A stretch of DNA of 64,000 nucleotides from Tatumella ptyseos ATCC 33301 (GTDB lineage Bacteria > Pseudomonadota > Gammaproteobacteria > Enterobacterales > Enterobacteriaceae): positions 62,001 through 126,000 of the forward strand of contig NZ_JMPR01000038.1 in NCBI RefSeq assembly GCF_000735525.1. Direction: 5' to 3'. Within the stretch, counting starts at the first letter, position 1. Each line of letters begins with the position of its first letter. The translations under genes and the position numbers were made by a program. This document shows positions 1 to 64,000 of the stretch, in pieces. The notes beneath the pieces were generated by a model. It was not told the DNA's origin. It ran no database searches and saw only the letters and a list, made by a program, of their open reading frames with translations.

Positions 1-411
1 CTTTACTACCTGCATAAACAAACTGACGATAAAAATAGTTGTTTTGGGATTCAGCACATTCGTCAGGAAGCCGGTACGTAAAGCTCCCGCATCTGACAGG
101 GGTACCAAACGCTTATCCGTCACTGCACCGCCCGCCTTTGTGCGAAGCATTTTTATGCCCAGCCAGAGAAGATAAACAGCGCCTGCCAGCTTGATGCCGT
201 TAAACAACCAGAGCGACCGTTGTATCAGCAGCCCTACGCCAAGCAAGGTATAAGAGACGTGGACAAGCACACCCAGTCCAATCCCGAATGCCGTCAGCAG
301 TCCCGCGCGACGGGAAAGCAACAAGCTGTTGCGTGAAACCATAGCAAAATCGGGACCGGGGCTGATAACAGCGAGTATTGTTATAGTGATTACAGCTAGC
401 AGTTCAGTCAT
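1..411 (-). CDS. LysE/RhtB-family amino-acid exporter (cut by window edge)
   Basis: An inner-membrane efflux protein of the LysE/RhtB superfamily, which exports amino acids or related metabolites; the substrate cannot be read from the sequence. The first 137 codons are present from an ATG at 411, and the frame stays open to the window edge. The N-terminus is hydrophobic and carries the family signature near residues 17-30 (SPGPDFAMVSRN). More hydrophobic segments follow, then an NPKT motif near residue 125. It is divergent from the LysR gene at 477 with 65 bp between them, the usual exporter/regulator arrangement, so that regulator probably controls it. Confidence 0.85.
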   Translation of the reverse strand, partial: MTELLAVITITILAVISPGPDFAMVSRNSLLLSRRAGLLTAFGIGLGVLVHVSYTLLGVGLLIQRSLWLFNGIKLAGAVYLLWLGIKMLRTKAGGAVTDKRLVPLSDAGALRTGFLTNVLNPKTTIFIVSLFMQVVK

Positions 412-476
412 AATATCTTCCTCTGTAACTTAATGAATGTACCGACTTTACTGTACATAGCCTCCGGTGAATAACG

Positions 477-1415
477 ATGTTATCTGACAAAGATTGTGAG
501 TCTGGATCACCATTCGCGTCGGCACGTCTGCCGTCTCTGATCGCCTTACGCAGTTTTGAAGCGGCGGCACGCCACGAAAACTTTAGCCGGGCCGCCACTG
601 AGCTGCATATCACCCATGGCGCGGTCAGCCGAGCGGTTCGGCTGCTTGAAGAGGAGCTGGGCGTTCCGCTGTTTGAGCGGCGCAACCGGCGCGTCTTTCT
701 GACCGATGCCGGTCATAAACTTGCCAGTGCGGTCGGCGAAGGGTTAGACGTCATGCAGCAGGCTGTTGATGCCTTGCGCGCCAGCGTACGGCAGCGCCAG
801 CGGTGGGTACTTTCCTGCGAACCCACACTGCTAATGCGCTGGCTGCTACCTCGCTGGCCCGCGTTCCAGGCACAGCATGCAGGGACTGAGATATGCCTTG
901 CGGCCGGTGGCGGGCCTTTTTCATTTGCCGGCGGCCTGGACCTGGCGATCCGGCGCGATGACTTTGACTGGCCGGAAAGCTATTATGCCGCGCCTCTCTT
1001 CGCAGAGAAGGTAGGACCGGTATGTCGCCCGGATAAAGTTTCCCGCTGGTTTACCGCTAATGCCCCGGGTCCCGAACTGGCTGCGGGCGCTGAGTACCTC
1101 CATACCCGCACACGCCCCGATGCATGGCAGGCGTGGGCCCGCGCCGCAGGTCAGCCTGCAGTCGGCCCGGGAGGCCAGAGTTTTGATCATTTTTACTTTA
1201 GCCTGCAGGCCGCCGTTGCCGGACTTGGCGTAGCCATTGGTTCGTGGTATCAGGTCTGTGACGATCTTGAGAGCGGCGTTTTGTCTGCTCCGTTGGGTTT
1301 CGCTGAGGACGGTTCCCGCTACTACCTGCTATCTCCGGAGCCGTTTGAGCCTGGCAGCCTGCAGGCAAACCTGCTTGTCTGGCTTCGTACCCTGAATGAC
1401 CCACTGCAGGTATAG
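477..1415 (+). CDS. LysR-family transcriptional regulator, GcvA-like
   Basis: A 312-residue LysR-type regulator. Residues ~19-80 form the winged helix-turn-helix (SLIALRSFEAAARHENFSRAA, then HGAVSRAVRLLEEELG and LFERRNRRVFLTDAG). The remainder is the co-inducer-binding domain. The first-residue pattern and the ending resemble the GcvA/AmpR branch. The ATG at 477 leaves an 18-residue leader before the HTH, slightly long for the family, but I see no better internal start. Its divergent neighbour is a LysE-type exporter, the likely target. The gene is GC-rich like the chromosomal backbone, unlike the AT-rich genes that follow. Confidence 0.85.
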   Translation: MLSDKDCESGSPFASARLPSLIALRSFEAAARHENFSRAATELHITHGAVSRAVRLLEEELGVPLFERRNRRVFLTDAGHKLASAVGEGLDVMQQAVDALRASVRQRQRWVLSCEPTLLMRWLLPRWPAFQAQHAGTEICLAAGGGPFSFAGGLDLAIRRDDFDWPESYYAAPLFAEKVGPVCRPDKVSRWFTANAPGPELAAGAEYLHTRTRPDAWQAWARAAGQPAVGPGGQSFDHFYFSLQAAVAGLGVAIGSWYQVCDDLESGVLSAPLGFAEDGSRYYLLSPEPFEPGSLQANLLVWLRTLNDPLQV

Positions 1416-1462
1416 GCTACGACTGATAACAGCGTCTTGAAATAAATTGCAGAGGAAAGGAT

Positions 1463-1789
1463 ATGCTGACCGATGAAAAAGTCCTTAATTGCTTTCGCCG
1501 GGAGCTACCGGTGGTTAAATCGTTACTGATGAAATCCATTCCACTTGATGCAGACACTATTCTGCAGGAATATGCTGAAGTAGAAGATCTGGCGCTTGCG
1601 ATAGATAAATTCTCTGAAGAATTTGATATTGATGTCTCATCATTAAATATTGAAAATTATCTCCCGTGGAATATTCCGTGGTTTTTCCGAAGCTGGTTTA
1701 CCCAAAAACCGGTAACCCAATCCAAAAAACCGCTCACCGTCAGAATGTTCGCTGAATCCGCAAGATCCGGCCGATGGTTATATGATTAA
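1463..1789 (+). CDS. DUF1493 family protein, copy 1 (orphan)
   Basis: A 108-residue acidic protein of the DUF1493 family, function unknown. It has the family pattern: an acidic acyl-carrier-like N-terminus (I-P-L-D-A-D-T, then FSEEFDIDVSSLNIENYLP) and the conserved end FAESARSGRWLYD. The ribosome-binding site is GAGGAAAGG. The other two copies in this window (2666 and 7177) each follow an STM2901-like gene; this one has lost or never had that partner. Its last codons and 3' flank are part of a 128-bp direct repeat shared with copy 2. Confidence 0.75.
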   Translation: MLTDEKVLNCFRRELPVVKSLLMKSIPLDADTILQEYAEVEDLALAIDKFSEEFDIDVSSLNIENYLPWNIPWFFRSWFTQKPVTQSKKPLTVRMFAESARSGRWLYD

Positions 1790-1903
1790 CCCTTACTTTC
1801 CGGGAGCGACGACTCCCGGACCTTGTTTTCAGATGCCTTCCGCAGCAAACATTCGGGAATTTTTAATACGTTAAAACAACAGCTGGCTTCTGTTCTTTAG
1901 CCA
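1776..1903 (+). repeat. Direct repeat, copy 1, at the end of DUF1493 copy 1
   Basis: This 128-bp block begins in the last codons of the DUF1493 gene and recurs at 2991-3118, a constant offset of 1215 bp. It includes a 7-bp inverted repeat (CCGGGAG/CTCCCGG, 1800-1819) that may act as a weak terminator, though no clear T-run follows. Similarity stops abruptly at the shared TTTAGCCA. Confidence 0.85.
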
Positions 1904-1993
1904 ATCGTTATTGGAGCATCAGGCCAGGAAATATCTGCAGTACCGGTATCCACTCTGCTCAACTGAATACTGTAGCGTTCCCGGCAGTTTAAT
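1897..1993 (-). pseudogene. 3' remnant of a phage tail-fibre assembly (tfa) gene
   Basis: On the minus strand, about 31 codons end at a stop at 1897-1899. They read RYSIQLSRVDTGTADISW followed by PDAPITIG. The intact prophage Tfa at 9894 ends RYSVQLSRVDTGAADISW followed by PDVPMTAG, and the DNA is also similar. Nothing recognisable remains upstream of about 1993. This is a fossil of a second tail-fibre locus outside the present prophage borders. Confidence 0.8.
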
Positions 1994-2133
1994 AGCCTTA
2001 TGCTTCAACATCGCCTAATGATGAGTAACTTCCACACTCCCAATTAAAAGCATTGTTGCAAGCGGCGTTCAGGCGCAACCTTGCCTCAGTTCCCAATGGT
2101 TAATCAGACTTTTGCTACAAAAATATCTGAACC

Positions 2134-2185
2134 CTGTAAAAGTAGCAATTGTACAAAATTTGGTCTTACCGTAAGGTAAATATGA
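2134..2185 (+). promoter_or_regulatory. Conserved leader of the STM2901/DUF1493 operon, copy A
   Basis: These 52 bp match 6645-6696 without gaps (about 39 of 52 identical), while the surrounding DNA does not. The block contains the palindrome TTGTACAA. It can be read as a -35-like TTGTAC, 17 bp, then TAAGGT, about 20-30 bp before the ribosome-binding site. Conservation ahead of two separate operons suggests a shared promoter or operator. The promoter reading is an inference. Confidence 0.6.
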
Positions 2186-2207
2186 CCGGGGAAGATAGGG
2201 AGATCAT

Positions 2208-2672
2208 ATGGACACGGTTGCAGAACTAAATGGAGCTTATTTTTTCGCAGGAAGATCTAACCTCAAAGCAAGCGAACTATTTTTCATGATTTTTTGTGAA
2301 AAATTTGTAGGGCAGTTTGGGTTAGGGGTAGCTGATTTTTCCGCTGTTGTAGCTTTACTGGCTGGAAGGAATGATCAGCCAACGAGAACCAAGCCTCGCG
2401 ATGCAATCGACGGAATCTCGCACCTATCAAAAGCATCACGCAGAGCCTTTGGCAACGCTAAATTCCCGTACGGGATCAGATTACCAACCTTCATCGGCGG
2501 TTACACTCCCTGGACAATGAAACCACGAATGGTAGCCAAAGTAGGTACGTTTGTTGGCCGAACTATTCCTGTCATTGGCTGGGTAATTTTAGCCTCTGAC
2601 GTGTCACAAATTTCATATAAAACCGTTCGTGATTACAATAAAATTGCCAGGGGTAATGATAAGGTATGGTAA
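2208..2672 (+). CDS. STM2901-like membrane-associated protein, copy A
   Basis: A 154-residue protein of unknown function that I recognise as the Salmonella STM2901 type. It is about 60% identical by eye to the product at 6719 (MDT-V-LNG-YF-AG-SNL at the N-terminus, ARG-DK-W at the end). Hydrophobic stretches lie near residues 20-50 (FFMIFCEKFVGQFGLGVADF, then SAVVALLAG) and 115-130 (FVGRTIPVIGWVILASDV), suggesting membrane association. The stop overlaps the start of DUF1493 copy 2 by 7 bp, so the two are probably translationally coupled and act together. Confidence 0.7.
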   Translation: MDTVAELNGAYFFAGRSNLKASELFFMIFCEKFVGQFGLGVADFSAVVALLAGRNDQPTRTKPRDAIDGISHLSKASRRAFGNAKFPYGIRLPTFIGGYTPWTMKPRMVAKVGTFVGRTIPVIGWVILASDVSQISYKTVRDYNKIARGNDKVW

Positions 2673-3004
2673 CAGACGAAGAGGTTCTTGAATTTTTTCG
2701 TAACGAGCTATCAACTCCGCTTAACCGGAAGTGGCGTCCGATCCCTCTGGAATTAGACACGCATCTACAGGACTATTGCGCTCCCGATGAACTTCCTTAT
2801 GTGATCGAAGATTTTGGTCAGAAATTTGATATTGATGTTTCTAAAATCAATATGAATCGTTACTGTCCGATAATAAAAATACCATTACTGAAGCGATTAA
2901 CTGAAGGCCGTGAAATCATGAAAAAAATAATCTCTGAGCGCCCTCCATTCACGCTGAGAATGTTTGCTGAATCTGCCAGAGCAGGACGCTGGTTATATGA
3001 TTAA
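2666..3004 (+). CDS. DUF1493 family protein, copy 2
   Basis: A 112-residue DUF1493 protein: an acidic first half, the FGQKFDIDVSKINMNRYCP segment around residues 50-70, and the conserved C-terminus FAESARAGRWLYD. Its ATG lies inside the end of the STM2901-like gene (7-bp overlap). The 3' end carries the second copy of the 128-bp direct repeat. The function is unknown; the repeated pairing suggests a two-subunit unit. Confidence 0.8.
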   Translation: MVTDEEVLEFFRNELSTPLNRKWRPIPLELDTHLQDYCAPDELPYVIEDFGQKFDIDVSKINMNRYCPIIKIPLLKRLTEGREIMKKIISERPPFTLRMFAESARAGRWLYD

Positions 3005-3118
3005 CCCTTACTTTCCGGGAGCGACGACTCCCGGACGTTGTTTTCAGATGCCTTCTGCAGCAGATATCCGGGAATTTCTAATACATTAAAACAACAGCTG
3101 GCTCTGTATTTTTAGCCA
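2991..3118 (+). repeat. Direct repeat, copy 2, at the end of DUF1493 copy 2
   Basis: Second copy of the 128-bp block at 1776-1903, including the CCGGGAG/CTCCCGG hairpin (3015-3034) and ending at the same TTTAGCCA. In copy 1 this end runs into the tfa fossil; here the flank is unrelated. The block has therefore been duplicated or has recombined. Confidence 0.85.
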
Positions 3119-3170
3119 GAAAAATGGAAACTCACTGAACATATATCTTCTACTTACATGAGGATTAATC

Positions 3171-3998
3171 ATGGATGATGGCATAAAAATCGTGATTTCT
3201 CCGGTTCAGCTTGCTGCAGTGCTGACCGATAGCTCAGTCACAGACGGTGAAACGCTAAGTAATCGTCTTTATGGAGGGCTGGGACTTGTAATGGGGACGT
3301 TGGAGCTTGCTGGCGCGAGCGCATTGTGCATGGTGCCGGAACCCACCGGCCTGACCAAGGCTGCATGTGTCGTTATTGGAGCCCATAGTATGGACAGTAT
3401 TAATACTGCTGTACGGGTTTTTTCAGGTCAAAATGTACAAAGTGCAACTTTCCGTTTAGCCGTTGCTATGGCTAAAAAATTCGGCGCTGATGATGACACT
3501 GCCTGGAACATTGGATTAACCGTAGATGTAGGTGTGCCGGTAGCTTTTTCTCTTGGGCTTGGAGCTGTGAGAATAGTTTCTGTTCGGGTGGGAAGAATCC
3601 AACTGATCCAGCATGAATCAGCACCAGGGGGGAAACCCGGCGGCCATACGATATCAAGGCATGTTGCTAAAACACAGGAAGAATTAGCAAAGCGCCTTGA
3701 ACGCACTGAACATCTGATACGAAAGCCTGACATGGTCAGTTCATTTAGTAATATCAACCTTGCAGAGAAATCCATCGCTAATGCGTTGAAGGTAAATAAA
3801 GAGTGGATAAAAATTTGGGCTTCACGCCAGGCGCGGCATAATCTGATTATTACCTACGATACCGGAAAAGTCATTGGTTACTCACTGTTCAGAGGCAGTG
3901 ACAAGCTGATATATACTACTAAAGTAAAGGTTGTACTTAAATACGAAACCTATAATGACAAGCCATATTATATTTTAACCGCATTTCCGGGGATTTAA
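3171..3998 (+). CDS. Polymorphic toxin with C-terminal RNase A-like (CdiA-CT type) domain
   Basis: A 275-residue putative effector. Residues ~158-275 match the bacterial CdiA-CT RNase A fold: GGHTISRHVAKT with candidate catalytic His159 and His164, then SSFSNINLAEKSIANAL, RGSDK and the end VVLKYETYNDKPYYILTAFP. Residues ~30-140 are a hydrophobic, glycine-rich region that could cross or enter a membrane and may be the delivery domain. There is no signal peptide, and no Rhs, VgrG or haemagglutinin part, so the delivery route is unknown. Its immunity gene follows 4 bp downstream. A GAGG ribosome-binding site precedes the ATG. Confidence 0.8.
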   Translation: MDDGIKIVISPVQLAAVLTDSSVTDGETLSNRLYGGLGLVMGTLELAGASALCMVPEPTGLTKAACVVIGAHSMDSINTAVRVFSGQNVQSATFRLAVAMAKKFGADDDTAWNIGLTVDVGVPVAFSLGLGAVRIVSVRVGRIQLIQHESAPGGKPGGHTISRHVAKTQEELAKRLERTEHLIRKPDMVSSFSNINLAEKSIANALKVNKEWIKIWASRQARHNLIITYDTGKVIGYSLFRGSDKLIYTTKVKVVLKYETYNDKPYYILTAFPGI

Positions 3999-4002
3999 AC
4001 TT

Positions 4003-4293
4003 ATGCTTTCAACTACCCATATTGATATTATGATTGAAGGGTCACTTAATCAGGATTTCGATTATATTACCGGAACTGAAACTATTGATGATGCCATCGA
4101 TATCTATACAAAAGGGCTGGCTACCCAAGACCATCAGGATTTGAAAAAAGAAGTGTTAGCATTTCTGTGTAGCGATGACAGTACTATCAAATCAGAATTC
4201 AAAACGCGTTATTTTAATTATTTTTCACCAGAGGAAGGCAAAGGATTGCTTTTGCGCGTACTTGAGGGTCTGGAAAAAGCGGAGCAAAAGTAA
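4003..4293 (+). CDS. Cognate CdiI-type immunity protein
   Basis: A 96-residue acidic protein directly behind the RNase A-like toxin, so it is presumably the cytoplasmic inhibitor of that toxin. It shares a pattern with the protein at 4759: G-LNQDFDYITGTETIDDAIDIY here, AYLNQDYDYICETDSIEGAMDYY there. This is typical of CdiI immunity proteins that accompany CdiA RNase toxins. The assignment rests on position and that shared pattern. Confidence 0.75.
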   Translation: MLSTTHIDIMIEGSLNQDFDYITGTETIDDAIDIYTKGLATQDHQDLKKEVLAFLCSDDSTIKSEFKTRYFNYFSPEEGKGLLLRVLEGLEKAEQK

Positions 4294-4470
4294 GAGTGGG
4301 TTCCCTGGAGATTCATTAGCCTGGTTCATCAGGTCAGACCGGCTGGTCGCTACAGCGACCTTGCTGCCGGGATTCTAACGAAATGATAGCCTCCGGTTGC
4401 CCGGCCCCCCAATTAAAGTGACTTTCTCGCTGATGACGCCCTTAAGTAAATAACCAGTGTTTATCCCTGT

Positions 4471-4753
4471 GACCGGTTGACAAGACTTAGTGTGAACCGT
4501 TCTCTTAATGCCGTCAGCTCATTTACCGATATCAATATGACAGAGCGCATAGTTACCGCAGTTTTAAGAACGATATCGCTAAATATTAAGGCCAGGACTA
4601 TTACCGGGGGAGGAAACAGGCGACAAGGTCGGTAGTGGTACCAGGATGGACAGTAGTAAACTTGGTTCAACGTCGAATCGCCATAGAGTTCCGGAGTATA
4701 AGCCTTATAACGGTAAACCCTGGTCCATTCTCACAGCCTTCCCGACAGGATAA
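4471..4753 (+). pseudogene. Decayed second copy of the RNase A-like toxin domain
   Basis: Translating in pieces recovers the C-terminal toxin domain. From 4471 one frame gives DRLTRLSVNRSLNAVSSF followed by TDINMTERIVTAVL, matching residues ~175-205 of the intact toxin. A later segment in another frame gives YKPYNGKPWSILTAFPTG then a stop at 4751-4753, matching its last residues (YNDKPYYILTAFPGI). The middle has frameshifts and in-frame stops, and the HT...H catalytic part is gone. The intact immunity gene begins 5 bp later. Confidence 0.75.
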
Positions 4754-4758
4754 AAACG

Positions 4759-5052
4759 ATGAAAACATTCTTTCCGTTAATCAAAAATCTGATGGGTGCG
4801 TATCTCAATCAGGATTACGATTATATCTGTGAAACAGATTCTATTGAAGGTGCGATGGATTACTATATCTCCGATTGCCCGGCCGGAGTTCTCGCCGAAC
4901 TGATCGATGAATTTGAACTCTTTCTAAGTAATTACCCGGATAACCCGGACAAAGCGTTTGAGGAAATTTTTCATCCCGGAATCATTATTACGGATATACG
5001 GGCATTCTTCGGAGTCTTTACTCACAAAATCATCGGGGCTGGTAAGAGGTAA
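4759..5052 (+). CDS. Orphan CdiI-type immunity protein
   Basis: A 97-residue acidic protein related to the immunity protein at 4003 (shared Y-LNQDYDYI-ETDSIE-AMDYY pattern, residues 14-37). It lies directly behind a toxin pseudogene, so it is an immunity gene kept after its toxin decayed. Orphan immunity genes usually protect against siblings or neighbours that still carry the toxin. The open reading frame is intact. Confidence 0.7.
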   Translation: MKTFFPLIKNLMGAYLNQDYDYICETDSIEGAMDYYISDCPAGVLAELIDEFELFLSNYPDNPDKAFEEIFHPGIIITDIRAFFGVFTHKIIGAGKR

Positions 5053-5097
5053 TTATCGCCCCTGGTTACTACTTTCTGATAAGCCGGTTTGGTGCTC

Positions 5098-5299
5098 TCA
5101 GGAGACTGGACTCATTTTCCGCATCTCATGGACTGTAATATCGAATCGTTCACTCCCGGGTTCCAGCCCTGATGCCCGGCGACCGCAGTGTAATGCCGCT
5201 TTAATCGTTGAACCGGATCCCATAAAGAAATCAGCCACCAACTCACCGGGTCTGCTGCATATCCGCAGGCTTTTCACAGGGATGTTTATACGCCCTCAT
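5098..5299 (-). pseudogene. Fragment of a phage DNA methyltransferase (N4/N6 type) C-terminus
   Basis: On the minus strand one segment reads MRAYKHPCEKPADMQQTR and then a stop. In a shifted frame, ELVADFFMGSGSTIKAAL is followed by HCGRRASGLEPGSERFD to a stop at 5098. The CEKP and D-FMGSGST-KAA motifs are the conserved C-terminal motifs of N6-adenine/N4-cytosine methyltransferases. The start of the gene is missing and the remainder is frameshifted. This is a second phage-type fossil in the left island. Confidence 0.7.
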
Positions 5300-5416
5300 G
5301 CCCTCCTCCTGAAATGTCGTATTACTTCTGTTTCTGATATCTGAAAATCAGACTTGTTAGCTCAATTTAGCCCGGGAGGTAATGCCCTGAATCTTCCATT
5401 CAGAAAAATTGACCAG

Positions 5417-5434
5417 GTAGAATGATCGTTCTAC
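5417..5434. promoter_or_regulatory. Probable TetR operator (palindrome)
   Basis: An 18-bp near-perfect palindrome GTAGAATGATCGTTCTAC (one symmetric mismatch pair) ends 9 bp before the ATG of the TetR gene. Position and symmetry fit an autoregulatory operator. The site is close enough to the start codon to cover the promoter and block initiation. Confidence 0.6.
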
Positions 5435-5443
5435 TATTTAAAT

Positions 5444-6013
5444 ATGAAAATGAACACAAGTAATACTAAGCAAAAAATTCTGCAGACCGCTGAGCTACTC
5501 ATCTATGAGAACGGTATTCATGCAACAGGCATGGACCTTCTGGTTAAGACCTCTGGCGTTGCAAGAAAAAGTATTTATCACCATTTTTCGAACAAGGGAG
5601 ACGTAGCCGCTGCAGCGCTGAACAGACGCCACGAACGCTGGATACATTGGTTCAAGGCTGAGTCTGATAAGGGAAAAACTGCTCAGGATCGCATCCTGAA
5701 CATGTTTATTGTCCTGAAACGCTGGTTTGAGTCCGATGGTTTCCGTGGCTGTGCGTTTATCAATACGGCCGGAGAAATTGGGGACCCTGATGACCCTATT
5801 CGGCAAATAGCAAAAATACATAAGCAAAAATTACTGGATTATTCCTTTGAACTTGCCGGACAGCTGAACGCAGAACACCCAATGGTTTTGGCCAGACAGT
5901 TACTTATTCTGATAGAGGGGGCTATCACCACAGCATATGTCATGGGTGACGGAAGTGCAGCCGACAACGCCAGGGATATTGCTAAGCTTTTGCTGGAACG
6001 GGCCTCTTCCTGA
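5444..6013 (+). CDS. TetR-family transcriptional regulator
   Basis: A 189-residue TetR regulator with an N-terminal HTH at residues ~8-55 (QKILQTAELLIYENGIHATG, MDLLVKTSGVARKSIYHHF). The C-terminal domain ends in the form seen in TetR proteins with small-molecule ligands. Two starts are possible, ATG 5444 or ATG 5450; neither has a clear ribosome-binding site, and the operator lies immediately upstream. The gene precedes a DUF1348 (NTF2-like) gene by 54 bp on the same strand, which it probably regulates. Confidence 0.85.
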   Translation: MKMNTSNTKQKILQTAELLIYENGIHATGMDLLVKTSGVARKSIYHHFSNKGDVAAAALNRRHERWIHWFKAESDKGKTAQDRILNMFIVLKRWFESDGFRGCAFINTAGEIGDPDDPIRQIAKIHKQKLLDYSFELAGQLNAEHPMVLARQLLILIEGAITTAYVMGDGSAADNARDIAKLLLERASS

Positions 6014-6067
6014 GGTCAGTATTTCGAACATATATATTATATTTAAATAAAATTCAGGAATTTCATC

Positions 6068-6544
6068 ATGAATGATTCAAAAGTACGCCCACCATTTCCT
6101 CCTTTTACTCAGGAAACAGCCCTTGAGAAAGTCCGACTGGCTGAAGATGGCTGGAACACCCGCGATGCTGTAAAAGTCGCATCGGCTTACTCGCCGGATA
6201 CCAAATGGCGAAACCGTGCTGAGTTCGTGAATAATCGTCAAGAGGCACAAGAATTTCTTGACCGTAAATGGAAGAAAGAACATGAGTATCGCCTTATTAA
6301 AGAGCTGTGGGCGTTTAGCGGTAACTGTATAGCAGTTCGCTACGCATATGAGTGGCACGATGACTCTGGTAACTGGTTCCGCTCTTACGGAAACGAAAAC
6401 TGGGAGTTTGCGGCTGATGGTCTGATGAAGCGTCGCTTCGCATGTATAAACGACATGCCCATCAAAGAGAGTGAGCGCAAGTATTTCTGGCCGTTGGGAC
6501 GTCGTCCGGATGAGCACCCGGGCCTGTCGGACCTGGGACTGTGA
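6068..6544 (+). CDS. DUF1348 nuclear transport factor 2-like protein
   Basis: A 158-residue protein of the DUF1348 family, a single NTF2-like alpha+beta barrel. Typical landmarks are present: [20 protein letters not shown] near residues 25-45, WRNR, F-NNR-EA-EFL--KW, then [19 protein letters not shown] and the C-terminal R-P-EHPGL. The biochemical role is not established; NTF2-like proteins often bind small hydrophobic ligands. It is probably co-regulated with the TetR gene upstream. Its length is normal for the family. Confidence 0.85.
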
Positions 6545-6644
6545 TCCACGTGACACCGAAGATTACTGTTATGGCTATTTCCCCATATCGGTCTGAAGCA
6601 GAAAGATGATACTTGTGAGGCGGATGAGAATTTTGTATTTAACA

Positions 6645-6696
6645 CTGTAAAAACAACTATTGTACAAAATTTAATCTTTTCGTAAGGTGAATCTGA
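6645..6696 (+). promoter_or_regulatory. Conserved leader of the STM2901/DUF1493 operon, copy B
   Basis: Ungapped match to 2134-2185, including ATTGTACAAAATTT and CGTAAGGT. It lies just ahead of the second STM2901-like gene, with a strong AAGGAG ribosome-binding site between them. It is presumably the same promoter or operator. Confidence 0.6.
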
Positions 6697-6718
6697 TCTG
6701 TGAAAACAAGGAGACCCT

Positions 6719-7183
6719 ATGGATACGGTTGAACAACTTAATGGGACGTATTTTTATGCAGGAAAATCAAATCTGACTGCTTCTGAACTTCTGTTTATGA
6801 TTTTCTGTGAAAATACAGCAGGTCAGTTCGGTATCGGTATCGCTGATTTCGGTGCAATTGTCGCTATTGCCTCAGGGAGAAACAATATAAGCACCAGAGG
6901 TAAATTAGCCAACACGACCAAAGGGACATCTTATGCATCAATCGGAGCAAGAGCTTTATTCGGAAAAACTAAATTCCCTTTAGGTATTTCATTACCTACC
7001 TGGCTTGGCGGTTACACACCGTTAACTGCTCGTCGGGTGATGGTCCGTAATATTGCACCCTTTATTGGTCGCTCAATTCCTGTGTTTGGTGTGATCATTC
7101 TTGCCTCTGATGTAACACAAATTACCTACCGCACCTTACGAGACTACAACATCATAGCCCGGGGTGGTGATAAATTATGGTAG
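6719..7183 (+). CDS. STM2901-like membrane-associated protein, copy B
   Basis: A 154-residue paralogue of the product at 2208 with the same length and layout (MDTVEQLNGTYFYAGKSNL start, SIPVFGVIILASDVTQI hydrophobic segment near residue 120, ARGGDKLW end). The STM2901 name is from recall of Salmonella annotation; the function is unknown. The stop overlaps the DUF1493 start by 7 bp, the same geometry as copy A. An AAGGAG ribosome-binding site lies 7 bp before the ATG. Confidence 0.75.
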   Translation: MDTVEQLNGTYFYAGKSNLTASELLFMIFCENTAGQFGIGIADFGAIVAIASGRNNISTRGKLANTTKGTSYASIGARALFGKTKFPLGISLPTWLGGYTPLTARRVMVRNIAPFIGRSIPVFGVIILASDVTQITYRTLRDYNIIARGGDKLW

Positions 7184-7506
7184 ACGTAAGTATTGAGCAC
7201 AGAGTTTATGAGTTGGTGAGGCCTTATGCCGGCACTTATCTATTTAATCTAAAAAAGGTAGAGCTAACGCCTGACACTGATCTGGATACCGATTTAAGCA
7301 TTGATGAATTTGAAGTTGAAGATCTTATGAATGACTTTTTCCAAAAATTCAATGTCGCACGTGGCAATTTCAGGATTGAAACTTACTACCCTGCGGGACC
7401 CATATCATGGAATCCTTTCAAAAAGACTTCACCCATCCTTGTCCCGGACTTCACTATCGGCATGCTTATCGAATCAGCAAAGGTCGGGCGCTGGTTATAT
7501 GATTAA
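7177..7506 (+). CDS. DUF1493 family protein, copy 3
   Basis: A 109-residue DUF1493 protein, more diverged than copies 1 and 2 but keeping the acidic first half (ELTPDTDLDTDLSIDEFEVE), FFQKFNV and the end IESAKVGRWLYD. Its ATG overlaps the preceding STM2901-like gene. The 128-bp repeat seen behind the other two copies is absent here. Confidence 0.8.
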   Translation: MVDVSIEHRVYELVRPYAGTYLFNLKKVELTPDTDLDTDLSIDEFEVEDLMNDFFQKFNVARGNFRIETYYPAGPISWNPFKKTSPILVPDFTIGMLIESAKVGRWLYD

Positions 7507-7600
7507 CCCCTCTGCCCTGAAGCTATTGTAAGCATCCCGGCAAAAAGAACCATTCGTATTTAGAGGTTATCCGTCATCCCCCCCAACCCAAATGACCATA

Positions 7601-7675
7601 TTTTGGGGTTAAAAAGTAAGGATTTCTGATGGAATTCGGGCTGCAGGTCGGGGGGTTTTGGGGAGAATTTTGGGG
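7601..7675 (+). repeat. TTTTGGGG direct repeats beside the displaced icd end
   Basis: Three copies of TTTTGGGG lie at 7601-7608, 7656-7663 and 7668-7675, just outside the icd terminator. On the other side of the prophage the equivalent position carries TTTTGATAA repeats next to int. They could be arm-type integrase sites left by an older element; G-rich sequence with no function is the alternative. Confidence 0.35.
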
Positions 7676-7690
7676 AAAGTGTTGAGGGCA

Positions 7691-7718
7691 AAAAAAACGG
7701 GTTCTTTTCAGAACCCGT
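7691..7718 (-). terminator. icd rho-independent terminator (displaced copy)
   Basis: On the minus strand a perfect 9-bp stem ACGGGTTCT/AGAACCCGT with a GAAA tetraloop is followed by a run of Ts. It stands behind the icd 3' fragment and matches the terminator of the full icd gene at 51240-51267. Confidence 0.85.
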
Positions 7719-7744
7719 GCTTATGTATCGGCGGTAAGGCCGGA

Positions 7745-7908
7745 TTACATATGGCTGATGATCGCATCACCAAACTCTGAGGATTTCAGCAGCTTAGCGC
7801 CATCCATCAGTCGTTCGAAATCGTAGGTAACGGTTTTGGCCGCGATGGCACCTTCCATACCTTTAATGATTAAATCAGCGGCTTCGGTCCAGCCCATGTG
7901 ACGCAGCA
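7745..7908 (-). pseudogene. Displaced 3' end of icd (icdC-like)
   Basis: The last ~54 codons of icd, with stop and terminator, nearly identical to 51294-51457 (about six substitutions in 164 bp, mostly synonymous). Identity ends exactly at 7908/51457. This is the signature of integration into icd: the element supplies a new 3' end and the old one is left at the far border, as with icdC next to e14 in E. coli. It has no start and is not expressed as a functional enzyme. Confidence 0.9.
7881..7908. other. attL core of the prophage
   Basis: A 28-bp stretch, GCTTCGGTCC to ACGCAGCA, identical to 51430-51457 and located where the two icd copies stop matching. The strand exchange point lies within it. 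Confidence 0.8.
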
Positions 7909-8147
7909 GTATGTTTAAATATTAATTATATATTGTTGTTATGATTGATATTTTATTATTGAATATTACAATTTCACACATTACCAGCTGAAAAACAACT
8001 CATTGATTATTCGTTATATTTTTATGATTTTGATAACCTATAATAAATGCAACTAGACATGAAATCACAAAAATATGCTATTTTATTAAGCATCCAAAAT
8101 CTAAGTCCGCTATCTTTCAAAATAGAAAATTAGTATAAGGATCTCCA

Positions 8148-8783
8148 ATGACATTTATTCTTCCTGATATTGAACTAGACGCGTTCACTTGCCCAGAATG
8201 TGGTGTTTATGCACAGCAAGTGAAATACTCCTGTGATAGCCACGTTTTCAACGGGCCACATTACTACATTAAGGACCAATGGTTAGCTTCTTCTACATGT
8301 AAGTATTGTAACAAAACAGCATTTTGGATATATAACAAGATGATTTATCCACATAAAGGTTCCGCTCCTCTTGCTCATCAAGATATGCCTAATGATGTAA
8401 AAGCTGATTATGAAGAAGCCGCTTATATTTGCTCTATGTCACCAAGATCAGCTGCAGCCTTGCTTAGACTCGCTATTGAAAAACTATGCAACCATCTTGG
8501 AGGAACAGGTAATAAAATTAATGATAAAATTGGTTCATTAGTTAAAAAAGGACTTCCTGTTATGGTACAGCAGTCTTTAGACGTTGTCAGGGTAACTGGT
8601 AATAATGCAGTACATCCTGGCCAAATTGATACTGATAGCCAAGAAAATGTTAGCAGCCTGTTTGGCTTAATTAATATTATCGTTGAAGTCATGATTACAA
8701 ATCCTAAGCTGATTCAATCGCTCTACGACAACCTCCCAGTTGGTAGCTTGAAAGGAATAGCAACTCGCGATAAAAAAAATTAA
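8148..8783 (+). CDS. DUF4145 domain protein with N-terminal zinc ribbon
   Basis: A 211-residue prophage cargo protein. Residues ~15-65 hold two CxxC pairs (CPEC and CKYC), a zinc-ribbon-like element. Residues ~85-185 match DUF4145: DYEEAAYICSMSPRSAAALL, RLAIEKLCNHLG, then VVRVTGNNAVHPGQID. DUF4145 is often found near restriction and other defence genes; its role is not defined. An AAGGATCTCC ribosome-binding site precedes the ATG. It is AT-rich and alone on the plus strand between attL and the HNH nuclease. Confidence 0.8.
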   Translation: MTFILPDIELDAFTCPECGVYAQQVKYSCDSHVFNGPHYYIKDQWLASSTCKYCNKTAFWIYNKMIYPHKGSAPLAHQDMPNDVKADYEEAAYICSMSPRSAAALLRLAIEKLCNHLGGTGNKINDKIGSLVKKGLPVMVQQSLDVVRVTGNNAVHPGQIDTDSQENVSSLFGLINIIVEVMITNPKLIQSLYDNLPVGSLKGIATRDKKN

Positions 8784-8998
8784 AGTTACCTTATCTCTGC
8801 CATGGGCTCTAAGAGGGTGGAGGTTAAAAACCTCTCTTTAGAGATGAATTTATTGTTAAGGGAAAATTCAAACTCAATTTAACGAGCATTATATGAAATT
8901 TATATCCTTCTAGAGTAAGATAGATATTAGGTGGAAGTCATAGTATAAAGAACTCCGACGCACCTAAATATTAGGTTATCAAAATAATGAATAAAAAA

Positions 8999-9724
8999 TT
9001 ACCGCCTGATTTTTTCAATCAATTCATTTACCGAAAGTAAGCTATTTCTTCTATGAATCATGGCATGGCAATTAGGACATAATGGGATCAAGTCATGAAC
9101 AGGGTCTACTTCATACTCCTCACCAATACAATGAATCGGTTTCACATGATGTACATGTATGAACCCCTCCCCATGTTCGCCATAAACCTGACCAAAGTTA
9201 AAACTGCAGCACTTACAGGAGAGACCATGATACTCAATGCAAGCTTTTCTTGCTTTAGCATCTCGTTCATATGAGTTAACGGTTATCATTTTTTTTGCAC
9301 CTTCTATAAAACTTTCAGGTGAAATTATCTCATCAGGATATGGATTCTCAGAGAAATCCGCATACCAGTTCTCACCTTCTTTACTCAGAAATCTTCTTTG
9401 AAGATTGCGCTCAAAATCTTTAATTGAGGCAACGCCAGGATCGTTTAATTTTTCAGAGAAAATCATATTAAAAGTGAACAAATCATAACCTTCAGCAACT
9501 AATTTAATATGTTCGATCGCCTGAGTATATCCGGGAGGTCTTTTACCTTTAGCGCTGATTTTCCATTCCTCTTTGAGAATAATGGATCTTTCTTTCTCAC
9601 TCTCAACATCCCATGCCCCAAATATCACCATCTTTTTTTTATGGTTCACAAAAGACCAACTCCAGTTCCAGTTTTTACACGTTGCTCCATGTGACTCTAT
9701 GAATTGTTTTCTACTTTGCGACAT
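8999..9724 (-). CDS. HNH endonuclease, McrA-like position
   Basis: A 241-residue nuclease. The C-terminal HNH domain (residues ~155-230) has a zinc-binding CKCC (170-173), the catalytic VHHVKP segment (His192-His193), HDLIPLCPNCHAMIH and the CPNC pair at 216-219. This layout is like McrA. The N-terminal ~120 residues (W-W-W pattern, VIFGAWDVESEKERSIIL) are a separate domain that may recognise DNA or modified bases; that is inference. In e14, mcrA lies at the same place between tail-fibre genes and the icd fragment, so a modification-dependent restriction role is plausible. The ATG at 9724 is preceded by AGGTAAAAAG; a GTG at 9727 is adjacent. Confidence 0.75.
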   Translation of the reverse strand: MSQSRKQFIESHGATCKNWNWSWSFVNHKKKMVIFGAWDVESEKERSIILKEEWKISAKGKRPPGYTQAIEHIKLVAEGYDLFTFNMIFSEKLNDPGVASIKDFERNLQRRFLSKEGENWYADFSENPYPDEIISPESFIEGAKKMITVNSYERDAKARKACIEYHGLSCKCCSFNFGQVYGEHGEGFIHVHHVKPIHCIGEEYEVDPVHDLIPLCPNCHAMIHRRNSLLSVNELIEKIRR

Positions 9725-9893
9725 CACTTTTTACCTGACACTGTTGAAACAGGGCAATATTATTAATTTAATCTAACATTTAATCCATTTTTATGTGTGT
9801 AAAAATATTAATCATCCGATTGAAGAATTAACATTTTTATACATTAACCTTTCTAATTAAGATATTATAAAATATAGCACTAACTTCGGTTTT

Positions 9894-10319
9894 CTAGCCT
9901 GCCGTCATTGGCACATCGGGCCAGGAGATATCTGCGGCACCGGTGTCTACCCTGCTTAGCTGAACACTATAGCGTTCCCAGCGGATTAATTCAGCTTCCT
10001 CATCCGGCGTTGCCATATCCAGTCTGGTGGCGCGGGAGAGTATGGCTATCCGGGCTTCTGATACCTCAGTCAGCAGCAATTTCTTTTCTGCGGCACGGGC
10101 CGCGTATTGTTCAGGTGTCTCAGGCGGGGGATCCACCAGCACGGGCTTACCTGTTTCATCCCCCTCTATTATCTTTCCATCAGCACAGCCTCTGAGCAGC
10201 CTGCAATAGTCGTCATCACTCACCGCGACCGGATCGTCCGGCCAGGTACCCGCACGAAGATAGTCGCCCTTTAATACTTCCGGATAGAAACTGTTGGTCT
10301 TTGCATCGTAGTAATACAT
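9894..10319 (-). CDS. Tail fibre assembly protein (Tfa)
   Basis: A 141-residue chaperone that helps the adjacent tail fibre fold and trimerise. The N-terminus (MYYYDAKTNSFYPEVL) and the end (RYSVQLSRVDTGAADISW followed by P) are typical of Tfa. The ATG at 10319 has a GGGAGA ribosome-binding site and follows the fibre stop by 14 bp; longer open frame upstream overlaps the fibre gene and is not needed. A fossil of the same 3' end lies at 1897. Confidence 0.85.
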   Translation of the reverse strand: MYYYDAKTNSFYPEVLKGDYLRAGTWPDDPVAVSDDDYCRLLRGCADGKIIEGDETGKPVLVDPPPETPEQYAARAAEKKLLLTEVSEARIAILSRATRLDMATPDEEAELIRWERYSVQLSRVDTGAADISWPDVPMTAG

Positions 10320-10332
10320 AGGCTCTCCCGTC

Positions 10333-11664
10333 TCAGTGACCAAAAGCCACCCAGTCCGCACTGCGTTCCAGTGTATAAATGTGCGAGGTAAACCCGTAGT
10401 TATCACGGCCGGTTACACTGATATTGGATGTACTGTTGTTACCGGAATCCGAGTTTGTCTGGGTCATCATCACCGTGAAGCAGGCTGACGGAAAAGCTAC
10501 GGGGAAATTGACCCGTAAATTATTGCCCCTGCCTGCGGTACCCCACTGAATAATGAGTCCTGTGGAACCACAGCGCCACCATTGTGGCAGTACAAAATGC
10601 GCGATATTTCTTTTACCGAAAGTATTATTTAGGTAGTCATACAGCCAGCCCTGCCAGCAGGTCCCGTGAATATTTCCGTCTTTCGACAGGCAGGTATCCC
10701 CCAGCCAGAGCTCACCATTCAGTCTGAGTTCGCCATTGTTCCTCAGTGAAAAAAGACCGTCCAGTCCCCCGGAATGTACCCTGAAACTTATGTCTGCATA
10801 CTGACCGACCTTTTCGGTAAAACTCATCTCCGCATACTGATCTCCTTTCCCCTGGAGAGAGAGCCCGCGCGTGATATTCAGGTTCCGGTTTTTGTCTGCG
10901 GAAATTCCTTTTTTACGGATAAAATCTGACCCTTCAGTGATCAGGTTCCCCCCGACAGTCACCCCTTTTGTAGTGGTGATCTCTCCGCCGGTGATATGGA
11001 CATTATCAGCATTCTGCGCAGCCAGTGACCCAAGCCCGAGGTTCCTGCGGGCTTTATCTGTATTGGTCAGTTCAGAAAGGTTGTTACCTTTCTGGAGCGC
11101 GTTATTCAGGCGCCGGTCATCTCCGGCTGCCACAGTATCTTTCTTTTCCCCGACATTGAGTACAGCAGCGCCTTTCAGTCCAAGATAACCCCGGGCCTTG
11201 ACCGTATCCCGCAGGTCACTCAGGTTTGCATCCTGACGCAAAAACAGACCTTCTCCGCTGATAACCGATAACGTGATTTCCGCCTTTTCACTGACCGCCA
11301 GGCGGAAGTTCAGATTCACACTGACTCCCTGCTCCGGCTTTTCAATCGCCGCGCAGCTTGCAACGGCATACAAATGGCCGTCTTTAGTAAGCAGTCCGGC
11401 TTCCCTGACGACAAAACCACCGACTTTAGGCGGTAATACCAGCCGTGCAATCAGCTGATTAGCCTGCTCCTGAGAGACGTCGAGAGAAGATATTTTGCCC
11501 CGATAGACTTCGCGGACAAGGGTGGTACGTGCAGGGTCAGGTGTGACTGCCTGACCGTTACCATCCCCGATCACATAATCTGTCAGGATCACGGCTCGTC
11601 CCTGACTGATTGCCGCGGTTTCCAGTGCTTTGCCGTAATCGGTGATAATACTGTAATAGTTCAT
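10333..11664 (-). CDS. Tail fibre protein (GpH-like)
   Basis: A 443-residue fibre. The N-terminal ~150 residues are the P2 GpH-type baseplate-attachment domain (YYSIITDYGKALETAAISQG). Then come short collagen-free repeats of the form L-D-A-A-NLGLG (NLSELTNTDKARRNLGLGSL). A C-terminal part rich in aromatic residues (WRCGSTGLIIQWG) resembles receptor-binding tips of short fibres. It overlaps the end of gpI by 4 bp (ATGA) and is followed by Tfa. The C-terminus is the host-range determinant. Confidence 0.85.
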   Translation of the reverse strand: MNYYSIITDYGKALETAAISQGRAVILTDYVIGDGNGQAVTPDPARTTLVREVYRGKISSLDVSQEQANQLIARLVLPPKVGGFVVREAGLLTKDGHLYAVASCAAIEKPEQGVSVNLNFRLAVSEKAEITLSVISGEGLFLRQDANLSDLRDTVKARGYLGLKGAAVLNVGEKKDTVAAGDDRRLNNALQKGNNLSELTNTDKARRNLGLGSLAAQNADNVHITGGEITTTKGVTVGGNLITEGSDFIRKKGISADKNRNLNITRGLSLQGKGDQYAEMSFTEKVGQYADISFRVHSGGLDGLFSLRNNGELRLNGELWLGDTCLSKDGNIHGTCWQGWLYDYLNNTFGKRNIAHFVLPQWWRCGSTGLIIQWGTAGRGNNLRVNFPVAFPSACFTVMMTQTNSDSGNNSTSNISVTGRDNYGFTSHIYTLERSADWVAFGH

Positions 11665-12224
11665 TCCGGTGCTCCCTGTGGCCTGATACTGATGTCTATC
11701 ACCGCAGTGACAGCACCACCGGTGTAAAATGTTCCTTCGGTACCGTTTTCGCTGATCACGGCGATGGAGCGCAGATAACTGCGCAGATTCTTCGCTTTAT
11801 CCGTTTGCCGGCGGATAGCGTCATAAAGACTACTGCTGATTTCTGACCCGCTGTAAACCTCGACCCGAAAGGTATAAGGGGCCGCCCTGGGTTCTTCCTG
11901 CCACCATTCAATGACCCGGGAGGGGACATCGATACTGCTTAACGCACGCCGGACAGCGCCGGCTGTCCCCCGGTGCTGATGAATATAAGCTGCATCCCGG
12001 ATAACCTGCCTTTTTTGCTTGTCACTCCAGCTGTCTTCCCAGAAATCGACAGCAAACTCCCATGCAAGCCAGGGAAGTAATATCTCAGGACAAAGGTCAG
12101 CATTTTTTACCTGGCGAACGACAGAAGTGTTCAGTGCGATGACAGGTTCAGAGGATGCCTTCTCCAGTGCTTTTTCTCCGGATGTGGCATTCGGGGGGAG
12201 TACAGTCCTGAAGAATGTCGTCAC
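11661..12224 (-). CDS. Baseplate protein GpI (P2-like tail protein I)
   Basis: A 187-residue P2 GpI-like baseplate wedge/tip protein: LPWLAWEFAVDFWEDSW near residue 50, KRQVIRDAAYIHQHRGT and the RGTAGAVRRAL motif. The likely start is GTG at 12224. It overlaps the stop of gpJ (GTGA) and has GGAG 8 bp upstream, which is a better choice than the ATG at 12263 deep inside gpJ. It works with GpJ and GpW to build the contractile-tail baseplate. Confidence 0.85.
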   Translation of the reverse strand: MTTFFRTVLPPNATSGEKALEKASSEPVIALNTSVVRQVKNADLCPEILLPWLAWEFAVDFWEDSWSDKQKRQVIRDAAYIHQHRGTAGAVRRALSSIDVPSRVIEWWQEEPRAAPYTFRVEVYSGSEISSSLYDAIRRQTDKAKNLRSYLRSIAVISENGTEGTFYTGGAVTAVIDISIRPQGAPE

Positions 12225-13132
12225 AGGTTTTCTCCGGTACGGGTAATATTCATTGCCTGACACCAGGGCGCAGACCCGGGCTGCCCCTCCATATCCTGCC
12301 GTGGGCTGCTCAGGCGTACGCGACTGACTCCCGGTTGCTGAAGCGCAGCATAAACAGCTGACAGGGGGACCGCGCCATGGATCCTGTGGGCCAGCCGGCT
12401 GTAAGAACGCAGTACTTCGCGGGCATTGTTCAGTACCGTCTGAGCATCCGGACCGTCAGCGATATCAAGCTGAGCCGTCACTATGTAATTCCGGATCCCG
12501 GCACTCATTACCGAAACATAATCGGTGAGTGGCCTGATATCGTCCTTACTCAGCAGATCACTGACTTTCTTCAGCAGTTCAGGTCCCGCGGTACCATTGC
12601 CCTCTCTCGATAATACGTATACATCCACATATCCGGGCCGGTGATGTATTTCCGGCCCGTAAGCTTCTGCATCCAGTACCCGCGGATCAGCGGATTTAGC
12701 ATAATAGCGATAGGCATTACGCGCGCCGGCAGTGTTCATTCGTGCCCACGAGAGCTGGATACGCTCACGGAAAGCATCATCGTCTTCAATGACTGCATCC
12801 ACCGGAGGAATACTGTCTGGCTGTGCAGCACGGATAATCTGCCGTTGCTGATTAAACGCTGCGCCTATATGGTCCAGGTCACTGCCCTTCGCACTGGCCA
12901 GAAAAACTGCTCTTACCGCATCATTCACCCGCTGATAAGCCAGCGTCAGTTGCAGTGCGTGAGCCTCTCCCTGTTTATATGCCGGGTCAGATTCGACTAA
13001 AGCATCAAACCCCGGATCAAGCTCTCTCAGCCTGGCCAGCCAGCGGGAAAAAATATCTGACGCATCAGGAATAACCAGAGCATCCGGTACCGCCAGTGTG
13101 GACAGATTGATAACATCATAGCCGGTAGCCAT
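12221..13132 (-). CDS. Baseplate assembly protein GpJ
   Basis: A 303-residue P2 GpJ homologue, the wedge protein of contractile baseplates (P2 GpJ has 302 residues). Landmarks are DPAYKQGEAHALQLTLAYQR near residue 55, DDAFRERIQLSWARMNTAG and YRYYAKSADPRVLDAEAYGP. The start ATG at 13132 overlaps the end of gpW; a longer open frame upstream lies inside gpW. Confidence 0.9.
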   Translation of the reverse strand: MATGYDVINLSTLAVPDALVIPDASDIFSRWLARLRELDPGFDALVESDPAYKQGEAHALQLTLAYQRVNDAVRAVFLASAKGSDLDHIGAAFNQQRQIIRAAQPDSIPPVDAVIEDDDAFRERIQLSWARMNTAGARNAYRYYAKSADPRVLDAEAYGPEIHHRPGYVDVYVLSREGNGTAGPELLKKVSDLLSKDDIRPLTDYVSVMSAGIRNYIVTAQLDIADGPDAQTVLNNAREVLRSYSRLAHRIHGAVPLSAVYAALQQPGVSRVRLSSPRQDMEGQPGSAPWCQAMNITRTGENL

Positions 13133-13472
13133 AAATCCGGATCTCCTCCAGCCTGACAGGCTGCTGATTGTGAACACAGACGCCCTCCACAGAAAGCAGG
13201 CACACTTCCTGCTCTGTCGCAGGGAAAGTCACTTCCACCCGGGTTAACCGTAATCTCGGCTCCCATCGGGCCAGTGCTGTGGCTGTCGCGGCTATGATCC
13301 GTAAACGCAGTAATTCATCGCGCGGACTGTCGGCAAGAAGATAAAGTTCACTGCCATACTCTCTGAGTAATACTCTGCTTCCGATCGGTGTGGATAAGAT
13401 ATCGCTGACTGACTGATGCAAATGCGCTGCACCGGACAGGCGTTTTCCTGTGATGCGATCGACTCCCTGCAT
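13116..13472 (-). CDS. Baseplate assembly protein GpW
   Basis: A 118-residue protein matching P2 GpW/T4 gp25-type lysozyme-like baseplate proteins: HLHQSVSDILSTPIGSRVLL near the N-terminus, REYGS and WEPRLRLTRVEV. It sits in the standard W-J-I order. Confidence 0.85.
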   Translation of the reverse strand: MQGVDRITGKRLSGAAHLHQSVSDILSTPIGSRVLLREYGSELYLLADSPRDELLRLRIIAATATALARWEPRLRLTRVEVTFPATEQEVCLLSVEGVCVHNQQPVRLEEIRIYGYRL

Positions 13473-13498
13473 AATGTAATTTCCGGGTAAGCTTAAAA

Positions 13499-14605
13499 TT
13501 AACCGAAGTAGTCGGGACCGTTGTTCTGTTGTTTCTTCGGGGAGACTTTTGTGGCAGCGGTGTCTTTGACCAGATTGATGCTGTAACTCAGCCCCGCTGG
13601 CGTCAGACTGAAGATAAGGGATTCGGTTAACCAGTCTGTGTCCTCACGCTCCCCGAATCCACGGGTCTGAACCCTTGATTCGGCAGTCAGTGCCAGTAAC
13701 TCAGGTGTACAGGGGCCGGAAAGTGACATCTTCCTGGCATTTCTCGCAGCCTGCATTTTCCCCCTGGCGACTTTCTGCAACGCCTGAGAAGATGCCGGCT
13801 GAGTATAGGGATACTGCGAAGGCGGTCCTTGATGATCTGCCGTGGCCGTTCGTGTCCTTCCGTCAGTTTCATCGTAATAACGAACCCCGATACTTCCCGG
13901 CGGCCCGGCATTTTTTTCACCTGTCGCACGCGTACTTCCCCGCTCTCCCTCACTGTAGGTCCAGCGCGATACCAGATCAGGTGTCAGCACTGCTGTGGCT
14001 CTTTTTTTACCGCTTGCAGTCAGTGCAGCGCCCTGCCCGAGAAAAAGCCAGTAGCCTCCGGACGGTTTACTGACAGCATTCATCCGGCTGGCAATACGTG
14101 AGAGCAGGTTTGCATCTGACTCAGCAATCTGGTCAATATGGCCGGTTCGTTTTGACGCCAGCGACTGAGCAACCCGGGGAATAAGTCCGTGAGAAGCGGC
14201 AACCGTCCTGACAAGTGATTCAACCGTCATATCCTCCCAGCTGCGGGTTTTCTGGCTGAGCACATCCCCCGGCTGACGGGCAGCATTCATGGGGGCAGCT
14301 GTTGCATACAGTGTCAGCGAGCGCGGCGGCCCCGATGAAGCTACACCACAAACGACATACCACCCTTTGTCCGTCAGTTCCCGGTTGAATCCAAGAGCGA
14401 CACGAAGCCGTGCGCCTTTCGGAGGAAGTTTCAGCGTCTCTGACAACAGCGTAATTTTCAGTTCATCGGATCGGGCCGTGGTACCGCCATTATCTGTCAG
14501 GGTGAGGCCGGTAAGACGTTGCTGCAGGGCAGCAGTAATATCTTTCCCCTCGGCCAGAATACGAAAAGCAGGGACATAGCAAAATTCGGCGGGTGAAGTG
14601 TCCAT
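13499..14605 (-). CDS. Tail hub protein GpD (late control D)
   Basis: A 368-residue P2 GpD homologue, the tail hub that joins tube and baseplate. It has the phage late-control D pattern (QQRLTGLTLTDNGGTTARSD near residue 30, then a beta-rich body and MQAARNARKMSLSGPCTPEL). P2 D is 387 residues. It follows gpX by 1 bp. Confidence 0.85.
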   Translation of the reverse strand: MDTSPAEFCYVPAFRILAEGKDITAALQQRLTGLTLTDNGGTTARSDELKITLLSETLKLPPKGARLRVALGFNRELTDKGWYVVCGVASSGPPRSLTLYATAAPMNAARQPGDVLSQKTRSWEDMTVESLVRTVAASHGLIPRVAQSLASKRTGHIDQIAESDANLLSRIASRMNAVSKPSGGYWLFLGQGAALTASGKKRATAVLTPDLVSRWTYSEGERGSTRATGEKNAGPPGSIGVRYYDETDGRTRTATADHQGPPSQYPYTQPASSQALQKVARGKMQAARNARKMSLSGPCTPELLALTAESRVQTRGFGEREDTDWLTESLIFSLTPAGLSYSINLVKDTAATKVSPKKQQNNGPDYFG

Positions 14606-14606
14606 A

Positions 14607-14822
14607 TCAGTCCCATAAACTCAGTGATCCGGTACTCACCGGTTGAGTGATATCAGGAAGCACAATCACCAGACCGGCCGGATAAACAGCTCCCCTTTCA
14701 GCCAGTCCGGGATTGGCTTCCAGAAGCTGACTCAGTGTGAATGCCGGATTGGCTGCGCCGTAATGTGCAGCACAGATCCCATCCGGCATATCGCCGTCAC
14801 GGCTCAGATAGGTTGTCGGCAT
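14607..14822 (-). CDS. Tail protein GpX (LysM-like)
   Basis: A 71-residue P2 GpX homologue with a single LysM-like motif (LSQLLEANPGLAERGAVYPAG and LVIVLPD), which may bind peptidoglycan or act in tail assembly. It overlaps the end of gpU by 26 bp in another frame. Confidence 0.85.
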   Translation of the reverse strand: MPTTYLSRDGDMPDGICAAHYGAANPAFTLSQLLEANPGLAERGAVYPAGLVIVLPDITQPVSTGSLSLWD

Positions 14823-15267
14823 AATATTTTAGTGTCATCGTCCAGGTTTTATTACGGTGGCCACCGCCCGGTAAAAAGCGGCTGGTCACCTCTGAAAATG
14901 CAGTGATCACCCACCAGCCGAGGATTTCTCCGCTGCCGCTGACCAGCTGTAACGGCCGGGCCTCTTCACCCATCAGGAACAAGGACTCAAGAGGCTCGAC
15001 ACCTTTTCCGAAAAATGCATGTACCTGTCCTTCCAGACGCACTGTCCGCGCGCCCTTGCCGGTATACTGCATCAGACTCTGCCTGCCGATACGTTCCTGC
15101 TCTCCCCAGCGCCAAGTCGCTTCACGGCTCAGTTGCTGATAAGCCGTACTGTCAGCAGAGAAAGCAAAATCTCCGAGCATAAGCATGACCTGGGCGCTTT
15201 CAGCCGCGGTACTTTTTCGCCTGCCGGCGCGCCCCTGATCCTCAAACAGAGGAATAATTTCACTCAC
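14797..15267 (-). CDS. Tail completion protein GpU
   Basis: A 156-residue P2 GpU homologue: MLMLGDFAFSADSTAYQQLS near residue 28, WRWGEQERIGR and a C-terminal TMTLKYYAD. It works at tail termination and assembly. The ATG overlaps the end of the tape-measure gene by 4 bp. Confidence 0.85.
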   Translation of the reverse strand: MSEIIPLFEDQGRAGRRKSTAAESAQVMLMLGDFAFSADSTAYQQLSREATWRWGEQERIGRQSLMQYTGKGARTVRLEGQVHAFFGKGVEPLESLFLMGEEARPLQLVSGSGEILGWWVITAFSEVTSRFLPGGGHRNKTWTMTLKYYADNLSEP

Positions 15268-16961
15268 CAGCTGATCCCTCCATCGGTTAAACGGTTATTG
15301 CCATCAAACACCATTTTTTCCTGTGCACGACTGATCACTTCATCGGCGATATTACGGGGACTCTGTCCGGGCGCCGCATTCACCTCAATGGTGAAATCGA
15401 AACGCCTGTTATCTGTGACCTGCTGACTGACCGGCATTTGACTGATATCTGTTCCGTTAAGCTTATTCCAGAGTCCGGCCGGATCCTGTTGAGAGTTATT
15501 AGCGCGAGGGGCAGGTCTGAACCCTTTGTCCGGTGAGGAGAAGTCCGGGGCGGCCTCATCCTCCAGCGAGGAGAGAATTCTGCGGCTGGTATTCTCCTGG
15601 AAATCACCGGGCAGATGGGATTTCCAGAACCCTGCATCGCTTTCAGCCTGCTGCCACTGCCGGCGAATGTTTCCCAGTGTCTCAGGGGAGTCGATCGTCT
15701 TACTGAACCAGTCACCCAGTCCCGTTTTATCGGCTCTGAACCGGACCATCGGGAGAGGATCACCCTGCCCTATACTCCGTATAATATTCTGCTTATCTGC
15801 AGTTTCATCCGGCAGTAACCAGGACAGTTTTCTCGCCACAGCCCACGCAATTTTCCCGACATACACAATGCCCTGACCAAAGCTGAGTACCCCCGGATAG
15901 AGGTCCCGCCGCAGAAAGGTGGCCACTTTCTCCAGTCCTCCGCTCCTGAACCAGCCGGATAAATCATTTGTGAGGCGGCGAATATCCGGAGCCAGCTGAC
16001 TGCCCAGCTGTCCGGAAATTTCAGCAATGGCTGAGGAGAAGAGAGTTTGTAAATCCGTGATGGCCTGGTTTCCGGCCACTGCACCTTCAGCCCCTTCCCG
16101 GGTGACAAGATTGTAGCGTGACTGTTCATCCATCAGATCACGGTAACTTTTACCGGTCTGTTTCATCAGAGCGAGCAGTTTCCCTGCCTCATTACCCAGC
16201 AGAGTTGTCATGGCAAAAGAGGCTTTCGTCTGGTCGGGTAATGCCAGCGCTCGTTCGAGAATTTTACTGAACTGCTCTATATCGTTCATACCGGCAAAAT
16301 CGCCGGCCCCGAACCCGAGGGTTTCGAAAGCTTTCTGCAGGGAGCTTTGCTTACCTGTCTGCTTGTATTCGCCGGCTTTTTTGCGGTAAGCGGAAAACAA
16401 TGTTCCGATATCCTCTCCGCTCATTCCGTACGGACGCACCAGGGAATCCCATTGATTAAACACCGGCACATCCACACCATAACGTCCGGCCATCCCGGCC
16501 CGGGCGGCAGTACGGGCATTGGTGGCAACAGGCGATATCAGTAAGCCGGTCAATGAAGTAAGGAGCCCCCCGCCACCCGCAAGCATGCCCGGCAAAACAG
16601 CCCCGGTCTGAGCCGCCAGAGAAAGACCTCGCCGGAACAGCCCTTTACATGCGCTTTTAAATAACTGCATGCGCTGTGTTTTCTGTAACTGGTCATTCAG
16701 ACGCTTCTGTTCGGACCCGGTCTGTTTTATCTCCCGGGAAATATCCCGATACCGGCGTTTAAGATCTCCGAGCTTTTGTCCTGATAAGGCCGTTTTCTTT
16801 ATTTCACCGGACAGTTTCGATTGCTCGCGGGTCAGTTTTTCAGACTGCCGTCCGATATTCTTAATACTCTTCTGCAGGTCAGAGGAGGACCGCTTCCAGC
16901 TGCTGTCCAGATCCCCGCCAAAGGTAATGACGGCTTTCATATTCTGGCTGATATTACCCAT
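15264..16961 (-). CDS. Tail tape measure protein
   Basis: A 565-residue tape-measure protein. The N-terminal ~90 residues are a predicted coiled coil (SSSDLQKSIKNIGRQSEKLT, KRRYRDISREIKQTGSEQKR). A glycine/alanine-rich hydrophobic stretch follows (LPGMLAGGGGLLTSLTGLL, ~122-140). P2 GpT has 815 residues, so this tail should be shorter. Its ATG overlaps the end of the E' frameshift product. Confidence 0.85.
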   Translation of the reverse strand: MGNISQNMKAVITFGGDLDSSWKRSSSDLQKSIKNIGRQSEKLTREQSKLSGEIKKTALSGQKLGDLKRRYRDISREIKQTGSEQKRLNDQLQKTQRMQLFKSACKGLFRRGLSLAAQTGAVLPGMLAGGGGLLTSLTGLLISPVATNARTAARAGMAGRYGVDVPVFNQWDSLVRPYGMSGEDIGTLFSAYRKKAGEYKQTGKQSSLQKAFETLGFGAGDFAGMNDIEQFSKILERALALPDQTKASFAMTTLLGNEAGKLLALMKQTGKSYRDLMDEQSRYNLVTREGAEGAVAGNQAITDLQTLFSSAIAEISGQLGSQLAPDIRRLTNDLSGWFRSGGLEKVATFLRRDLYPGVLSFGQGIVYVGKIAWAVARKLSWLLPDETADKQNIIRSIGQGDPLPMVRFRADKTGLGDWFSKTIDSPETLGNIRRQWQQAESDAGFWKSHLPGDFQENTSRRILSSLEDEAAPDFSSPDKGFRPAPRANNSQQDPAGLWNKLNGTDISQMPVSQQVTDNRRFDFTIEVNAAPGQSPRNIADEVISRAQEKMVFDGNNRLTDGGISW

Positions 16962-17117
16962 GACCCGCAGCCTCCATTTCTCCGGCCAGTATCATTTCAA
17001 AGGTACTGAAAGGCAGACCGAGATAATCACTCAGCGGAAAAGCAAGCCGCCTGCCGAGAAACCGGAACCCTTTCAGGATCCGCTCTTCATCCGCTTCTCC
17101 GGCGGCAGCATAAAAAC
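16955..17117 (-). CDS. E'-type extension read by -1 frameshift
   Basis: In the -1 frame relative to the tail assembly chaperone, an open frame with no start of its own runs through GFRFLGRRLAFPLSDYLGLP and FSTFEMILAGEMEAAGHG to a stop at 16955. It resembles P2 E'. The shift probably occurs at GTTTTTA (17111-17117), upstream of the zero-frame stop at 17073. The long product would scaffold the tape measure, as in P2 E+E' or lambda G-GT. Confidence 0.7.
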
Positions 17118-17363
17118 ATTGAATGCATCGGTGAGCTGTATATAGTCCGCGGCGGTCAGCAGCCAGATATCCTGCTCAGTGAGATTACAGAGTGCTGCTA
17201 TCATTCTCGCTTCTTTCTCTTCTTCCTGACCGTGGTCTTTGGCAAAAGCAATGCGATCCCTGACCCGGGGCTCACGTAATGTAATCTGCTCAATACGGGT
17301 ACCATCCGGCAGTGTTACCGGGGTATAGAGGGCAATCTGAATGTTTTCGGAAGGGTAATCCAT
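17073..17363 (-). CDS. Tail assembly chaperone (P2 GpE-like)
   Basis: A 96-residue tail assembly chaperone (ITLREPRVRDRIAFAKDHGQ near residue 27, LLTAADYIQLTDAFNVFMLP near the end). It lies between tube and tape measure, the place of P2 E. The last ~12 codons overlap the -1 frame that continues as E'. Confidence 0.8.
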   Translation of the reverse strand: MDYPSENIQIALYTPVTLPDGTRIEQITLREPRVRDRIAFAKDHGQEEEKEARMIAALCNLTEQDIWLLTAADYIQLTDAFNVFMLPPEKRMKSGS

Positions 17364-17401
17364 TATATCGATTCCTTATTTAACGGCCTGCGGTTCCGGG
17401 T

Positions 17402-17908
17402 TCAGAGCCGGACTTTAGCGGCCAGACCGGCCAGGACATCAACACCGTTGATGCGGCGCATAAAACGCTCGGTATCTATGGCGAAAAGCTCTCTGCCTTC
17501 ATAAAGTTGCCGGTAATAGCTCACGGCAATATCGACAGTGACCGCGTTTTCCGACAATGCGCTGTTCCCTCTGGGATCAGGGGTAACAGTCATTACAAAA
17601 CCTTCAATTTCTTCGATAGTTCCCCGTGCGGTACCGTCCGCCATATACCCCTGGTAAGCCGTAAATCTCGGGCGGCTTCCGCTGATGAACCCGAAGCTTG
17701 CAAGCATGTCAGTATCGATTCCGAAGAATTTTATCTGGCAGGTCATGGCCTCCATCCCGTCATCCACCGGCGCAGGCGCGTCCTGGGCTCCGGTACGCAG
17801 GTCAGTTTTAGTAATAGCCAGTACCGGCGGGGTGAATTCGTGAGCGCCCCGGATGCGGATCCCCTGTCGAAAGAATGTCCAGCTGCGTAACGTTTTTATG
17901 CTGCTCAT
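17402..17908 (-). CDS. Tail tube protein (GpFII-like)
   Basis: A 168-residue major tail tube protein of contractile phages: TPPVLAITKTDLRTGAQDAP, FFGIDTDMLASFGFISGSRP, and the ending DVAVSYYRQ-type segment IAVSYYRQLYEGRELFAID. It overlaps the sheath stop by 4 bp. Confidence 0.85.
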   Translation of the reverse strand: MSSIKTLRSWTFFRQGIRIRGAHEFTPPVLAITKTDLRTGAQDAPAPVDDGMEAMTCQIKFFGIDTDMLASFGFISGSRPRFTAYQGYMADGTARGTIEEIEGFVMTVTPDPRGNSALSENAVTVDIAVSYYRQLYEGRELFAIDTERFMRRINGVDVLAGLAAKVRL

Positions 17909-19338
17909 GCGGTCACCATTTCCTCAAGTGCATAATTATTATTCACTCTGACCCTGAGAGTGATACGCTCAGTCGGTGATTTCGGTCCGAAGTCATAATT
18001 GATAAAGAGCACACCCGCCGCCAGACTCTCTGCTGTGTTCAGTTCATCATCCAGCCAGGCCTGTCCGCCGAAAATGGCTTTCAGCAGTGTCAGCTGTCGC
18101 ATGTAGGCATTGATTGTGCCGATAACATCATCCGCAATTTCTTTATCCAGTGGCCGGTCGATATAATTCAGCATTGTGTTCTGAATACTGTCTTCAATAA
18201 CATCGGCAGTCCGTCTGACAGATTCAAACTGCCACCGGGGATCGGCGCTGCATAATCTGTTGCCCCAGTGCCTGAACCCGGAGTGACGGATGATGGTTGA
18301 GACATTCTGCATATTCAGCAGATTCGCATCGCACGCTTCCTCCCCGGCAATAAACTCATCGACCTGTTCCACGCCCTGTATATTGAAGATTTCCTGATTC
18401 GACTTACTCCACCACCAGCCATTTTCATAATCGATCCTTGCCCGCAGGCCGGCAGCAACAGCCGAATACGGCCGGTACTCCTGTAGTCCGCTAATCCCGC
18501 TGATCAGTACACGCGGGCGCAGTAACTCACACCGTGCACCGTATAGCTGGCGGCGGGTCACCACTTCCTGCAGGGTGGCCCCCGATGCGCAATCTATATA
18601 GGCCACGGCACGAAGTTTATTCGCCACAGTTTCAAGCGATTTACCGACAGCATCACTTTCACTAAAACCGGTCGCGAGAAGTATCCGTGGCTGATAAGAA
18701 GTGACAGCCAGTGAGGTCCCCAGCGCGCGAATACCGTTGAGAACTTCCGGCTGTTGTTTTGCAACTGTCTGACATTCCGCCACCCTGACCACTATCGTTA
18801 ATGCCGTACGCTGATCGCTGATATCAGTCAGCGCCTGGGGCAATGTGCCTTCAGTGCCCAGCAGCCTGACCTGAGCCTGACTGGTCACAGCTACCGGAAT
18901 ATTGAGAGGGAATGGTTCGTCGGTGCCGCCGCTCAGCTGCAGTTCGAACGGCTGCATGGTGCCTTGTCCGCTTTCAGTCTTTGCCATAACACCCGGTGCG
19001 GCTTTATTGACTGCCTCGGTTAACTGCAATGCGGTGGTGTTGGCAGCCATCACAATGCGTATTACGCCGGTTTCATCTGTCGTCACAGTCGTTTCCGTAT
19101 TCTTACCGGCATCCTCTGTGGCTGAAATCATTAAGCGGTTGCCGGCCTGCCCCGCCGCAATGGCACTGAACGTCACCCTGTTATCCAGTAACGGTGTCCC
19201 GGTACTGGCCGTGGCCACACTACCGGCCGAAGCCCCCGGCGCCGTGCCGGTAATTCCGATCACTGCCGTTGGAATTGTTGTTACTGCCATCGCACCGGCA
19301 GCCAGTTCTATCGTTTCCACGCCATGAAGCTGAGCCAT
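17905..19338 (-). CDS. Tail sheath protein (GpFI-like)
   Basis: A 477-residue contractile tail sheath. The conserved parts are HGVETIELAAGAMAVTTIPT at the N-terminus, SAVAAGLRARIDYENGWWWS near residue 300, WGNRLCSADPRWQFESVRRT, and RITLRVRVNNNYALEEM at the end. A strong minus-strand terminator lies just upstream of its start. Confidence 0.9.
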   Translation of the reverse strand: MAQLHGVETIELAAGAMAVTTIPTAVIGITGTAPGASAGSVATASTGTPLLDNRVTFSAIAAGQAGNRLMISATEDAGKNTETTVTTDETGVIRIVMAANTTALQLTEAVNKAAPGVMAKTESGQGTMQPFELQLSGGTDEPFPLNIPVAVTSQAQVRLLGTEGTLPQALTDISDQRTALTIVVRVAECQTVAKQQPEVLNGIRALGTSLAVTSYQPRILLATGFSESDAVGKSLETVANKLRAVAYIDCASGATLQEVVTRRQLYGARCELLRPRVLISGISGLQEYRPYSAVAAGLRARIDYENGWWWSKSNQEIFNIQGVEQVDEFIAGEEACDANLLNMQNVSTIIRHSGFRHWGNRLCSADPRWQFESVRRTADVIEDSIQNTMLNYIDRPLDKEIADDVIGTINAYMRQLTLLKAIFGGQAWLDDELNTAESLAAGVLFINYDFGPKSPTERITLRVRVNNNYALEEMVTA

Positions 19339-19354
19339 AACTTTTCTCCGGGTA

Positions 19355-19379
19355 TAAAAAAACCCGCCGAGGCGGGCTG
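19355..19379 (-). terminator. Intrinsic terminator ahead of the sheath gene
   Basis: On the minus strand CCCGC-CTCG-GCGGG is followed by seven Ts. It lies 17 bp upstream of the sheath start, inside the minus-strand late operon. Q-modified polymerase would have to read through it. Confidence 0.75.
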
Positions 19380-19508
19380 AAGGGGCGTCACTCGATTAAA
19401 TTTTGAATGTTCAATTAGCAGCCATAAAAAGTCATTGTAATCAGTCGGTTGATATTGATAACAATAAAAATTATCATCTGCAAAATTCCCTTCTGAAGAT
19501 AAATTCAT

Positions 19509-19742
19509 ATGAAATTAACTTACATTCCAAAATCCGGTAACTACGCCGGCAAAGTACACGAACCTCATCTTTATGAGGACGGGTATTATGTGGTCAGTGA
19601 AACCCGATTTGTCAGGGATTACGTGAAAGTGAAGACACTGAATGAAGTGTTCGAATGTTATAAAAAAGGGTTTAAGGTCAGAATGAGCTATCTCGGGATC
19701 AACCCCAGCCTCATTTCCCCTGCGTCTATCAAGGTAATCTGA
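19509..19742 (+). CDS. Small phage moron, unknown function
   Basis: A 77-residue protein on the opposite strand within the tail operon (begins MKLTYIPKSGNYAGKVHEP, contains YYVVSETRFVRDYVKVKT). I recognise the type as a conserved hypothetical in contractile-tail prophages but know no function. The upstream DNA is AT-rich, consistent with its own promoter, so it could be expressed in the lysogen. Confidence 0.65.
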   Translation: MKLTYIPKSGNYAGKVHEPHLYEDGYYVVSETRFVRDYVKVKTLNEVFECYKKGFKVRMSYLGINPSLISPASIKVI

Positions 19743-19773
19743 AGCCCCAGGGATACAGGGAACCTTCGGCTTC

Positions 19774-20370
19774 CTACGGAGGGACTGGCTTTCCGGTCTT
19801 TCCGCCACTGTCGCCGGGATGGATATGGTTACTGAACCGCTGACGCATTTCTGAGAGGTTACCGGTTCTGTCGGCTACCTCCTTGCCGGCATCAAGGCTT
19901 CCGTTAACCCTGACGTTTTTACCCGCAGTCAGTTCACCGGTAATTTCTACCGGTCCATCCAGAACGCCCTTTCCGGTAATACGATAACTGCCGTTCTCTG
20001 CAAGAGTGATCGTCAGGCTGTGAGTGTTGCGGTTATATCGGACCTCAGTACCATCCCCATAACGGGTAAGGTGCTCATCATCATTGTCTCCCGGTACCGG
20101 CTGCGCCAGCGTATTCCATCCGGGAAAGACACGGCCATTATTCAGTTCCCCTGCTTCCGAAAGTACAGTGACTGCATCCCCCACGGCAACAGGCTGACGG
20201 TCTGACCGGTATGCCCCGCTGAATCCCTGGCAGACCGGCAGCCAGTCTGTCAGTGTTTCCCCCAAATCGACACGGCATTTGGGGATTGGCCCGCTCTGAA
20301 CTGAATGGATCACACCACGCCGTACCATATTGGCCAGCCTTCGCTGCAGATCACCACTGATATCAGTCAT
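19774..20370 (-). CDS. Baseplate spike protein GpV
   Basis: A 198-residue P2 GpV-like central spike. It has an N-terminal OB-fold (VRRGVIHSVQSGPIPKCRVD near residue 15), then a C-terminal beta-helix with ITGKGVLDGPVEITGELTAG repeats and the FSNHIHPGDSGGKT tip, whose HxH may bind the tip metal ion. The start chosen is ATG 20370 (GAGAG upstream), not the ATG at 20403 inside the previous gene. Confidence 0.85.
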   Translation of the reverse strand: MTDISGDLQRRLANMVRRGVIHSVQSGPIPKCRVDLGETLTDWLPVCQGFSGAYRSDRQPVAVGDAVTVLSEAGELNNGRVFPGWNTLAQPVPGDNDDEHLTRYGDGTEVRYNRNTHSLTITLAENGSYRITGKGVLDGPVEITGELTAGKNVRVNGSLDAGKEVADRTGNLSEMRQRFSNHIHPGDSGGKTGKPVPP

Positions 20371-20917
20371 GGCTGTTTCTCTCATAAATAAGGTGGTAGT
20401 CATTCACATGCTGCAGCCCGGTCTCCGGGGACAGTCCCAGCCAGACTTCACGAAGCGGATGCCCCCCTGATTCAAACGGGTCCGGCCCGAGTGATGCCTG
20501 CTGAGTATAAGAAACCCGCCAGACCAGATACTCATCCATCCGCGGATCAAACTCGTCCTGCTCAGCTCCCGTGAATACAGCCGGCCCCAGACCATCGAGC
20601 CCGAACAGCTGACCTTCTATCCACTGACTGATATCCGCCGCAGCCGAACGCAGAAAAATATCAGGTTTTGTCACCCCTTCTGCTGTTCTTTCCGTCACGA
20701 TACTGAGATCGCAAAAGAGACTGACAGCCATCTGTCCCGTGGTCTGTTCGGCAGGCTCCCAGCTGTTCAGTGTGAAATAAACGGCCGGTGTCCGGAGACC
20801 GTTATAACGCGGAATATTTTTCTCCGGGTACGTGTCAGCATCTCTGACCCAGCGGATGTTCTTCAGTGCGCTGATGACTGCGTCATGATACCTGGCAATA
20901 AATAACGGCTGAGCCAT
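20363..20917 (-). CDS. Phage tail protein, possible tail terminator
   Basis: A 184-residue protein between a GpZ-like gene and GpV. It has LNSWEPAEQTTGQMAVSLFC and SLGPDFFESGG-like landmarks common in contractile phage proteins of this place, which is used by tail terminator or connector proteins. I cannot assign it more closely. It overlaps GpV by 8 bp. Confidence 0.6.
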   Translation of the reverse strand: MAQPLFIARYHDAVISALKNIRWVRDADTYPEKNIPRYNGLRTPAVYFTLNSWEPAEQTTGQMAVSLFCDLSIVTERTAEGVTKPDIFLRSAAADISQWIEGQLFGLDGLGPAVFTGAEQDEFDPRMDEYLVWRVSYTQQASLGPDPFESGGHPLREVWLGLSPETGLQHVNDYHLIYERNSHD

Positions 20918-20926
20918 GGGTGATCC

Positions 20927-21583
20927 TCACAATGAAATGCCGGCTTTAACGCGACCTTTAATGTCTGCAGTAAAATGATGCATAAAAATCTCCATCGCCT
21001 CTGCGAACGCATGGTCTTCGATGTAGTTAAGCACAGGCTCACTGATATCAACTTCAGCCGGTCGCAATCGCCTGAATGTCTGATCACGGATGACAACCGT
21101 TCTCCGGTGATCCCGTCCTGCCCTTGCGACTTCGCCGTGTTCAAAGCTCAGGGGTTTTAACAGACTACCTGCCGGGTCAAACCCTGGATTTTCCGCCTGG
21201 CGTCGCGCGCAAATAAATCGTCCGGTCTTTTTATCCCGCCGGGAGTGCCGCGGACGGATCCTGCCCCGAATCCGCCCTTTCAGATCATTGACCCGTATTG
21301 TATTCAGCCCGAACCATAAGCGGAAAATGTCCGGTTCAGCTGTCCGGCTAAGTCTGAAAGTGAAGATCCGGCGTCGTACGGTTGAAAGGTTGCGGGGGGC
21401 GAGTCCTGTTTTCAAATCTGACATAGCCCGTTTACGTAATGTCACTGCCGTCCGTTTCAGTGCCCGGGAGTAAGCGGTCATAAACTGTTTATGCGTGGCG
21501 CCGGCCTGTCGGGCAATGTTCAGGAGTTCTTTGGTATCGATATCTATAGGGAGGTTACGGCTGAGACGGGCTTTGCGGGACAT
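20927..21583 (-). CDS. Minor tail protein GpZ-like
   Basis: A 218-residue basic protein of the phage minor tail protein Z type (ELLNIARQAGATHKQFMTAY, TVTLRKRAMSDLKTG-like segment, RRRIFTFRL). The open frame extends upstream to 21745, but the ATG at 21583 directly follows the preceding gene's stop and gives a normal N-terminus (MSRKARLSRNLPIDIDT). Confidence 0.7.
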   Translation of the reverse strand: MSRKARLSRNLPIDIDTKELLNIARQAGATHKQFMTAYSRALKRTAVTLRKRAMSDLKTGLAPRNLSTVRRRIFTFRLSRTAEPDIFRLWFGLNTIRVNDLKGRIRGRIRPRHSRRDKKTGRFICARRQAENPGFDPAGSLLKPLSFEHGEVARAGRDHRRTVVIRDQTFRRLRPAEVDISEPVLNYIEDHAFAEAMEIFMHHFTADIKGRVKAGISL

Positions 21584-21584
21584 A

Positions 21585-21944
21585 TCAGCGGCTCCATTGG
21601 TCAATCGGTTTTTGCCCGGCCCCCGGTTCGCCGTAAGCCAGCATAACGCGGGTCCGTCCCTCTTCATCACTGCCAATGTGCGTGACCCGGAACGCCTGAT
21701 TCCTGATGACGACCAGACTTTCCTTTTCGAGACCGGCAATATCACCGGTCATCACGCTGATCGCCGGCGCATGATCCTGGATTTCACCACCGCCGGGAAC
21801 GCTGACGGGAGCATCCGGCGTCTCAAAGATAGCGCTGACGAAATGCCATTTCCTCTGACCGTACCACATCACTTCCTCATACTCTGAGAATATACGGGTG
21901 ATACGTTTATCTGCCTGCTGCAGACGCTGACGAAACCGGCTCAT
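21585..21944 (-). CDS. Head-tail joining protein (GpFII/Gifsy-2 type)
   Basis: A 119-residue head-tail attachment protein (DHAPAISVMTGDIAGLEKES, VVIRNQAFRVTHIGSDEEGR and TRVMLAYGE). It follows the capsid genes and overlaps the DUF2190 gene by 1 bp. The family is often misnamed an ATP-binding sugar transporter. Confidence 0.75.
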   Translation of the reverse strand: MSRFRQRLQQADKRITRIFSEYEEVMWYGQRKWHFVSAIFETPDAPVSVPGGGEIQDHAPAISVMTGDIAGLEKESLVVIRNQAFRVTHIGSDEEGRTRVMLAYGEPGAGQKPIDQWSR

Positions 21945-22267
21945 TACTCTGCAAGCCGGACAGCGACCTGTGCGTCTGCAGCTTCGGCTGATGACCAGGC
22001 GATACCGGCTTTCTGATTACCCTCCGCTTTACCGCTCAGCGTACCGCCACCGAAGTAAAGCCATTGTCCCTGTTTTACGCCTTCAGCGGCCTTAGGTAAG
22101 ATAAATACTCCACGGGTATGCAGGACACCGGTCATCCCCGGCAGGATATCGTCATGGGCAACGCCGGCCAGATCACCGACCATCACAACAGCGCCTGCCT
22201 TCAGAGATTCTTTTCCGGTATTAGTAAAATCAATCGTACCGCCGTCCTGCAGATAATTTGTCGCCAT
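21944..22267 (-). CDS. DUF2190 capsid cement/decoration protein
   Basis: A 107-residue DUF2190 protein (NYLQDGGTIDFTNTGKESLK, AGAVVMVGDLAGVAHDDILP, GVFILPKAAEGVKQGQ). In related phages it decorates and stabilises the capsid, replacing lambda GpD. It stands directly after the capsid gene. Confidence 0.8.
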   Translation of the reverse strand: MATNYLQDGGTIDFTNTGKESLKAGAVVMVGDLAGVAHDDILPGMTGVLHTRGVFILPKAAEGVKQGQWLYFGGGTLSGKAEGNQKAGIAWSSAEAADAQVAVRLAE

Positions 22268-22313
22268 ACTGTCCTCCTGTCGCAGGGTTACCCTGCACTG
22301 TGCTGATATCAGG

Positions 22314-24371
22314 TTATTTACCGGGGGCTGTCACTTTAACCAGACCACGCCAGTCGAGAGGCGCCACGCCGGCATCAATACGGACTTTGAACGCTGCCCC
22401 GTCGACCGTGAATCCCTGTTGCTGTTCGAGATAAGGTGTGTCGATACCATCCAGATAAGCCACTTCCAGCGTATCCCTGCCCTGTGCCGCGGTGAGATAA
22501 AAACTGGTTTTACTGGCATCATCCAGCCGGGCCTCGGCAATAATCTCAACAAAATCCCGTACCGGATTGCTGATGCCGCTGTTTGCATCTGCCCCCGGCA
22601 CACTGGCAGAGCGGATTAATTGTGAAGCCCTGGATTCCATCGCCACAGGAGTCAGCAGATAAGCCGGACGGATATTCAGCCGGCGTTTTCCGGACTTCTG
22701 CAACAGCATTGTCTGTCGGGCCAGATCCAGCCCTTCGATAGTGAGCCCTGCTTTAACCTCGTTATTGTGCTCGGCACTGAACAACGCCTTACCATCTGAC
22801 ATTGCAGGATTACCGGTCAGAACTGCCCAGACCAGGTCCCCGACGGTCGCGTGTGCCGCCATACCCATCGCAGAAGGAATACGGGTCAGCATAGAAAGGT
22901 CATCATTGATGACTGTCTGGCGGTCGATACTGAATAACTCGCCGTAAGTGGCCAGTGCGATAGGTTCACCGCGGTCACTGAGGGTAACGTACTTATACTC
23001 AGCCCCCGGGCGGACCTCCCGCAACGTCGGAAAGACACCCAGCCCGACACGGTGCGCTGTTTTAAAGTCTGTCAGGGTGCCTTTGCGGGTCCATTTAGTG
23101 AAGGTTTCCCCGGCCTCATCCCAGCCGGTCAGTACGGCTTTGTGGGCTACATCCATCAGGATATTACCGAAATCACTGCTGCTGTGAGTAAAGGCCAGAC
23201 CGACCATCGCCATCGGTGACGAATGTCCCCCGATACTGATCCCCCGATCCACCAGCGAAGCTCTGGCCAGCTCGCGCAGGGTATAGCCACTGTACCGGTT
23301 ATCTTTTTCATCCGGAGCATAGCCAACACGGGACATCACCGAGGCCCGGATCGAATCCCCGACCAGGTTACCGTTCCCTGCATAGACGTACCCCATGGCG
23401 CCGCCGGCTGCAGACTGAGTATTTTCCCCCAGCGCAGTCAGGAGTCTTTCCCTGGCCTGCCCGGCATGACAGGCGTAATCCGCAAGACATTCATTTTTCA
23501 GTTCAGCAAAGGCAGGGAAATGTTCAAAGACCCCGTTGATTTCTGTCACCCTGGTGGTATTCGCGGTGATGATCTGCTGCTGCAACTGAGCGGCAAGCGC
23601 CTGAATGTCCTGCGGGGTCGTGAGGGCTGACCCGGTCACGGCGTCAGGAGCCGTTACCGCCGGTGGCGGTGTGACAGGAGAAACATTACCCTCTGCTTTT
23701 GGCATAAAAAGTGTGTTCAGTTGTTCCGGCATATTATGATAATCCTTCAATGTATTCTGGTTTACACAGGCTGCTGCCTGCATCTCTGGTTCCAGATAAT
23801 CCGCGAATCCTTTATCAACGGCTTCGGCCCCGTTCATCCAGGTTTCCTCTTTCATCATGGCACCGACCTCTTCTCCGGACAGTCCGGTTTTCTTCATATA
23901 CGCCCCCATCATCAGTGCCTCATTCCGATCCAGCCAGTCGGCATAAGTGCGCATGTCATCAGAGGTTCCGGCGATACCGCCCAGGGGTTTATGAATCATC
24001 AGCCAGGCGTTCTCAGGCATATGTACCTTTGCTCCCGGCAGACAGGCAATCATTGAGGCCATGCTCGCCGCCATGCCGTCGATGTAAATCGTTATCCGGG
24101 CACTCAGTCCTGCCAGCGTGTTGTAAATTGCAAAGCCCTGAAGTACATCTCCGCCGGGACTGTGAATATGCAGGTCTATGGTGGCGGCCTGATAAACCCC
24201 GGCCTCTTTGCAGTCACGGAGAAACTGCTGAGCACTGATCCCCCAGCCACCGATCACGTCATAAAGATAGATTTCGGCATGCCGTTCTTCGGCCTGTGCG
24301 CGTATTTCATACCAGTGCTGACCACTGACTGCATCCACGCCGGCCAGGACAGCCCGGGGCTCAGTCATCAT
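22314..24371 (-). CDS. ClpP-like prohead protease/major capsid fusion protein
   Basis: A ~685-residue fusion. The N-terminal ~210 residues are a ClpP-type prohead protease (DLHIHSPGGDVLQGFAIYNT, DGMAASMASMIACLPG with the nucleophile Ser in MAAS, and the His in LMIHKPLGG). A linker rich in Q and T follows (scaffold-like, ~240-300). The remainder is the major capsid protein (GDSIRASVMSRVGYAPDEKD, YLTPVAMESRASQLIRSASV). Start ATG 24371 or 24368 overlaps the portal stop; the longer frame lies inside the portal gene. Confidence 0.85.
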   Translation of the reverse strand: MMTEPRAVLAGVDAVSGQHWYEIRAQAEERHAEIYLYDVIGGWGISAQQFLRDCKEAGVYQAATIDLHIHSPGGDVLQGFAIYNTLAGLSARITIYIDGMAASMASMIACLPGAKVHMPENAWLMIHKPLGGIAGTSDDMRTYADWLDRNEALMMGAYMKKTGLSGEEVGAMMKEETWMNGAEAVDKGFADYLEPEMQAAACVNQNTLKDYHNMPEQLNTLFMPKAEGNVSPVTPPPAVTAPDAVTGSALTTPQDIQALAAQLQQQIITANTTRVTEINGVFEHFPAFAELKNECLADYACHAGQARERLLTALGENTQSAAGGAMGYVYAGNGNLVGDSIRASVMSRVGYAPDEKDNRYSGYTLRELARASLVDRGISIGGHSSPMAMVGLAFTHSSSDFGNILMDVAHKAVLTGWDEAGETFTKWTRKGTLTDFKTAHRVGLGVFPTLREVRPGAEYKYVTLSDRGEPIALATYGELFSIDRQTVINDDLSMLTRIPSAMGMAAHATVGDLVWAVLTGNPAMSDGKALFSAEHNNEVKAGLTIEGLDLARQTMLLQKSGKRRLNIRPAYLLTPVAMESRASQLIRSASVPGADANSGISNPVRDFVEIIAEARLDDASKTSFYLTAAQGRDTLEVAYLDGIDTPYLEQQQGFTVDGAAFKVRIDAGVAPLDWRGLVKVTAPGK

Positions 24372-25866
24372 CACGCTGTTTTTTTTCGGGCAGATCTGCA
24401 TTTTGTGTGGCTCCTTTATCGTGAGCAGCATCGGAATCAAAGACCAGGCCGTGCTGGCGGTTAAATGAGGTTTCGCTCATACGCTGACGTTTAACCTCCT
24501 GCGGTGACTGTCCGCGTGCCCGGACCCACTCGGCCTCTGTGCCGGCGCCGCCACGGACAATCTGTTTCCAGGCCGTGGATTCTTTAACCGGGTCTATCCA
24601 GGGCATGACAGGTCCCATATAGACAGCATTGAAGAGAGAGGACCGGTCTACATCTGCCGGTATTTCAATGCCGCTGACTTCAAGCATCGAAATCCAGGCG
24701 CGATAGACAGGCCGGCTGTACTGACCGACAAACCATTGCTGGAGAACGTTGTACCCTTCGTAACTTTCCACCAGCTCCTGGCGCTGGGCGCTATAGGTGC
24801 CGTTATAGTCACGGGCGATGCTGGAGTAACTGCCGCGGGTGCCCGCCGCGACGGCACGAAGCTGGCCATTACGGTATTCATTCAGATGGGTATTTGGCCG
24901 GTCCGGCGCGACCATGCCCAGGTCCTCGCCGGGAGCCAGATCGTCATAAATCATGCCGGGAGAAATATCATAATGGTTACGTTTTTCCTCACCCGGCCGA
25001 TCAGGATCGTAGTTTGTGGCATCCCCGCGGCGGATAAAAAAACCCAGTGATGCCGCAATCCTGGCAGCAACCCGCTCTGATTCCTCATAATCTTTGATAT
25101 CAGCGAGGCGGGTAATGACCCCGTGCAGCAGGCTGACTCCGCGCAACTGATGAAGTCTTTTTCGCATGGCCAGGTGCAACATGCCTGAGGCCGGGATAGT
25201 CTTCATTTCACCGTAGCCTGGTAACCATTCGGCCGGATGGTTCTTATAAACGCGGTAGCCCACCGGTCGTCCCCAGGTGTTTATAACGATCCCCTGACGA
25301 ATACGCTGGTCTGAAACGCAGGTATTCAGTTCCAGCGGCACAAAGTCAGCTTCAAGCATTTCTATCGAGAGAGAAACCGGTGTGGAGTGGACAAGGCCTT
25401 TGATATTTCCGCGGACCAGCTGAGTGAATACTTCCCCGTCCCGTAAGGCAGAACGGAGTAACAGACGCTCAACTTCCGGACGGGTAAACATACCTGTCAC
25501 TTCCGGCCTGACGGACCATTCAGCCCATAACTGACTAAGGGTTCCGGCAAAGGCTTTATGCAGCCTGCCATGCCGGTCAAGCGGCTGGGGCTCTATCTGT
25601 ATACCGCGGGCGCCGATAACCCGTTCCTCCAGTTTGTCGAGAATACCGATAACAAGATCATGATTTTCATCCAGCCAGCGGGCCTGTTCACGCAGCGACT
25701 TCCCGGCTGCCATCACCGCCATATCGGCCCCGCGGCCTTCCCGCCTGGCCTTATGCAGACGGGTGGGCGTCGCAGCGTCATACGCCTGTAGGGTCAGCCG
25801 GTTTCTGGCACGCGCAACTGCCCAGCCCGGAGCAAGAGCACCGAGCGTTTTTTCAAAAATATTCAT
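24361..25866 (-). CDS. Portal protein (lambda GpB type)
   Basis: A 501-residue lambda-family portal, forming the dodecameric DNA channel. Landmarks are ARNRLTLQAYDAATPTRLHK at the N-terminus, DGEVFTQLVRG, LRGVSLLHGVITRLADIKDY and YSSIARDYNGTYSAQRQELV. Start ATG 25866 is 8 bp after gpW. Confidence 0.9.
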   Translation of the reverse strand: MNIFEKTLGALAPGWAVARARNRLTLQAYDAATPTRLHKARREGRGADMAVMAAGKSLREQARWLDENHDLVIGILDKLEERVIGARGIQIEPQPLDRHGRLHKAFAGTLSQLWAEWSVRPEVTGMFTRPEVERLLLRSALRDGEVFTQLVRGNIKGLVHSTPVSLSIEMLEADFVPLELNTCVSDQRIRQGIVINTWGRPVGYRVYKNHPAEWLPGYGEMKTIPASGMLHLAMRKRLHQLRGVSLLHGVITRLADIKDYEESERVAARIAASLGFFIRRGDATNYDPDRPGEEKRNHYDISPGMIYDDLAPGEDLGMVAPDRPNTHLNEYRNGQLRAVAAGTRGSYSSIARDYNGTYSAQRQELVESYEGYNVLQQWFVGQYSRPVYRAWISMLEVSGIEIPADVDRSSLFNAVYMGPVMPWIDPVKESTAWKQIVRGGAGTEAEWVRARGQSPQEVKRQRMSETSFNRQHGLVFDSDAAHDKGATQNADLPEKKQRDDD

Positions 25867-25874
25867 AGAGAGCC

Positions 25875-26090
25875 TTAACTGAACCGGGCCAGTTTCACGC
25901 CGGAGCCGGAGCGTTCTGCAAGTGACCACCGGCGTTCCCAGAACTGAAGTTCTGCGCGCAGAGCTGCGGGATCATGATTAGTGATCGCCCTGCCATTAAC
26001 ACCGGTAAAGGAGACAGCCTTTCCATCAAGAGTGTCCGTATAGGCCTGCCGCACCCGTTGCAGGGTGTCAAAGATTTCAGCTTTCGTCAT
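25875..26090 (-). CDS. Head-tail joining protein GpW (lambda type)
   Basis: A 71-residue lambda GpW homologue (MTKAEIFDTLQRVRQAYTDT, AALRAELQFWERR). It plugs the portal after packaging. ATG 26090 overlaps the terminase stop (ATGA); the longer frame runs into the terminase gene. Confidence 0.85.
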   Translation of the reverse strand: MTKAEIFDTLQRVRQAYTDTLDGKAVSFTGVNGRAITNHDPAALRAELQFWERRWSLAERSGSGVKLARFS

Positions 26091-28210
26091 AACCATGCAT
26101 TTCCTTCGCTGATCCCGAGCCACCCGGACTCCGTCACCGCAGGAGTAACCTGACGAACAGTGGACGTACCGGAAACCTGCAGCGCCGGCTTCAGCCCGGA
26201 GCTTTCCGGTTGGTCAGATGACAGGATATTTGGATTATTCAGTTGAGATCCGGCCCAGGCAGGCGGTGCGGACCAGTCGCGTATTTTGTCGTAACCACGC
26301 AGTACGACGACCGCATGGGTATAGCAGAACAGGTCAAAAGCCTCGTTATTGCCTTTCCCCGGTTTACGCCATTTCCCGTCCGGGCCTCTTTCCTCATAGG
26401 TCAGCTCATCGTAAAACCATTCTCCCAGCCACTTCGGAAAATGAAGATAGCCCGGGCCTGGCGTATCACGGGACAGGTTATTACTGAGCTGGTCTTTAAG
26501 TCTGTCCGTTTGCAGAAGATAAACCGGGACATCTCCCCGCGCCTGAGCCTTACGGTCACTTCGCCCTTCATTATCAGGATAGGTTTTCGTAATAAGCTTC
26601 TGACGGCGGGTACTGTCGCCTTTAATCAGAATCACCCTCTTCCCCAGACCGTTCTGCCGGCAGCGGCGCCACAGTCTGTAGGCATTATCGGTCACACCAT
26701 CCTCACCTCCGCTGTCGACGGCCATGGCCATCACTGGCATACGTCGCTGCGGCTCAGTCTGCAACGGATAGGTTTTGTTGAGCACATCTGAAATCAGCAA
26801 ATCCCAGTCCTCCGGATAAGCACCGGGATGCACAGGCAGTGCTTCTCCGTGTTCATCGCAGCGCAGGGAATACCGGATGTTGTAGCGGTCTATCAGCCAG
26901 CGTTCGTGGTTTTCCCCGTATCCGGTGATCTGAACAACGAACCGCCGTTTTTTACCGGCCTGCACATCAACGGCAGCCACCAGGAATCTGACCTGTGCCG
27001 GAACCTGGCGTTTAATACTCTCCTCCGCACGCGACATCAGCTCCTCAGAACGGCGCTGCTCGCCGGCTGATTTCGGCAGGTACGGTAATCCCCAGTCAGT
27101 GTTGATCACCGCTTTCAGGGTTTCTTCACTGCCGGTGGTTTCATACTCCTGTTCGGCACTGAGGAGTTTGTAAATAAGCTGGCTCCATGTCTGATACGCT
27201 GCTGCCGGTCCTTCCATCCAGAAAGAGGCAATCCGTGATCGCCTCGCCGTACCTCTCACGCTACCTTCACGGTCAATATGCTCCCCGTCCCGTAACCACA
27301 CACCCCGGATATTAAGGTCCCGTTTCATCTCCGGCGGAATGATCCCCTGACAGGAAGGACAGATGAGACAGGCCTTCTCACCCGCAATTAACGGGTCAGG
27401 CTCTCCGCTGTAACCTCCCATATTCGCCATCGATGGCTGAAAGTATTCGCTGCAGTGCGGGCATTGCCAGTACCAGCGACGGCGGTCCCCGCGGTTATAC
27501 AGGGAAAGAATACCCGTCGCGGGGGGTGCTTCATGCGGTGTGGAAGGTCTCCAGCGCGGATCACGGATGTCTCTGCCGGGCGAGCTTTCGGCAAGCGTCA
27601 TGCCGGCGGACATAAAGGTCGTTGTACGCTTAGAGGCCAGAGAGAATCCATCGCCTTCCCCGTCGATATCTTCGGGAAAACGGTCATAGTCCGTCAGGGC
27701 AACACATTTGAAATCTGAGGATGACATGACATTCACTGATGGCCATCCGATTTTCAGGAAACTTCCGGACAGAAAGTATTTGTCATGCACATTGTTATCG
27801 TTGCTTCTGGGGCTCAGACACTTCCTGACTTCCGGACTGCACCTGAAGGTTCTGGCCAGACGCTTTTTGGAATGCTCCTGGGCCTTATCCTGGGTCATCT
27901 GAACCAGCAACATATCTGACGGGTCGCAGACAATGTTATAGATCACCCAGCCGTCAATCAGGGCAATGGTTTTACCGGTACGTGAGGGCCCGACGAAGAT
28001 CACAGCATCGTAGGAACGGGAGGCCAGACAGTTCATCGCTTCTGTCATGTAAGGTGCCACCAGCGGGTCCCAGGGAACTGAGTTCCCGCCTGATGTGGGG
28101 ACTCGCATATACTCTGCCACAGCTTCAGCCACCGGTATCCGCCGCGGCGCCCTGATAAGCAGACCGGTATCCTGTCTGATGGTTCCGGCGCAGGCATGTA
28201 CCGTCATCAC
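26087..28210 (-). CDS. Terminase large subunit (GpA)
   Basis: A 707-residue lambda GpA-type terminase, which cuts concatemers at cos and drives DNA packaging. The Walker A-like segment VGPSRTGKT lies near residue 75. A CPHC...CPSC zinc element is at ~250-290 and the nuclease-domain start VAAVDVQAG near 410. Length is normal for the family. It overlaps Nu1 and GpW by 4 bp. Confidence 0.9.
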   Translation of the reverse strand: MMTVHACAGTIRQDTGLLIRAPRRIPVAEAVAEYMRVPTSGGNSVPWDPLVAPYMTEAMNCLASRSYDAVIFVGPSRTGKTIALIDGWVIYNIVCDPSDMLLVQMTQDKAQEHSKKRLARTFRCSPEVRKCLSPRSNDNNVHDKYFLSGSFLKIGWPSVNVMSSSDFKCVALTDYDRFPEDIDGEGDGFSLASKRTTTFMSAGMTLAESSPGRDIRDPRWRPSTPHEAPPATGILSLYNRGDRRRWYWQCPHCSEYFQPSMANMGGYSGEPDPLIAGEKACLICPSCQGIIPPEMKRDLNIRGVWLRDGEHIDREGSVRGTARRSRIASFWMEGPAAAYQTWSQLIYKLLSAEQEYETTGSEETLKAVINTDWGLPYLPKSAGEQRRSEELMSRAEESIKRQVPAQVRFLVAAVDVQAGKKRRFVVQITGYGENHERWLIDRYNIRYSLRCDEHGEALPVHPGAYPEDWDLLISDVLNKTYPLQTEPQRRMPVMAMAVDSGGEDGVTDNAYRLWRRCRQNGLGKRVILIKGDSTRRQKLITKTYPDNEGRSDRKAQARGDVPVYLLQTDRLKDQLSNNLSRDTPGPGYLHFPKWLGEWFYDELTYEERGPDGKWRKPGKGNNEAFDLFCYTHAVVVLRGYDKIRDWSAPPAWAGSQLNNPNILSSDQPESSGLKPALQVSGTSTVRQVTPAVTESGWLGISEGNAWL

Positions 28211-28695
28211 TCCTCCTCCGGTGTAACCTCCTCTGGCGGGTCGGTGATGATCCTGCGGGCAATTTCATCACGTAAATCATCAATAATTTCCTGCACCCTG
28301 CAGACTGCATCGGGTGACAGGGCACAGTCACGTTCCAGAATATCCGGTAAGGTCTCGAGCACCTGGATCATCGCTTTCGCCATATCCGCAAACTCGCGGG
28401 CAACATCAGCCGCCGGCAGCAATTCACCGACTTCCTGCTCAAACTTCAGGCGCTCCCTCTCTGACTGATACCAGGCCTTGCGGTCCTGAGGAACCATCTC
28501 GCCTTCAGCAACCGGAGGCGGCATTTTCATCAGTTCCCCCAGCACTGCAGTCAGTAAATACAGGCGAAGATTTGTGTCATTGCCCCCGACCGGACGGACA
28601 TTTTTCAGTCGTGCAGCGACTGTCTGGCGATGAACTCCGGACAGCGTGGCTAACTGACTGATGTTAAGAGTCAGATGCTTTAATTCACTGTCCAT
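28207..28695 (-). CDS. Terminase small subunit (Nu1-like)
   Basis: A 162-residue DNA-recognition subunit with an N-terminal HTH (NISQLATLSGVHRQTVAARL near residue 10) and a C-terminal helical part that contacts GpA. The ATG at 28695 has CGGAG 6 bp upstream; the longer frame has no ribosome-binding site. Confidence 0.85.
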   Translation of the reverse strand: MDSELKHLTLNISQLATLSGVHRQTVAARLKNVRPVGGNDTNLRLYLLTAVLGELMKMPPPVAEGEMVPQDRKAWYQSERERLKFEQEVGELLPAADVAREFADMAKAMIQVLETLPDILERDCALSPDAVCRVQEIIDDLRDEIARRIITDPPEEVTPEEE

Positions 28696-28738
28696 AATGC
28701 ACTCCGGTGGTGAACAAAATTTAACCAGTTTCGACACT

Positions 28739-28942
28739 GGCTATTTTTTAAATCATTAAATTCATAGGATTACACTGGTGGTGATGATGAAAAAAAATGC
28801 AAAAAATTGCCTTTTTCCGCGCGGTACTCCCCCCCCGGTGGAAGGATCCCGGGGAGGACCCGTGAGGAAAATTAATGACTTATCAAATAGATTTAGTTAG
28901 CTTTAGTTATGAGAGATAACTCTTGATATAGCGAGGCCATAT
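28739..28942. other. Possible cos region
   Basis: About 200 bp upstream of Nu1, where lambda-type phages carry cos. It has an A-rich stretch, then CGCGCGGTACTCCCCCCCC and an imperfect dyad with CCCGGGGAGG near 28815-28862. Position is the main argument; the exact nick site cannot be read. Confidence 0.35.
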
Positions 28943-29311
28943 TTGGAAATGAAAAAGATAGTGCACAGCCTGGAATTACTGCTTAATCTGATTACAAAGT
29001 CCTGTGGTGTAATTGCATGCTATGGTGCAGTTATAGCACTGGCTATTTTTTACCCTATCAGATCAGCCCAGGTACATAACAGCTATGCCCATCTGGTTGC
29101 ATTAATTTTTTACCCAGCAGCAGCTATACTGGCGTTTATATGTGCAGCCCAAATAATTACTATCTATTATAAAGAGTTTTACAATAAAAATAAATTTGAA
29201 GGAAATGCCAGTAATTTATTTTTCAATATAACTGGCTTAGTAATCATTCTATTCCTGGTAATACTAATTATGGTTATTCCACTATTATCTGTTTACCAAG
29301 AATTCAGATAA
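28943..29311 (+). CDS. Small membrane protein, phage moron
   Basis: A ~122-residue protein with three or four predicted membrane segments (residues ~20-38, 48-70, 93-118). It is AT-rich, on the opposite strand and next to cos. The start is TTG 28943 (GAGG 6 bp upstream) or ATG 28949. The family is not recognised. Such single-gene membrane morons often act in superinfection exclusion or serum resistance, but nothing here shows which. Confidence 0.6.
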   Translation: MEMKKIVHSLELLLNLITKSCGVIACYGAVIALAIFYPIRSAQVHNSYAHLVALIFYPAAAILAFICAAQIITIYYKEFYNKNKFEGNASNLFFNITGLVIILFLVILIMVIPLLSVYQEFR

Positions 29312-29463
29312 CGGGACTGTAACATCCAACATCATTTGATATCAATTAGCCAGAATTGATGAGGCATTAAGTTGATGAAGCAATGAAAAGGTATCTGTAC
29401 AGGGTGCCCGGAAAGCTTTGTATGTGTTGTTTCATCACTTAAAGAAAGAATTCCTTATGTGAC

Positions 29464-29988
29464 TCAGCCAGTAATGACTCTCTTCCTGTACTCAACCGCC
29501 ATGCGGATGATCGCGGCCATTTTTATTTCATTTTTCTGGAAGGAGTGTCCTTCCGGATCTTCTGCTAACTCAAGAACGTAAAAGTGATGTATTCCATTCC
29601 ACTGAAAGTATGAGTAAAAAAGCAGAGTATCGCAGGAACGCCGTGACTGGGCCCGTGCCAGCCAGGAGTTTAGTTCGGTATCAGTATGACCATCAAAGAC
29701 ATGTACATGATGAAGCTGTTCGTTCTTTGCTGCAGGCTTGGGGAAATGGTTAGGTTTATCCTTCCCAAAGAAATCAACAATCGTCAGATATTCCATCTGG
29801 ACAGACATGTCAGGCGCGGGAAGATTACCTAAATCAGCGCTCTGCATTTTGTAATCAATGAATCCGTCATAGAGTTCGGTGAATCCACCAGCCGAACCCA
29901 TTCTGTGTGACATCGTCTGGCTTACATCAAAAACCAGACGATGTCCGTCGTCAGAGATAACATTCCTGAGGAAAACCTCATCTCCCAT
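29464..29988 (-). CDS. YafO-family toxin (mRNA interferase-like)
   Basis: A 174-residue protein whose C-terminal ~130 residues resemble YafO, a ribosome-dependent mRNA-cutting toxin (FIDYKMQS, HHVHVFDGHTDTEL, CDTLLFYSYF and KMAAIIRMAVEYRKR). The N-terminus is ~40 residues longer than E. coli YafO (132 residues). The ATG overlaps the stop of a 50-codon gene (TGATG), so a small partner is translated with it. The assignment is by pattern. Confidence 0.6.
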   Translation of the reverse strand: MGDEVFLRNVISDDGHRLVFDVSQTMSHRMGSAGGFTELYDGFIDYKMQSADLGNLPAPDMSVQMEYLTIVDFFGKDKPNHFPKPAAKNEQLHHVHVFDGHTDTELNSWLARAQSRRSCDTLLFYSYFQWNGIHHFYVLELAEDPEGHSFQKNEIKMAAIIRMAVEYRKRVITG

Positions 29989-30137
29989 CAGGATGATGCC
30001 TTACACACTTTTTTCTCAGTATCACTCTGTACCGGGGAAGCAGGAACACGCTGAGCCCTTACAGTTTCAGCAATACGAAACATCTTCTCACGACTGCTGC
30101 TTTCCGCACCCGGATTCTGTTTTGCTGGTTTACTCAT
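29988..30137 (-). CDS. 49-residue protein coupled to the YafO-like toxin, possible antitoxin
   Basis: A short basic frame (MSKPAKQNPGAESSSREKMF, RIAETVRAQRVP) with an excellent AAGGAGG ribosome-binding site and a stop overlapping the toxin start. It is not YafN-like by eye. The geometry is that of an antitoxin, but it could also be a leader peptide for coupled translation. Confidence 0.5.
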   Translation of the reverse strand: MSKPAKQNPGAESSSREKMFRIAETVRAQRVPASPVQSDTEKKVCKASS

Positions 30138-30252
30138 AAAACCTCCTTACGGGGACAATACTCACAGGCAATGGGGATCCTTGTGAATAATGCATAGCGA
30201 GTAAAATTTGCACAATTATAACACACCATTCAGGCCTAAAAAATCCCCCTAA

Positions 30253-31395
30253 TCAGTCCCTGAAATGCTGTGCAAGATGTTTCAGTTTCCCCGGAGCTAC
30301 ACCTAATAGTCTGCCTGCATCCCGGAGCAATACTCTTCCACTCAGGGCTTCATCCAGAACAGCTCTGCAGAAAGGCTGGCTGTTTCTGTCCTGTATCACA
30401 GCGTAAAATTCATCCGGCCCTGCCTCTGAAGCCCTGTAATCTTTTAACAAGGACAAATAATAACGCCGGTAGTCCTCATACATCACCAGTTGCAGGTCAT
30501 ATGCTCTCCGGACGACCACATAACGACTGACATGAAAACACCTGGCCAGAGCAGCCACGTTTTCCTCTGTTGTGTGCTCCGGCTTCCATAATGCTCTCAT
30601 GTCAGCACCCGGCATAAGAAAATCTCCTGCCACCTGATTACAGAACTTCTCAGTATTATGCTCATCGTGAACACCGACAGAAGAGATACCGCTCATACCA
30701 ATCCATAAGTGAGTCAGTTCATGTATCAGCGTAAAGAGCCTGGCAGATGGTGCATCAGCCAGGTTGATAAAAATGACAGGGGCCAGGGGATCACTGATCG
30801 CAAAACCCCTGAACTCTTTAACGCTGAGAGGCCTGTGAGTATTGCTATCGACGATGCCGCTGCGCATAACAAGAATACCGGCATTTTCTGCGGAGTGAAT
30901 AATTCTGCGCTGATACTCTTCCCACGTCATAGCGCCCGGATCAACTCCGTCAGGAAAAAGAAAAGCTTTTATGACCTCAGCCACCTTCTCCGGCGGAGAG
31001 TCCATACTGACAGAGCCAATAAACGTTAATACAGGCGCGTCCTGCTCTTTCAGATACTCTTTGTACCACTCCTGCCGGAGCACTACAGCAACAATGGTAT
31101 CCCTGAGATTAACGCTGATTTTTCCCTGTATACCTCTGTCAGATACCGTTCTCAGATCCGGTAATGGCACAGATTCATCCGGCGGATAAGGTAAGAACAG
31201 ATAGCCAAAGGGTATATACAATTGGTCCGCTAATTTCTGTGCCTGCATGAACGTCGGCTTATCCTGGCCCGTGAGCCAGCGCTGTATTTTTTCAGGGGCA
31301 GCACCGGTGATCCCGGACAGTTCCTCAACAGACACCTCTGCCCGTTCCTGTGCCCGGGAAAGCATTTTGGGGTTGATATAAGCTAAATCTGCCAT
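30253..31395 (-). CDS. XRE-ImmA/IrrE metallopeptidase regulator
   Basis: A 380-residue protein. The N-terminus has an XRE-type HTH (EELSGITGAAPEKIQRWL, residues ~24-42). The centre has a zinc peptidase domain with HELTH at 225-229 and a downstream Glu near 245 (NTEKFCNQVAGDFLMP). ImmA/IrrE proteins cleave repressors or antitoxins. The family often pairs with small toxins, so it may act on the YafO-like pair or on the phage repressor; that is inference. Start ATG 31395. Confidence 0.8.
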   Translation of the reverse strand: MADLAYINPKMLSRAQERAEVSVEELSGITGAAPEKIQRWLTGQDKPTFMQAQKLADQLYIPFGYLFLPYPPDESVPLPDLRTVSDRGIQGKISVNLRDTIVAVVLRQEWYKEYLKEQDAPVLTFIGSVSMDSPPEKVAEVIKAFLFPDGVDPGAMTWEEYQRRIIHSAENAGILVMRSGIVDSNTHRPLSVKEFRGFAISDPLAPVIFINLADAPSARLFTLIHELTHLWIGMSGISSVGVHDEHNTEKFCNQVAGDFLMPGADMRALWKPEHTTEENVAALARCFHVSRYVVVRRAYDLQLVMYEDYRRYYLSLLKDYRASEAGPDEFYAVIQDRNSQPFCRAVLDEALSGRVLLRDAGRLLGVAPGKLKHLAQHFRD

Positions 31396-31489
31396 AAGGG
31401 TGCATCCGGTACTCAACAGAGTATTTATTGAGCTAATACTATAAGAAACCAGCGGCGTCTCCACGGACCTCAGTCACCTTCCGGGAAAT

Positions 31490-32023
31490 TTAATTGCTGC
31501 TATGGGTTCCCCCATTTACGGATTGTATTTCTCTGACAGAGGCAAGCTGGTGGTTCGCTTTTTCTATCGCAGCCAGTAGCGGTGCTATCCATAACACCGC
31601 CTGACAATATGTCAGCCTGCCGGAGGAAGCGGCACCAGTACCGGAGCGGTCAGTGCGGCTGGCAGAGGCTGGCAGGGCTGCGGTACGTAAACGGTACGTG
31701 GTGCGGAGCAGCCCGTCAGCAATATCAGCAGGGATAGCATAGTCACAGCTTTTTTCGCGCCTGAGGATAGTTCTGTATTCAATGACGTTCTCCTGTGAGC
31801 GGGCGTCTGTGCCGGCTGCTGCCGTGACTGAATCTGCAGCCACCTTATTGTACAGCGATACTATCTCTGCCTGACGCGCGATAACCTTACCCTGCAAAAC
31901 GGCTTGCGCCTCTGCATTGTCTGCCCGTTTTACGGCCGTTCTGTAGCATGCGCTCATCACTGCAGTTCCCAGCAGTGAGGCCACCAGTACCGACAGCATT
32001 ATCGCCATCAGCTTAATATTCAT
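31490..32023 (-). CDS. Rz: Rz-like inner-membrane spanin
   Basis: A 177-residue i-spanin: an N-terminal membrane anchor (MAIMLSVLVASLLGTAVMSA), a helical periplasmic part, CDYAIPADIADGLLRTTYRL, and the ending LTYCQAVLWIAPLLAAIEKA. It works with the embedded Rz1 to fuse inner and outer membranes at lysis. It overlaps the endolysin by 4 bp. Confidence 0.8.
   Translation of the reverse strand: MNIKLMAIMLSVLVASLLGTAVMSACYRTAVKRADNAEAQAVLQGKVIARQAEIVSLYNKVAADSVTAAAGTDARSQENVIEYRTILRREKSCDYAIPADIADGLLRTTYRLRTAALPASASRTDRSGTGAASSGRLTYCQAVLWIAPLLAAIEKANHQLASVREIQSVNGGTHSSN
31612..31740 (-). CDS. Rz1: Rz1-like outer-membrane lipoprotein spanin, embedded in Rz
   Basis: A 42-residue frame inside Rz, in another frame: MLSLLILLTGCSAPRTVYVP followed by a proline-rich tail (QPCQPLP, LVPLPPAG). 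LLTGC is a lipobox with Cys at residue 11; the proline richness is typical of Rz1. The start is ATG 31740 or the GTG two codons earlier. Nested Rz/Rz1 pairs are the norm in lambdoid phages. Confidence 0.8.
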   Translation of the reverse strand: MLSLLILLTGCSAPRTVYVPQPCQPLPAALTAPVLVPLPPAG

Positions 32024-32649
32024 CCGGCTTCCCCGTTCACCGTTATGTGACTCAAAGCCCGCTGATAGCGTTCAGTCCTTTCCTTCAGCCCCTTCCTGCC
32101 CCCGTTAATCAGCAGTGTCACGCTGAGTATGTCGCCCGGGCATTGCAGACAACCCCGGCAGGCATAAAACCAGGCTGCAGAACGGGCAGCTTCGGTGTCT
32201 CTTTCAAGCAACTCAGGCATAGAAACCAGATCCAGATTCAGCGCTGTACCACAGGCCGTGTAATTATCGCGGCCGGTGATTTGTATCAGCCCGCGACCGC
32301 GGTATTTCCAGCCATCGTCTTTATACCGGTTACCCATTCTGTTCTGATACACCAGTGCAGCAATCGCTGCCTGCTGCGCCGGCTTTCCCCGTTTCCGGCC
32401 CAGCATTTGTGCCTGATACGTGGTTATCCGTCTTCCGAAGGTTGTCAGTAATGCCTCAGGGGTATAGTTAAAGCTCTCCAGAAGCTGCCGGAATCCTCCT
32501 GACTCGTGCCCTGTCTGGGCGATAAACATTGCCTGGTCCCGGGGTGTCTGTATCCCGAATTCTTCCATTGCAGCCATGACCGGCCGAAACCAGCGCACAG
32601 CGAGTCCGGCGCTGATACCAGCCGCCATCCGAAATTGTTCCTGTTCCAT
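32020..32649 (-). CDS. GH19-family endolysin
   Basis: A 209-residue muramidase/chitinase-like lysin of glycoside hydrolase family 19. Conserved parts are FIAQTGHESGGF near residue 38 (catalytic Glu in HES), YRGRGLIQITGRDNY near 120 and SAAWFYACRGC. It has no signal peptide, so it needs the holins. Start ATG 32649 with GAGG upstream; the longer frame overlaps the holin gene. Confidence 0.9.
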   Translation of the reverse strand: MEQEQFRMAAGISAGLAVRWFRPVMAAMEEFGIQTPRDQAMFIAQTGHESGGFRQLLESFNYTPEALLTTFGRRITTYQAQMLGRKRGKPAQQAAIAALVYQNRMGNRYKDDGWKYRGRGLIQITGRDNYTACGTALNLDLVSMPELLERDTEAARSAAWFYACRGCLQCPGDILSVTLLINGGRKGLKERTERYQRALSHITVNGEAG

Positions 32650-32651
32650 GG

Positions 32652-32933
32652 TCAGAGCCTCAAAGGAGAGAGTAACCGTGCAATATTTCCTCTGGCACGG
32701 CATACCGCTATACAGATAACAGAATTAACCAGTACCACCGGCCAGTGTGTTCCGGTGTAGTGTCCTGACAGATAACCGATAGGGATGCTGCCGTAGATCA
32801 TCACCACAGCCCAGGCTATCAGTGAGATAAAAGGCCGGTACCGGTGCCCCTGCTTTTTCCAGAACATCAGAACGATGACTATCACCATACTCAGCAGCGC
32901 ATTGCACAGTGCAGGCCAGTTATGAATCTGCAT
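32652..32933 (-). CDS. Small holin-family membrane protein
   Basis: A 93-residue protein with three hydrophobic segments (~12-28, 38-56, 66-80), placed between endolysin and a second membrane protein. It looks like a class I/III holin or antiholin. ATG 32933 has GGAGG upstream; a GTG at 32948 adds five residues. Confidence 0.7.
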   Translation of the reverse strand: MQIHNWPALCNALLSMVIVIVLMFWKKQGHRYRPFISLIAWAVVMIYGSIPIGYLSGHYTGTHWPVVLVNSVICIAVCRARGNIARLLSPLRL

Positions 32934-33303
32934 TGCCTCCCCCTCCACGCATCCGGGTCAGAATCTGAGCGATACTTCCGTTACTCAGTGATGTCAGAAA
33001 GCGGATAGCCACTGCCGCCACTATGACAGCCCCGAGTGCATCCAGCGGGTGATCCCGGTAACCGGTCCATTGCTGAAGCTTTGAACCCACCAGCCCGGAA
33101 CCCATTATTCCCGCAGCCCAGGACACCAGAAAATAAGCCACCTGCTTCAGATGCCCGAGACCAGGTGAAGACGCGACATAAAACGTTGCACCGGCGAACG
33201 CACCAAACAGTACGCCGTAATCAGCACCGGTAAGCAGACCATACAAACTGACTCCGGTCAGTGCCGCAGTTGCAGCTCCGGTACCGGATATGGGTTCGGA
33301 CAT
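32920..33303 (-). CDS. Holin/antiholin membrane protein
   Basis: A 127-residue protein with hydrophobic stretches at ~8-24, 30-46, 55-75 and 87-105, ending in a Gly-rich tail. It overlaps the smaller membrane gene by 14 bp. Two membrane genes plus GH19 lysin plus Rz/Rz1 make a full lysis cassette; which of the two forms the hole is not clear. Confidence 0.7.
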   Translation of the reverse strand: MSEPISGTGAATAALTGVSLYGLLTGADYGVLFGAFAGATFYVASSPGLGHLKQVAYFLVSWAAGIMGSGLVGSKLQQWTGYRDHPLDALGAVIVAAVAIRFLTSLSNGSIAQILTRMRGGGGNADS

Positions 33304-33507
33304 GATGTCCCCTCAATAGCTGTGAATCCTCTCAGAATGAGGGGAAATGTGTGTGGTTTTGTTGGAGTGTGGGGATTAAAACGATGATAAGCGGTGTGGC
33401 GAAGTAACCACTCTTATCACGTTAGACTATTTTTTGCGGACCGAGATAATGTTTTTTTTCAGTAAAACAGGTATTTTTAAAGAAAATTAAACCAGAGTGA
33501 GTTAAGG

Positions 33508-34377
33508 GTGGCTAAAACTACTTCTTTCCAAATCTTCTATGATGCAGAAGATAATGAATTAGCACAGCATAAAATTGATGCAAAAACTCTCAGCATTTCA
33601 ATCGGTTCTATGGCTGATTTGATTTCAGCTGCTGATAAGCGGCTTAATGACGGTCAACAAACTGTTAAGTTGATGGTGACCAACCCTGCTGAAGCTGGCT
33701 CACTGGGTGTTTCCTATACAATGATGGAACTCGTCCCACATGCCATCAACGTTGCAAAAGTAATTGGATTAACTGGCTTGGCGGGCGCAGCCATTGGCGC
33801 ACCAGCACTATCACTGATTCGACAGCTAGGAAGTAAGAGGGTCATTTCAATCACTAAAAAAGTAGGTACAGACCAATCTGTTCTAGAACTCGAGGGTGAA
33901 GAAATTGTTTGCCATGATTCTGTTGCAAAATTAGTAACAGATCCTGAGATTAGAGATGCTCTTGTTAACGTAGTTCGAGCCCCGCTAGATGGAAAAGCCG
34001 GTGCAGTTTTCAAAGTCATCAATGAAGAAGGTGAAGAAGTCGTCCGTCTCGAAGGAGAAGAAACAGAGGAAGTGAAGTCTTTACCTAGAGGCACGTTGCT
34101 TGAGAAACGAGAATCAATCGAAGAGGTAAATGTTAGATTCATTCAAATTAACTTCGAAGGGACAAAGGGGTGGAGAATTGACTACCTCGGTGAAGAGCAT
34201 GCTGTTTCGTTTGAAGACCAGCTTTTCATACATCAAGTTCAAACAGGTATTGTGAGTTTCACAAAAGAAGATTTGTTCGTTGTGGACCTCAAAACAACAA
34301 AAACTTTCACTGCGCGTAACACGACAACCAAGTATGCTATAACCAAAGTTAAGCGGAAACGTCCTGCTGAGGCCTGA
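33508..34377 (+). CDS. Cassette gene 1: unknown 289-residue protein with central hydrophobic segment
   Basis: The first gene of a plus-strand trio set between Q and the lysis genes. The N-terminal ~80 residues are an alpha/beta region (SFQIFYDAEDNELAQHKIDA). A single glycine/alanine-rich hydrophobic segment lies near 87-106 (VIGLTGLAGAAIGAPALSLI) and the C-terminal half is a charged beta-rich region. The start is GTG 33508. I do not recognise it with confidence; it resembles uncharacterised phage or defence-associated DUF proteins. Lower GC than the phage core suggests recent gain. Confidence 0.65.
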   Translation: MAKTTSFQIFYDAEDNELAQHKIDAKTLSISIGSMADLISAADKRLNDGQQTVKLMVTNPAEAGSLGVSYTMMELVPHAINVAKVIGLTGLAGAAIGAPALSLIRQLGSKRVISITKKVGTDQSVLELEGEEIVCHDSVAKLVTDPEIRDALVNVVRAPLDGKAGAVFKVINEEGEEVVRLEGEETEEVKSLPRGTLLEKRESIEEVNVRFIQINFEGTKGWRIDYLGEEHAVSFEDQLFIHQVQTGIVSFTKEDLFVVDLKTTKTFTARNTTTKYAITKVKRKRPAEA

Positions 34378-34381
34378 TAAC

Positions 34382-34642
34382 GTGACATCGAATTTGCTGA
34401 TAGCACAACTGATCTTCTGGATAGGAGTGATTATGATCATTCCTACCTTTAGTCGTTTCTGCTATTCAGCATCGGCTTTGCTTTGGCGTAAGCTGTTCCC
34501 AACCAGAATCTTTGAATTTCGTTATCATGACGAAAACACTGGCTCCACAAGAACGCTAACAGTGAAAGTGCCACGAAAAAAAGTGAAAATGCTTGCAAGC
34601 CTCATAGATGAAGCTATAGCGGAGAATTCAAAACAAAAATGA
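34382..34642 (+). CDS. Cassette gene 2: small single-pass membrane protein
   Basis: An 86-residue protein with one strong N-terminal membrane helix (LIAQLIFWIGVIMIIPTF, ~5-22) and a basic C-terminal tail rich in Lys and Arg (RTLTVKVPRKKVKMLASL). GTG start 4 bp after gene 1; its stop overlaps gene 3 (ATGA). The family is unknown. Confidence 0.6.
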   Translation: MTSNLLIAQLIFWIGVIMIIPTFSRFCYSASALLWRKLFPTRIFEFRYHDENTGSTRTLTVKVPRKKVKMLASLIDEAIAENSKQK

Positions 34643-35055
34643 GTTCTCAAAACAAAGGATTAAGCACTGGTAAAGCTACTCTTTCCACAGGAGGTTGGGG
34701 GGCAATACTTAGCGTTTTAGTCGGCGCAGTTTTGACCGATCCAAATAGCGTTTGGAGGACTGTTGCTTATGCCTTGGTCCCGGGTGTAGCAGCGGTCCTC
34801 ACTTATGTTATGAATTGGTTTATTTCAAGGCATGGACTTGAGTCCCCAGAGGATGCAGCCAAGAGATCGAAATGTAAACGAGACCTAGCCGAGATAGAGA
34901 AGCAGTTAAACTCGGGGCATTTGACCCCGGAAATTGAAGAAAAATTGATGCAAGCAAAAGCCAGAACTATTGAATTATTGGTCTCTATTGGCAGCGATTC
35001 TATACTTGCTGCGTCATCTGAGCAAATATCTAAAACTGTCGATCCACAAAGTTAA
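34639..35055 (+). CDS. Cassette gene 3: membrane protein with C-terminal coiled coil
   Basis: A 138-residue protein with two hydrophobic segments (~18-33 WGAILSVLVGAVLTDP and ~40-58 AYALVPGVAAVLTYVMNW), then a charged helical region (KCKRDLAEIEKQLNSGHLTP) likely to form a coiled coil. It overlaps gene 2. Two membrane proteins and one soluble partner look like a membrane-targeted unit. Confidence 0.6.
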   Translation: MSSQNKGLSTGKATLSTGGWGAILSVLVGAVLTDPNSVWRTVAYALVPGVAAVLTYVMNWFISRHGLESPEDAAKRSKCKRDLAEIEKQLNSGHLTPEIEEKLMQAKARTIELLVSIGSDSILAASSEQISKTVDPQS

Positions 35056-35077
35056 CCGACAGTAGCGGGCCTACTAC

Positions 35078-35443
35078 TCAAATATCTATTTCAAGTTTTA
35101 TATCAAGTGCAGACAGGCAGCCATCAATGAAACCTTCAGCCATCTGAAGTTCAACCCGAATGCACTTTTCATCACGCTTTAGTATCCTGGCTATCTTCCT
35201 TTTTGGCATGCCATAAATGTAATGCGCCACCAATAGCCGGTATTCTTCAGGTCTTCGAACTGCAAGCCTTGCCATGCAGCCATCAATAATGAGCCCGTCA
35301 CTATCACTGCAACTGAGTCGGGAAGCCCGGGTCTGGGGCAGAAGTCCTTTAAAACCCGCCGCGATATGAGAATAATCAACACCACTGCTGTCTGATGCTG
35401 CCCATCCGCCGAATTTTTCCATTATTAGCTGAATATCACGCAT
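35078..35443 (-). CDS. Antitermination protein Q
   Basis: A 121-residue phage Q of the PF06530 type: MRDIQLIMEKFGGWAASDSS at the start, then ARLAVRRPEEYRLLVAHYIY and KRKIARILKRDEKCIRVELQ near the end. It allows RNA polymerase to pass terminators in the late operon. ATG 35443 has GGAG 9 bp upstream. In lambda-like phages cargo such as stx sits just behind Q; here the three-gene cassette does, but in the opposite direction. Confidence 0.85.
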   Translation of the reverse strand: MRDIQLIMEKFGGWAASDSSGVDYSHIAAGFKGLLPQTRASRLSCSDSDGLIIDGCMARLAVRRPEEYRLLVAHYIYGMPKRKIARILKRDEKCIRVELQMAEGFIDGCLSALDIKLEIDI

Positions 35444-35461
35444 TATCTCTGTCTCCACACA

Positions 35462-36478
35462 TTATTTTTTAGCGGTCCCGATAACACCTACTGCAAAGGC
35501 GTAATCAAGGGTTCTTAAAAGCAGCAGAAGCTGACTGCCGTATTTGCTTTCAAACGCTGCCGGGTCCCTGTGTAATTCATCATGGTGAGCACGGCAAAGC
35601 GGTATAACAAATATATCATGAGCCTTAGTACCGGTTCCCCCCTGCCCGTGGCCGATAATATGATGCGGATCGTCTGCAGGTGTACCGCAGCAGGCACAGG
35701 GCTGAGACTTCACCCAGCGCGTATATTTCTCATTAGCCCATCGATGGCGCTTTGGTTTCCGCATAAATGATTCAGGGGATTCCGGATCAATGCGTAGGCA
35801 CAGAACCTGCTTAGCTTCCTCTGCCGTTCTTTCCATGACTGCCGCGGCACTGTCGTCATAGCCGATAATGTCACTTTCTTTCATCGTGCCACGGAGTTCC
35901 TGCCCCTTAGGCATTCTGAATAGCCGGCGCCCGGGGACTTCCGGTATCAAGTCAGTGACTCCTTTAGTCAGTGCCCACCAGCACAGTTCCGGCATGGAAA
36001 GGAGATGGCCAGCCGGTAATGACAAGTCAGACACTACTTTGCGAATAACAAATTCAGCGGTGTTTTGCCTGGCTACAGCATGCATCTGCTCTGGTATATT
36101 TATCTCACGGAAATAGTTGTCATGGGTGTAGCAAAGACAGACATAACCATGACCGACTTTTAGCGTAGTGTGTTGGTGGTGGTGATATTCATCAGCGTTG
36201 AACTGGCAGCAATCGAGATCAGCAACATAGGATTGGAGCTGACTCATCCCGCCAGCAACCTCAATCACCCGCGGGTGGTGCCAGAAGAGATGCAGATCCG
36301 GGTCATCCAGCAATGGCTGTTCTGAATCATGTAACCGGCCGGACGGTACAGACTTCAGGTATTCCGGTTCCATCGAGACAACAATACGTCCCCGAAACAT
36401 CCCTAGCAGGTCATTACCGGGCCGTAAAATAACGGTCCCGGTACGTGGCGCCACGTCAGGCGTCAATAACGCTCTCAT
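35462..36478 (-). CDS. DUF968 phage protein with HNH-like C-terminus
   Basis: A 338-residue protein of the YdfU/DUF968 type found near Q. The C-terminus has CACCGTPADDPHHIIGHGQG, then FVIPLCRAHHDELH, an HNH/zinc pattern (HH...CRAHH) that could cut DNA or bind zinc. It overlaps the upstream gene by 4 bp. Length is normal. Confidence 0.8.
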   Translation of the reverse strand: MRALLTPDVAPRTGTVILRPGNDLLGMFRGRIVVSMEPEYLKSVPSGRLHDSEQPLLDDPDLHLFWHHPRVIEVAGGMSQLQSYVADLDCCQFNADEYHHHQHTTLKVGHGYVCLCYTHDNYFREINIPEQMHAVARQNTAEFVIRKVVSDLSLPAGHLLSMPELCWWALTKGVTDLIPEVPGRRLFRMPKGQELRGTMKESDIIGYDDSAAAVMERTAEEAKQVLCLRIDPESPESFMRKPKRHRWANEKYTRWVKSQPCACCGTPADDPHHIIGHGQGGTGTKAHDIFVIPLCRAHHDELHRDPAAFESKYGSQLLLLLRTLDYAFAVGVIGTAKK

Positions 36479-36735
36479 TTGTTCGCCATCGCCTTGCGGA
36501 AAGCTTTTTTCAGCTTTTTATTTCCGAGCAGATGGATATATCGACGGCAAAGTGCCTCTGATGCAAAAATATCATCCCCATCTACGGAAACAGCTTCAGG
36601 GTGTTCCTTCAGATAGTCCTGTGTTTCCTTCAGCGCGAGAAACTGATCCGGAGTTAAATCCGTCCTTGCTGTTTTAGACCGAACCCTGTGTACGCTGCTG
36701 CATCCGAATAAGTGACTTTTGGATTGAACTCCCAT
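36475..36735 (-). CDS. Conserved phage protein, unknown
   Basis: An 86-residue basic protein with a strong GGGAGGG ribosome-binding site, coupled to the DUF968 gene (ATGA) and starting right behind the antirepressor stop. Residues ~30-45 are helical and acidic. I do not recognise its family. Confidence 0.65.
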   Translation of the reverse strand: MGVQSKSHLFGCSSVHRVRSKTARTDLTPDQFLALKETQDYLKEHPEAVSVDGDDIFASEALCRRYIHLLGNKKLKKAFRKAMANK

Positions 36736-37623
36736 TCAGATCCCTCCCGCCAAATATTTATCGTGCGTATGCTCACCATCCCAGTCCCTTTTCATAGGGA
36801 GTGCACCTTTGAGGTATTTCCGGTATAGCCATACGGCACCAGCCCTGAGTAGAACTGGCTGATAGGTTGTGAAGCTGGCTGAGGCATTGGGGGTGACCTG
36901 CACTGATTTCTCTGTCAGATACTTATCTCTGGCTACTGACTTCACACGCCACTGAGCATGTCGGCCCTGAGGGTTATCGTCATACAGCCAGTTAGCTGAC
37001 TGGAGATAAGTGCTGATTTTTGATGTGTTCACACCATTAAGGCGCTTACAGAACTGGACCGGAGACAGACCTTCAGCAAAGAGTTCCTCCAGGTGTTCGA
37101 TGTATTCAGCCTGTTGGTGAGTCAGTTGCTCAGCCTGCTGTTTTGCTTCCATAGCGTCAGCCCAGGCCCTGGCCAGTTGAATCGGATCATCAATGTTGGG
37201 CAGCATAACGCCGTACACTTCCCGCAGATTGAAGTAACTGTCTTCTAATTTCTCGAAGAAATCCCAGGCCTGGTTAGTATCAACAATCTTGGACATGCGG
37301 GCAGCGCCCTTCTCTGTCCACAGAGTCAGTGACCTGGCATTACTTCCAACAGAGTTACTATTAGCTACTCTGTTCTTGAACACCTTTAACTCTGATCCTG
37401 TTATTAGAAAATAATGGATACCTTCTTCAAACCGGTCGATATTGCGAGAGAGATTTGTCCTGATGTTTCCTTCATCAGTACCATAGCCAAGAGCAAGGGT
37501 TTCCGTTGTGACAACGCGCATGCCCTGGTAGGACAAGACTGGAAGGTTTGCTGATACGCCAGACAGCGCAACAGAATTCAAACGGTTCGCGGGCGTGATA
37601 GCCCCATTCGTAGGTAAGGACAT
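36736..37623 (-). CDS. ORF6N-domain antirepressor
   Basis: A 295-residue antirepressor. The N-terminal ORF6N domain (residues ~20-120) includes LPVLSYQGMRVVTTETLALG, NIRTNLSRN and LTLWTEKGAARMSKIVDTNQ. The C-terminal part (EELFAEGLSPVQFCKRLNGV) resembles KilA-C/DUF4231-like phage regulators. Such proteins inactivate phage repressors. ATG 37623 has a perfect GGAGAAAA; the longer frame is not needed. A truncated second copy lies at 40491. Confidence 0.8.
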   Translation of the reverse strand: MSLPTNGAITPANRLNSVALSGVSANLPVLSYQGMRVVTTETLALGYGTDEGNIRTNLSRNIDRFEEGIHYFLITGSELKVFKNRVANSNSVGSNARSLTLWTEKGAARMSKIVDTNQAWDFFEKLEDSYFNLREVYGVMLPNIDDPIQLARAWADAMEAKQQAEQLTHQQAEYIEHLEELFAEGLSPVQFCKRLNGVNTSKISTYLQSANWLYDDNPQGRHAQWRVKSVARDKYLTEKSVQVTPNASASFTTYQPVLLRAGAVWLYRKYLKGALPMKRDWDGEHTHDKYLAGGI

Positions 37624-37718
37624 AGTTTTCTCCACACTGATTTTATATCGGTCCCGCCCCATCATCTGCAAATGAACGGGATCAACCTTTGCTGCGAGTA
37701 CTGCAATACACCAGCCAG

Positions 37719-37773
37719 ATAAGCTTACTACAAGTGATGATTAAATATCCAGGTACTACTTCAGCTTTGTGCC
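37719..37773. repeat. 55-bp repeat, copy A
   Basis: Close to 40929-40983 without gaps (starts ATAAGCTTACTACA, ends TTTGTGCC). Both lie upstream of an ORF6N gene copy, so they belong to the same duplication. Confidence 0.8.
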
Positions 37774-37980
37774 GAAAGCGGACGTTTAAGCGTTCAACCT
37801 TCGTATATATATTTATGCTTATATGACGAAAGTTATCAGTTTTCCGAGCTGATTTTTTCAGGTAATAATCACCTGTAGGGTAACCCATTACTGCAATAAA
37901 GCTTATTGTTACACTTAGTAACGTATTATTGGCCCGCAATTATAAGGCCGCCGTCAGGCAGTTTCCTCACACCTCTTTAA

Positions 37981-37994
37981 GGGCATTCGGTAAA
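37981..37994 (+). repeat. 14-bp direct repeat, left of HEPN gene
   Basis: GGGCATTCGGTAAA recurs exactly at 38828-38841. A looser relative (CCATTCAGTA after a TTTTTTACGCCCTTCTG) lies behind the SLOG operon at about 40433-40463. These may be junctions where cargo genes were exchanged. Confidence 0.6.
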
Positions 37995-38178
37995 TCGCAC
38001 CATTGCTATACAACCACACCACAAGCACTACATGTTGTGCTTTTTAATAGAGAAGATTACACATATAGTGAGCACTTGGGCAGGAGAATATAAGTGCAGA
38101 ACGCCTGGGTTTCCCTGCTGTGTTTTAATTATGTCAACAACCATGCTACATTTGATTTTTTAAACGGAGATGAACATT

Positions 38179-38775
38179 ATGGATCAAAAAAGTCTTAATA
38201 ATCTCTTTAAAGAATACCAATCCAAACATAATAAACATTTAACTCCTGAACTAGATATGACATCATTGGTACTGAAGTCTCATCTTTTTTTAGAAGAAAT
38301 ATTGTATGAAATTGTCTTGCTTCATTGCAAGACTCCTAAAGTTTTAGAGGGTGTTCAATTCTCTTTTCATCATAAATTGAAATTAGCTGAAGCACTTTAC
38401 GGAGTTCATCTGTATAAGCTAAAAATCCCAGGGGGTGTCTGGCCTGTACTTGATGCGCTAAATAAACTTAGGAATGATTTAGCTCATAAAATAGATAGTC
38501 CAAAGCTTAAAGATAAAATTGTTAATTTTTTAACATCATCAGAAGAAAACCTGATGAAAGATAGAAAATTGCGTCCACTTAATGAAATATTATTCGAACC
38601 TAAGCTTTTAACGGAAAGAATGCGCTATGTCTTATGGTGTTTACTTGGATGGCTTGGTTGCATGCACGGTATAATATACTTAAATCCGCCCGAAGAGTTC
38701 CTGGCATCTATCTTTGCAGAAATTAATCTTAAAACCAGTGCAGAACGCGTAATTTTTCCTGATCTGTTTGAATGA
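38179..38775 (+). CDS. HEPN-like protein (RxxxxH motif)
   Basis: A 198-residue helical protein with LRNDLAHK (Arg98, His103), the R-x4-H motif of HEPN RNases, and an alpha-helical surround (FLEEILYEIVLLHC; HHKLKLAEAL). HEPN proteins act as RNA-cutting toxins or defence effectors. Start ATG 38179, 9 bp behind GGAG; the ATG at 38170 overlaps that site. AT-rich, unlike the phage core. It stands alone between 14-bp direct repeats, so no antitoxin partner is obvious. Confidence 0.6.
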   Translation: MDQKSLNNLFKEYQSKHNKHLTPELDMTSLVLKSHLFLEEILYEIVLLHCKTPKVLEGVQFSFHHKLKLAEALYGVHLYKLKIPGGVWPVLDALNKLRNDLAHKIDSPKLKDKIVNFLTSSEENLMKDRKLRPLNEILFEPKLLTERMRYVLWCLLGWLGCMHGIIYLNPPEEFLASIFAEINLKTSAERVIFPDLFE

Positions 38776-38827
38776 TGCCGCTAACCACGTCAAACGAGCT
38801 GCTATGCTGCTTTTTACGTCCTTCTTC

Positions 38828-38841
38828 GGGCATTCGGTAAA
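38828..38841 (+). repeat. 14-bp direct repeat, right of HEPN gene
   Basis: Exact copy of 37981-37994, directly downstream of the HEPN-like gene. Together the two bracket that gene as a unit of about 860 bp. Confidence 0.6.
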
Positions 38842-38857
38842 ACGCTTAAACTACCGG

Positions 38858-38885
38858 CACATGTAATACGAGTGTATTACATGTG
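38858..38885. promoter_or_regulatory. Perfect 12-bp inverted repeat upstream of the phosphoribosyltransferase operon
   Basis: CACATGTAATAC, spacer GAGT, GTATTACATGTG; every base pairs. It lies ~100 bp before the phosphoribosyltransferase start. No T-run follows, so an operator is more likely than a terminator. No regulator gene is adjacent. Confidence 0.6.
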
Positions 38886-38985
38886 AGGTTGCCTAGATTG
38901 ATTCTGGTTTACGCTCAATCTTTCGGATAAATCCTAAATGATGTATGTTGATTCCGTACTCAATCTTAACAGCAAGGGATGACGC

Positions 38986-39573
38986 ATGAATGTAAATATA
39001 AAACAAATTTCGGGTAACTGGGATGAAGGATATGCAATGGATAAGCATATGAAAAAAAGCACATATTTAGGTGATAATGAGTATGGACGTCCACAGTTTC
39101 ATAACGAGCGTACAGAAGTAGGTGAAGCTGTATACCAGCTCAAATATCAGGAAGACTGGAACCAAGTTGATCCACTGGCTGAATGCCTGTTGCAACATGC
39201 AGTACCGCTGTTTAAGGACATTCAGTTAATTATACCTATGGCTGCGACCAAACCCAGGACTATACAACCCGTTACGGCTGTAGCCACTGTTCTTGCTGAA
39301 AAAATGGGGGGAGGAATGGGATATTTCGACGGCATGATCCTTAAGCAGGCAGGCGGTACGTCCTTAAAAGATCTGCACACCAGAGCCGAAAAAGAAGCGG
39401 CAGTTGCTAATATGTTTTCCTATCAAGATCTTATACCGAGCAGCGGGAAGTATAACGCCCTCATAATCGACGATCTCTACCATACAGGCATTTCAATGGA
39501 AGCTGCGGTAGCAGCCCTTCGCGGTTATAATAAAATCAACAAAATCTATGTAGCGGCGCTGACCTGGAGATAA
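38986..39573 (+). CDS. Phosphoribosyltransferase-family protein (operon gene 1)
   Basis: A 195-residue type I phosphoribosyltransferase-like protein. The PRPP-binding loop is ALIIDDLYHTGISMEAAV (residues ~158-175: hydrophobics, two Asp at 162-163, Thr-Gly). The upstream half (LIIPMAATKPRTIQPVTAVA) resembles ComF-like enzymes. Its substrate base is unknown. The AAGG ribosome-binding site is 8 bp before the ATG. The SLOG gene follows 2 bp later, so these act together, probably in handling a nucleotide or base. I know no named system with exactly this set. Confidence 0.75.
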   Translation: MNVNIKQISGNWDEGYAMDKHMKKSTYLGDNEYGRPQFHNERTEVGEAVYQLKYQEDWNQVDPLAECLLQHAVPLFKDIQLIIPMAATKPRTIQPVTAVATVLAEKMGGGMGYFDGMILKQAGGTSLKDLHTRAEKEAAVANMFSYQDLIPSSGKYNALIIDDLYHTGISMEAAVAALRGYNKINKIYVAALTWR

Positions 39574-39575
39574 CC

Positions 39576-40133
39576 ATGACGACGACAGTTTTCGTTGCTG
39601 GCTCAATAACCATAAAGAAACTTGATCATCTTATCGTTGAGCGGTTGAAAAAGATTGTGGACCAGAAGTTTAACGTTATCGTTGGTGACGCAACAGGCGT
39701 TGATTCATCGGTTCAGCAAGAACTCCTTGATATGGGGTGCAGGGCAACTACTGTCTTCAGCAGTTCACCTAAACCACGCAATAACCTTGGTTCGTGGCCA
39801 GTGAACGTGGTTCAGACACATCACGCGCCCGGAACACGCGCATTCTTTACGGCAAAAGATATAAAGATGGCTGAGGCTGCGGATTATGGGCTTATGGTGT
39901 GGGACACTAAAAGCCCTGGAACATTAAGCAACGTCTTAGAACTTTTATCGCGTAAGAAAAGCTCCGTTGTTTTCATTAATAAGACAAAGGAATTTGTCAT
40001 TATTAAAGAGCCGAAAGATGTTGATAATCTGATTAACTTTATGTCGGCTACGTCACTTCAGAAAGTTGAAGAAAAAATTAAACTTTCCGAAAAGCTGTCT
40101 CTTATTAAGAATCAGCAAATGGCTCTCATTTAA
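39576..40133 (+). CDS. SLOG/Rossmann nucleotide-binding protein (operon gene 2)
   Basis: A 185-residue protein whose N-terminal ~130 residues are a SLOG-like Rossmann fold: VFVAGSITIKKL at the start, NVIVGDATGVDSSVQQELLD (residues ~33-52), and MAEAADYGLMVWDTKSPGTL (~108-128). This resembles YpsA/DprA-like nucleotide-binding proteins used in conflict systems. The C-terminal ~50 residues are charged and helical. It is translationally close to the phosphoribosyltransferase. Confidence 0.75.
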   Translation: MTTTVFVAGSITIKKLDHLIVERLKKIVDQKFNVIVGDATGVDSSVQQELLDMGCRATTVFSSSPKPRNNLGSWPVNVVQTHHAPGTRAFFTAKDIKMAEAADYGLMVWDTKSPGTLSNVLELLSRKKSSVVFINKTKEFVIIKEPKDVDNLINFMSATSLQKVEEKIKLSEKLSLIKNQQMALI

Positions 40134-40152
40134 TTTCCTTGCTGGAATAGAT

Positions 40153-40410
40153 ATGAACGATAAAGAAACTCGTATTCTGGAAGAACCCCAAACGTTATTA
40201 AATTTAGGCTCTGCTTACACAAAAGCCCGAGAGGAATATCTCAGCGAGCTGGCTAGGGACTGTGAACGTTCTGACGGTAGTGGTGTACAGGAAGCGAGGC
40301 GTGATGTACATCAGAATGAACTGCGGGAAGCCGAGCGTTCAGCAGAATCCGCTCCTAATGCACAGAAGCAACTCGTTACCAGACTGACGGAAGAGTATTT
40401 ATCCCGCTAA
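40153..40410 (+). CDS. 85-residue charged protein (operon gene 3)
   Basis: A short helical protein rich in Glu and Arg (EARRDVHQNELREAERSAES), no recognised family. It starts at ATG 40153, 19 bp behind the SLOG gene, and ends just before a strong terminator, so it is the last gene of the operon. A longer frame from 40066 overlaps the SLOG gene and is unlikely. Confidence 0.6.
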   Translation: MNDKETRILEEPQTLLNLGSAYTKAREEYLSELARDCERSDGSGVQEARRDVHQNELREAERSAESAPNAQKQLVTRLTEEYLSR

Positions 40411-40412
40411 TG

Positions 40413-40438
40413 AAAAGCCGCCGCGAGGCGGTTTTTTT
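40413..40438 (+). terminator. Intrinsic terminator of the SLOG operon
   Basis: CCGCC-GCGA-GGCGG with flanking A and T pairing, then seven Ts, directly after the stop of the 85-residue gene. Confidence 0.85.
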
Positions 40439-40490
40439 ACGCCCTTCTGCTGCCATTCAGTATGACGTTAAGCCTAGTCCGCTTTTCGCT

Positions 40491-40928
40491 CTAAGCAGAC
40501 TTCCATACTGATTCCATAGCATCAGCCCAAACTATGCCCAGTTGAATCGGATCATCAATATTGGGCAGCATAACGCCGTACACTTCCCGCAGGTTGAAGT
40601 AACTGTCTCCCAGTATCTCGAAGAAATCCCAGGCCTGGTTAGTATCAACAATCTTGGACATGCGGGCAGCGCCCTTCTCTGTCCATAAGGTCAGAGAACG
40701 TGTTTTGCTGGAAATTTGTGCGTCAGGATTACTGACTCGCAAATCAGCAAGCTCTTTTCCAGATACGGTATAAAGGTGTAAACCTTCAATAAAACGCTGA
40801 CGGTTGGCGTCCAGATTGGTGCGGATGTTTGTAACTCTGGTGCCATAACCTTCTGCCAGGGTTTCGGTCGTAACGACACGGACACCCTGATAGGATAAGA
40901 CTGGAAGGTTTACTGATGCGCCAGGCAA
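40491..40928 (-). pseudogene. Truncated duplicate of the ORF6N antirepressor
   Basis: A 145-residue frame matching residues ~18-170 of the antirepressor at 36736 (MPGASVNLPVLSYQGVRVVT, then a divergent middle, then an almost identical LTLWTEKGAARMSKIVDTNQ AWDFFE). It lacks the C-terminal half and the true start. DNA upstream repeats the 55-bp block. It might still make a protein that interferes with the full one. Confidence 0.75.
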
Positions 40929-40983
40929 ATAAGCTTACTACAGGTGCTGATTAAATATCCAGTTACTACTTACGTTTTGTGCC
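40929..40983. repeat. 55-bp repeat, copy B
   Basis: Copy of 37719-37773, joined directly to the truncated antirepressor start. The ~150 bp that separate gene and block in copy A are missing here. Confidence 0.8.
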
Positions 40984-41145
40984 TGGAACATTAAATGGTG
41001 GTATGCAGGTTCTGAGGTAATAAAAAAATTATAATTTTGAACGAGGTAGTGATATTATTAACAACTTAAGTATATGTAACACACGTGAAGTCTATCCCAG
41101 TAGCACTGCATATTGATTAACAGAAAATTAACCCGGGAGGTAGTC

Positions 41146-42048
41146 TTGAGCGAATCCACTATAATCCTTGCTAAAGAATCAATTTCAGAAGGAATTGAGG
41201 CAAAAAAAATAAATGAAATAAGAACCCTTAGTGATGATGAACTTGAAACATATGATAAAAAAACAAATATACTTATGGAGTTTGTGAACGATTTTTCTTT
41301 AGTAGAATATGTAAAATTGAACTATGAGTCACTAATGGAACTTCTGAGTGAAACAATTATAAAAGCAGCAAAAGAGCCTTCCTTCATTGGTTCATATCCA
41401 TTCAAAACCTTCCCATCCCTTTTTAACTCACGAATACTGAACTATCTGATGTCAGTGAAAACTTTACTCGAACATATGGAAACTAGTATTAACAGGCGGT
41501 ACGGGGAGGAATCAACAGAACTTCTCGAATTTAAATCGCTGACGGCAAATGAATTTGACAGTAAATTTTCATATAGGTTCATGTATAAGCTCAGAAATTT
41601 TGTTCAGCACTGTGGAATGCCTCCACTTTCGCACACTATATCAAAATCACTTGATGAAGTCAGTAATACTGTAAGTGTAGAGTTAATTGTCTATTTTATA
41701 AGAGATAAATTAATTCAGGGATTCTCAAAGTGGGGGGCTCAGGTAAAGGCTGACTTAAAACAGATGGATGAATCCTTCCCAACAATCCCGATTATTAATG
41801 AACACATAAATTCCATTTTTAAAATTTATGTTATATTCAATGAAAAATATCACATAACTAAAGCTTTAGAAGCGAAAGAGTATATAATAGATTTCATTGG
41901 AGAGAGAGAAAATTACATTGATGATGAATATATTATAGCGAAAATAAAGAAAACCGAAACAGGCTTGAGTATAAACAAAAAAACCATTCCCACATCAGCA
42001 CTTCAGAAGATATCCGATTTTTATATAATAAAAGAACATTTATTTTAG
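41146..42048 (+). CDS. HEPN-like protein, 300 residues
   Basis: A helical AT-rich protein with KLRNFVQHCGMP (Arg150, His155), an R-x4-H HEPN-type motif, and no other recognised domain. The start is TTG 41146, which has GGGAGG 5 bp upstream; an earlier TTG at 41113 has none. It is convergent with the metallo-beta-lactamase gene. It could be an RNA-targeting effector, but the family is not known to me. Confidence 0.5.
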   Translation: MSESTIILAKESISEGIEAKKINEIRTLSDDELETYDKKTNILMEFVNDFSLVEYVKLNYESLMELLSETIIKAAKEPSFIGSYPFKTFPSLFNSRILNYLMSVKTLLEHMETSINRRYGEESTELLEFKSLTANEFDSKFSYRFMYKLRNFVQHCGMPPLSHTISKSLDEVSNTVSVELIVYFIRDKLIQGFSKWGAQVKADLKQMDESFPTIPIINEHINSIFKIYVIFNEKYHITKALEAKEYIIDFIGERENYIDDEYIIAKIKKTETGLSINKKTIPTSALQKISDFYIIKEHLF

Positions 42049-42437
42049 CAATGAAAATAACTCACAAAATAATATTTTTCAGATAAACCAGCGGATATCA
42101 CTGGTTGAGTTAATATATTTCTCGGACTATGTGTAACTGTAACTGATGCCTGAGACTAAACATCGGCAGGTCACCAGCCCGTCTTATACATGGCGTGACC
42201 TACTCCCCGTTGATTAATATACCTCAATGCTAGTCATATTGTTGAGACTGCCAATGTCCGCACTTAAATCACAGCGGACCTTCAGTCCTTTTAACTAGTC
42301 CACTGAGTGCCAAATACGAAAGTGGATAATAACATTTGTTAGATCTAAAGGGTGCAGGTTCAAAGGTGCCGCACTAACGGGAACTTTGTGATAAGTAATG
42401 TTTCTTGGAGTTTTTTAGGGAGGCTCCCTCCCTTAAA
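42049..42437. other. Intergenic region between convergent cargo genes
   Basis: About 390 bp. I see no gene, no clear hairpin terminator and no tRNA. A stretch near 42195-42225 looked like insertion-sequence debris but could not be supported. Confidence 0.5.
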
Positions 42438-43742
42438 TCAATACTCATATTGAACATATACACCTTGTTTACGATCTGCGGTATGCACAACCGAGCTGCT
42501 GAGATCTCCCTGCACCTGGGGATGTGGATGGTGCTTTGTGCCAGATGCACAATGTAAAAATTGCGCAGGAGCAAGCAAACTAGCATTACCTAATTCCCAC
42601 GAATGTTGAGAGCCATGGTGAGGAACCTGTACCAAGCCAATTCTTTTCCAGCGTCCTGTTCCCAGATGGTTTTGGATATCTGAAATCACTGATGAAGTAA
42701 GATGAATATCGCCAGTACAGAGTGTAGCCAGCCGATCGGTAGGCTCCTTCGTTTTCCGCATAATAGTATTCAAGCGTGTCCAGCCGAAAAGACGGCTTGA
42801 GAATCTATTTGCGTGCTCACTCACATGAAATTGACAGGATGTTTCTCTCATAGGTGCGGCATACATACATAGCGAAATATTATTCTTGGCTCTGCCAGAG
42901 TGTCCAAAATGTCTTTCATAGCATTCTTTTAGTGTTTTTCTCCAATCTGGAGGGATTTTCGATAAATGCTGGTGTAGGTTAATATTCATGATGGTGTTCT
43001 GAATATCTCTTTTGACATCGGATAATAGACTGCCTGAGTGTCTTGCATACAATTTTCCATTTCGCTGTATAATCAACCCTAGGGTGGCAAAGTCTTTTTC
43101 AGCATTATAAAAGACGAACTCAAAACCCATGTTTAAGGCTTGAATAGAGCGATCATGACGGAGTATTCTAACTCTTGGAACACCAGACATCGTAGAACCC
43201 AAAGAAAAGTAATTCTGACTGAAACGTCTGATATCATCCTCCTGCTGAAAATTGCTCGGTTCTGGTTCAGGCTCATCATCACCGTAAGGAACAGGCGAAG
43301 TACCCGCTCCACCCTCAATCAGTACAATCTCTTCAACACGATCATCAAAATTTTTAGATGTTAGCCATTTAACTGGATTGAGTTGCATTAGCGATGTTGA
43401 GGGTGAAGTGCCTTTTTTGCCCATAACCGAAATTTCTCGCACGGTCTGCGCCCATTCTGAATATGGGAGCACCAGCGTTTTAACACGACAGTTCCTCAGA
43501 ATCTCTTCGACGCCGTTTACGTGATCATTATCGAAATGCGATAACACTAACATATTAATGGATTCTGGCCATCCGTACCGTGTTATTTCCCCTAATACAC
43601 GGTTGAGTGTACTCATGCTTGTGGAGCCACAATCATAAACCCAATTGAAAGTCTCTGTTGCATTCCAGCCTGTGATACTACCTGATTTAAAAGTGCCATT
43701 TCCTACCGGATGAAATCTTTGAGTCACTATAAGCGATGTCAT
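42438..43742 (-). CDS. ComEC-type metallo-beta-lactamase-fold hydrolase
   Basis: A 434-residue MBL-fold enzyme. Metal-binding HFDNDH lies at residues 69-74 (HxDxDH type), and the C-terminal part has ATLCTGDIHL and VQVPHHGSQHS, like the stand-alone ComEC/Rec2 nuclease domain. Substrate is probably nucleic acid or a phosphodiester. It has no membrane part. It lies where phage dam has been broken, so it came with an inserted cargo block. Similar enzymes are found in conflict systems; no partner is certain here. Confidence 0.7.
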   Translation of the reverse strand: MTSLIVTQRFHPVGNGTFKSGSITGWNATETFNWVYDCGSTSMSTLNRVLGEITRYGWPESINMLVLSHFDNDHVNGVEEILRNCRVKTLVLPYSEWAQTVREISVMGKKGTSPSTSLMQLNPVKWLTSKNFDDRVEEIVLIEGGAGTSPVPYGDDEPEPEPSNFQQEDDIRRFSQNYFSLGSTMSGVPRVRILRHDRSIQALNMGFEFVFYNAEKDFATLGLIIQRNGKLYARHSGSLLSDVKRDIQNTIMNINLHQHLSKIPPDWRKTLKECYERHFGHSGRAKNNISLCMYAAPMRETSCQFHVSEHANRFSSRLFGWTRLNTIMRKTKEPTDRLATLCTGDIHLTSSVISDIQNHLGTGRWKRIGLVQVPHHGSQHSWELGNASLLAPAQFLHCASGTKHHPHPQVQGDLSSSVVHTADRKQGVYVQYEY

Positions 43743-43813
43743 TTTTCTTCCTTAAACTGAACCACATTCAAATATATGTTAATTGACACTCATCACCCCA
43801 AGCATACATATAA

Positions 43814-44106
43814 CTATATGCTATCCGGTGTATTCAGAAAACCAAACATCAACGATTCTTCTATCACAAAAGCTTCGGGTACTACAGACAACATCTGGCA
43901 CAGATTAATCAAATCAGGGTTCACGTCTGCCAACAGGAAATCAGCGTGTTTTGTTGAATTCATGAAACGCCCACAAACGGCTCAATCAGCCGCTTGCCGG
44001 CAGGAATGTATTGTTCCAGGTCTGCAAGCTGTGAGAATTTACCACCAGCCCATTTCAGGAACGGTCGGCGCCGTACTGTTTCCCGGATTTCGATAGCATT
44101 CGTCAT
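43814..44106 (-). pseudogene. dam DNA adenine methylase, truncated and frameshifted
   Basis: Starts at ATG 44106 (overlapping the upstream gene) as MTNAIEIRETVRRRPFLKWA, with the Dam motif FLKWAGGK and then IEPFVG. A small deletion shifts the frame. The shifted frame continues STKHADFLLADVNPDLINLC and stops at 43814. The DPPY catalytic motif and C-terminal half are missing. Confidence 0.85.
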
Positions 44107-44534
44107 ACCAGGTACCCCGCCACCAGTTCTGTTGCATTTATCCGGCCAGCAAGTGGACATTCAGATACGTAATACCGGCATTTGTTTTTGGTCAGGCACT
44201 CTTCACGGTGACGGGCGGCAATCGTCCGAAGGTGATCACTGTGTGTTGAATCAAAAGCTGCTAGCCATTCAGTGGCTGCACGATTCCAGAGTTGCTTTTT
44301 CTCCAGTCCTTCCGCCGCCATTGCATGAGCAACATATTTTGGGCTCGTGGCCGCTGGATCCTCAGCCGGAAAATAGTGCTGTTTGTCACGGTCAATGCGT
44401 CCGGTCTTGATCAGCGCCTTAATCGCCCGGTTGTACTGGATCTTTGAACCGCCCACCGCGGCGTAAATATCACAGGACTTCACCGGGTGTTTCTCTACAA
44501 TCACAGCGATAATTCTGTTTTCAAGTTCCATCAT
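44103..44534 (-). CDS. Phage winged-helix protein, unknown
   Basis: A ~143-residue protein with a predicted winged helix at residues ~1-55 (IIAVIVEKHPVKSCDIYAAV, YNRAIKALIKTGRIDRD). The C-terminus has Cys/His residues (EECLTKNKCRYYVSECPLAG) that might bind zinc. It lies between the O-like gene and dam. Start ATG 44534 or 44531 behind a G-rich ribosome-binding site. Confidence 0.65.
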   Translation of the reverse strand: MMELENRIIAVIVEKHPVKSCDIYAAVGGSKIQYNRAIKALIKTGRIDRDKQHYFPAEDPAATSPKYVAHAMAAEGLEKKQLWNRAATEWLAAFDSTHSDHLRTIAARHREECLTKNKCRYYVSECPLAGRINATELVAGYLV

Positions 44535-45412
44535 GCCCCCCTGAAACCGGCAGGTATTTCGGTATCCGGTGTGTCGATTGTCGTAATGCCCCGCTCTCCG
44601 GGCCTGGCCCAGCGCCCGTTTAATTTCTGAGGGCGCCCGGCGGCATCCCATTTGCCTGCACGCTGCAGGTAGCCCGGGAAGTTTTTCGGTATGAACAACG
44701 TGGCCGGCCGGAGATATTGTTCCTGCTCCGTTCCCCGCCAGTCTTCGGTTTTGTAATCGACAACCAGTTGCAGTTCTTCGGGAGTATATTTCTCCCGCAG
44801 GCGGGCCCGGATATTTTCCAGTGATGAATTCGAGGCTGTGAAACGTGAGCCAGTGGTCAGGTTGAGGTGTTTTAAAACCTGTTTCGCCTGGTCAGTGATG
44901 ACCACTTCAGGGTCGGGTTGCGGCGTAACCTGACAAAGGGGTTTTGATTTTACTGATGGATCTGGTGTTGAAGTTACTGACGGATCCCCCCCGGATTCTG
45001 ACGGGTCAAAAATATCGTTTTTGCCGGATTCTGACGCGTCGGATTTTGATGCGTCAGATTCTGACTCGTCATATTTTGATGCGTCAGATTCTGACGGGTC
45101 AGATGCTGGCAGGTGAGATAAAGCAGCCTTCCGAAGCTTAGCGATATTCAGGCGATAGATATTTGGTGCATTCCGGTTACCCGCCCGGCGTTGCTGACGG
45201 GTGAGCCAGCCGCCCTCCTCCAGCTTACTGATGGCAGTACGGACCGTTGAGGGACCTGCACCCAGCTGCCGGGCAATCGTCCCGATACTTGGCCAGCAGA
45301 CTCCCTCGTCATTGCTGAAATCAGCAAGGCGGGCCATGATTGCTACACTGGTCAGTTTCATACCCGCTGCAGCACAACCGTCCCAGACGTACGAACTTAA
45401 TTTCACACTCAT
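44531..45412 (-). CDS. Replication initiation protein (O-like, with conserved phage C-terminal domain)
   Basis: A 293-residue replication protein. N-terminal winged helix ~15-95 (DEGVCWPSIGTIARQLGAGP). The middle (~100-150) is low-complexity Ser/Asp/Glu encoded by 15-bp repeats. The C-terminal domain ~185-270 matches the conserved phage C-terminal domain (LREKYTPEELQLVVDYKTED, YLRPATLFIPKNFPGYLQRA). As in lambda O, the repeats inside the gene are the likely origin. No P-like helicase loader follows, so it presumably recruits the host helicase itself or through another protein. Confidence 0.8.
   Translation of the reverse strand: MSVKLSSYVWDGCAAAGMKLTSVAIMARLADFSNDEGVCWPSIGTIARQLGAGPSTVRTAISKLEEGGWLTRQQRRAGNRNAPNIYRLNIAKLRKAALSHLPASDPSESDASKYDESESDASKSDASESGKNDIFDPSESGGDPSVTSTPDPSVKSKPLCQVTPQPDPEVVITDQAKQVLKHLNLTTGSRFTASNSSLENIRARLREKYTPEELQLVVDYKTEDWRGTEQEQYLRPATLFIPKNFPGYLQRAGKWDAAGRPQKLNGRWARPGERGITTIDTPDTEIPAGFRGA
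44993..45115. repeat. 15-bp iterons, probable phage replication origin
   Basis: Six tandem 15-bp units (45026-45115; consensus GGATTCTGACGCGTC with related variants), plus one outlier at 44993-45007, all inside the O-like gene. In lambda the origin is a set of iterons inside gene O. The unit length keeps the reading frame (five codons). Confidence 0.7.
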
Positions 45413-45591
45413 TGTTCTACCTTCCTGAATTTCTTTGGCCAGTCACGCCGCGGACAGACACAGTCAAACTCATACCCCGGGCGCCGGTATATAACCCGCT
45501 GATGAACGATATCGATACCCACGGTTTCAACTGTGACATCCCGCCAATCCATGTACTTCTCAACCCACGGTTTAATGATTTCGTCTTCCAC
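45409..45591 (-). CDS. Small phage protein, DUF4222-like
   Basis: A 60-residue protein ([20 protein letters not shown], then [17 protein letters not shown]), resembling DUF4222. The start is GTG 45591, 8 bp behind GGAGG; the open frame runs further upstream without a site. It overlaps the O-like gene by 4 bp. Confidence 0.6.
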
Positions 45592-45775
45592 ATGCGGCCC
45601 TCCGGTTATTCTGGCTGGCCACAACACCCACAGCCCACTCCGCAAAGCTGTGGTTCACCGGCACCCATTGGCCATGTACCATCACCACATAACAGTAAAT
45701 AACCGGAGTCTTTCCACCTGTGACCGGTAGTACCCTGAGTTGCGGTAGTCTTCGTTCTGCTGTTAGAATGTTCAT
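45572..45775 (-). CDS. Small phage protein, unknown
   Basis: A 67-residue protein starting at ATG 45775 ([20 protein letters not shown]), overlapping the DUF4222-like gene by 20 bp in another frame. I do not recognise the family. Its place between CII-like and O-like genes is normal for early phage genes. Confidence 0.55.
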
Positions 45776-45779
45776 GCGA

Positions 45780-46328
45780 TTATTTCTCCACACAAGTTTT
45801 GGTCGCACCCGAACGCCCTGAGCTGCAACTTGGGGCGTTCACCTTTTCTGCCTCGCAATAAATCCTGTAAACCAGAGTTGTGTGCTCCTGTAATTTGCTG
45901 ATGACCAGATAAAGTTCATCGTCTATAGCTTCCCTTTCGTGACGCTCAATGACTCCATCTTCAATCGCTTCCCTGACCTGTTTGGAGTAAGCCGCTATCT
46001 GCTCCAGGGCTTCCAGCAGGCGCTGGTTAATGTCTGCATTGTCGATTTCACCGAGGTCCGGCGGCATTGGTACAAAGACACCACCTGAAGCTCTAGCGAC
46101 AGCATGTGCAACATGGTTAGTTCCACCCGCTTTCTGCAATACATCTGCCCAACCCATCGGGAAAACCTGATCACCAATGTGACGAAGTCTGTTAAACAGT
46201 GCGTTTTCAGTAACTCCGATCCAGTCGGAGGCTTCTGCATAACCACCAGGTAAATCAGTGATACTTTTCTTCACAGACTGGATGTACCAGTCCGGCTGCT
46301 TTTCTACTTTCCAGTTCCTCTGATCCAC
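45780..46328 (-). CDS. YmfL/CII-like phage regulatory protein
   Basis: A 182-residue protein of the e14 YmfL/phage CP76 family ([20 protein letters not shown], then [20 protein letters not shown]). The first half holds an HTH-like DNA-binding region and the second a helical part. It may act like CII in the lysis/lysogeny choice. GTG start with GAGG 9 bp upstream. This is one of the features that tie the prophage to e14. Confidence 0.8.
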
Positions 46329-46378
46329 GGTGAATGCCTCTTAGCTGTGGTTTAACTACTTAGCCCTTTTGCATACTC

Positions 46379-46603
46379 TTAATCCAAATACAGATCCGGA
46401 CGGAGGCGAGCCCGGGGAACACCGGTAACCTTTTCCACTAACAAAACATGTTTTGACGGGGTTTTCTGTTCCCGATTCAGCCAGTTCCATATCTGTTGCT
46501 GCTTTACGTTTGAAGATGAAGCCTGAGAAATTTTCCGGGCAAGTTCTGACTGACCGCCCGCAATTTCAATGGCTTCCTTTAAAGCATCGGTCTCGGTCTT
46601 CAT
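46379..46603 (-). CDS. Cro-like repressor (YdaS type)
   Basis: A 74-residue HTH protein: residues ~16-50 (GGQSELARKISQASSSNVKQ, QQIWNWLNREQKTPSKH). It is divergent from cI across a 120-bp operator region, the Cro position. Confidence 0.85.
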   Translation of the reverse strand: MKTETDALKEAIEIAGGQSELARKISQASSSNVKQQQIWNWLNREQKTPSKHVLLVEKVTGVPRARLRPDLYLD

Positions 46604-46723
46604 ACATTCTCTCGATAAGGTGATTTTTCAGTTGTGAGCATACAACATCAACAACCAATATAACAACTTTTAGGTGTTGGATAGTTAAAACATAAAGTTG
46701 TAATGTGCGCATAAATAGAGGAG
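46604..46723. promoter_or_regulatory. Right operator region between cro and cI
   Basis: Holds ACAACTTTTAGGTGT (46663-46677) and ACAACTTTATGTTTT on the minus strand (~46689-46703), plus ACAAC half-sites near 46642-46655. The same motif occurs once more at the left operator (48393-48407). The 15-bp motif is the probable CI/Cro site. Confidence 0.65.
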
Positions 46724-47422
46724 ATGGTTGTGGGCACATTAGGCGAGCGTTTGCGCGAATCCAGAGAAAAGAAAAAATTAAGTCAGCAGGAACTGGCTGA
46801 TAAGGTTGGTGTTTCTCAGCAGGCGATAGGTAAGATCGAAAGCGGAGTCACCCAAAATCCCAGGAATCTAAAAGTCATCGCTGCCGCGCTTGATGTGGCC
46901 GAACATTGGCTTCAGTTTGGAGAAGTCGATACTAATGATCAGAAAACTGAATACGTGAACAAGGAATGTGAGGAGACATCCAGGGATTCGAAAATATTCA
47001 CAGAGATACCAATATTGGATATTGAATTATCTGATAGTGACGGATATTCGGCCGAGGTAATAGAAAGCGAGGGATCGACCTTTCCTTTCCGTAAAGATGA
47101 CTTTCTTAGAAACAATAGTGTCACGCCGTCGAACGCCAGAATTGTCAAAATAAACGGTAGCAGCCTTTACCCTGTTTTGAAAAATGGTGATATGGTTGCC
47201 GTTGACCTTAGTAACACATATCCCGTGAGAGACGATGATTTGTACGCAATTCGAGACGGTGTATTGTTACGGGTTAAAATACTGATTAACCGCCCGGATG
47301 GTGGGCTATTACTTCGCAGTTTTAATAAAGAGGAATACCCGGACGAAATTCTGACTTTAGCAGAAAAAGAGCAAAGGATAACTGTGATTGGCCGGGTATT
47401 CTGGTCGTCAAGAAGCTGGTAA
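46724..47422 (+). CDS. CI-like repressor with S24 peptidase domain
   Basis: A ~230-residue repressor. N-terminal XRE HTH (~5-60: GERLRESREKKKLSQQELAD, KVGVSQQAIGKIESG). The C-terminal LexA/S24 fold has catalytic-type Ser in NGSSLYPVLKNGDMVAVD and Lys in LLRVKIL. The usual Ala-Gly or Cys-Gly cleavage dipeptide is absent from the whole protein, so RecA-driven self-cleavage may not occur. The start is ATG 46724 or, better placed behind GAGGAG, GTG 46730. It overlaps the convergent BRCT gene by 15 bp. Confidence 0.85.
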   Translation: MVVGTLGERLRESREKKKLSQQELADKVGVSQQAIGKIESGVTQNPRNLKVIAAALDVAEHWLQFGEVDTNDQKTEYVNKECEETSRDSKIFTEIPILDIELSDSDGYSAEVIESEGSTFPFRKDDFLRNNSVTPSNARIVKINGSSLYPVLKNGDMVAVDLSNTYPVRDDDLYAIRDGVLLRVKILINRPDGGLLLRSFNKEEYPDEILTLAEKEQRITVIGRVFWSSRSW

Positions 47423-48127
47423 AAAACGGATAAGATCATCTTCAGTGATGATCTTGATACCCGTCAGGAGCTCATCCCGATAGCTGATAGCCTTTTCAAT
47501 TTTCCTGCCATGTGCTGAGAACCTCCAGGCTTTCGAAGATAGAGTGCCAACAACAAGATAATTGATTTTCTTAGTAATTGAATCTTTAATATCGCCACCA
47601 GCATCGACTATTCTTTTTGATATTACGGATCTATTTCCGCACAGAAAAGTGCCTGTAAGGCAAAAAGTTGAACCTGAGAAATCTATGCTGTCTATTTCAT
47701 CGCATGGCAAACGAGTAGATAACCCCTCAACTACACCATCATCAAGATTTGCCCCGGAAAATGCACAAATTGCATTATAAAGCCGCCTGCTTTCTTCTTC
47801 CGTTACCACCTTATCAGCTAGTATTTCTTTAACTAACTTGTATAGGTCCTTCCCCGGATAGTTGTTCTTCAACGTACTGTTTTGTCTCAGCCACCAATTG
47901 AGATACCTGATTTCCTCCTCTGAAAGTGAACGGTCTGCTGCAATACCCTTACAAAGCCCCGTTAACAAATTTATATCCGATTCAGCACTATAAAAATCGA
48001 TATTTGGCACATCCAGTAATTCTCGCGGAATATCAGAAAGGAAAGTCTTTATGTCCTCCTTCTCCTGAACGGTGAGTTTGCCCTCTGAAAGGATGTTATT
48101 CACCCGAAAAAGAAGAGACCTAACCAC
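47408..48127 (-). CDS. BRCT-domain protein, main part after in-frame stop
   Basis: Up to 239 residues. Two TerB-like helical repeats (VNNILSEGKLTVQEKEDIKT; LVKEILADKVVTEEESRRLY) lie ahead of a C-terminal BRCT domain (~155-235: STFCLTGTFLCGNRSVISKR, IVDAGGDIKDSITKKINYLV). BRCT domains bind DNA ends or phosphopeptides. A GTG at 48127 could start this part, but it has no clear ribosome-binding site. The piece upstream (48134-48295) is in the same frame, cut off by one TAA. It lies between cI and the left operator, where lambda-like phages keep exclusion genes, but antisense to cI. Confidence 0.75.
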   Translation of the reverse strand: MVRSLLFRVNNILSEGKLTVQEKEDIKTFLSDIPRELLDVPNIDFYSAESDINLLTGLCKGIAADRSLSEEEIRYLNWWLRQNSTLKNNYPGKDLYKLVKEILADKVVTEEESRRLYNAICAFSGANLDDGVVEGLSTRLPCDEIDSIDFSGSTFCLTGTFLCGNRSVISKRIVDAGGDIKDSITKKINYLVVGTLSSKAWRFSAHGRKIEKAISYRDELLTGIKIITEDDLIRFLPAS

Positions 48128-48133
48128 ATGATT

Positions 48134-48295
48134 TTATGATATTTCTTCCGCTTCCCTCAACCATGTAGCGAGATAAACAATTTCAATATCATTCACCTTA
48201 CCATCTGACAAAATACCATCGATAATACTCACTAAGTTGTTGAAAAGCTTATCTCTAATCATCGAATAATTATAAATTTCCGTCCCTGAAATCAT
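48134..48295 (-). CDS. N-terminal part of the BRCT-domain gene, ended by an in-frame TAA
   Basis: A 53-residue frame with a GGAGG ribosome-binding site before ATG 48295 (MISGTEIYNYSMIRDKLF, then VSIIDGILSDGKVNDIEIVY). It ends at TAA 48134-48136; without that codon the frame runs on as N-H-V-V-R into the BRCT part. It is homologous to the TerB-like repeats downstream, so one original gene is likely. Confidence 0.7.
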   Translation of the reverse strand: MISGTEIYNYSMIRDKLFNNLVSIIDGILSDGKVNDIEIVYLATWLREAEEIS

Positions 48296-48376
48296 ACAAC
48301 CTCCATTTAGTTTTCCTATATCGATACTCCTTTTTTCTATTTCATTCAAACCACATAAAGTTGTTGGCAGTCCACA

Positions 48377-48407
48377 TGACAACAACTAAATTACACCTTA
48401 AAGTTGT
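48377..48407. promoter_or_regulatory. Left operator (OL)
   Basis: The minus-strand motif ACAACTTTAAGGTGT (48393-48407) matches the right-operator site at 14 of 15 positions, with an ACAAC half-site just left of it. It stands between the BRCT gene and the plus-strand int operon, so CI probably controls both. Confidence 0.65.
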
Positions 48408-48929
48408 TATGATATTTCTAACACACAGCTAAGCCGACGGTGATAGGTAACACCGGTGATGCAACTCAGCATCCAGAGTCGTATGGTGATGCCCGACCGG
48501 GGCGCCGCAGCGGAACACATAAAAACGGAGAATGATATCGATACAGGAAAACGTTAAAGGCCGAAGCCACTGCGTCAATGTGGCACACAACGAAGAGGGT
48601 GTTACGCCGGATATATGGCCAGCACCTGTGTAACCTCCCCTGGCGGCATGGTTGTCAGGTCGCAAAGGCAGCGTTACGGGCAACGCGGCGTAAGGTGGTC
48701 AAATGTAATGCCCTCTTCGTTGTGTAAACACCCGACGGTGATAAGGCTCCTTAACTGATTGCTGGTTCAACTCCAGCGCACAGCCCTCTCCAGTGTGGAG
48801 AACCACCGGCTGTGGATTGTTGCAGTAGTCCACCAGCCACTCTAAAGCTACTGAATTTAGCACCCGACTGGTGAGGGATTTTTGCAACCAAAAATCAACG
48901 ATTGCAGTCGTTTAGTGGAGAAATAAATT
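48408..48929 (+). other. Left-operon leader with tiny frames and RNA structure
   Basis: About 520 bp without a standard gene. It holds a 33-codon frame (48532-48633, ACGGAG just upstream; starts MISIQENVKGRSHCVNVAHN) and a 36-codon frame in the -1 phase (48648-48758; ends SSLCKHPTVIRLLN). These may be pieces of one small phage protein. CGACGGTGATA occurs at 48434 and 48731. A large inverted repeat is listed separately. Confidence 0.5.
48585..48725 (+). other. Large inverted-repeat structure, candidate structured RNA
   Basis: Outer arms of 15 bp pair perfectly (ACACAACGAAGAGGG at 48585 with CCCTCTTCGTTGTGT at 48711). A second pair TTACGCCG (48602) and CGGCGTAA (~48686) is nested inside. A transcript from the left promoter could fold into one ~140-nt structure. 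It could be an antitermination site, an RNA regulator, or an accident of the tiny coding frames. Confidence 0.45.
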
Positions 48930-49559
48930 ATGTCCTGGATTTATACAAACAGCGGTGAGCACTTCAATTTCATCAGCCCACGGCCTGAGCAAATCTGTAT
49001 CGACGATATCGCTTGCGGGCTGTCCAATATCTGCAGGTTCACCGGCCAGCTGAATGAGTTTTACAGTGTGGCCCAGCACTCAGTTCTGGCCAGCCATATC
49101 GTGCCACCGGAATTTGCCTTTGAAGCACTAATGCATGATGCCCAGGAAGCCTATCTCGGTGATGTGTCTTCTCCGCTTAAAGGCTTGCTGCCTGATTACC
49201 GACGGATTGAACGTATTGTTGAAATGGTGATCCGGATGAATTATGGACTGCCGGCAGTAATGAGTTCAGTGGTTAAACATGCAGACCTTACCTTACTGGC
49301 TACAGAACGCCGCGATTTCGACCTGGATGATGGTACGCCGTGGCCCATTTTGGAGGGTATCGAACCTCTCGCCAGTGTGATCAGTCCCCTGACACCCCGC
49401 CAGGCCATGATCCAGTTTCTTAACCGGTTCTATGAGCTCTATTCGCAGTATGTTTCAGACCTGCTGGTTATGCGTATTTCACTGGATAACGTAAACCACC
49501 AGCTTACCGATGCAGGTATTAATGCCATTAGTGCCCAAACAAAACAGGAAGCTGATTAA
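48930..49559 (+). CDS. YfdR-like HD-domain phosphohydrolase
   Basis: A 209-residue HD-domain enzyme like YfdR of prophage CPS-53, a 5'-deoxynucleotidase type. Metal ligands are in VAQHSVLAS and MHDAQEAYLGDV (residues ~47 and 71-82), with HADLTLLATERRD further on. It probably acts on nucleotide pools during phage growth. Next gene overlaps by 1 bp. Confidence 0.85.
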   Translation: MSWIYTNSGEHFNFISPRPEQICIDDIACGLSNICRFTGQLNEFYSVAQHSVLASHIVPPEFAFEALMHDAQEAYLGDVSSPLKGLLPDYRRIERIVEMVIRMNYGLPAVMSSVVKHADLTLLATERRDFDLDDGTPWPILEGIEPLASVISPLTPRQAMIQFLNRFYELYSQYVSDLLVMRISLDNVNHQLTDAGINAISAQTKQEAD

Positions 49560-49828
49560 TGTACTCAATGACCTGGGAAGACGCTAAGAAGGCCATGAGT
49601 GAGGGGAAAGCCGTAAAGCATGAATACTTTAGTCCGGATGAATTTTTCAGGATGCAAGGCAATCAGATGGTTGATGAATCAGGTCAGCCTGTGGCTCGCT
49701 GGTATTCAGGTGAATTATGGCAGAAGACAGGATGGTCAATTCTTGATGATAAAATGGACAAGCTCTTTGGTCTTAACCTTGTGGCTGAGGGGAATAGTTC
49801 GTTACGGAAGGAGTTTAAGGGAGGATAA
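49559..49828 (+). CDS. Small phage protein resembling Tad2/DUF2829
   Basis: An 89-residue protein (MTWEDAKKAMSEGKAVKHEY near the start, then GELWQKTGWSILDD). The layout (AL-EGK-V near the start, W-I near residue 60) is like DUF2829, the family of Thoeris inhibitors Tad2. Similarity is by eye and short, so anti-defence activity is only a possibility. It lies directly before xis. Confidence 0.5.
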   Translation: MYSMTWEDAKKAMSEGKAVKHEYFSPDEFFRMQGNQMVDESGQPVARWYSGELWQKTGWSILDDKMDKLFGLNLVAEGNSSLRKEFKGG

Positions 49829-49830
49829 TC

Positions 49831-50076
49831 ATGATACAGATGCTGACACTGGAAGAATGGGCTACGGAGAAATACAAAAGCAACCCTCCGAGCCTGTCAA
49901 CTCTGAGACGTTACGCTAAACAACAGCTCTTTTTGCCACCGGCAAGTAAACAAGGCCGGTTCTGGCGCGTTCGTGAAGATGCTGAACTTGTCGGGGAATT
50001 AAGCATGCCCGAAGTGCGGAGGAATGATTCTCCCCTGTTACTGAGGATTCTTACCGATGGCTGCCAGACCCCGTAA
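49831..50076 (+). CDS. Excisionase (Xis)
   Basis: An 81-residue excisionase: MLTLEEWATEKYKSNPPSLS TLRRYAK forms the winged-helix DNA-binding motif, followed by KQGRFWRVREDAELV. It overlaps int by 20 bp and directs excision by the integrase. Confidence 0.8.
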   Translation: MIQMLTLEEWATEKYKSNPPSLSTLRRYAKQQLFLPPASKQGRFWRVREDAELVGELSMPEVRRNDSPLLLRILTDGCQTP

Positions 50077-51184
50077 AAATAATGTCAGCATCCCCAACCT
50101 TTACCCCCTTTATAGCCGTAAGGTGAACAAGGTCTACTGGCGATATAAACATCCGGTGACGGGTAAGTTCCACCCCCTCGGCAGCAATGAAGATGAAGCA
50201 AAAGCGATAGCTATCGAAGCGAATATTCGCCTGGCAGAGCAACGCAGCCGGCAGATCATGGCGCTCACGGACCGCATATCTTCAGTAAAGGGCCACGGTA
50301 TCAGTGTGAACGGATGGATCACCCGCTATCGGCAAATCCAGGAAGATCGGCTGAACAGCGGTGATATAAAACCGAATACCTATAAACAGAAAACTAAACC
50401 CGTCGCCCTGCTTACAGAAAAGTGCGGACAGCAGGGGATTGCTGATGTCTCTGTAAGGGATATTGCGCAGATCCTTGATCAATACCAGTCACAGGGGCAG
50501 CACAGGATGGCCCAGGTCATAAGATCCGTTCTGATTGATGTTTTCAAAGAAGCACAACATGCCGGAGAAGTTCCGCCGGGACATAACCCTGCCCTCGCCA
50601 CCAGACAGCCCAGAATAAAAGTTACCCGCCAGAGACTCAGCCTTGAGGAGTGGCATAAGATTTTTGCCATTGCTGATAGACAGCATAAATACATGGGTAA
50701 CGCCATGCTATTGGCAGTGGTCACGGGCCAGAGGCTGGGCGATATTTCCGGAATGAAATTCAGTGATGTCTGGGATGGACACCTGCACGTTGTTCAGCAG
50801 AAAACGGGGACCAGGCTGGCTATCCCTGTCAGCTTACAATGCGATGCATTAGGGGTGACTCTGGATGATGTTATCAGGCGCTGCAGAGATTACGCCGTCA
50901 GTCCTTTCCTGGTTCATTACTTCCGTACGACCTCACAATCAGAACGGGGAGCACAGGTCACACCGAATACCCTTACCACAAATTTCAGTAAGGCCAGGGA
51001 TAAAGCCAATATTGACTGGGGCGCAGGAACGCCGGCTACCTTTCATGAACAGCGATCATTGTCAGAACGTCTGTATAAAGCTCAGGGGATAGATACTAAA
51101 AATCTGCTGGGTCATAAATCACAACAACAGACGGATAAATATCACGACGACCGGGGAAAAGACTGGATCACGATAGCGATTTAG
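50057..51184 (+). CDS. int: Lambda-type tyrosine integrase
   Basis: A 375-residue tyrosine recombinase. N-terminal arm-binding part (YWRYKHPVTGKFHPLG), core-binding part ~75-175, catalytic part with Arg in TGQRLGDISG, HEQRSLSERL (HxxR), LLGHKSQQQTDKYHDDRG with His and the nucleophile Tyr. Close in layout to lambda Int. It lies right beside icd and attR, so it made this insertion. Confidence 0.95.
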   Translation: MAARPRKNNVSIPNLYPLYSRKVNKVYWRYKHPVTGKFHPLGSNEDEAKAIAIEANIRLAEQRSRQIMALTDRISSVKGHGISVNGWITRYRQIQEDRLNSGDIKPNTYKQKTKPVALLTEKCGQQGIADVSVRDIAQILDQYQSQGQHRMAQVIRSVLIDVFKEAQHAGEVPPGHNPALATRQPRIKVTRQRLSLEEWHKIFAIADRQHKYMGNAMLLAVVTGQRLGDISGMKFSDVWDGHLHVVQQKTGTRLAIPVSLQCDALGVTLDDVIRRCRDYAVSPFLVHYFRTTSQSERGAQVTPNTLTTNFSKARDKANIDWGAGTPATFHEQRSLSERLYKAQGIDTKNLLGHKSQQQTDKYHDDRGKDWITIAI

Positions 51185-51191
51185 GACCGGG

Positions 51192-51224
51192 TTTTGATAA
51201 CTCGTTTTGATAATATTTTGATAA
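51192..51224 (+). repeat. TTTTGATAA direct repeats, likely integrase arm sites
   Basis: Three copies (51192-51200, 51205-51213, 51216-51224) spaced 11-13 bp, about one helix turn, directly after int. Integrases of this type bind such arm sites. Confidence 0.55.
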
Positions 51225-51239
51225 CCCTTAGCACGCTAA

Positions 51240-51267
51240 TAAAAAACGGGCTCTTTTCAGAACCCGT
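51240..51267 (-). terminator. icd terminator
   Basis: Minus-strand stem ACGGGTTCT/AGAGCCCGT with GAAA loop (one G-U pair), followed by a T-run. It is a copy of the structure at 7691-7718. Confidence 0.8.
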
Positions 51268-51293
51268 GCTTATGTATCTGCGGTGTGGCCGGA

Positions 51294-52544
51294 TTACATA
51301 TGGCTGATGATCGCATCACCAAACTCTGAGGATTTCAGCAGCTTAGCGCCGTCCATCAGACGTTCGAAATCGTAGGTGACGGTTTTGGCCGCGATGGCTC
51401 CTTCCATACCTTTAATGATTAAATCGGCTGCTTCGGTCCAGCCCATGTGACGCAGCATCATTTCTGCGGAAAGGATCACTGAGCCAGGGTTAACTTTATC
51501 CTGGCCGGCATATTTTGGTGCGGTTCCGTGGGTGGCTTCAAACAGTGCACATTCATCACCGATGTTCGCTCCCGGAGCAATACCAATCCCGCCCACCTGT
51601 GCTGCCAGCGCATCTGAAATGTAGTCGCCGTTCAGGTTCATACAGGCAATCACATCATATTCTGCCGGACGCAGCAGGATCTGTTGCAGGAAGGCATCGG
51701 CGATAACGTCTTTGACAATAATGTCTTTGCCGGTGTTCGGGTTTTTAAAGGTCATCCACGGGCCGCCATCCAGCAATTCACCGCCGAATTCTTCTTTCAC
51801 TAACTGGTAGCCCCAGTCTTTGAAAGCACCTTCGGTGAATTTCATAATGTTGCCTTTGTGAACCAGCGTCAGGGAGTCGCGGTTATTAGCAATGGTGTAT
51901 TCCACCGCTGCACGCACCAGTCGCTTGGTACCTTCTTCAGAACACGGTTTGACCCCGATACCACACTGCTCAGGGAAACGGATCTTCTTCACACCCATTT
52001 CTTCACGCAGGAAGTTGATCACTTTATCTGCTTCTGCGCTGCCGGCTTTCCATTCGATACCGGCATAGATATCTTCAGAGTTCTCACGGAAGATGACCAT
52101 ATCAGTATCTTCAGGACGTTTTACCGGGCTTGGGGTCCCGCGGTAGTAGCGGACAGGACGCAGACAGATGTACAAATCGAGTTGCTGACGCAGTGCCACG
52201 TTCAGAGAACGGATACCGCCGCCTACAGGAGTGGTCAATGGGCCTTTAATGGCAACGCGGTATTCTTTGATCAGGTCCAGGGTTTCCTGTGGCAACCAGA
52301 CATCCGGGCCATACAGCTCAACGGATTTTTCACCGGTGTAGATTTCCAGCCATGAAATCTTACGTTTGCCCTGGTAGGCTTTCTCTACCGCGGCATCAAC
52401 GACTTTTAACATTACCGGAGAAACATCAACACCAATTCCGTCCCCTTCGATGTAAGGGATCACCGGGTTTTCAGGAACAACCAGTTTACCCTGCTGCAGG
52501 GTGATTTTCTGACCTTCCGCCGGAATGACAACTTTGCTTTCCAT
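51294..52544 (-). CDS. icd: NADP-dependent isocitrate dehydrogenase
   Basis: A 416-residue enzyme, the same length as E. coli Icd, converting isocitrate to 2-oxoglutarate in the TCA cycle. Substrate-binding Ser-Leu-Asn-Val-Ala-Leu-Arg ([20 protein letters not shown]) includes the serine phosphorylated by AceK in E. coli. The ATG at 52544 is preferred to the TTG just before it. The last ~55 codons were supplied by the prophage, and its 3' end contains attR; the protein is intact. Confidence 0.97.
51430..51457. other. attR core of the prophage
   Basis: The 28-bp identical partner of 7881-7908, inside the icd coding region. Coding sequence on the low-coordinate side came with the phage; the high-coordinate side is chromosomal. 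Confidence 0.8.
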
Positions 52545-52890
52545 CAACCTCTCCTTCGAGCGATTTTATGTTAATGATTTGTAATGCGCCGGGAAATATT
52601 ACTGCAATTCTCCGGCAATAGCATGCAAAAAAACCGAACCTGTCGGACGCTTTCCTGTGTCACGCATACCAAGAGTATTACCCCAAAAAGTGGTCGCTGA
52701 TAAGTCTTTTATTCACATCGCGTCGGATTCACCCGCCCGATGTGTGATGTCTGCCGCGGAAATACGGCTCAGAGTAAGTGCTCGAAAAACCAGCAGTTAT
52801 TCTCCCTGCGCCCGTCTCCTGTGCTTTCTGCTGGTGTCTGCCCTTGCAGTTCAGGCTATACTGCCGCGACGCCCCTAAAGAAGTAAGATT
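52545..52890. other. Divergent intergenic region, icd/rluE promoters
   Basis: About 345 bp between icd and rluE. It must hold the promoters of both; I could not single out convincing sites. A short plus-strand frame at 52657 lacks support. Confidence 0.5.
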
Positions 52891-53505
52891 ATGCAAAATA
52901 AATCCCGACCCGCGCGACGCCCACGGCGTCCTGCTGCCGTGACCAAAGAGTCTGCCCCCCGCAGAGTGATACTGTTTAACAAGCCGTTTGATGTCCTGCC
53001 GCAATTTACCGATGAAGGTGGCCGTCAGACATTAAAAGCGTTTATCCCCGTGGCCGGGGTTTATGCTGCCGGCCGTCTGGATCGGGACAGCGAAGGGCTG
53101 TTACTGCTGACCAACGATGGCAAACTGCAAGCCCGGATGACACAACCGGGAAAACGCACCGCAAAAATTTATTACGTTCAAGTGGAAGGTGAACCTGACG
53201 AAGCGGCTCTGCAGCGTCTTCGGGACGGTGTGGTGTTAAAAGATGGCCTGACGTTACCGGCCGGCGTCGAAAAAGTCCCTGAACCGGCGTGGCTCTGGCC
53301 CCGTCAGCCACCGATCCGTGAACGTAAATCTATCCCGACCCAATGGCTGAAAATTGTTCTTCATGAAGGACGTAACCGGCAGGTGCGTCGGATGACTGCC
53401 TTTATCGGCTTTCCGACCTTGCGATTGATCCGCTATGCCATCGGCAGTTATACCCTCGATAATCTCGGGAACGGTGACTGGCGTGAAGTATCCCCCGCGG
53501 TGTAA
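52891..53505 (+). CDS. rluE: 23S rRNA pseudouridine(2457) synthase
   Basis: A 204-residue RsuA-family pseudouridine synthase. The catalytic Asp lies in [20 protein letters not shown] (residues ~58-77). The late motif is [10 protein letters not shown]. It is slightly shorter than E. coli RluE (217), mainly at the basic N-terminus ([12 protein letters not shown]). It is divergent from icd as in E. coli and is followed by nudJ. Confidence 0.95.
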
Positions 53506-53564
53506 GCTGACCATTCTGCCCGGTACCGGTTGCCGGGGTCGGTCACTTTAAACCGGAGGTCATT

Positions 53565-54023
53565 ATGTTCAGTCCGCATATCACCGTTGCCTGCCTTGTC
53601 CATGCCGAAGGTCAGTTACTGGTCGTTGAGGAAGACGTTAACGGCAAGCCAACGCTTAACCAGCCCGCCGGGCACCTGGAAGCGGATGAAACTCTGTTAC
53701 AGGCAGCCTGCCGGGAACTGTATGAAGAAACCGGTCTGAAGGCAGAACCGCACTATTTTCTCGGGGTTCATCAATGGATCGCCCCGGATAAGACGCCTTT
53801 TATCCGCTTTCTTTTCGGCCTCGACCTCCCCTTTTGTGCGGAAACCGCCCCGCAGGACAGCGATATCACCCGCTGTCACTGGCTGTCGCCCGGGGACATC
53901 CTGCAGGCAAAGAACCTGCGTTCGGTGCTGGTTGCAGAGAGTGTCCGTCTCTGGCAGCAGGGCGAACGTTATCCGCTCAGCCTTGTCTGCGCGTTCAATT
54001 GGCCTTCCTCCGGGGATGCGTAA
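53565..54023 (+). CDS. nudJ: Phosphatase NudJ (Nudix hydrolase)
   Basis: A 152-residue Nudix enzyme that in E. coli hydrolyses thiamine pyrophosphate and nucleoside tri- and diphosphates. The Nudix box [22 protein letters not shown] lies at residues ~37-59 with the catalytic Glu pair. It is probably co-transcribed with mnmA 63 bp downstream. Confidence 0.95.
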
Positions 54024-54086
54024 CCGCAGGCATCATGGTAGAATGTGCCGCCAGTTTTTCTTAAATGCGTCTTGTGTGAGTAGGTC

Positions 54087-55202
54087 ATGTCTGACAATAG
54101 TCAAAAAAAAGTAATCGTCGGGATGTCCGGCGGCGTTGATTCCTCTGTTTCTGCCTGGTTACTGCTGCAGCAAGGCTACCAGGTTGAAGGCCTGTTCATG
54201 AAGAACTGGGAAGAAGATGACGGAGAAGAGTACTGTACCGCAGCCGACGATCTGGCTGACGCACAAGCGGTTTGCGATAAACTGGGGATCCGGCTGCATA
54301 AGATTAATTTTGCCGCTGAATACTGGGACAATGTGTTTGAACATTTCCTGGAAGAATACAAAGCAGGCCGTACCCCTAACCCTGATATTCTCTGCAACAA
54401 AGAGATCAAATTCAAAGCATTCCTGGAGTTTGCCGCCGAAGATTTGGGTGCCGATCTGATAGCCACCGGGCATTATGTCCGCCGCCAGGATAAAGACGGT
54501 AAAAGCCAGTTACTGCGTGGCCTGGACAGCAATAAAGACCAGAGCTATTTCCTGTATACCCTGAGCCACCAGCAGGTTGCACAAAGCCTGTTCCCGGTCG
54601 GTGAGCTGGAAAAACCGGAAGTCCGCCGCATCGCGGAAGAACTGGACCTGGTCACGGCGCGTAAAAAAGATTCCACCGGCATCTGCTTTATCGGTGAGCG
54701 CAAGTTCCGCGACTTCCTGGCCCGCTATCTTCCGGCACAGCCCGGGGTGATAGAAAGCACCGACGGACAGGTATTAGGCGAACACCAGGGGCTGATGTAT
54801 CACACCCTGGGGCAGCGTAAAGGACTGGGGATCGGTGGCCTGAAAGACAGTAATGATAATCCATGGTATGTGGTGGATAAAGATGTGGCCGGTAACCGTC
54901 TTATCGTTGCTCAGGGCGCTGAACATCCGCGACTGATGTCTGTGGGCCTGATTGCTCAGCAACTGGACTGGGTCGACCGTCAGCCGGTGACCGAACCACT
55001 GCGGTGTACCGTTAAGACCCGCTACCGTCAGACCGATATTCCGTGCACCGTCACTCCGCTGTCCGATGACAGAATAGACGTTCGTTTCGATGCGCCTGTT
55101 GCCGCAGTTACCCCGGGTCAGTCCGCAGTCTTTTATCTGGGCGATGTTTGTCTGGGTGGAGGCGTCATCGAGCAACGCCTGCCGCTGCCGATAGCACAAT
55201 AG
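54087..55202 (+). CDS. mnmA: tRNA-specific 2-thiouridylase
   Basis: A 371-residue enzyme that thiolates U34 of Glu, Gln and Lys tRNAs. The PP-loop [11 protein letters not shown] lies at residues ~13-23; catalytic Cys are in [12 protein letters not shown] (~105) and [12 protein letters not shown] (~203). hflD follows 14 bp later. Confidence 0.97.
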
Positions 55203-55216
55203 CCCCCGGAGGCGCA

Positions 55217-55858
55217 GTGGCGAAAAATATTTATGATATTACCCTGGCACTGGCCGGGGTTTGTCAGGCAGCACATCTGGCACAGCAACTGGCCCATCAG
55301 GGCCATTGCCCGCAGGATGTTTTTGAGGTTTCCCTCCGCAGTCTGCTGGATCTCAACCCTGCCGATACACTGACCGTGTATGGTAATGATGAGTCGAACC
55401 TGCGTTTCGGGCTGGAGTCCTTAATCGCCGTGCTTCATAATCCTTCCCGTCAGGGTGCTGGCGCAGAAATTACCCGTTATACCCTTAGCCTGCTGATGCT
55501 GGAGCGTAAGCTGCATAAAAACAGCAAAGCCATGGCAGAACTGAGCGAGCGTATTGCGAAGCTCGACCGGCAATTACAGTTTTATGAGCTGGAGTCAGAG
55601 ACGATCACCGCTGCCATTGCAGGGATTTATGTGGATGTGATAAGCCCTGTCGGACCGCGGATCCAGGTCACAGGCTCGTCGGCTATCCTGCAGAACTCTC
55701 TGGTACAAAGTAAAATTCGCGCAGCCCTGCTGACCGGTATCCGTGCCGCCGTGCTCTGGCAGCAAGTCGGGGGCGGACGCCTGCACCTGATGTTCAGCCG
55801 GTCACGGATCGTAGACGAAGCTAAACTCATTTTATCCCGTTTGTCGCCCGGCGTTTAA
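55217..55858 (+). CDS. hflD: High frequency lysogenisation protein HflD
   Basis: A 213-residue protein, the same length as E. coli HflD, a peripheral membrane protein that binds phage lambda CII and limits lysogeny. Start is GTG 55217 (GGAGG 5 bp upstream; product begins [17 protein letters not shown]). A longer frame from 55148 lies in mnmA. The conserved end reads [20 protein letters not shown]. The nearby prophage has a CII-like gene, though whether HflD acts on it is unknown. Confidence 0.95.
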
Positions 55859-57274
<1,416 letters not shown>

Positions 57275-57282
57275 GTCTGTTG

Positions 57283-57307
57283 CGCAGGCCGGAGTTTCCG
57301 GTCTGCG
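57283..57307 (+). terminator. Stem-loop behind purB
   Basis: CGCAGGCCGGA-GTT-TCCGGTCTGCG, an 11-bp stem with one G-U pair, directly after purB. No T-run follows, so it may stabilise the transcript end or only attenuate. It touches the PhoP box. Confidence 0.5.
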
Positions 57308-57340
57308 TTAATCCCCTGTTTACTTCATTTCACGTATAAT
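57306..57340 (+). promoter_or_regulatory. phoPQ promoter with PhoP box
   Basis: CGTTAA-5 bp-TGTTTA (57306-57322) fits the PhoP box (direct GTTTA-type repeats 11 bp apart). Twelve bp later there is a perfect TATAAT (57335-57340). This spacing is typical of autoregulated PhoP promoters. Confidence 0.6.
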
Positions 57341-57380
57341 CCCCCCATAGTTTTTCCTGCCTGCCTTTGAGGTTGTTATT

Positions 57381-58052
57381 ATGCGTGTGCTGGTTATTGA
57401 AGATAATGCGTTATTACGTCATCACCTGGCTGTACAGCTACGGGATATGGGCCACCAGGTGGATGTGGCAGAAGATGCCCGTGAAGCCGATTATTTTCTG
57501 ACAGAACATGAACCCGATGTGGCGTTAATCGACCTGGGCCTGCCCGGGGAGGATGGTATGAGCCTTATCCGGCGATGGCGGATGCAGGCAGTGAAACAGC
57601 CTATCCTGGTGCTGACTGCCCGCGAAGGCTGGCAGGCAAAAGTAGAGGCACTGGAAGCCGGTGCTGATGATTATGTGACCAAACCCTTTCATATTGAAGA
57701 AGTCGCGGCCCGCCTGCAGGCACTGATGCGTCGTAACAGTGGTCATGCTTCGCAACTGATTGAATACGGGCCGTTTCAGGTTGATTTATCCCGCAAGGAA
57801 CTCACCATCAGCGGTCAGACCGTTCGCCTGACGGTGTTCGAATATACCATTGTCGAAATGCTCATCCGTAATGCCGGTAAAGTGGTCAGTAAAGAATCGC
57901 TGATGCTACAGCTCTATCCCGATGCCGAACTGCGGGAAAGCCATACTATCGATGTACTGATGGGACGCCTGCGTAAGAAAATCCAGCAACTGCACGACGG
58001 TGAAGTGATCACGACCGTCCGCAGCCAGGGCTATCGTTTTGAGTGCCGGTAA
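57381..58052 (+). CDS. phoP: Response regulator PhoP
   Basis: A 223-residue OmpR-family regulator. Receiver domain with the phospho-acceptor Asp in [12 protein letters not shown] (~residue 51), Lys in DDYVTKPFH (~101), and a C-terminal winged helix ([18 protein letters not shown]). It controls Mg2+, acid and antimicrobial-peptide responses. It overlaps phoQ by 14 bp. Confidence 0.97.
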
Positions 58053-59499
58053 ACACTGGCTGCCGTGGCTGTCCAGGCGGGCTCCCCTTTCACTGCGGGT
58101 GCGTTTTTTGCTGGCAGCCTCTGTGCTTGTGCTGTTTCTTTCGCTGTCTTATGGTGTAGTGGCCGTTTTCGGTTATGCCATCGGTTTCGATAACAATACC
58201 TACCGTGTCATGCGCGGTGAAAGTAACCTCTTTTTTACGCTGGCTCAGTGGCAGGATAATAAACTGACTATCGCCAAACCTGAGCGGATCAAACTGAATT
58301 TTCCGACACTGGTGTTTATCTATGATGAACATGGGCGACTGCTCTGGCAACTCCGCGATGTCCCGGAAATCCGTTCTGAAATCCGCCCCGGCTGGCTGAT
58401 GAAGAGTGATTTCTATGAAATAGATACCAATAACCGCACCAGTCTGGAAGCCATCGGGGATAACCGGGAAGCCAGACAGAAGATGAGCCAGCTCGATAGC
58501 GATGAGACCTTTACCCACTCCGTGGCGGTCAGCCGGTACGATGCAACTCCCAGCCTGCCAGCCCTGACTATCGTCGTCGTGGACTCTATTCCCCAGGAGC
58601 TGCAGCACTCTAATGTGGTGTGGATGTGGTTCAGTTATGTGCTGGCCGCCAATTTACTGTTAGTGATCCCCCTGCTGTGGCTGGCTGCACGCTGGAGCCT
58701 GCGGCCTATCGGCCATCTGGCCGCGCAGATCCATGAGCTGGAGACCAGTCAGAGGGAAAGTCTTGACCCGACTCCCCCACAGGAACTGCGCAGTCTGGTA
58801 CGTAATCTTAATCTTTTGCTGAATAATGAACGTCAGCAGGGGCTGCGCTACCACAATACCTTATCCGACCTGACTCACAGTCTGAAAACCCCCCTCGCCG
58901 TCCTGCAGAGTACACTGCGTTCTTTGCGGGGCGGCGCGGCTATCAGTGTTGAAGAAGCCGAACCGGTAATGCTTGAGCAAATCAGCCGTATCTCGCAGCA
59001 GATCGGCTACTATCTGCACCGGGCCAGCCTGCAGGCAGACCATAATCCGCTGCAGCGTGATCTGCATTCCGTATCGGCACTGTCTGACAGTCTCTGTTCT
59101 GCTTTAAATAAAGTTTATAAACGTAAAGGGGTCGACCTGACGCTGGATATTTCACCGGAGATCACCTTCTGCGGAGACCAGAATGACTTTATGGAAGTGA
59201 TGGGGAATCTGCTGGATAACGCCTGTAAGTATTGCCTGGAATTTATCGAAATCACGGCCCGCCAGACCGACACCGCATTACATCTGTTTATCGATGACGA
59301 TGGCCCCGGGATCCCTGACAGTAAGCGTTACCTGATTTTCCGGCGCGGCCAGCGGGCAGATACGCTGCGGCCCGGCCAGGGGATCGGGCTGGCAGTCGCC
59401 CGGGAAATTGTGGAGCGCTACCAGGGCGATATTATTGCCCATAGCAGCCACCTTGGGGGGACACGTATGGAAGTGATTTTCCGGCTCCAGCAGATGTAA
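58039..59499 (+). CDS. phoQ: Sensor histidine kinase PhoQ
   Basis: A 486-residue membrane kinase. TM1 is near residues 23-45, periplasmic sensor ~46-195, TM2 ~196-220, HAMP, then the H-box with [14 protein letters not shown] (His ~282) and N- and G-boxes ([26 protein letters not shown]). Start TTG 58039 is the only reasonable in-frame start. The periplasmic acidic patch (EDDDDAE in E. coli) is reduced to LDSDETFTH, so divalent-cation sensing may differ. Confidence 0.95.
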
Positions 59500-59568
59500 A
59501 TTGGCCGGACGTAACCCTCCGCGGGCTGGTATACTGGCGAGATTACTTCAGAACAACAGCAGGCGTCT

Positions 59569-60699
59569 ATGGACTACTCACTTTCAATTAACTGGCCGGA
59601 ATTTCTGGCGACTTACTGGCAGAAAAAACCGGTCGTTATCCGGCAGGGATTCGCCGGGTTTACGGATCCCATCACCCCCGATGAATTGGCCGGTCTGGCG
59701 ATGGAAAACGAAACCGACAGCCGCCTGGTTTCACAGGAAGGTGATAAATGGCAGGTCAGCCACGGCCCGTTTGAAAGTTTTGACCATCTTGGAGAAACCC
59801 ACTGGTCATTACTGGTTCAGGCCGTCAACCACTGGCATGCCCCGTCTGCCGCACTGATGGCACCTTTCCGCGCCCTGTCTGACTGGCGTATGGATGACCT
59901 GATGATCTCTTTTTCTGTCCCCGGGGGCGGAGTCGGCCCGCATCTGGACCAGTATGATGTTTTTATCATTCAGGGCAGCGGCCGCCGTCGCTGGCGGGTC
60001 GGTAATAATGTCCGGATGGAGCAGCATTGTCCTCATCCGGACCTGTTACAGGTGAAACCCTTTGAGGCCATTATTGATGAAGTGCTGGAACCTGGTGATA
60101 TTGTCTATATCCCGCCAGGATTTCCGCATGAAGGCTATTCACTGGAAAATGCCCTGAATTATTCGGTCGGGTTCCGTGCGCCGTCAGGTAAAGAACTGCT
60201 GAGCAGCTTTGCCGATTACATGCTGGCAAATGAGCTGGGGACACACCGTTACAGTGACCCGGACCTGCCACTGCGCGAGAATCCCTCACAGGTTCTGAGC
60301 AGTGAAACTGACCGTATTCGTCAGATGATGACGGATTTGATCAATGAGCCGGCCACGTTCAGCCAGTGGTTCGGGGAGTTTATTTCCCAGTCACGTCATG
60401 AACTGGATGTTGCCCCGCCTGAACCGCCCTACCAGCCGGATGAAGTGCTGGAGGCATTGCAGCAGGGTGAACCGCTTACCCGTCTGGGCGGGTTACGGGT
60501 GTTAGAATACAATGATACCGTCTTTATTAATGGCGAGAGCCTGAGTAGTGCCTGGCCTGATGCCTTACACGCACTGGCTAACAAGCCCTCGCTGGGAGTT
60601 GCTGACTTCGGGGATGCGCTGGATGATCCTGCGTTCCTGAGCCAGCTGGCCGGCCTGGTGAATTGCGGTTACTGGTATTTTGGCGACGAGGAAGAATAA
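59569..60699 (+). CDS. roxA: Ribosomal oxygenase RoxA (50S L16 arginine hydroxylase)
   Basis: A 376-residue JmjC-type 2-oxoglutarate/Fe(II) oxygenase (formerly YcfD) that hydroxylates an arginine of ribosomal protein L16. The metal motif HLDQYD (HxD, residues ~125-130) and the distal His in GFPHEGYS are present. Its 3' end overlaps the convergent pepT by 31 bp. Confidence 0.95.
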
Positions 60700-61967
60700 C
60701 CGCGCCCGGTGGCCGCAACCGCACCTTTATGGAGTGTTGCGGCCTCACCCTCGCAGGCCAGCTCCGCGATGCTGGCGATCAGCTCCACGCTTTGCTCCAT
60801 AATATCCAGTGATGCAAACTCATATTTACTGTGGAAGTTAAATCCACCGGTAAACAGATTCGGGCAAGGTAATCCCCGCCAGGAAAGGAATGCACCATCC
60901 GTCCCGCCACGGATAGGCTTTATTTTCGGCCGGATACCATTCTTGTCCATCGCCCGCAGGACCAGCTCAATCACCTGTGGATGCGCTTCTATTTTACTGC
61001 GCATATTGCGGTAGCTCTCATGAAAAACGACCGAAACTGTCGCTTTTCCGCCATACGTCTGATTCATCTCTTCAGCAATGGCTTCCAGTGTCTGTTGGCG
61101 TGCGGCGAAATGATGGTCGTCAAAATCGCGGATCAGATAATGTATTTCCGCTTTCAGCGCATTCCCTTTGAGTGAGTGAAGATGCCAGAACCCTGCATCT
61201 CCTTCTGTCTTCTCCGGCTTCTCATCCTGCGGTAACTGACGGTGAAATGCCCAGGCCAGTTCCAGAGAATTTATAAGCTTCCCTTTAGCATATCCCGTAT
61301 GCGCACTCTGTCCGTTGATACGGATCACCGCATCGGCCGCGTTAAAATTTTCATATTCAAATTCACCCAAACCGCCGCCATCGACCGTATAGGCCCAGTC
61401 TGCACCGAAGGCCTGAATATCAAATAACGGTGCCCCGGCCCCGGTTTCTTCATCCGGGGTGAATGCCACCCGAATTTTCCCGTGAGGACGGGACTTCAGC
61501 CTTGCCAGTGCTGTCATGATGGCTGCGATCCCGGCTTTATCATCGGCACCTAACAGGGTCTTGCCGTCCGTCGTGATCAGTGTATGGCCATGCAGTTCAT
61601 GCAATACCGGCATCAGTACCGGCGACAGCACCTCATCCCCTATTCCCAGCGCAATATCACCGCCACGATAGTTTTCCACCAGCAGAGGATGGACATGTTT
61701 GCCGGTAAAATCCGGCGCGGTATCCAGATGCGCAATAAATCCGATCACCGGGGCCTTTGCCGTGGTATTCGCCGGCAATGTCGCCATCAGACAGCAGTGC
61801 TCACTTAAACTAATATCAACACAGCCCAGTGACTCCAGCTGAGCTTTGAGCACCGTGGCCAGCAACCATTGCCCTTCACTGCTGGGGACCTGAACGGCCC
61901 GGCATTGTATTTTTGATTGAGTATCTATCTGAACATATTCTAAAAATCTCTCCAGTAATTGCTCCAT
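60669..61967 (-). CDS. pepT: Peptidase T (tripeptidase)
   Basis: A 432-residue M20B zinc peptidase that removes N-terminal residues from tripeptides. Metal ligands are visible in [11 protein letters not shown] and GADDKAGIA, with the catalytic Glu in [10 protein letters not shown]. Start ATG 61967 has GAGGAGG upstream. The C-terminus is ~24 residues longer than E. coli PepT (408) and runs into the end of roxA on the other strand. Confidence 0.95.
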
Positions 61968-62258
61968 AATACCCTCCTCTTTAACCCGAAAGGTATTATT
62001 GCCCCTGCGTCGCGGTTTTATTTTGTCCAGGGTCATAAATCATTCGGTTATTATTTTTAACTAATTCTTTCAGGTCATGGTTACCCGGCGAGCGCCAGTC
62101 CCGGCGCTTTCTCTGCCGCGACTGACTGGCGGTTCAGGCCCTGACGGCCTGTTTCACTGGCAATCAGGGATAATTCAGGTATCATCCCGCGCTTAAATTG
62201 TGGCAAGCCAGCCTGGCTGGTTTTGCTTATCTGCTCTCATTTCAACTGAGTGACTAAA

Positions 62259-63374
62259 ATGACGCAAACATGCGCGCAACAGGCGCTGGTTACGCTTTCT
62301 GGCATCAGTAAAGCCTTTGACGGGAAGTCAGTGGTTGCTGACTTCGACCTCACCATCGGACATGGCGAGTTTGTGACCCTGCTGGGACCTTCCGGGTGCG
62401 GTAAAACCACCATTCTGCGCCTGATTGCCGGACTGGAAAACACCGATCAGGGGCAGGTCACACTGGACGGTCAGGATATTACTCATCTGCCCGCCGAAAA
62501 ACGTCATATCAATACCGTATTTCAGAGCTATGCTCTGTTTCCGCACATGAACGTTTTTGATAACGTGGCGTTCGGATTACGGATGCAGAAAACCCCCGCC
62601 GCTGAAATTAAACAGCGCGTCAATGAAGCTCTGACGATGGTGCGCTTACAGGAATTTGCCGACCGTAAACCCTCACAACTCTCCGGGGGCCAGCAACAAC
62701 GCGTAGCGATTGCCCGGGCCGTGGTTAACCGGCCTAAGGTCCTGTTACTGGATGAATCCCTGTCGGCTCTCGATTACAAATTACGTAAGCAGATGCAGAA
62801 CGAGCTGAAAGCATTGCAGCGTAAACTGGGTATTACCTTTATTTTCGTCACCCATGACCAGGAAGAAGCCCTGACCATGTCGGACCGTATTGTGGTTCTC
62901 AGGGACGGAAAGATTGAGCAGGATGGCTCACCTCGCGCTATCTATGAAGAACCCGCTAACCTGTTTGTTGCCCGTTTTATCGGAGAGATTAACCTGTTCG
63001 ATGGCCGGGTCATCCGAACCGGGGCGGACGGGGCCACTCAGGTTGAAATCAGCGGATGCGAATATCAGGTACATTGTCCGTTCCCGGTCAGCGAAGGAGA
63101 CCGTGTCAATGTGCTGCTGCGCCCGGAAGATTTGCGTATCGACGAAGTGCAAAATGCAGGCAGTGCCCAGGGCCTGACCGGATATATCCGCGAACGGAAC
63201 TATAAAGGCAGTACGCTTGAATCGGTGGTTGAACTGGATAATGGTCAGAGCATTACCGTGAGTGAATTCTTCAACGAAGATGATCCTGATTTCGATTATC
63301 TGCTCAATCAAAAAGTGACCGTAAGCTGGGTCAATCACTGGGAGGTTGTATTGCCCTATGAAGCTGATGCGTAA
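62259..63374 (+). CDS. potA: Spermidine/putrescine ABC transporter ATPase PotA
   Basis: A 371-residue ATPase. Walker [10 protein letters not shown] (~42-50), signature [14 protein letters not shown], Walker [13 protein letters not shown], and a C-terminal regulatory domain ([29 protein letters not shown]). The ATG at 62259 is preferred; a GTG at 62250 adds three residues. potB overlaps by 17 bp. Confidence 0.97.
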
Positions 63375-64000
63375 TCGCTTTCAGACTGTTGTTGTTGCAG
63401 TGATCACCGGCTGGCTGGTGCTGTTTGTGCTGGCCCCGAACCTGATGATACTGCTGGCCAGTTTTCTGACCCGGGACGACAATAATTTCATCCGCATGGT
63501 ATTTACGCTGAGTAACTATCGTCGGCTGGCGGATCCGCTGTACATTGATGTACTGGTGCATTCCCTGAATATGGCCTTTATTGCGACGGCCTGCTGTCTG
63601 CTACTGGGGTATCCGTTTGCCTGGTGCCTGAGCAGTCTGCCGGTACGCTGGCGTCCGCTAATGCTGTTTTTACTGATCCTGCCGTTCTGGACTAACTCGC
63701 TGATCCGTATCTATGCACTGAAAATTTTCCTGAGTGTCCGCGGATTACTCAATAGCTTCCTGCTTTGGGCCGGGGCTATCGACCAGCCGTTACGGATTAT
63801 GTATACCCCCGAAGCGGTGATCCTGGGGTTGGTCTATATCCTGTTGCCTTTTATGGTGATGCCGCTCTACTCCAGTCTGGAAAAGCTGGATAAGCCTTGT
63901 CTGGAGGCTGCACGGGACCTGGGGGCTGGCAGGGTGCAGACTTTTATGCGGATAATTCTGCCCTTGACGATGCCGGGCGTGATTGCCGGGTGCCTGCTGG
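63358..64000 (+). CDS. potB: Spermidine/putrescine ABC transporter permease PotB (cut by window edge)
   Basis: The first 214 codons of PotB, an inner-membrane permease. Membrane segments are visible near residues 12-35, 65-85 and 95-120. The sequence reads [38 protein letters not shown] and the EAA loop [19 protein letters not shown]. The ATG at 63358 overlaps the end of potA. Confidence 0.95.

Follow-up and report, generated by a model that had tools for sequence, protein, structure and literature searches.

Does the short plus-strand operon carried by this lambdoid prophage encode a conflict system and, if so, one of a new kind? The stretch of DNA that was analysed, referred to throughout as the window, is 64,000 nucleotides (64 kb) long, and the initial annotation had picked out from it three tightly spaced genes behind a perfect palindrome, for a phosphoribosyltransferase (PRTase), a SLOG protein and a small charged protein, as a candidate new nucleotide-based conflict system. 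Our analysis retains the first two genes, and we consider it likely that they form a compact toxin–antitoxin or abortive-infection module of the prophage, working broadly along the lines set out below.

A two-gene operon carried as prophage cargo

The operon is borne out on the plus strand, with a core of two genes, the first for a ComF-type PRTase of 195 aa and the second for a SLOG Rossmann protein of 185 aa; a 2-nt gap separates their reading frames (Table 1). The first product is indeed a PRPP-loop PRTase: the PRPP-binding loop, a motif whose meaning is well established for PRTases, is present as LIIDDLYHTGIS, the predicted fold is of the ComF type, and D162, D163 and G168 are invariant in 65 aligned PRTases. 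The second product is likewise a SLOG protein, as proposed; ShosA is the top Foldseek match of its model. Against Pfam and NCBIfam both proteins stay below the curated cut-offs, and matches in PADLOC and PHROGs are partial or weak only; in PHROGs there is no match for the PRTase, and the SLOG protein matches phrog_289 at 1.6e-7. PF00156 is matched by 12 of 17 relatives at E ≤ 0.01, and a PDB sequence search returned nothing specific for the SLOG protein. YAcAr (PF10686) was dropped as a SLOG subfamily after one weak, below-cut-off match in 40 genomes, a result with no comparison set.

Table 1. Features of the locus, in window coordinates.
Feature	Position	Strand	Remarks
Full antirepressor (ORF6N/KilAC)	36736..37671	-	Left bound of cargo
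Perfect 12-bp inverted repeat	38858..38885		Loop of 4 nt; no sequence conservation; possible local operator
PRTase, ComF-type fold	38986..39573	+	195 aa; predicted toxin/effector
PRPP loop	39460..39495	+	Within the PRTase
SLOG Rossmann protein	39576..40133	+	185 aa; predicted antitoxin/sensor
C-terminal tail QMALI	40116..40130	+	At the place of the clamp-binding-like motif; loose form only
Third ORF	40153..40410	+	85 aa; inserted locally after the SLOG gene, ahead of the terminator; outside the module
Terminator	40412..40438	+	Hairpin and T-run (approximate bounds), -17.9 kcal/mol, z -3.1; common to relatives, there directly after the SLOG gene
Partial second antirepressor copy	40491..40928	-	Right bound of cargo; 92.7% over 177 nt

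The positions given for the three genes and the strong terminator are all right, but the third gene falls outside the set. The same terminator is found in four distinct relatives (L001, L002, L012 and L029), as well as in the near-copies L006 and L013, and because it starts 25–26 nt after the SLOG stop codon in the four relatives, as against 280 nt, third ORF included, in the window, the third ORF is a local insertion. This ORF has no match in 72,556 plasmid or 50,697 phage records, and the single match among 149 family genomes is its own genome; an IMG/VR search, which reached close relatives only, returned one contig, which agrees with the window at every one of the 10,585 bases compared. 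With relatives confined, in these searches, to its own genome and one identical contig, and with the terminator comparison showing an insertion, a role for the third gene as effector was rejected.

The perfect 12-bp inverted repeat upstream is exact (arms 38858-38869 and 38874-38885, 12/12 paired), but on present evidence it does not belong to the module, as its sequence is not conserved. It is the sole repeat in the window with arms of at least 11 (loop ≤12), and 1 of 10 mononucleotide shuffles produced such a repeat. Among 112 upstream regions, each of at least 150 nt, free of N and present once, arms of at least 12 occur in four, the window's own included; all four sequences differ, and the palindrome was set aside as a conserved operator, although arms of at least 9 are commoner than expected (7/112, versus 1.0 in shuffles). 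This excess may reflect upstream terminators or local operators. A promoter scan of 38000-41200 gave four sites, compared with 6.9 in shuffles, and none of them lies between the palindrome and the PRTase start.

That the genes are prophage cargo is well founded, since domain matches place antitermination Q, DUF968 and antirepressor genes of a lambdoid prophage around the operon; by our reading of the domains, the surroundings probably also include a protein of phage replication type and a repressor resembling CI. The cargo is oriented opposite to the adjoining minus-strand phage genes, and the duplication of the antirepressor, with a full and a partial copy on either side, suggests insertion by recombination at the antirepressor. 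The description of the genes as AT-rich applies mildly to the pair (GC 0.437 and 0.418, versus 0.494 across the window), and it is the neighbours of the pair that are clearly AT-rich.

These two neighbouring ORFs, at 38170-38775 and 41113-42048 (GC 0.332 and 0.321), flank the pair, and each contains an RNxxxH stretch (RNDLAH and RNFVQH), a motif typical of HEPN RNases; neither has a Pfam match over the cut-off. Further along, an MBL-fold protein (42438-43742) shows partial matches to the defence proteins LmuA, Avs1a and RTasMBL, and the MBL-fold gene, the pair and the AT-rich RNxxxH ORFs together suggest a defence island within the prophage. Short repeats around the motif GGCATTCGGTAAAACG delimit cargo cassettes (37982-37997, 38811-38849 and 40434-40471), and a sequence resembling them also lies 3' of the SLOG gene in the relatives L002, L025 and L029. 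The idea that this motif is a general recombination site was set aside, 14 IMG/VR contigs having matched, one of them being this locus.

Distribution of the pair and comparison with known systems

Co-occurrence of the two genes elsewhere had been set beforehand as the test that could refute the proposal, and the pair passed it: when bacterial and archaeal genomes were searched with a PRTase alignment, 236 loci matched, and in every one of the best 80, which were kept, the PRTase gene is followed by a SLOG gene. Similarly, 22 of 25 IMG/VR loci found with the SLOG alignment have a full PRTase upstream; the others are a locus with a truncated PRTase (L116), one that starts at the contig edge (L121) and one with a partial SLOG gene and no PRTase (L131). 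Of 124 loci (minus-strand or short PRTases left out), 122 have the two genes spaced between -8 and +11 nt. In a sample of 398 genomes of the phylum we obtained eight SLOG matches, one of them only at 5.6e-4, and the seven strong ones, own genome included, all adjoin a PRTase, while 3 of 394 genomes of the order match, again with the own genome included. Among plasmid records, 56 match the PRTase and 97 the SLOG protein; the SLOG surplus takes in relatives from Mesorhizobium, Shinella and Planktothrix, and the three surplus relatives examined have no PRTase annotated alongside. None of 50,697 GenBank phage records matches the pair.

The hosts are mostly Proteobacteria, and the pair also occurs on a Listeria plasmid; in most plasmid records among the matches listed, the two products are named 'ComF family protein' and 'hypothetical protein'. 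By our reading, partition, replication or toxin–antitoxin genes lie near the pair in 9 of 18 annotated plasmid loci (L002-L005, L015, L021, L023, L025 and L205; L019 and L202 are sequences without annotation). The pair is a conserved two-gene operon on mobile elements, as is expected of a toxin–antitoxin system. Gene damage points the same way: the PRTase is broken beside an intact SLOG gene in L006 (by an IS), L098 (by a stop codon), L116 and L204 (both truncated), and the reverse was seen in none of the loci fetched, both genes being damaged or missing in L022, L203 and L209. With four cases, this bias toward the PRTase is supportive only. Additionally, a C-terminal HTH domain is present in 23 of 131 SLOG proteins, as counted by eye from the tails of loci that were not de-duplicated; these domains are of at least two kinds, and TIGR02684, 'addiction module antidote protein', is matched by 2 of 17 SLOG proteins scanned.

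PRTase toxins with DprA/SLOG-type antitoxins are already known from RqlHI/PsyrTA and ShosTA (PMC4670107, PMC9122126, PMC12593503); given these, the conflict-system look of the operon stands, but its novelty of kind does not. The description of RqlHI has a genotoxic PRTase domain, with PRPP-pocket mutations that abolish most of the toxicity and leave modest effects, a toxin gene that comes first, and an interaction between RqlI and RqlH (PMC4670107). Protection from T7 and lambda is conferred by a DprA–PRTase pair (PMC9122126); on the contrary side, PsyrTA gave no detectable protection, along with a growth defect, in one native-host study (PMC12409345). According to a review, ShosT has both phosphoribosyl transferase and pyrophosphatase activity and upsets purine metabolism, its antitoxin is ShosA, and T7 Gp0.7 is a reported trigger (PMC12593503), and sensing of a protein–DNA complex of phage replication has been suggested for ShosTA (PMC10732053).

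Among the closest known systems, RqlHI/PsyrTA has the same gene order, with the PRTase toxin encoded ahead of the SLOG-fold antitoxin in a single operon. The PRTases are related, as the PADLOC PsyrT model matches 17 of 17 PRTases at E ≤ 0.01 (best 1.3e-19) and the profile comparison gives E 9e-11; in the PRTase tree the window family forms a separate clade, sister to PsyrT with weak support (89/59). In architecture, however, they differ: RqlH is a 698-aa protein that joins a RecQ-like helicase to a C-terminal PRTase, and the 400-aa RqlI contains an HTH (PMC4670107), whereas the 195-aa window PRTase is all PRTase fold and the 185-aa SLOG protein has no HTH. PsyrA and the window SLOG protein compare at a profile E of 0.029, whereas PsyrA and DprA do so at 6e-25, leaving the predicted antitoxin outside the DprA clade.

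ShosTA likewise combines a PRTase with an antitoxin of SLOG/DprA fold. In the model comparisons, ShosA is the top Foldseek match of the SLOG protein at E 7.1e-5, with other SLOG folds equal or higher by Z (sequence E 0.0035), and ShosT is second by Z for the PRTase model. In sequence, ShosT is distant (profile E 1.5e-4; PADLOC 9.5e-4 only); its PADLOC model matches 16 of 17 PRTases. The window PRTase does not fall within the ShosT family; in the tree its family lies outside the two ShosT rows, whose long branches make their placement unsure. The 14 ComF (ComFC) competence PRTases form a clade of their own (support 100/95). In a ShosT family search ComF-like proteins dominated (195 of 200 genomes), and we took from it nothing but the ComF and ShosT rows.

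Two further groups resemble the PRTase more loosely. One comprises PRTase domains within polyvalent proteins, together with the solo PRTases that invasive elements carry; these come from phages and conjugative elements and share a conserved arginine with ComFC-like PRTases (PMC5512222); likened to the pair by description only, they differ in that the portion of that source available to us mentions no SLOG partner beyond a DprA-coupled helicase system. For the PRTase effectors of type III-A retrons, three PADLOC models match weakly in 2, 1 and 1 of 17 relatives, but no reverse transcriptase is annotated in the annotated plasmid stretches. The pair is a distinct, apparently unnamed branch of a known kind, and a minimal version of it, consisting of two small, well-folded proteins. 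Literature searches aimed at the pair found no description of it; an earlier mention in Sberro 2013 or Burroughs 2015 is possible.

Clamp-binding-like motifs in the SLOG tails

Many SLOG proteins of the family end in tails such as QADMF, QSEMF, QIQMF, QSELF and QIKLF (the last from Listeria), or else in QLGLAL, QLALPV and QLSLAI, which resemble the clamp-binding consensus QL(S/D)LF and QLVLGL, the peptide of Pol IV (PMC6204406). Strict patterns, either Q..[LM]F (24 tails) or Q[LFIMV].L.[LIVF] (14 tails), are found in 38 of 70 non-redundant tails, compared with a mean of 2.0 and a maximum of 8 over 2000 shuffles; shuffling keeps shared ancestry in place, so such excesses are not to be read as probabilities. 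The 70 tails are those left from 131 SLOG proteins after removal of near-duplicates and of proteins shorter than 165 aa. Residues 1-165 of the same proteins gave 4/70 and the PRTases 5/70, and a more diverse subset retained the signal (17/39, versus 1.2 in shuffles, maximum 6). A further nine SLOG proteins, which include near-copies and were not among the 70, were judged by eye: two have the strict motif, five the loose form and two neither.

The loose form, Q..[LMF], occurs in 61 of 70 tails and in 21 of 70 in shuffles, and the window's own QMALI fits this form only. Docking on the sliding clamp is therefore a good hypothesis for the family, to judge from the tails, and a weaker one for the window copy.

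With a slightly wider pattern, a motif of this type is also found in the last 30 residues of 11 of 18 PsyrA proteins (1.5 expected, maximum 6), which end in QKKLF, QKHLF, QSSLF or QQSLF (L147-L154, L192-L201), and in none of 6 DprA, 14 ComF or 6 PsyrT proteins. Two ShosA-like proteins lack the strict motif, one of them ending in the loose form, and three SLOG relatives without a PRTase neighbour, one of which is a short fragment only, show no such tail by eye. In HTH-fused SLOG proteins the motif, where present, precedes the linker, a position that disfavours a C-terminal degradation tag. The occurrence of clamp-binding-like motifs in both SLOG tails and PsyrA, as far as sequence can indicate, is to be regarded as the new element here; a word check of PMC4670107 gave no mention of sliding clamp, DnaN, beta clamp or replisome.

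Proposed mechanism and competing readings

The toxin–antitoxin reading draws on the behaviour of the known PRTase–SLOG systems (RqlHI, the DprA–PRTase pair and ShosTA). The ComF-like PRTase would be the toxin, its free form using PRPP in a way that disturbs the nucleotide pool or modifies nucleobases, with DNA damage and growth arrest as the outcome. The product of the next gene, the SLOG protein, would restrain it and sense nucleotide or DNA state, and in the family the C-terminal tail probably docks on the DNA polymerase sliding clamp (DnaN), coupling restraint to normal replication. Disturbance of replication by a phage, or loss of the element, would then release the PRTase.

More tentatively, and at rather less than even odds in our judgement, the PRTase-associated antitoxins of two SLOG subclades, the pair's family and PsyrA, dock on the clamp by their C-terminal motif. 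This would put the toxin under the control of whatever state the replication fork is in, and the antitoxin would act as a replisome-tethered guard sensing phage takeover or fork collapse. If true, this could explain the tie between such toxins and DNA damage, for PsyrA as well, and that the tails of these guards look like a clamp-gripping tag is a hint of replication surveillance.

The conserved tail could instead bind the PRTase partner and plug its PRPP site as the neutralising element, an alternative that we find doubtful but worth keeping in view: PsyrA and the pair's family both partner PRTases and share the tail type, which six DprA proteins lack, and model confidence is lowest in the tail (last block pLDDT 72), yet the two alternating tail shapes resemble the clamp consensus and the Pol IV form (PMC6204406). 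It seems hardly credible that the roles are reversed, with the SLOG protein as a toxin blocking the clamp and the PRTase as its antitoxin. The tail motif could block the clamp, and SocB of Caulobacter is a toxin that does so, but the SLOG gene stays intact at loci whose PRTase no longer works (L006, L098, L116, L204), and some SLOG proteins bear antitoxin-type HTH domains.

Two readings dispense with a toxin–antitoxin relation altogether. The pair might be a signalling defence system, with a nucleotide signal produced by the PRTase and then sensed or cleaved by the SLOG domain; PRTases do make nucleotides, roles as nucleotide sensors or enzymes have been described for SLOG domains (PMC9503650), and the nearby MBL-fold gene has weak matches to defence proteins. 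We nevertheless think this unlikely, as no separate effector gene is conserved among the loci seen, the third gene being an insertion, while the HTH fusions match antitoxin families and the PRTase is the part found broken alone. An accessory function in nucleotide salvage or ComF-like DNA uptake that serves the element, and no conflict system at all, is very improbable: the ComF proteins stand apart in the tree, a SLOG partner accompanies the PRTase in all of the best 80 of 236 genome loci, and the pair is located on mobile elements and sparsely distributed, as in the order sample. The module reading outlined above is the one we prefer.

Elsewhere among the relatives, a Neisseria gonorrhoeae record (L019 3492-4606) has the pair between apparent carA and carB genes, as read by eye from translations, and on a Sinorhizobium plasmid (L018 1-4935) nucleotidyltransferase, HNH and SIR2 genes are followed by the pair, surroundings that are likely a defence island.
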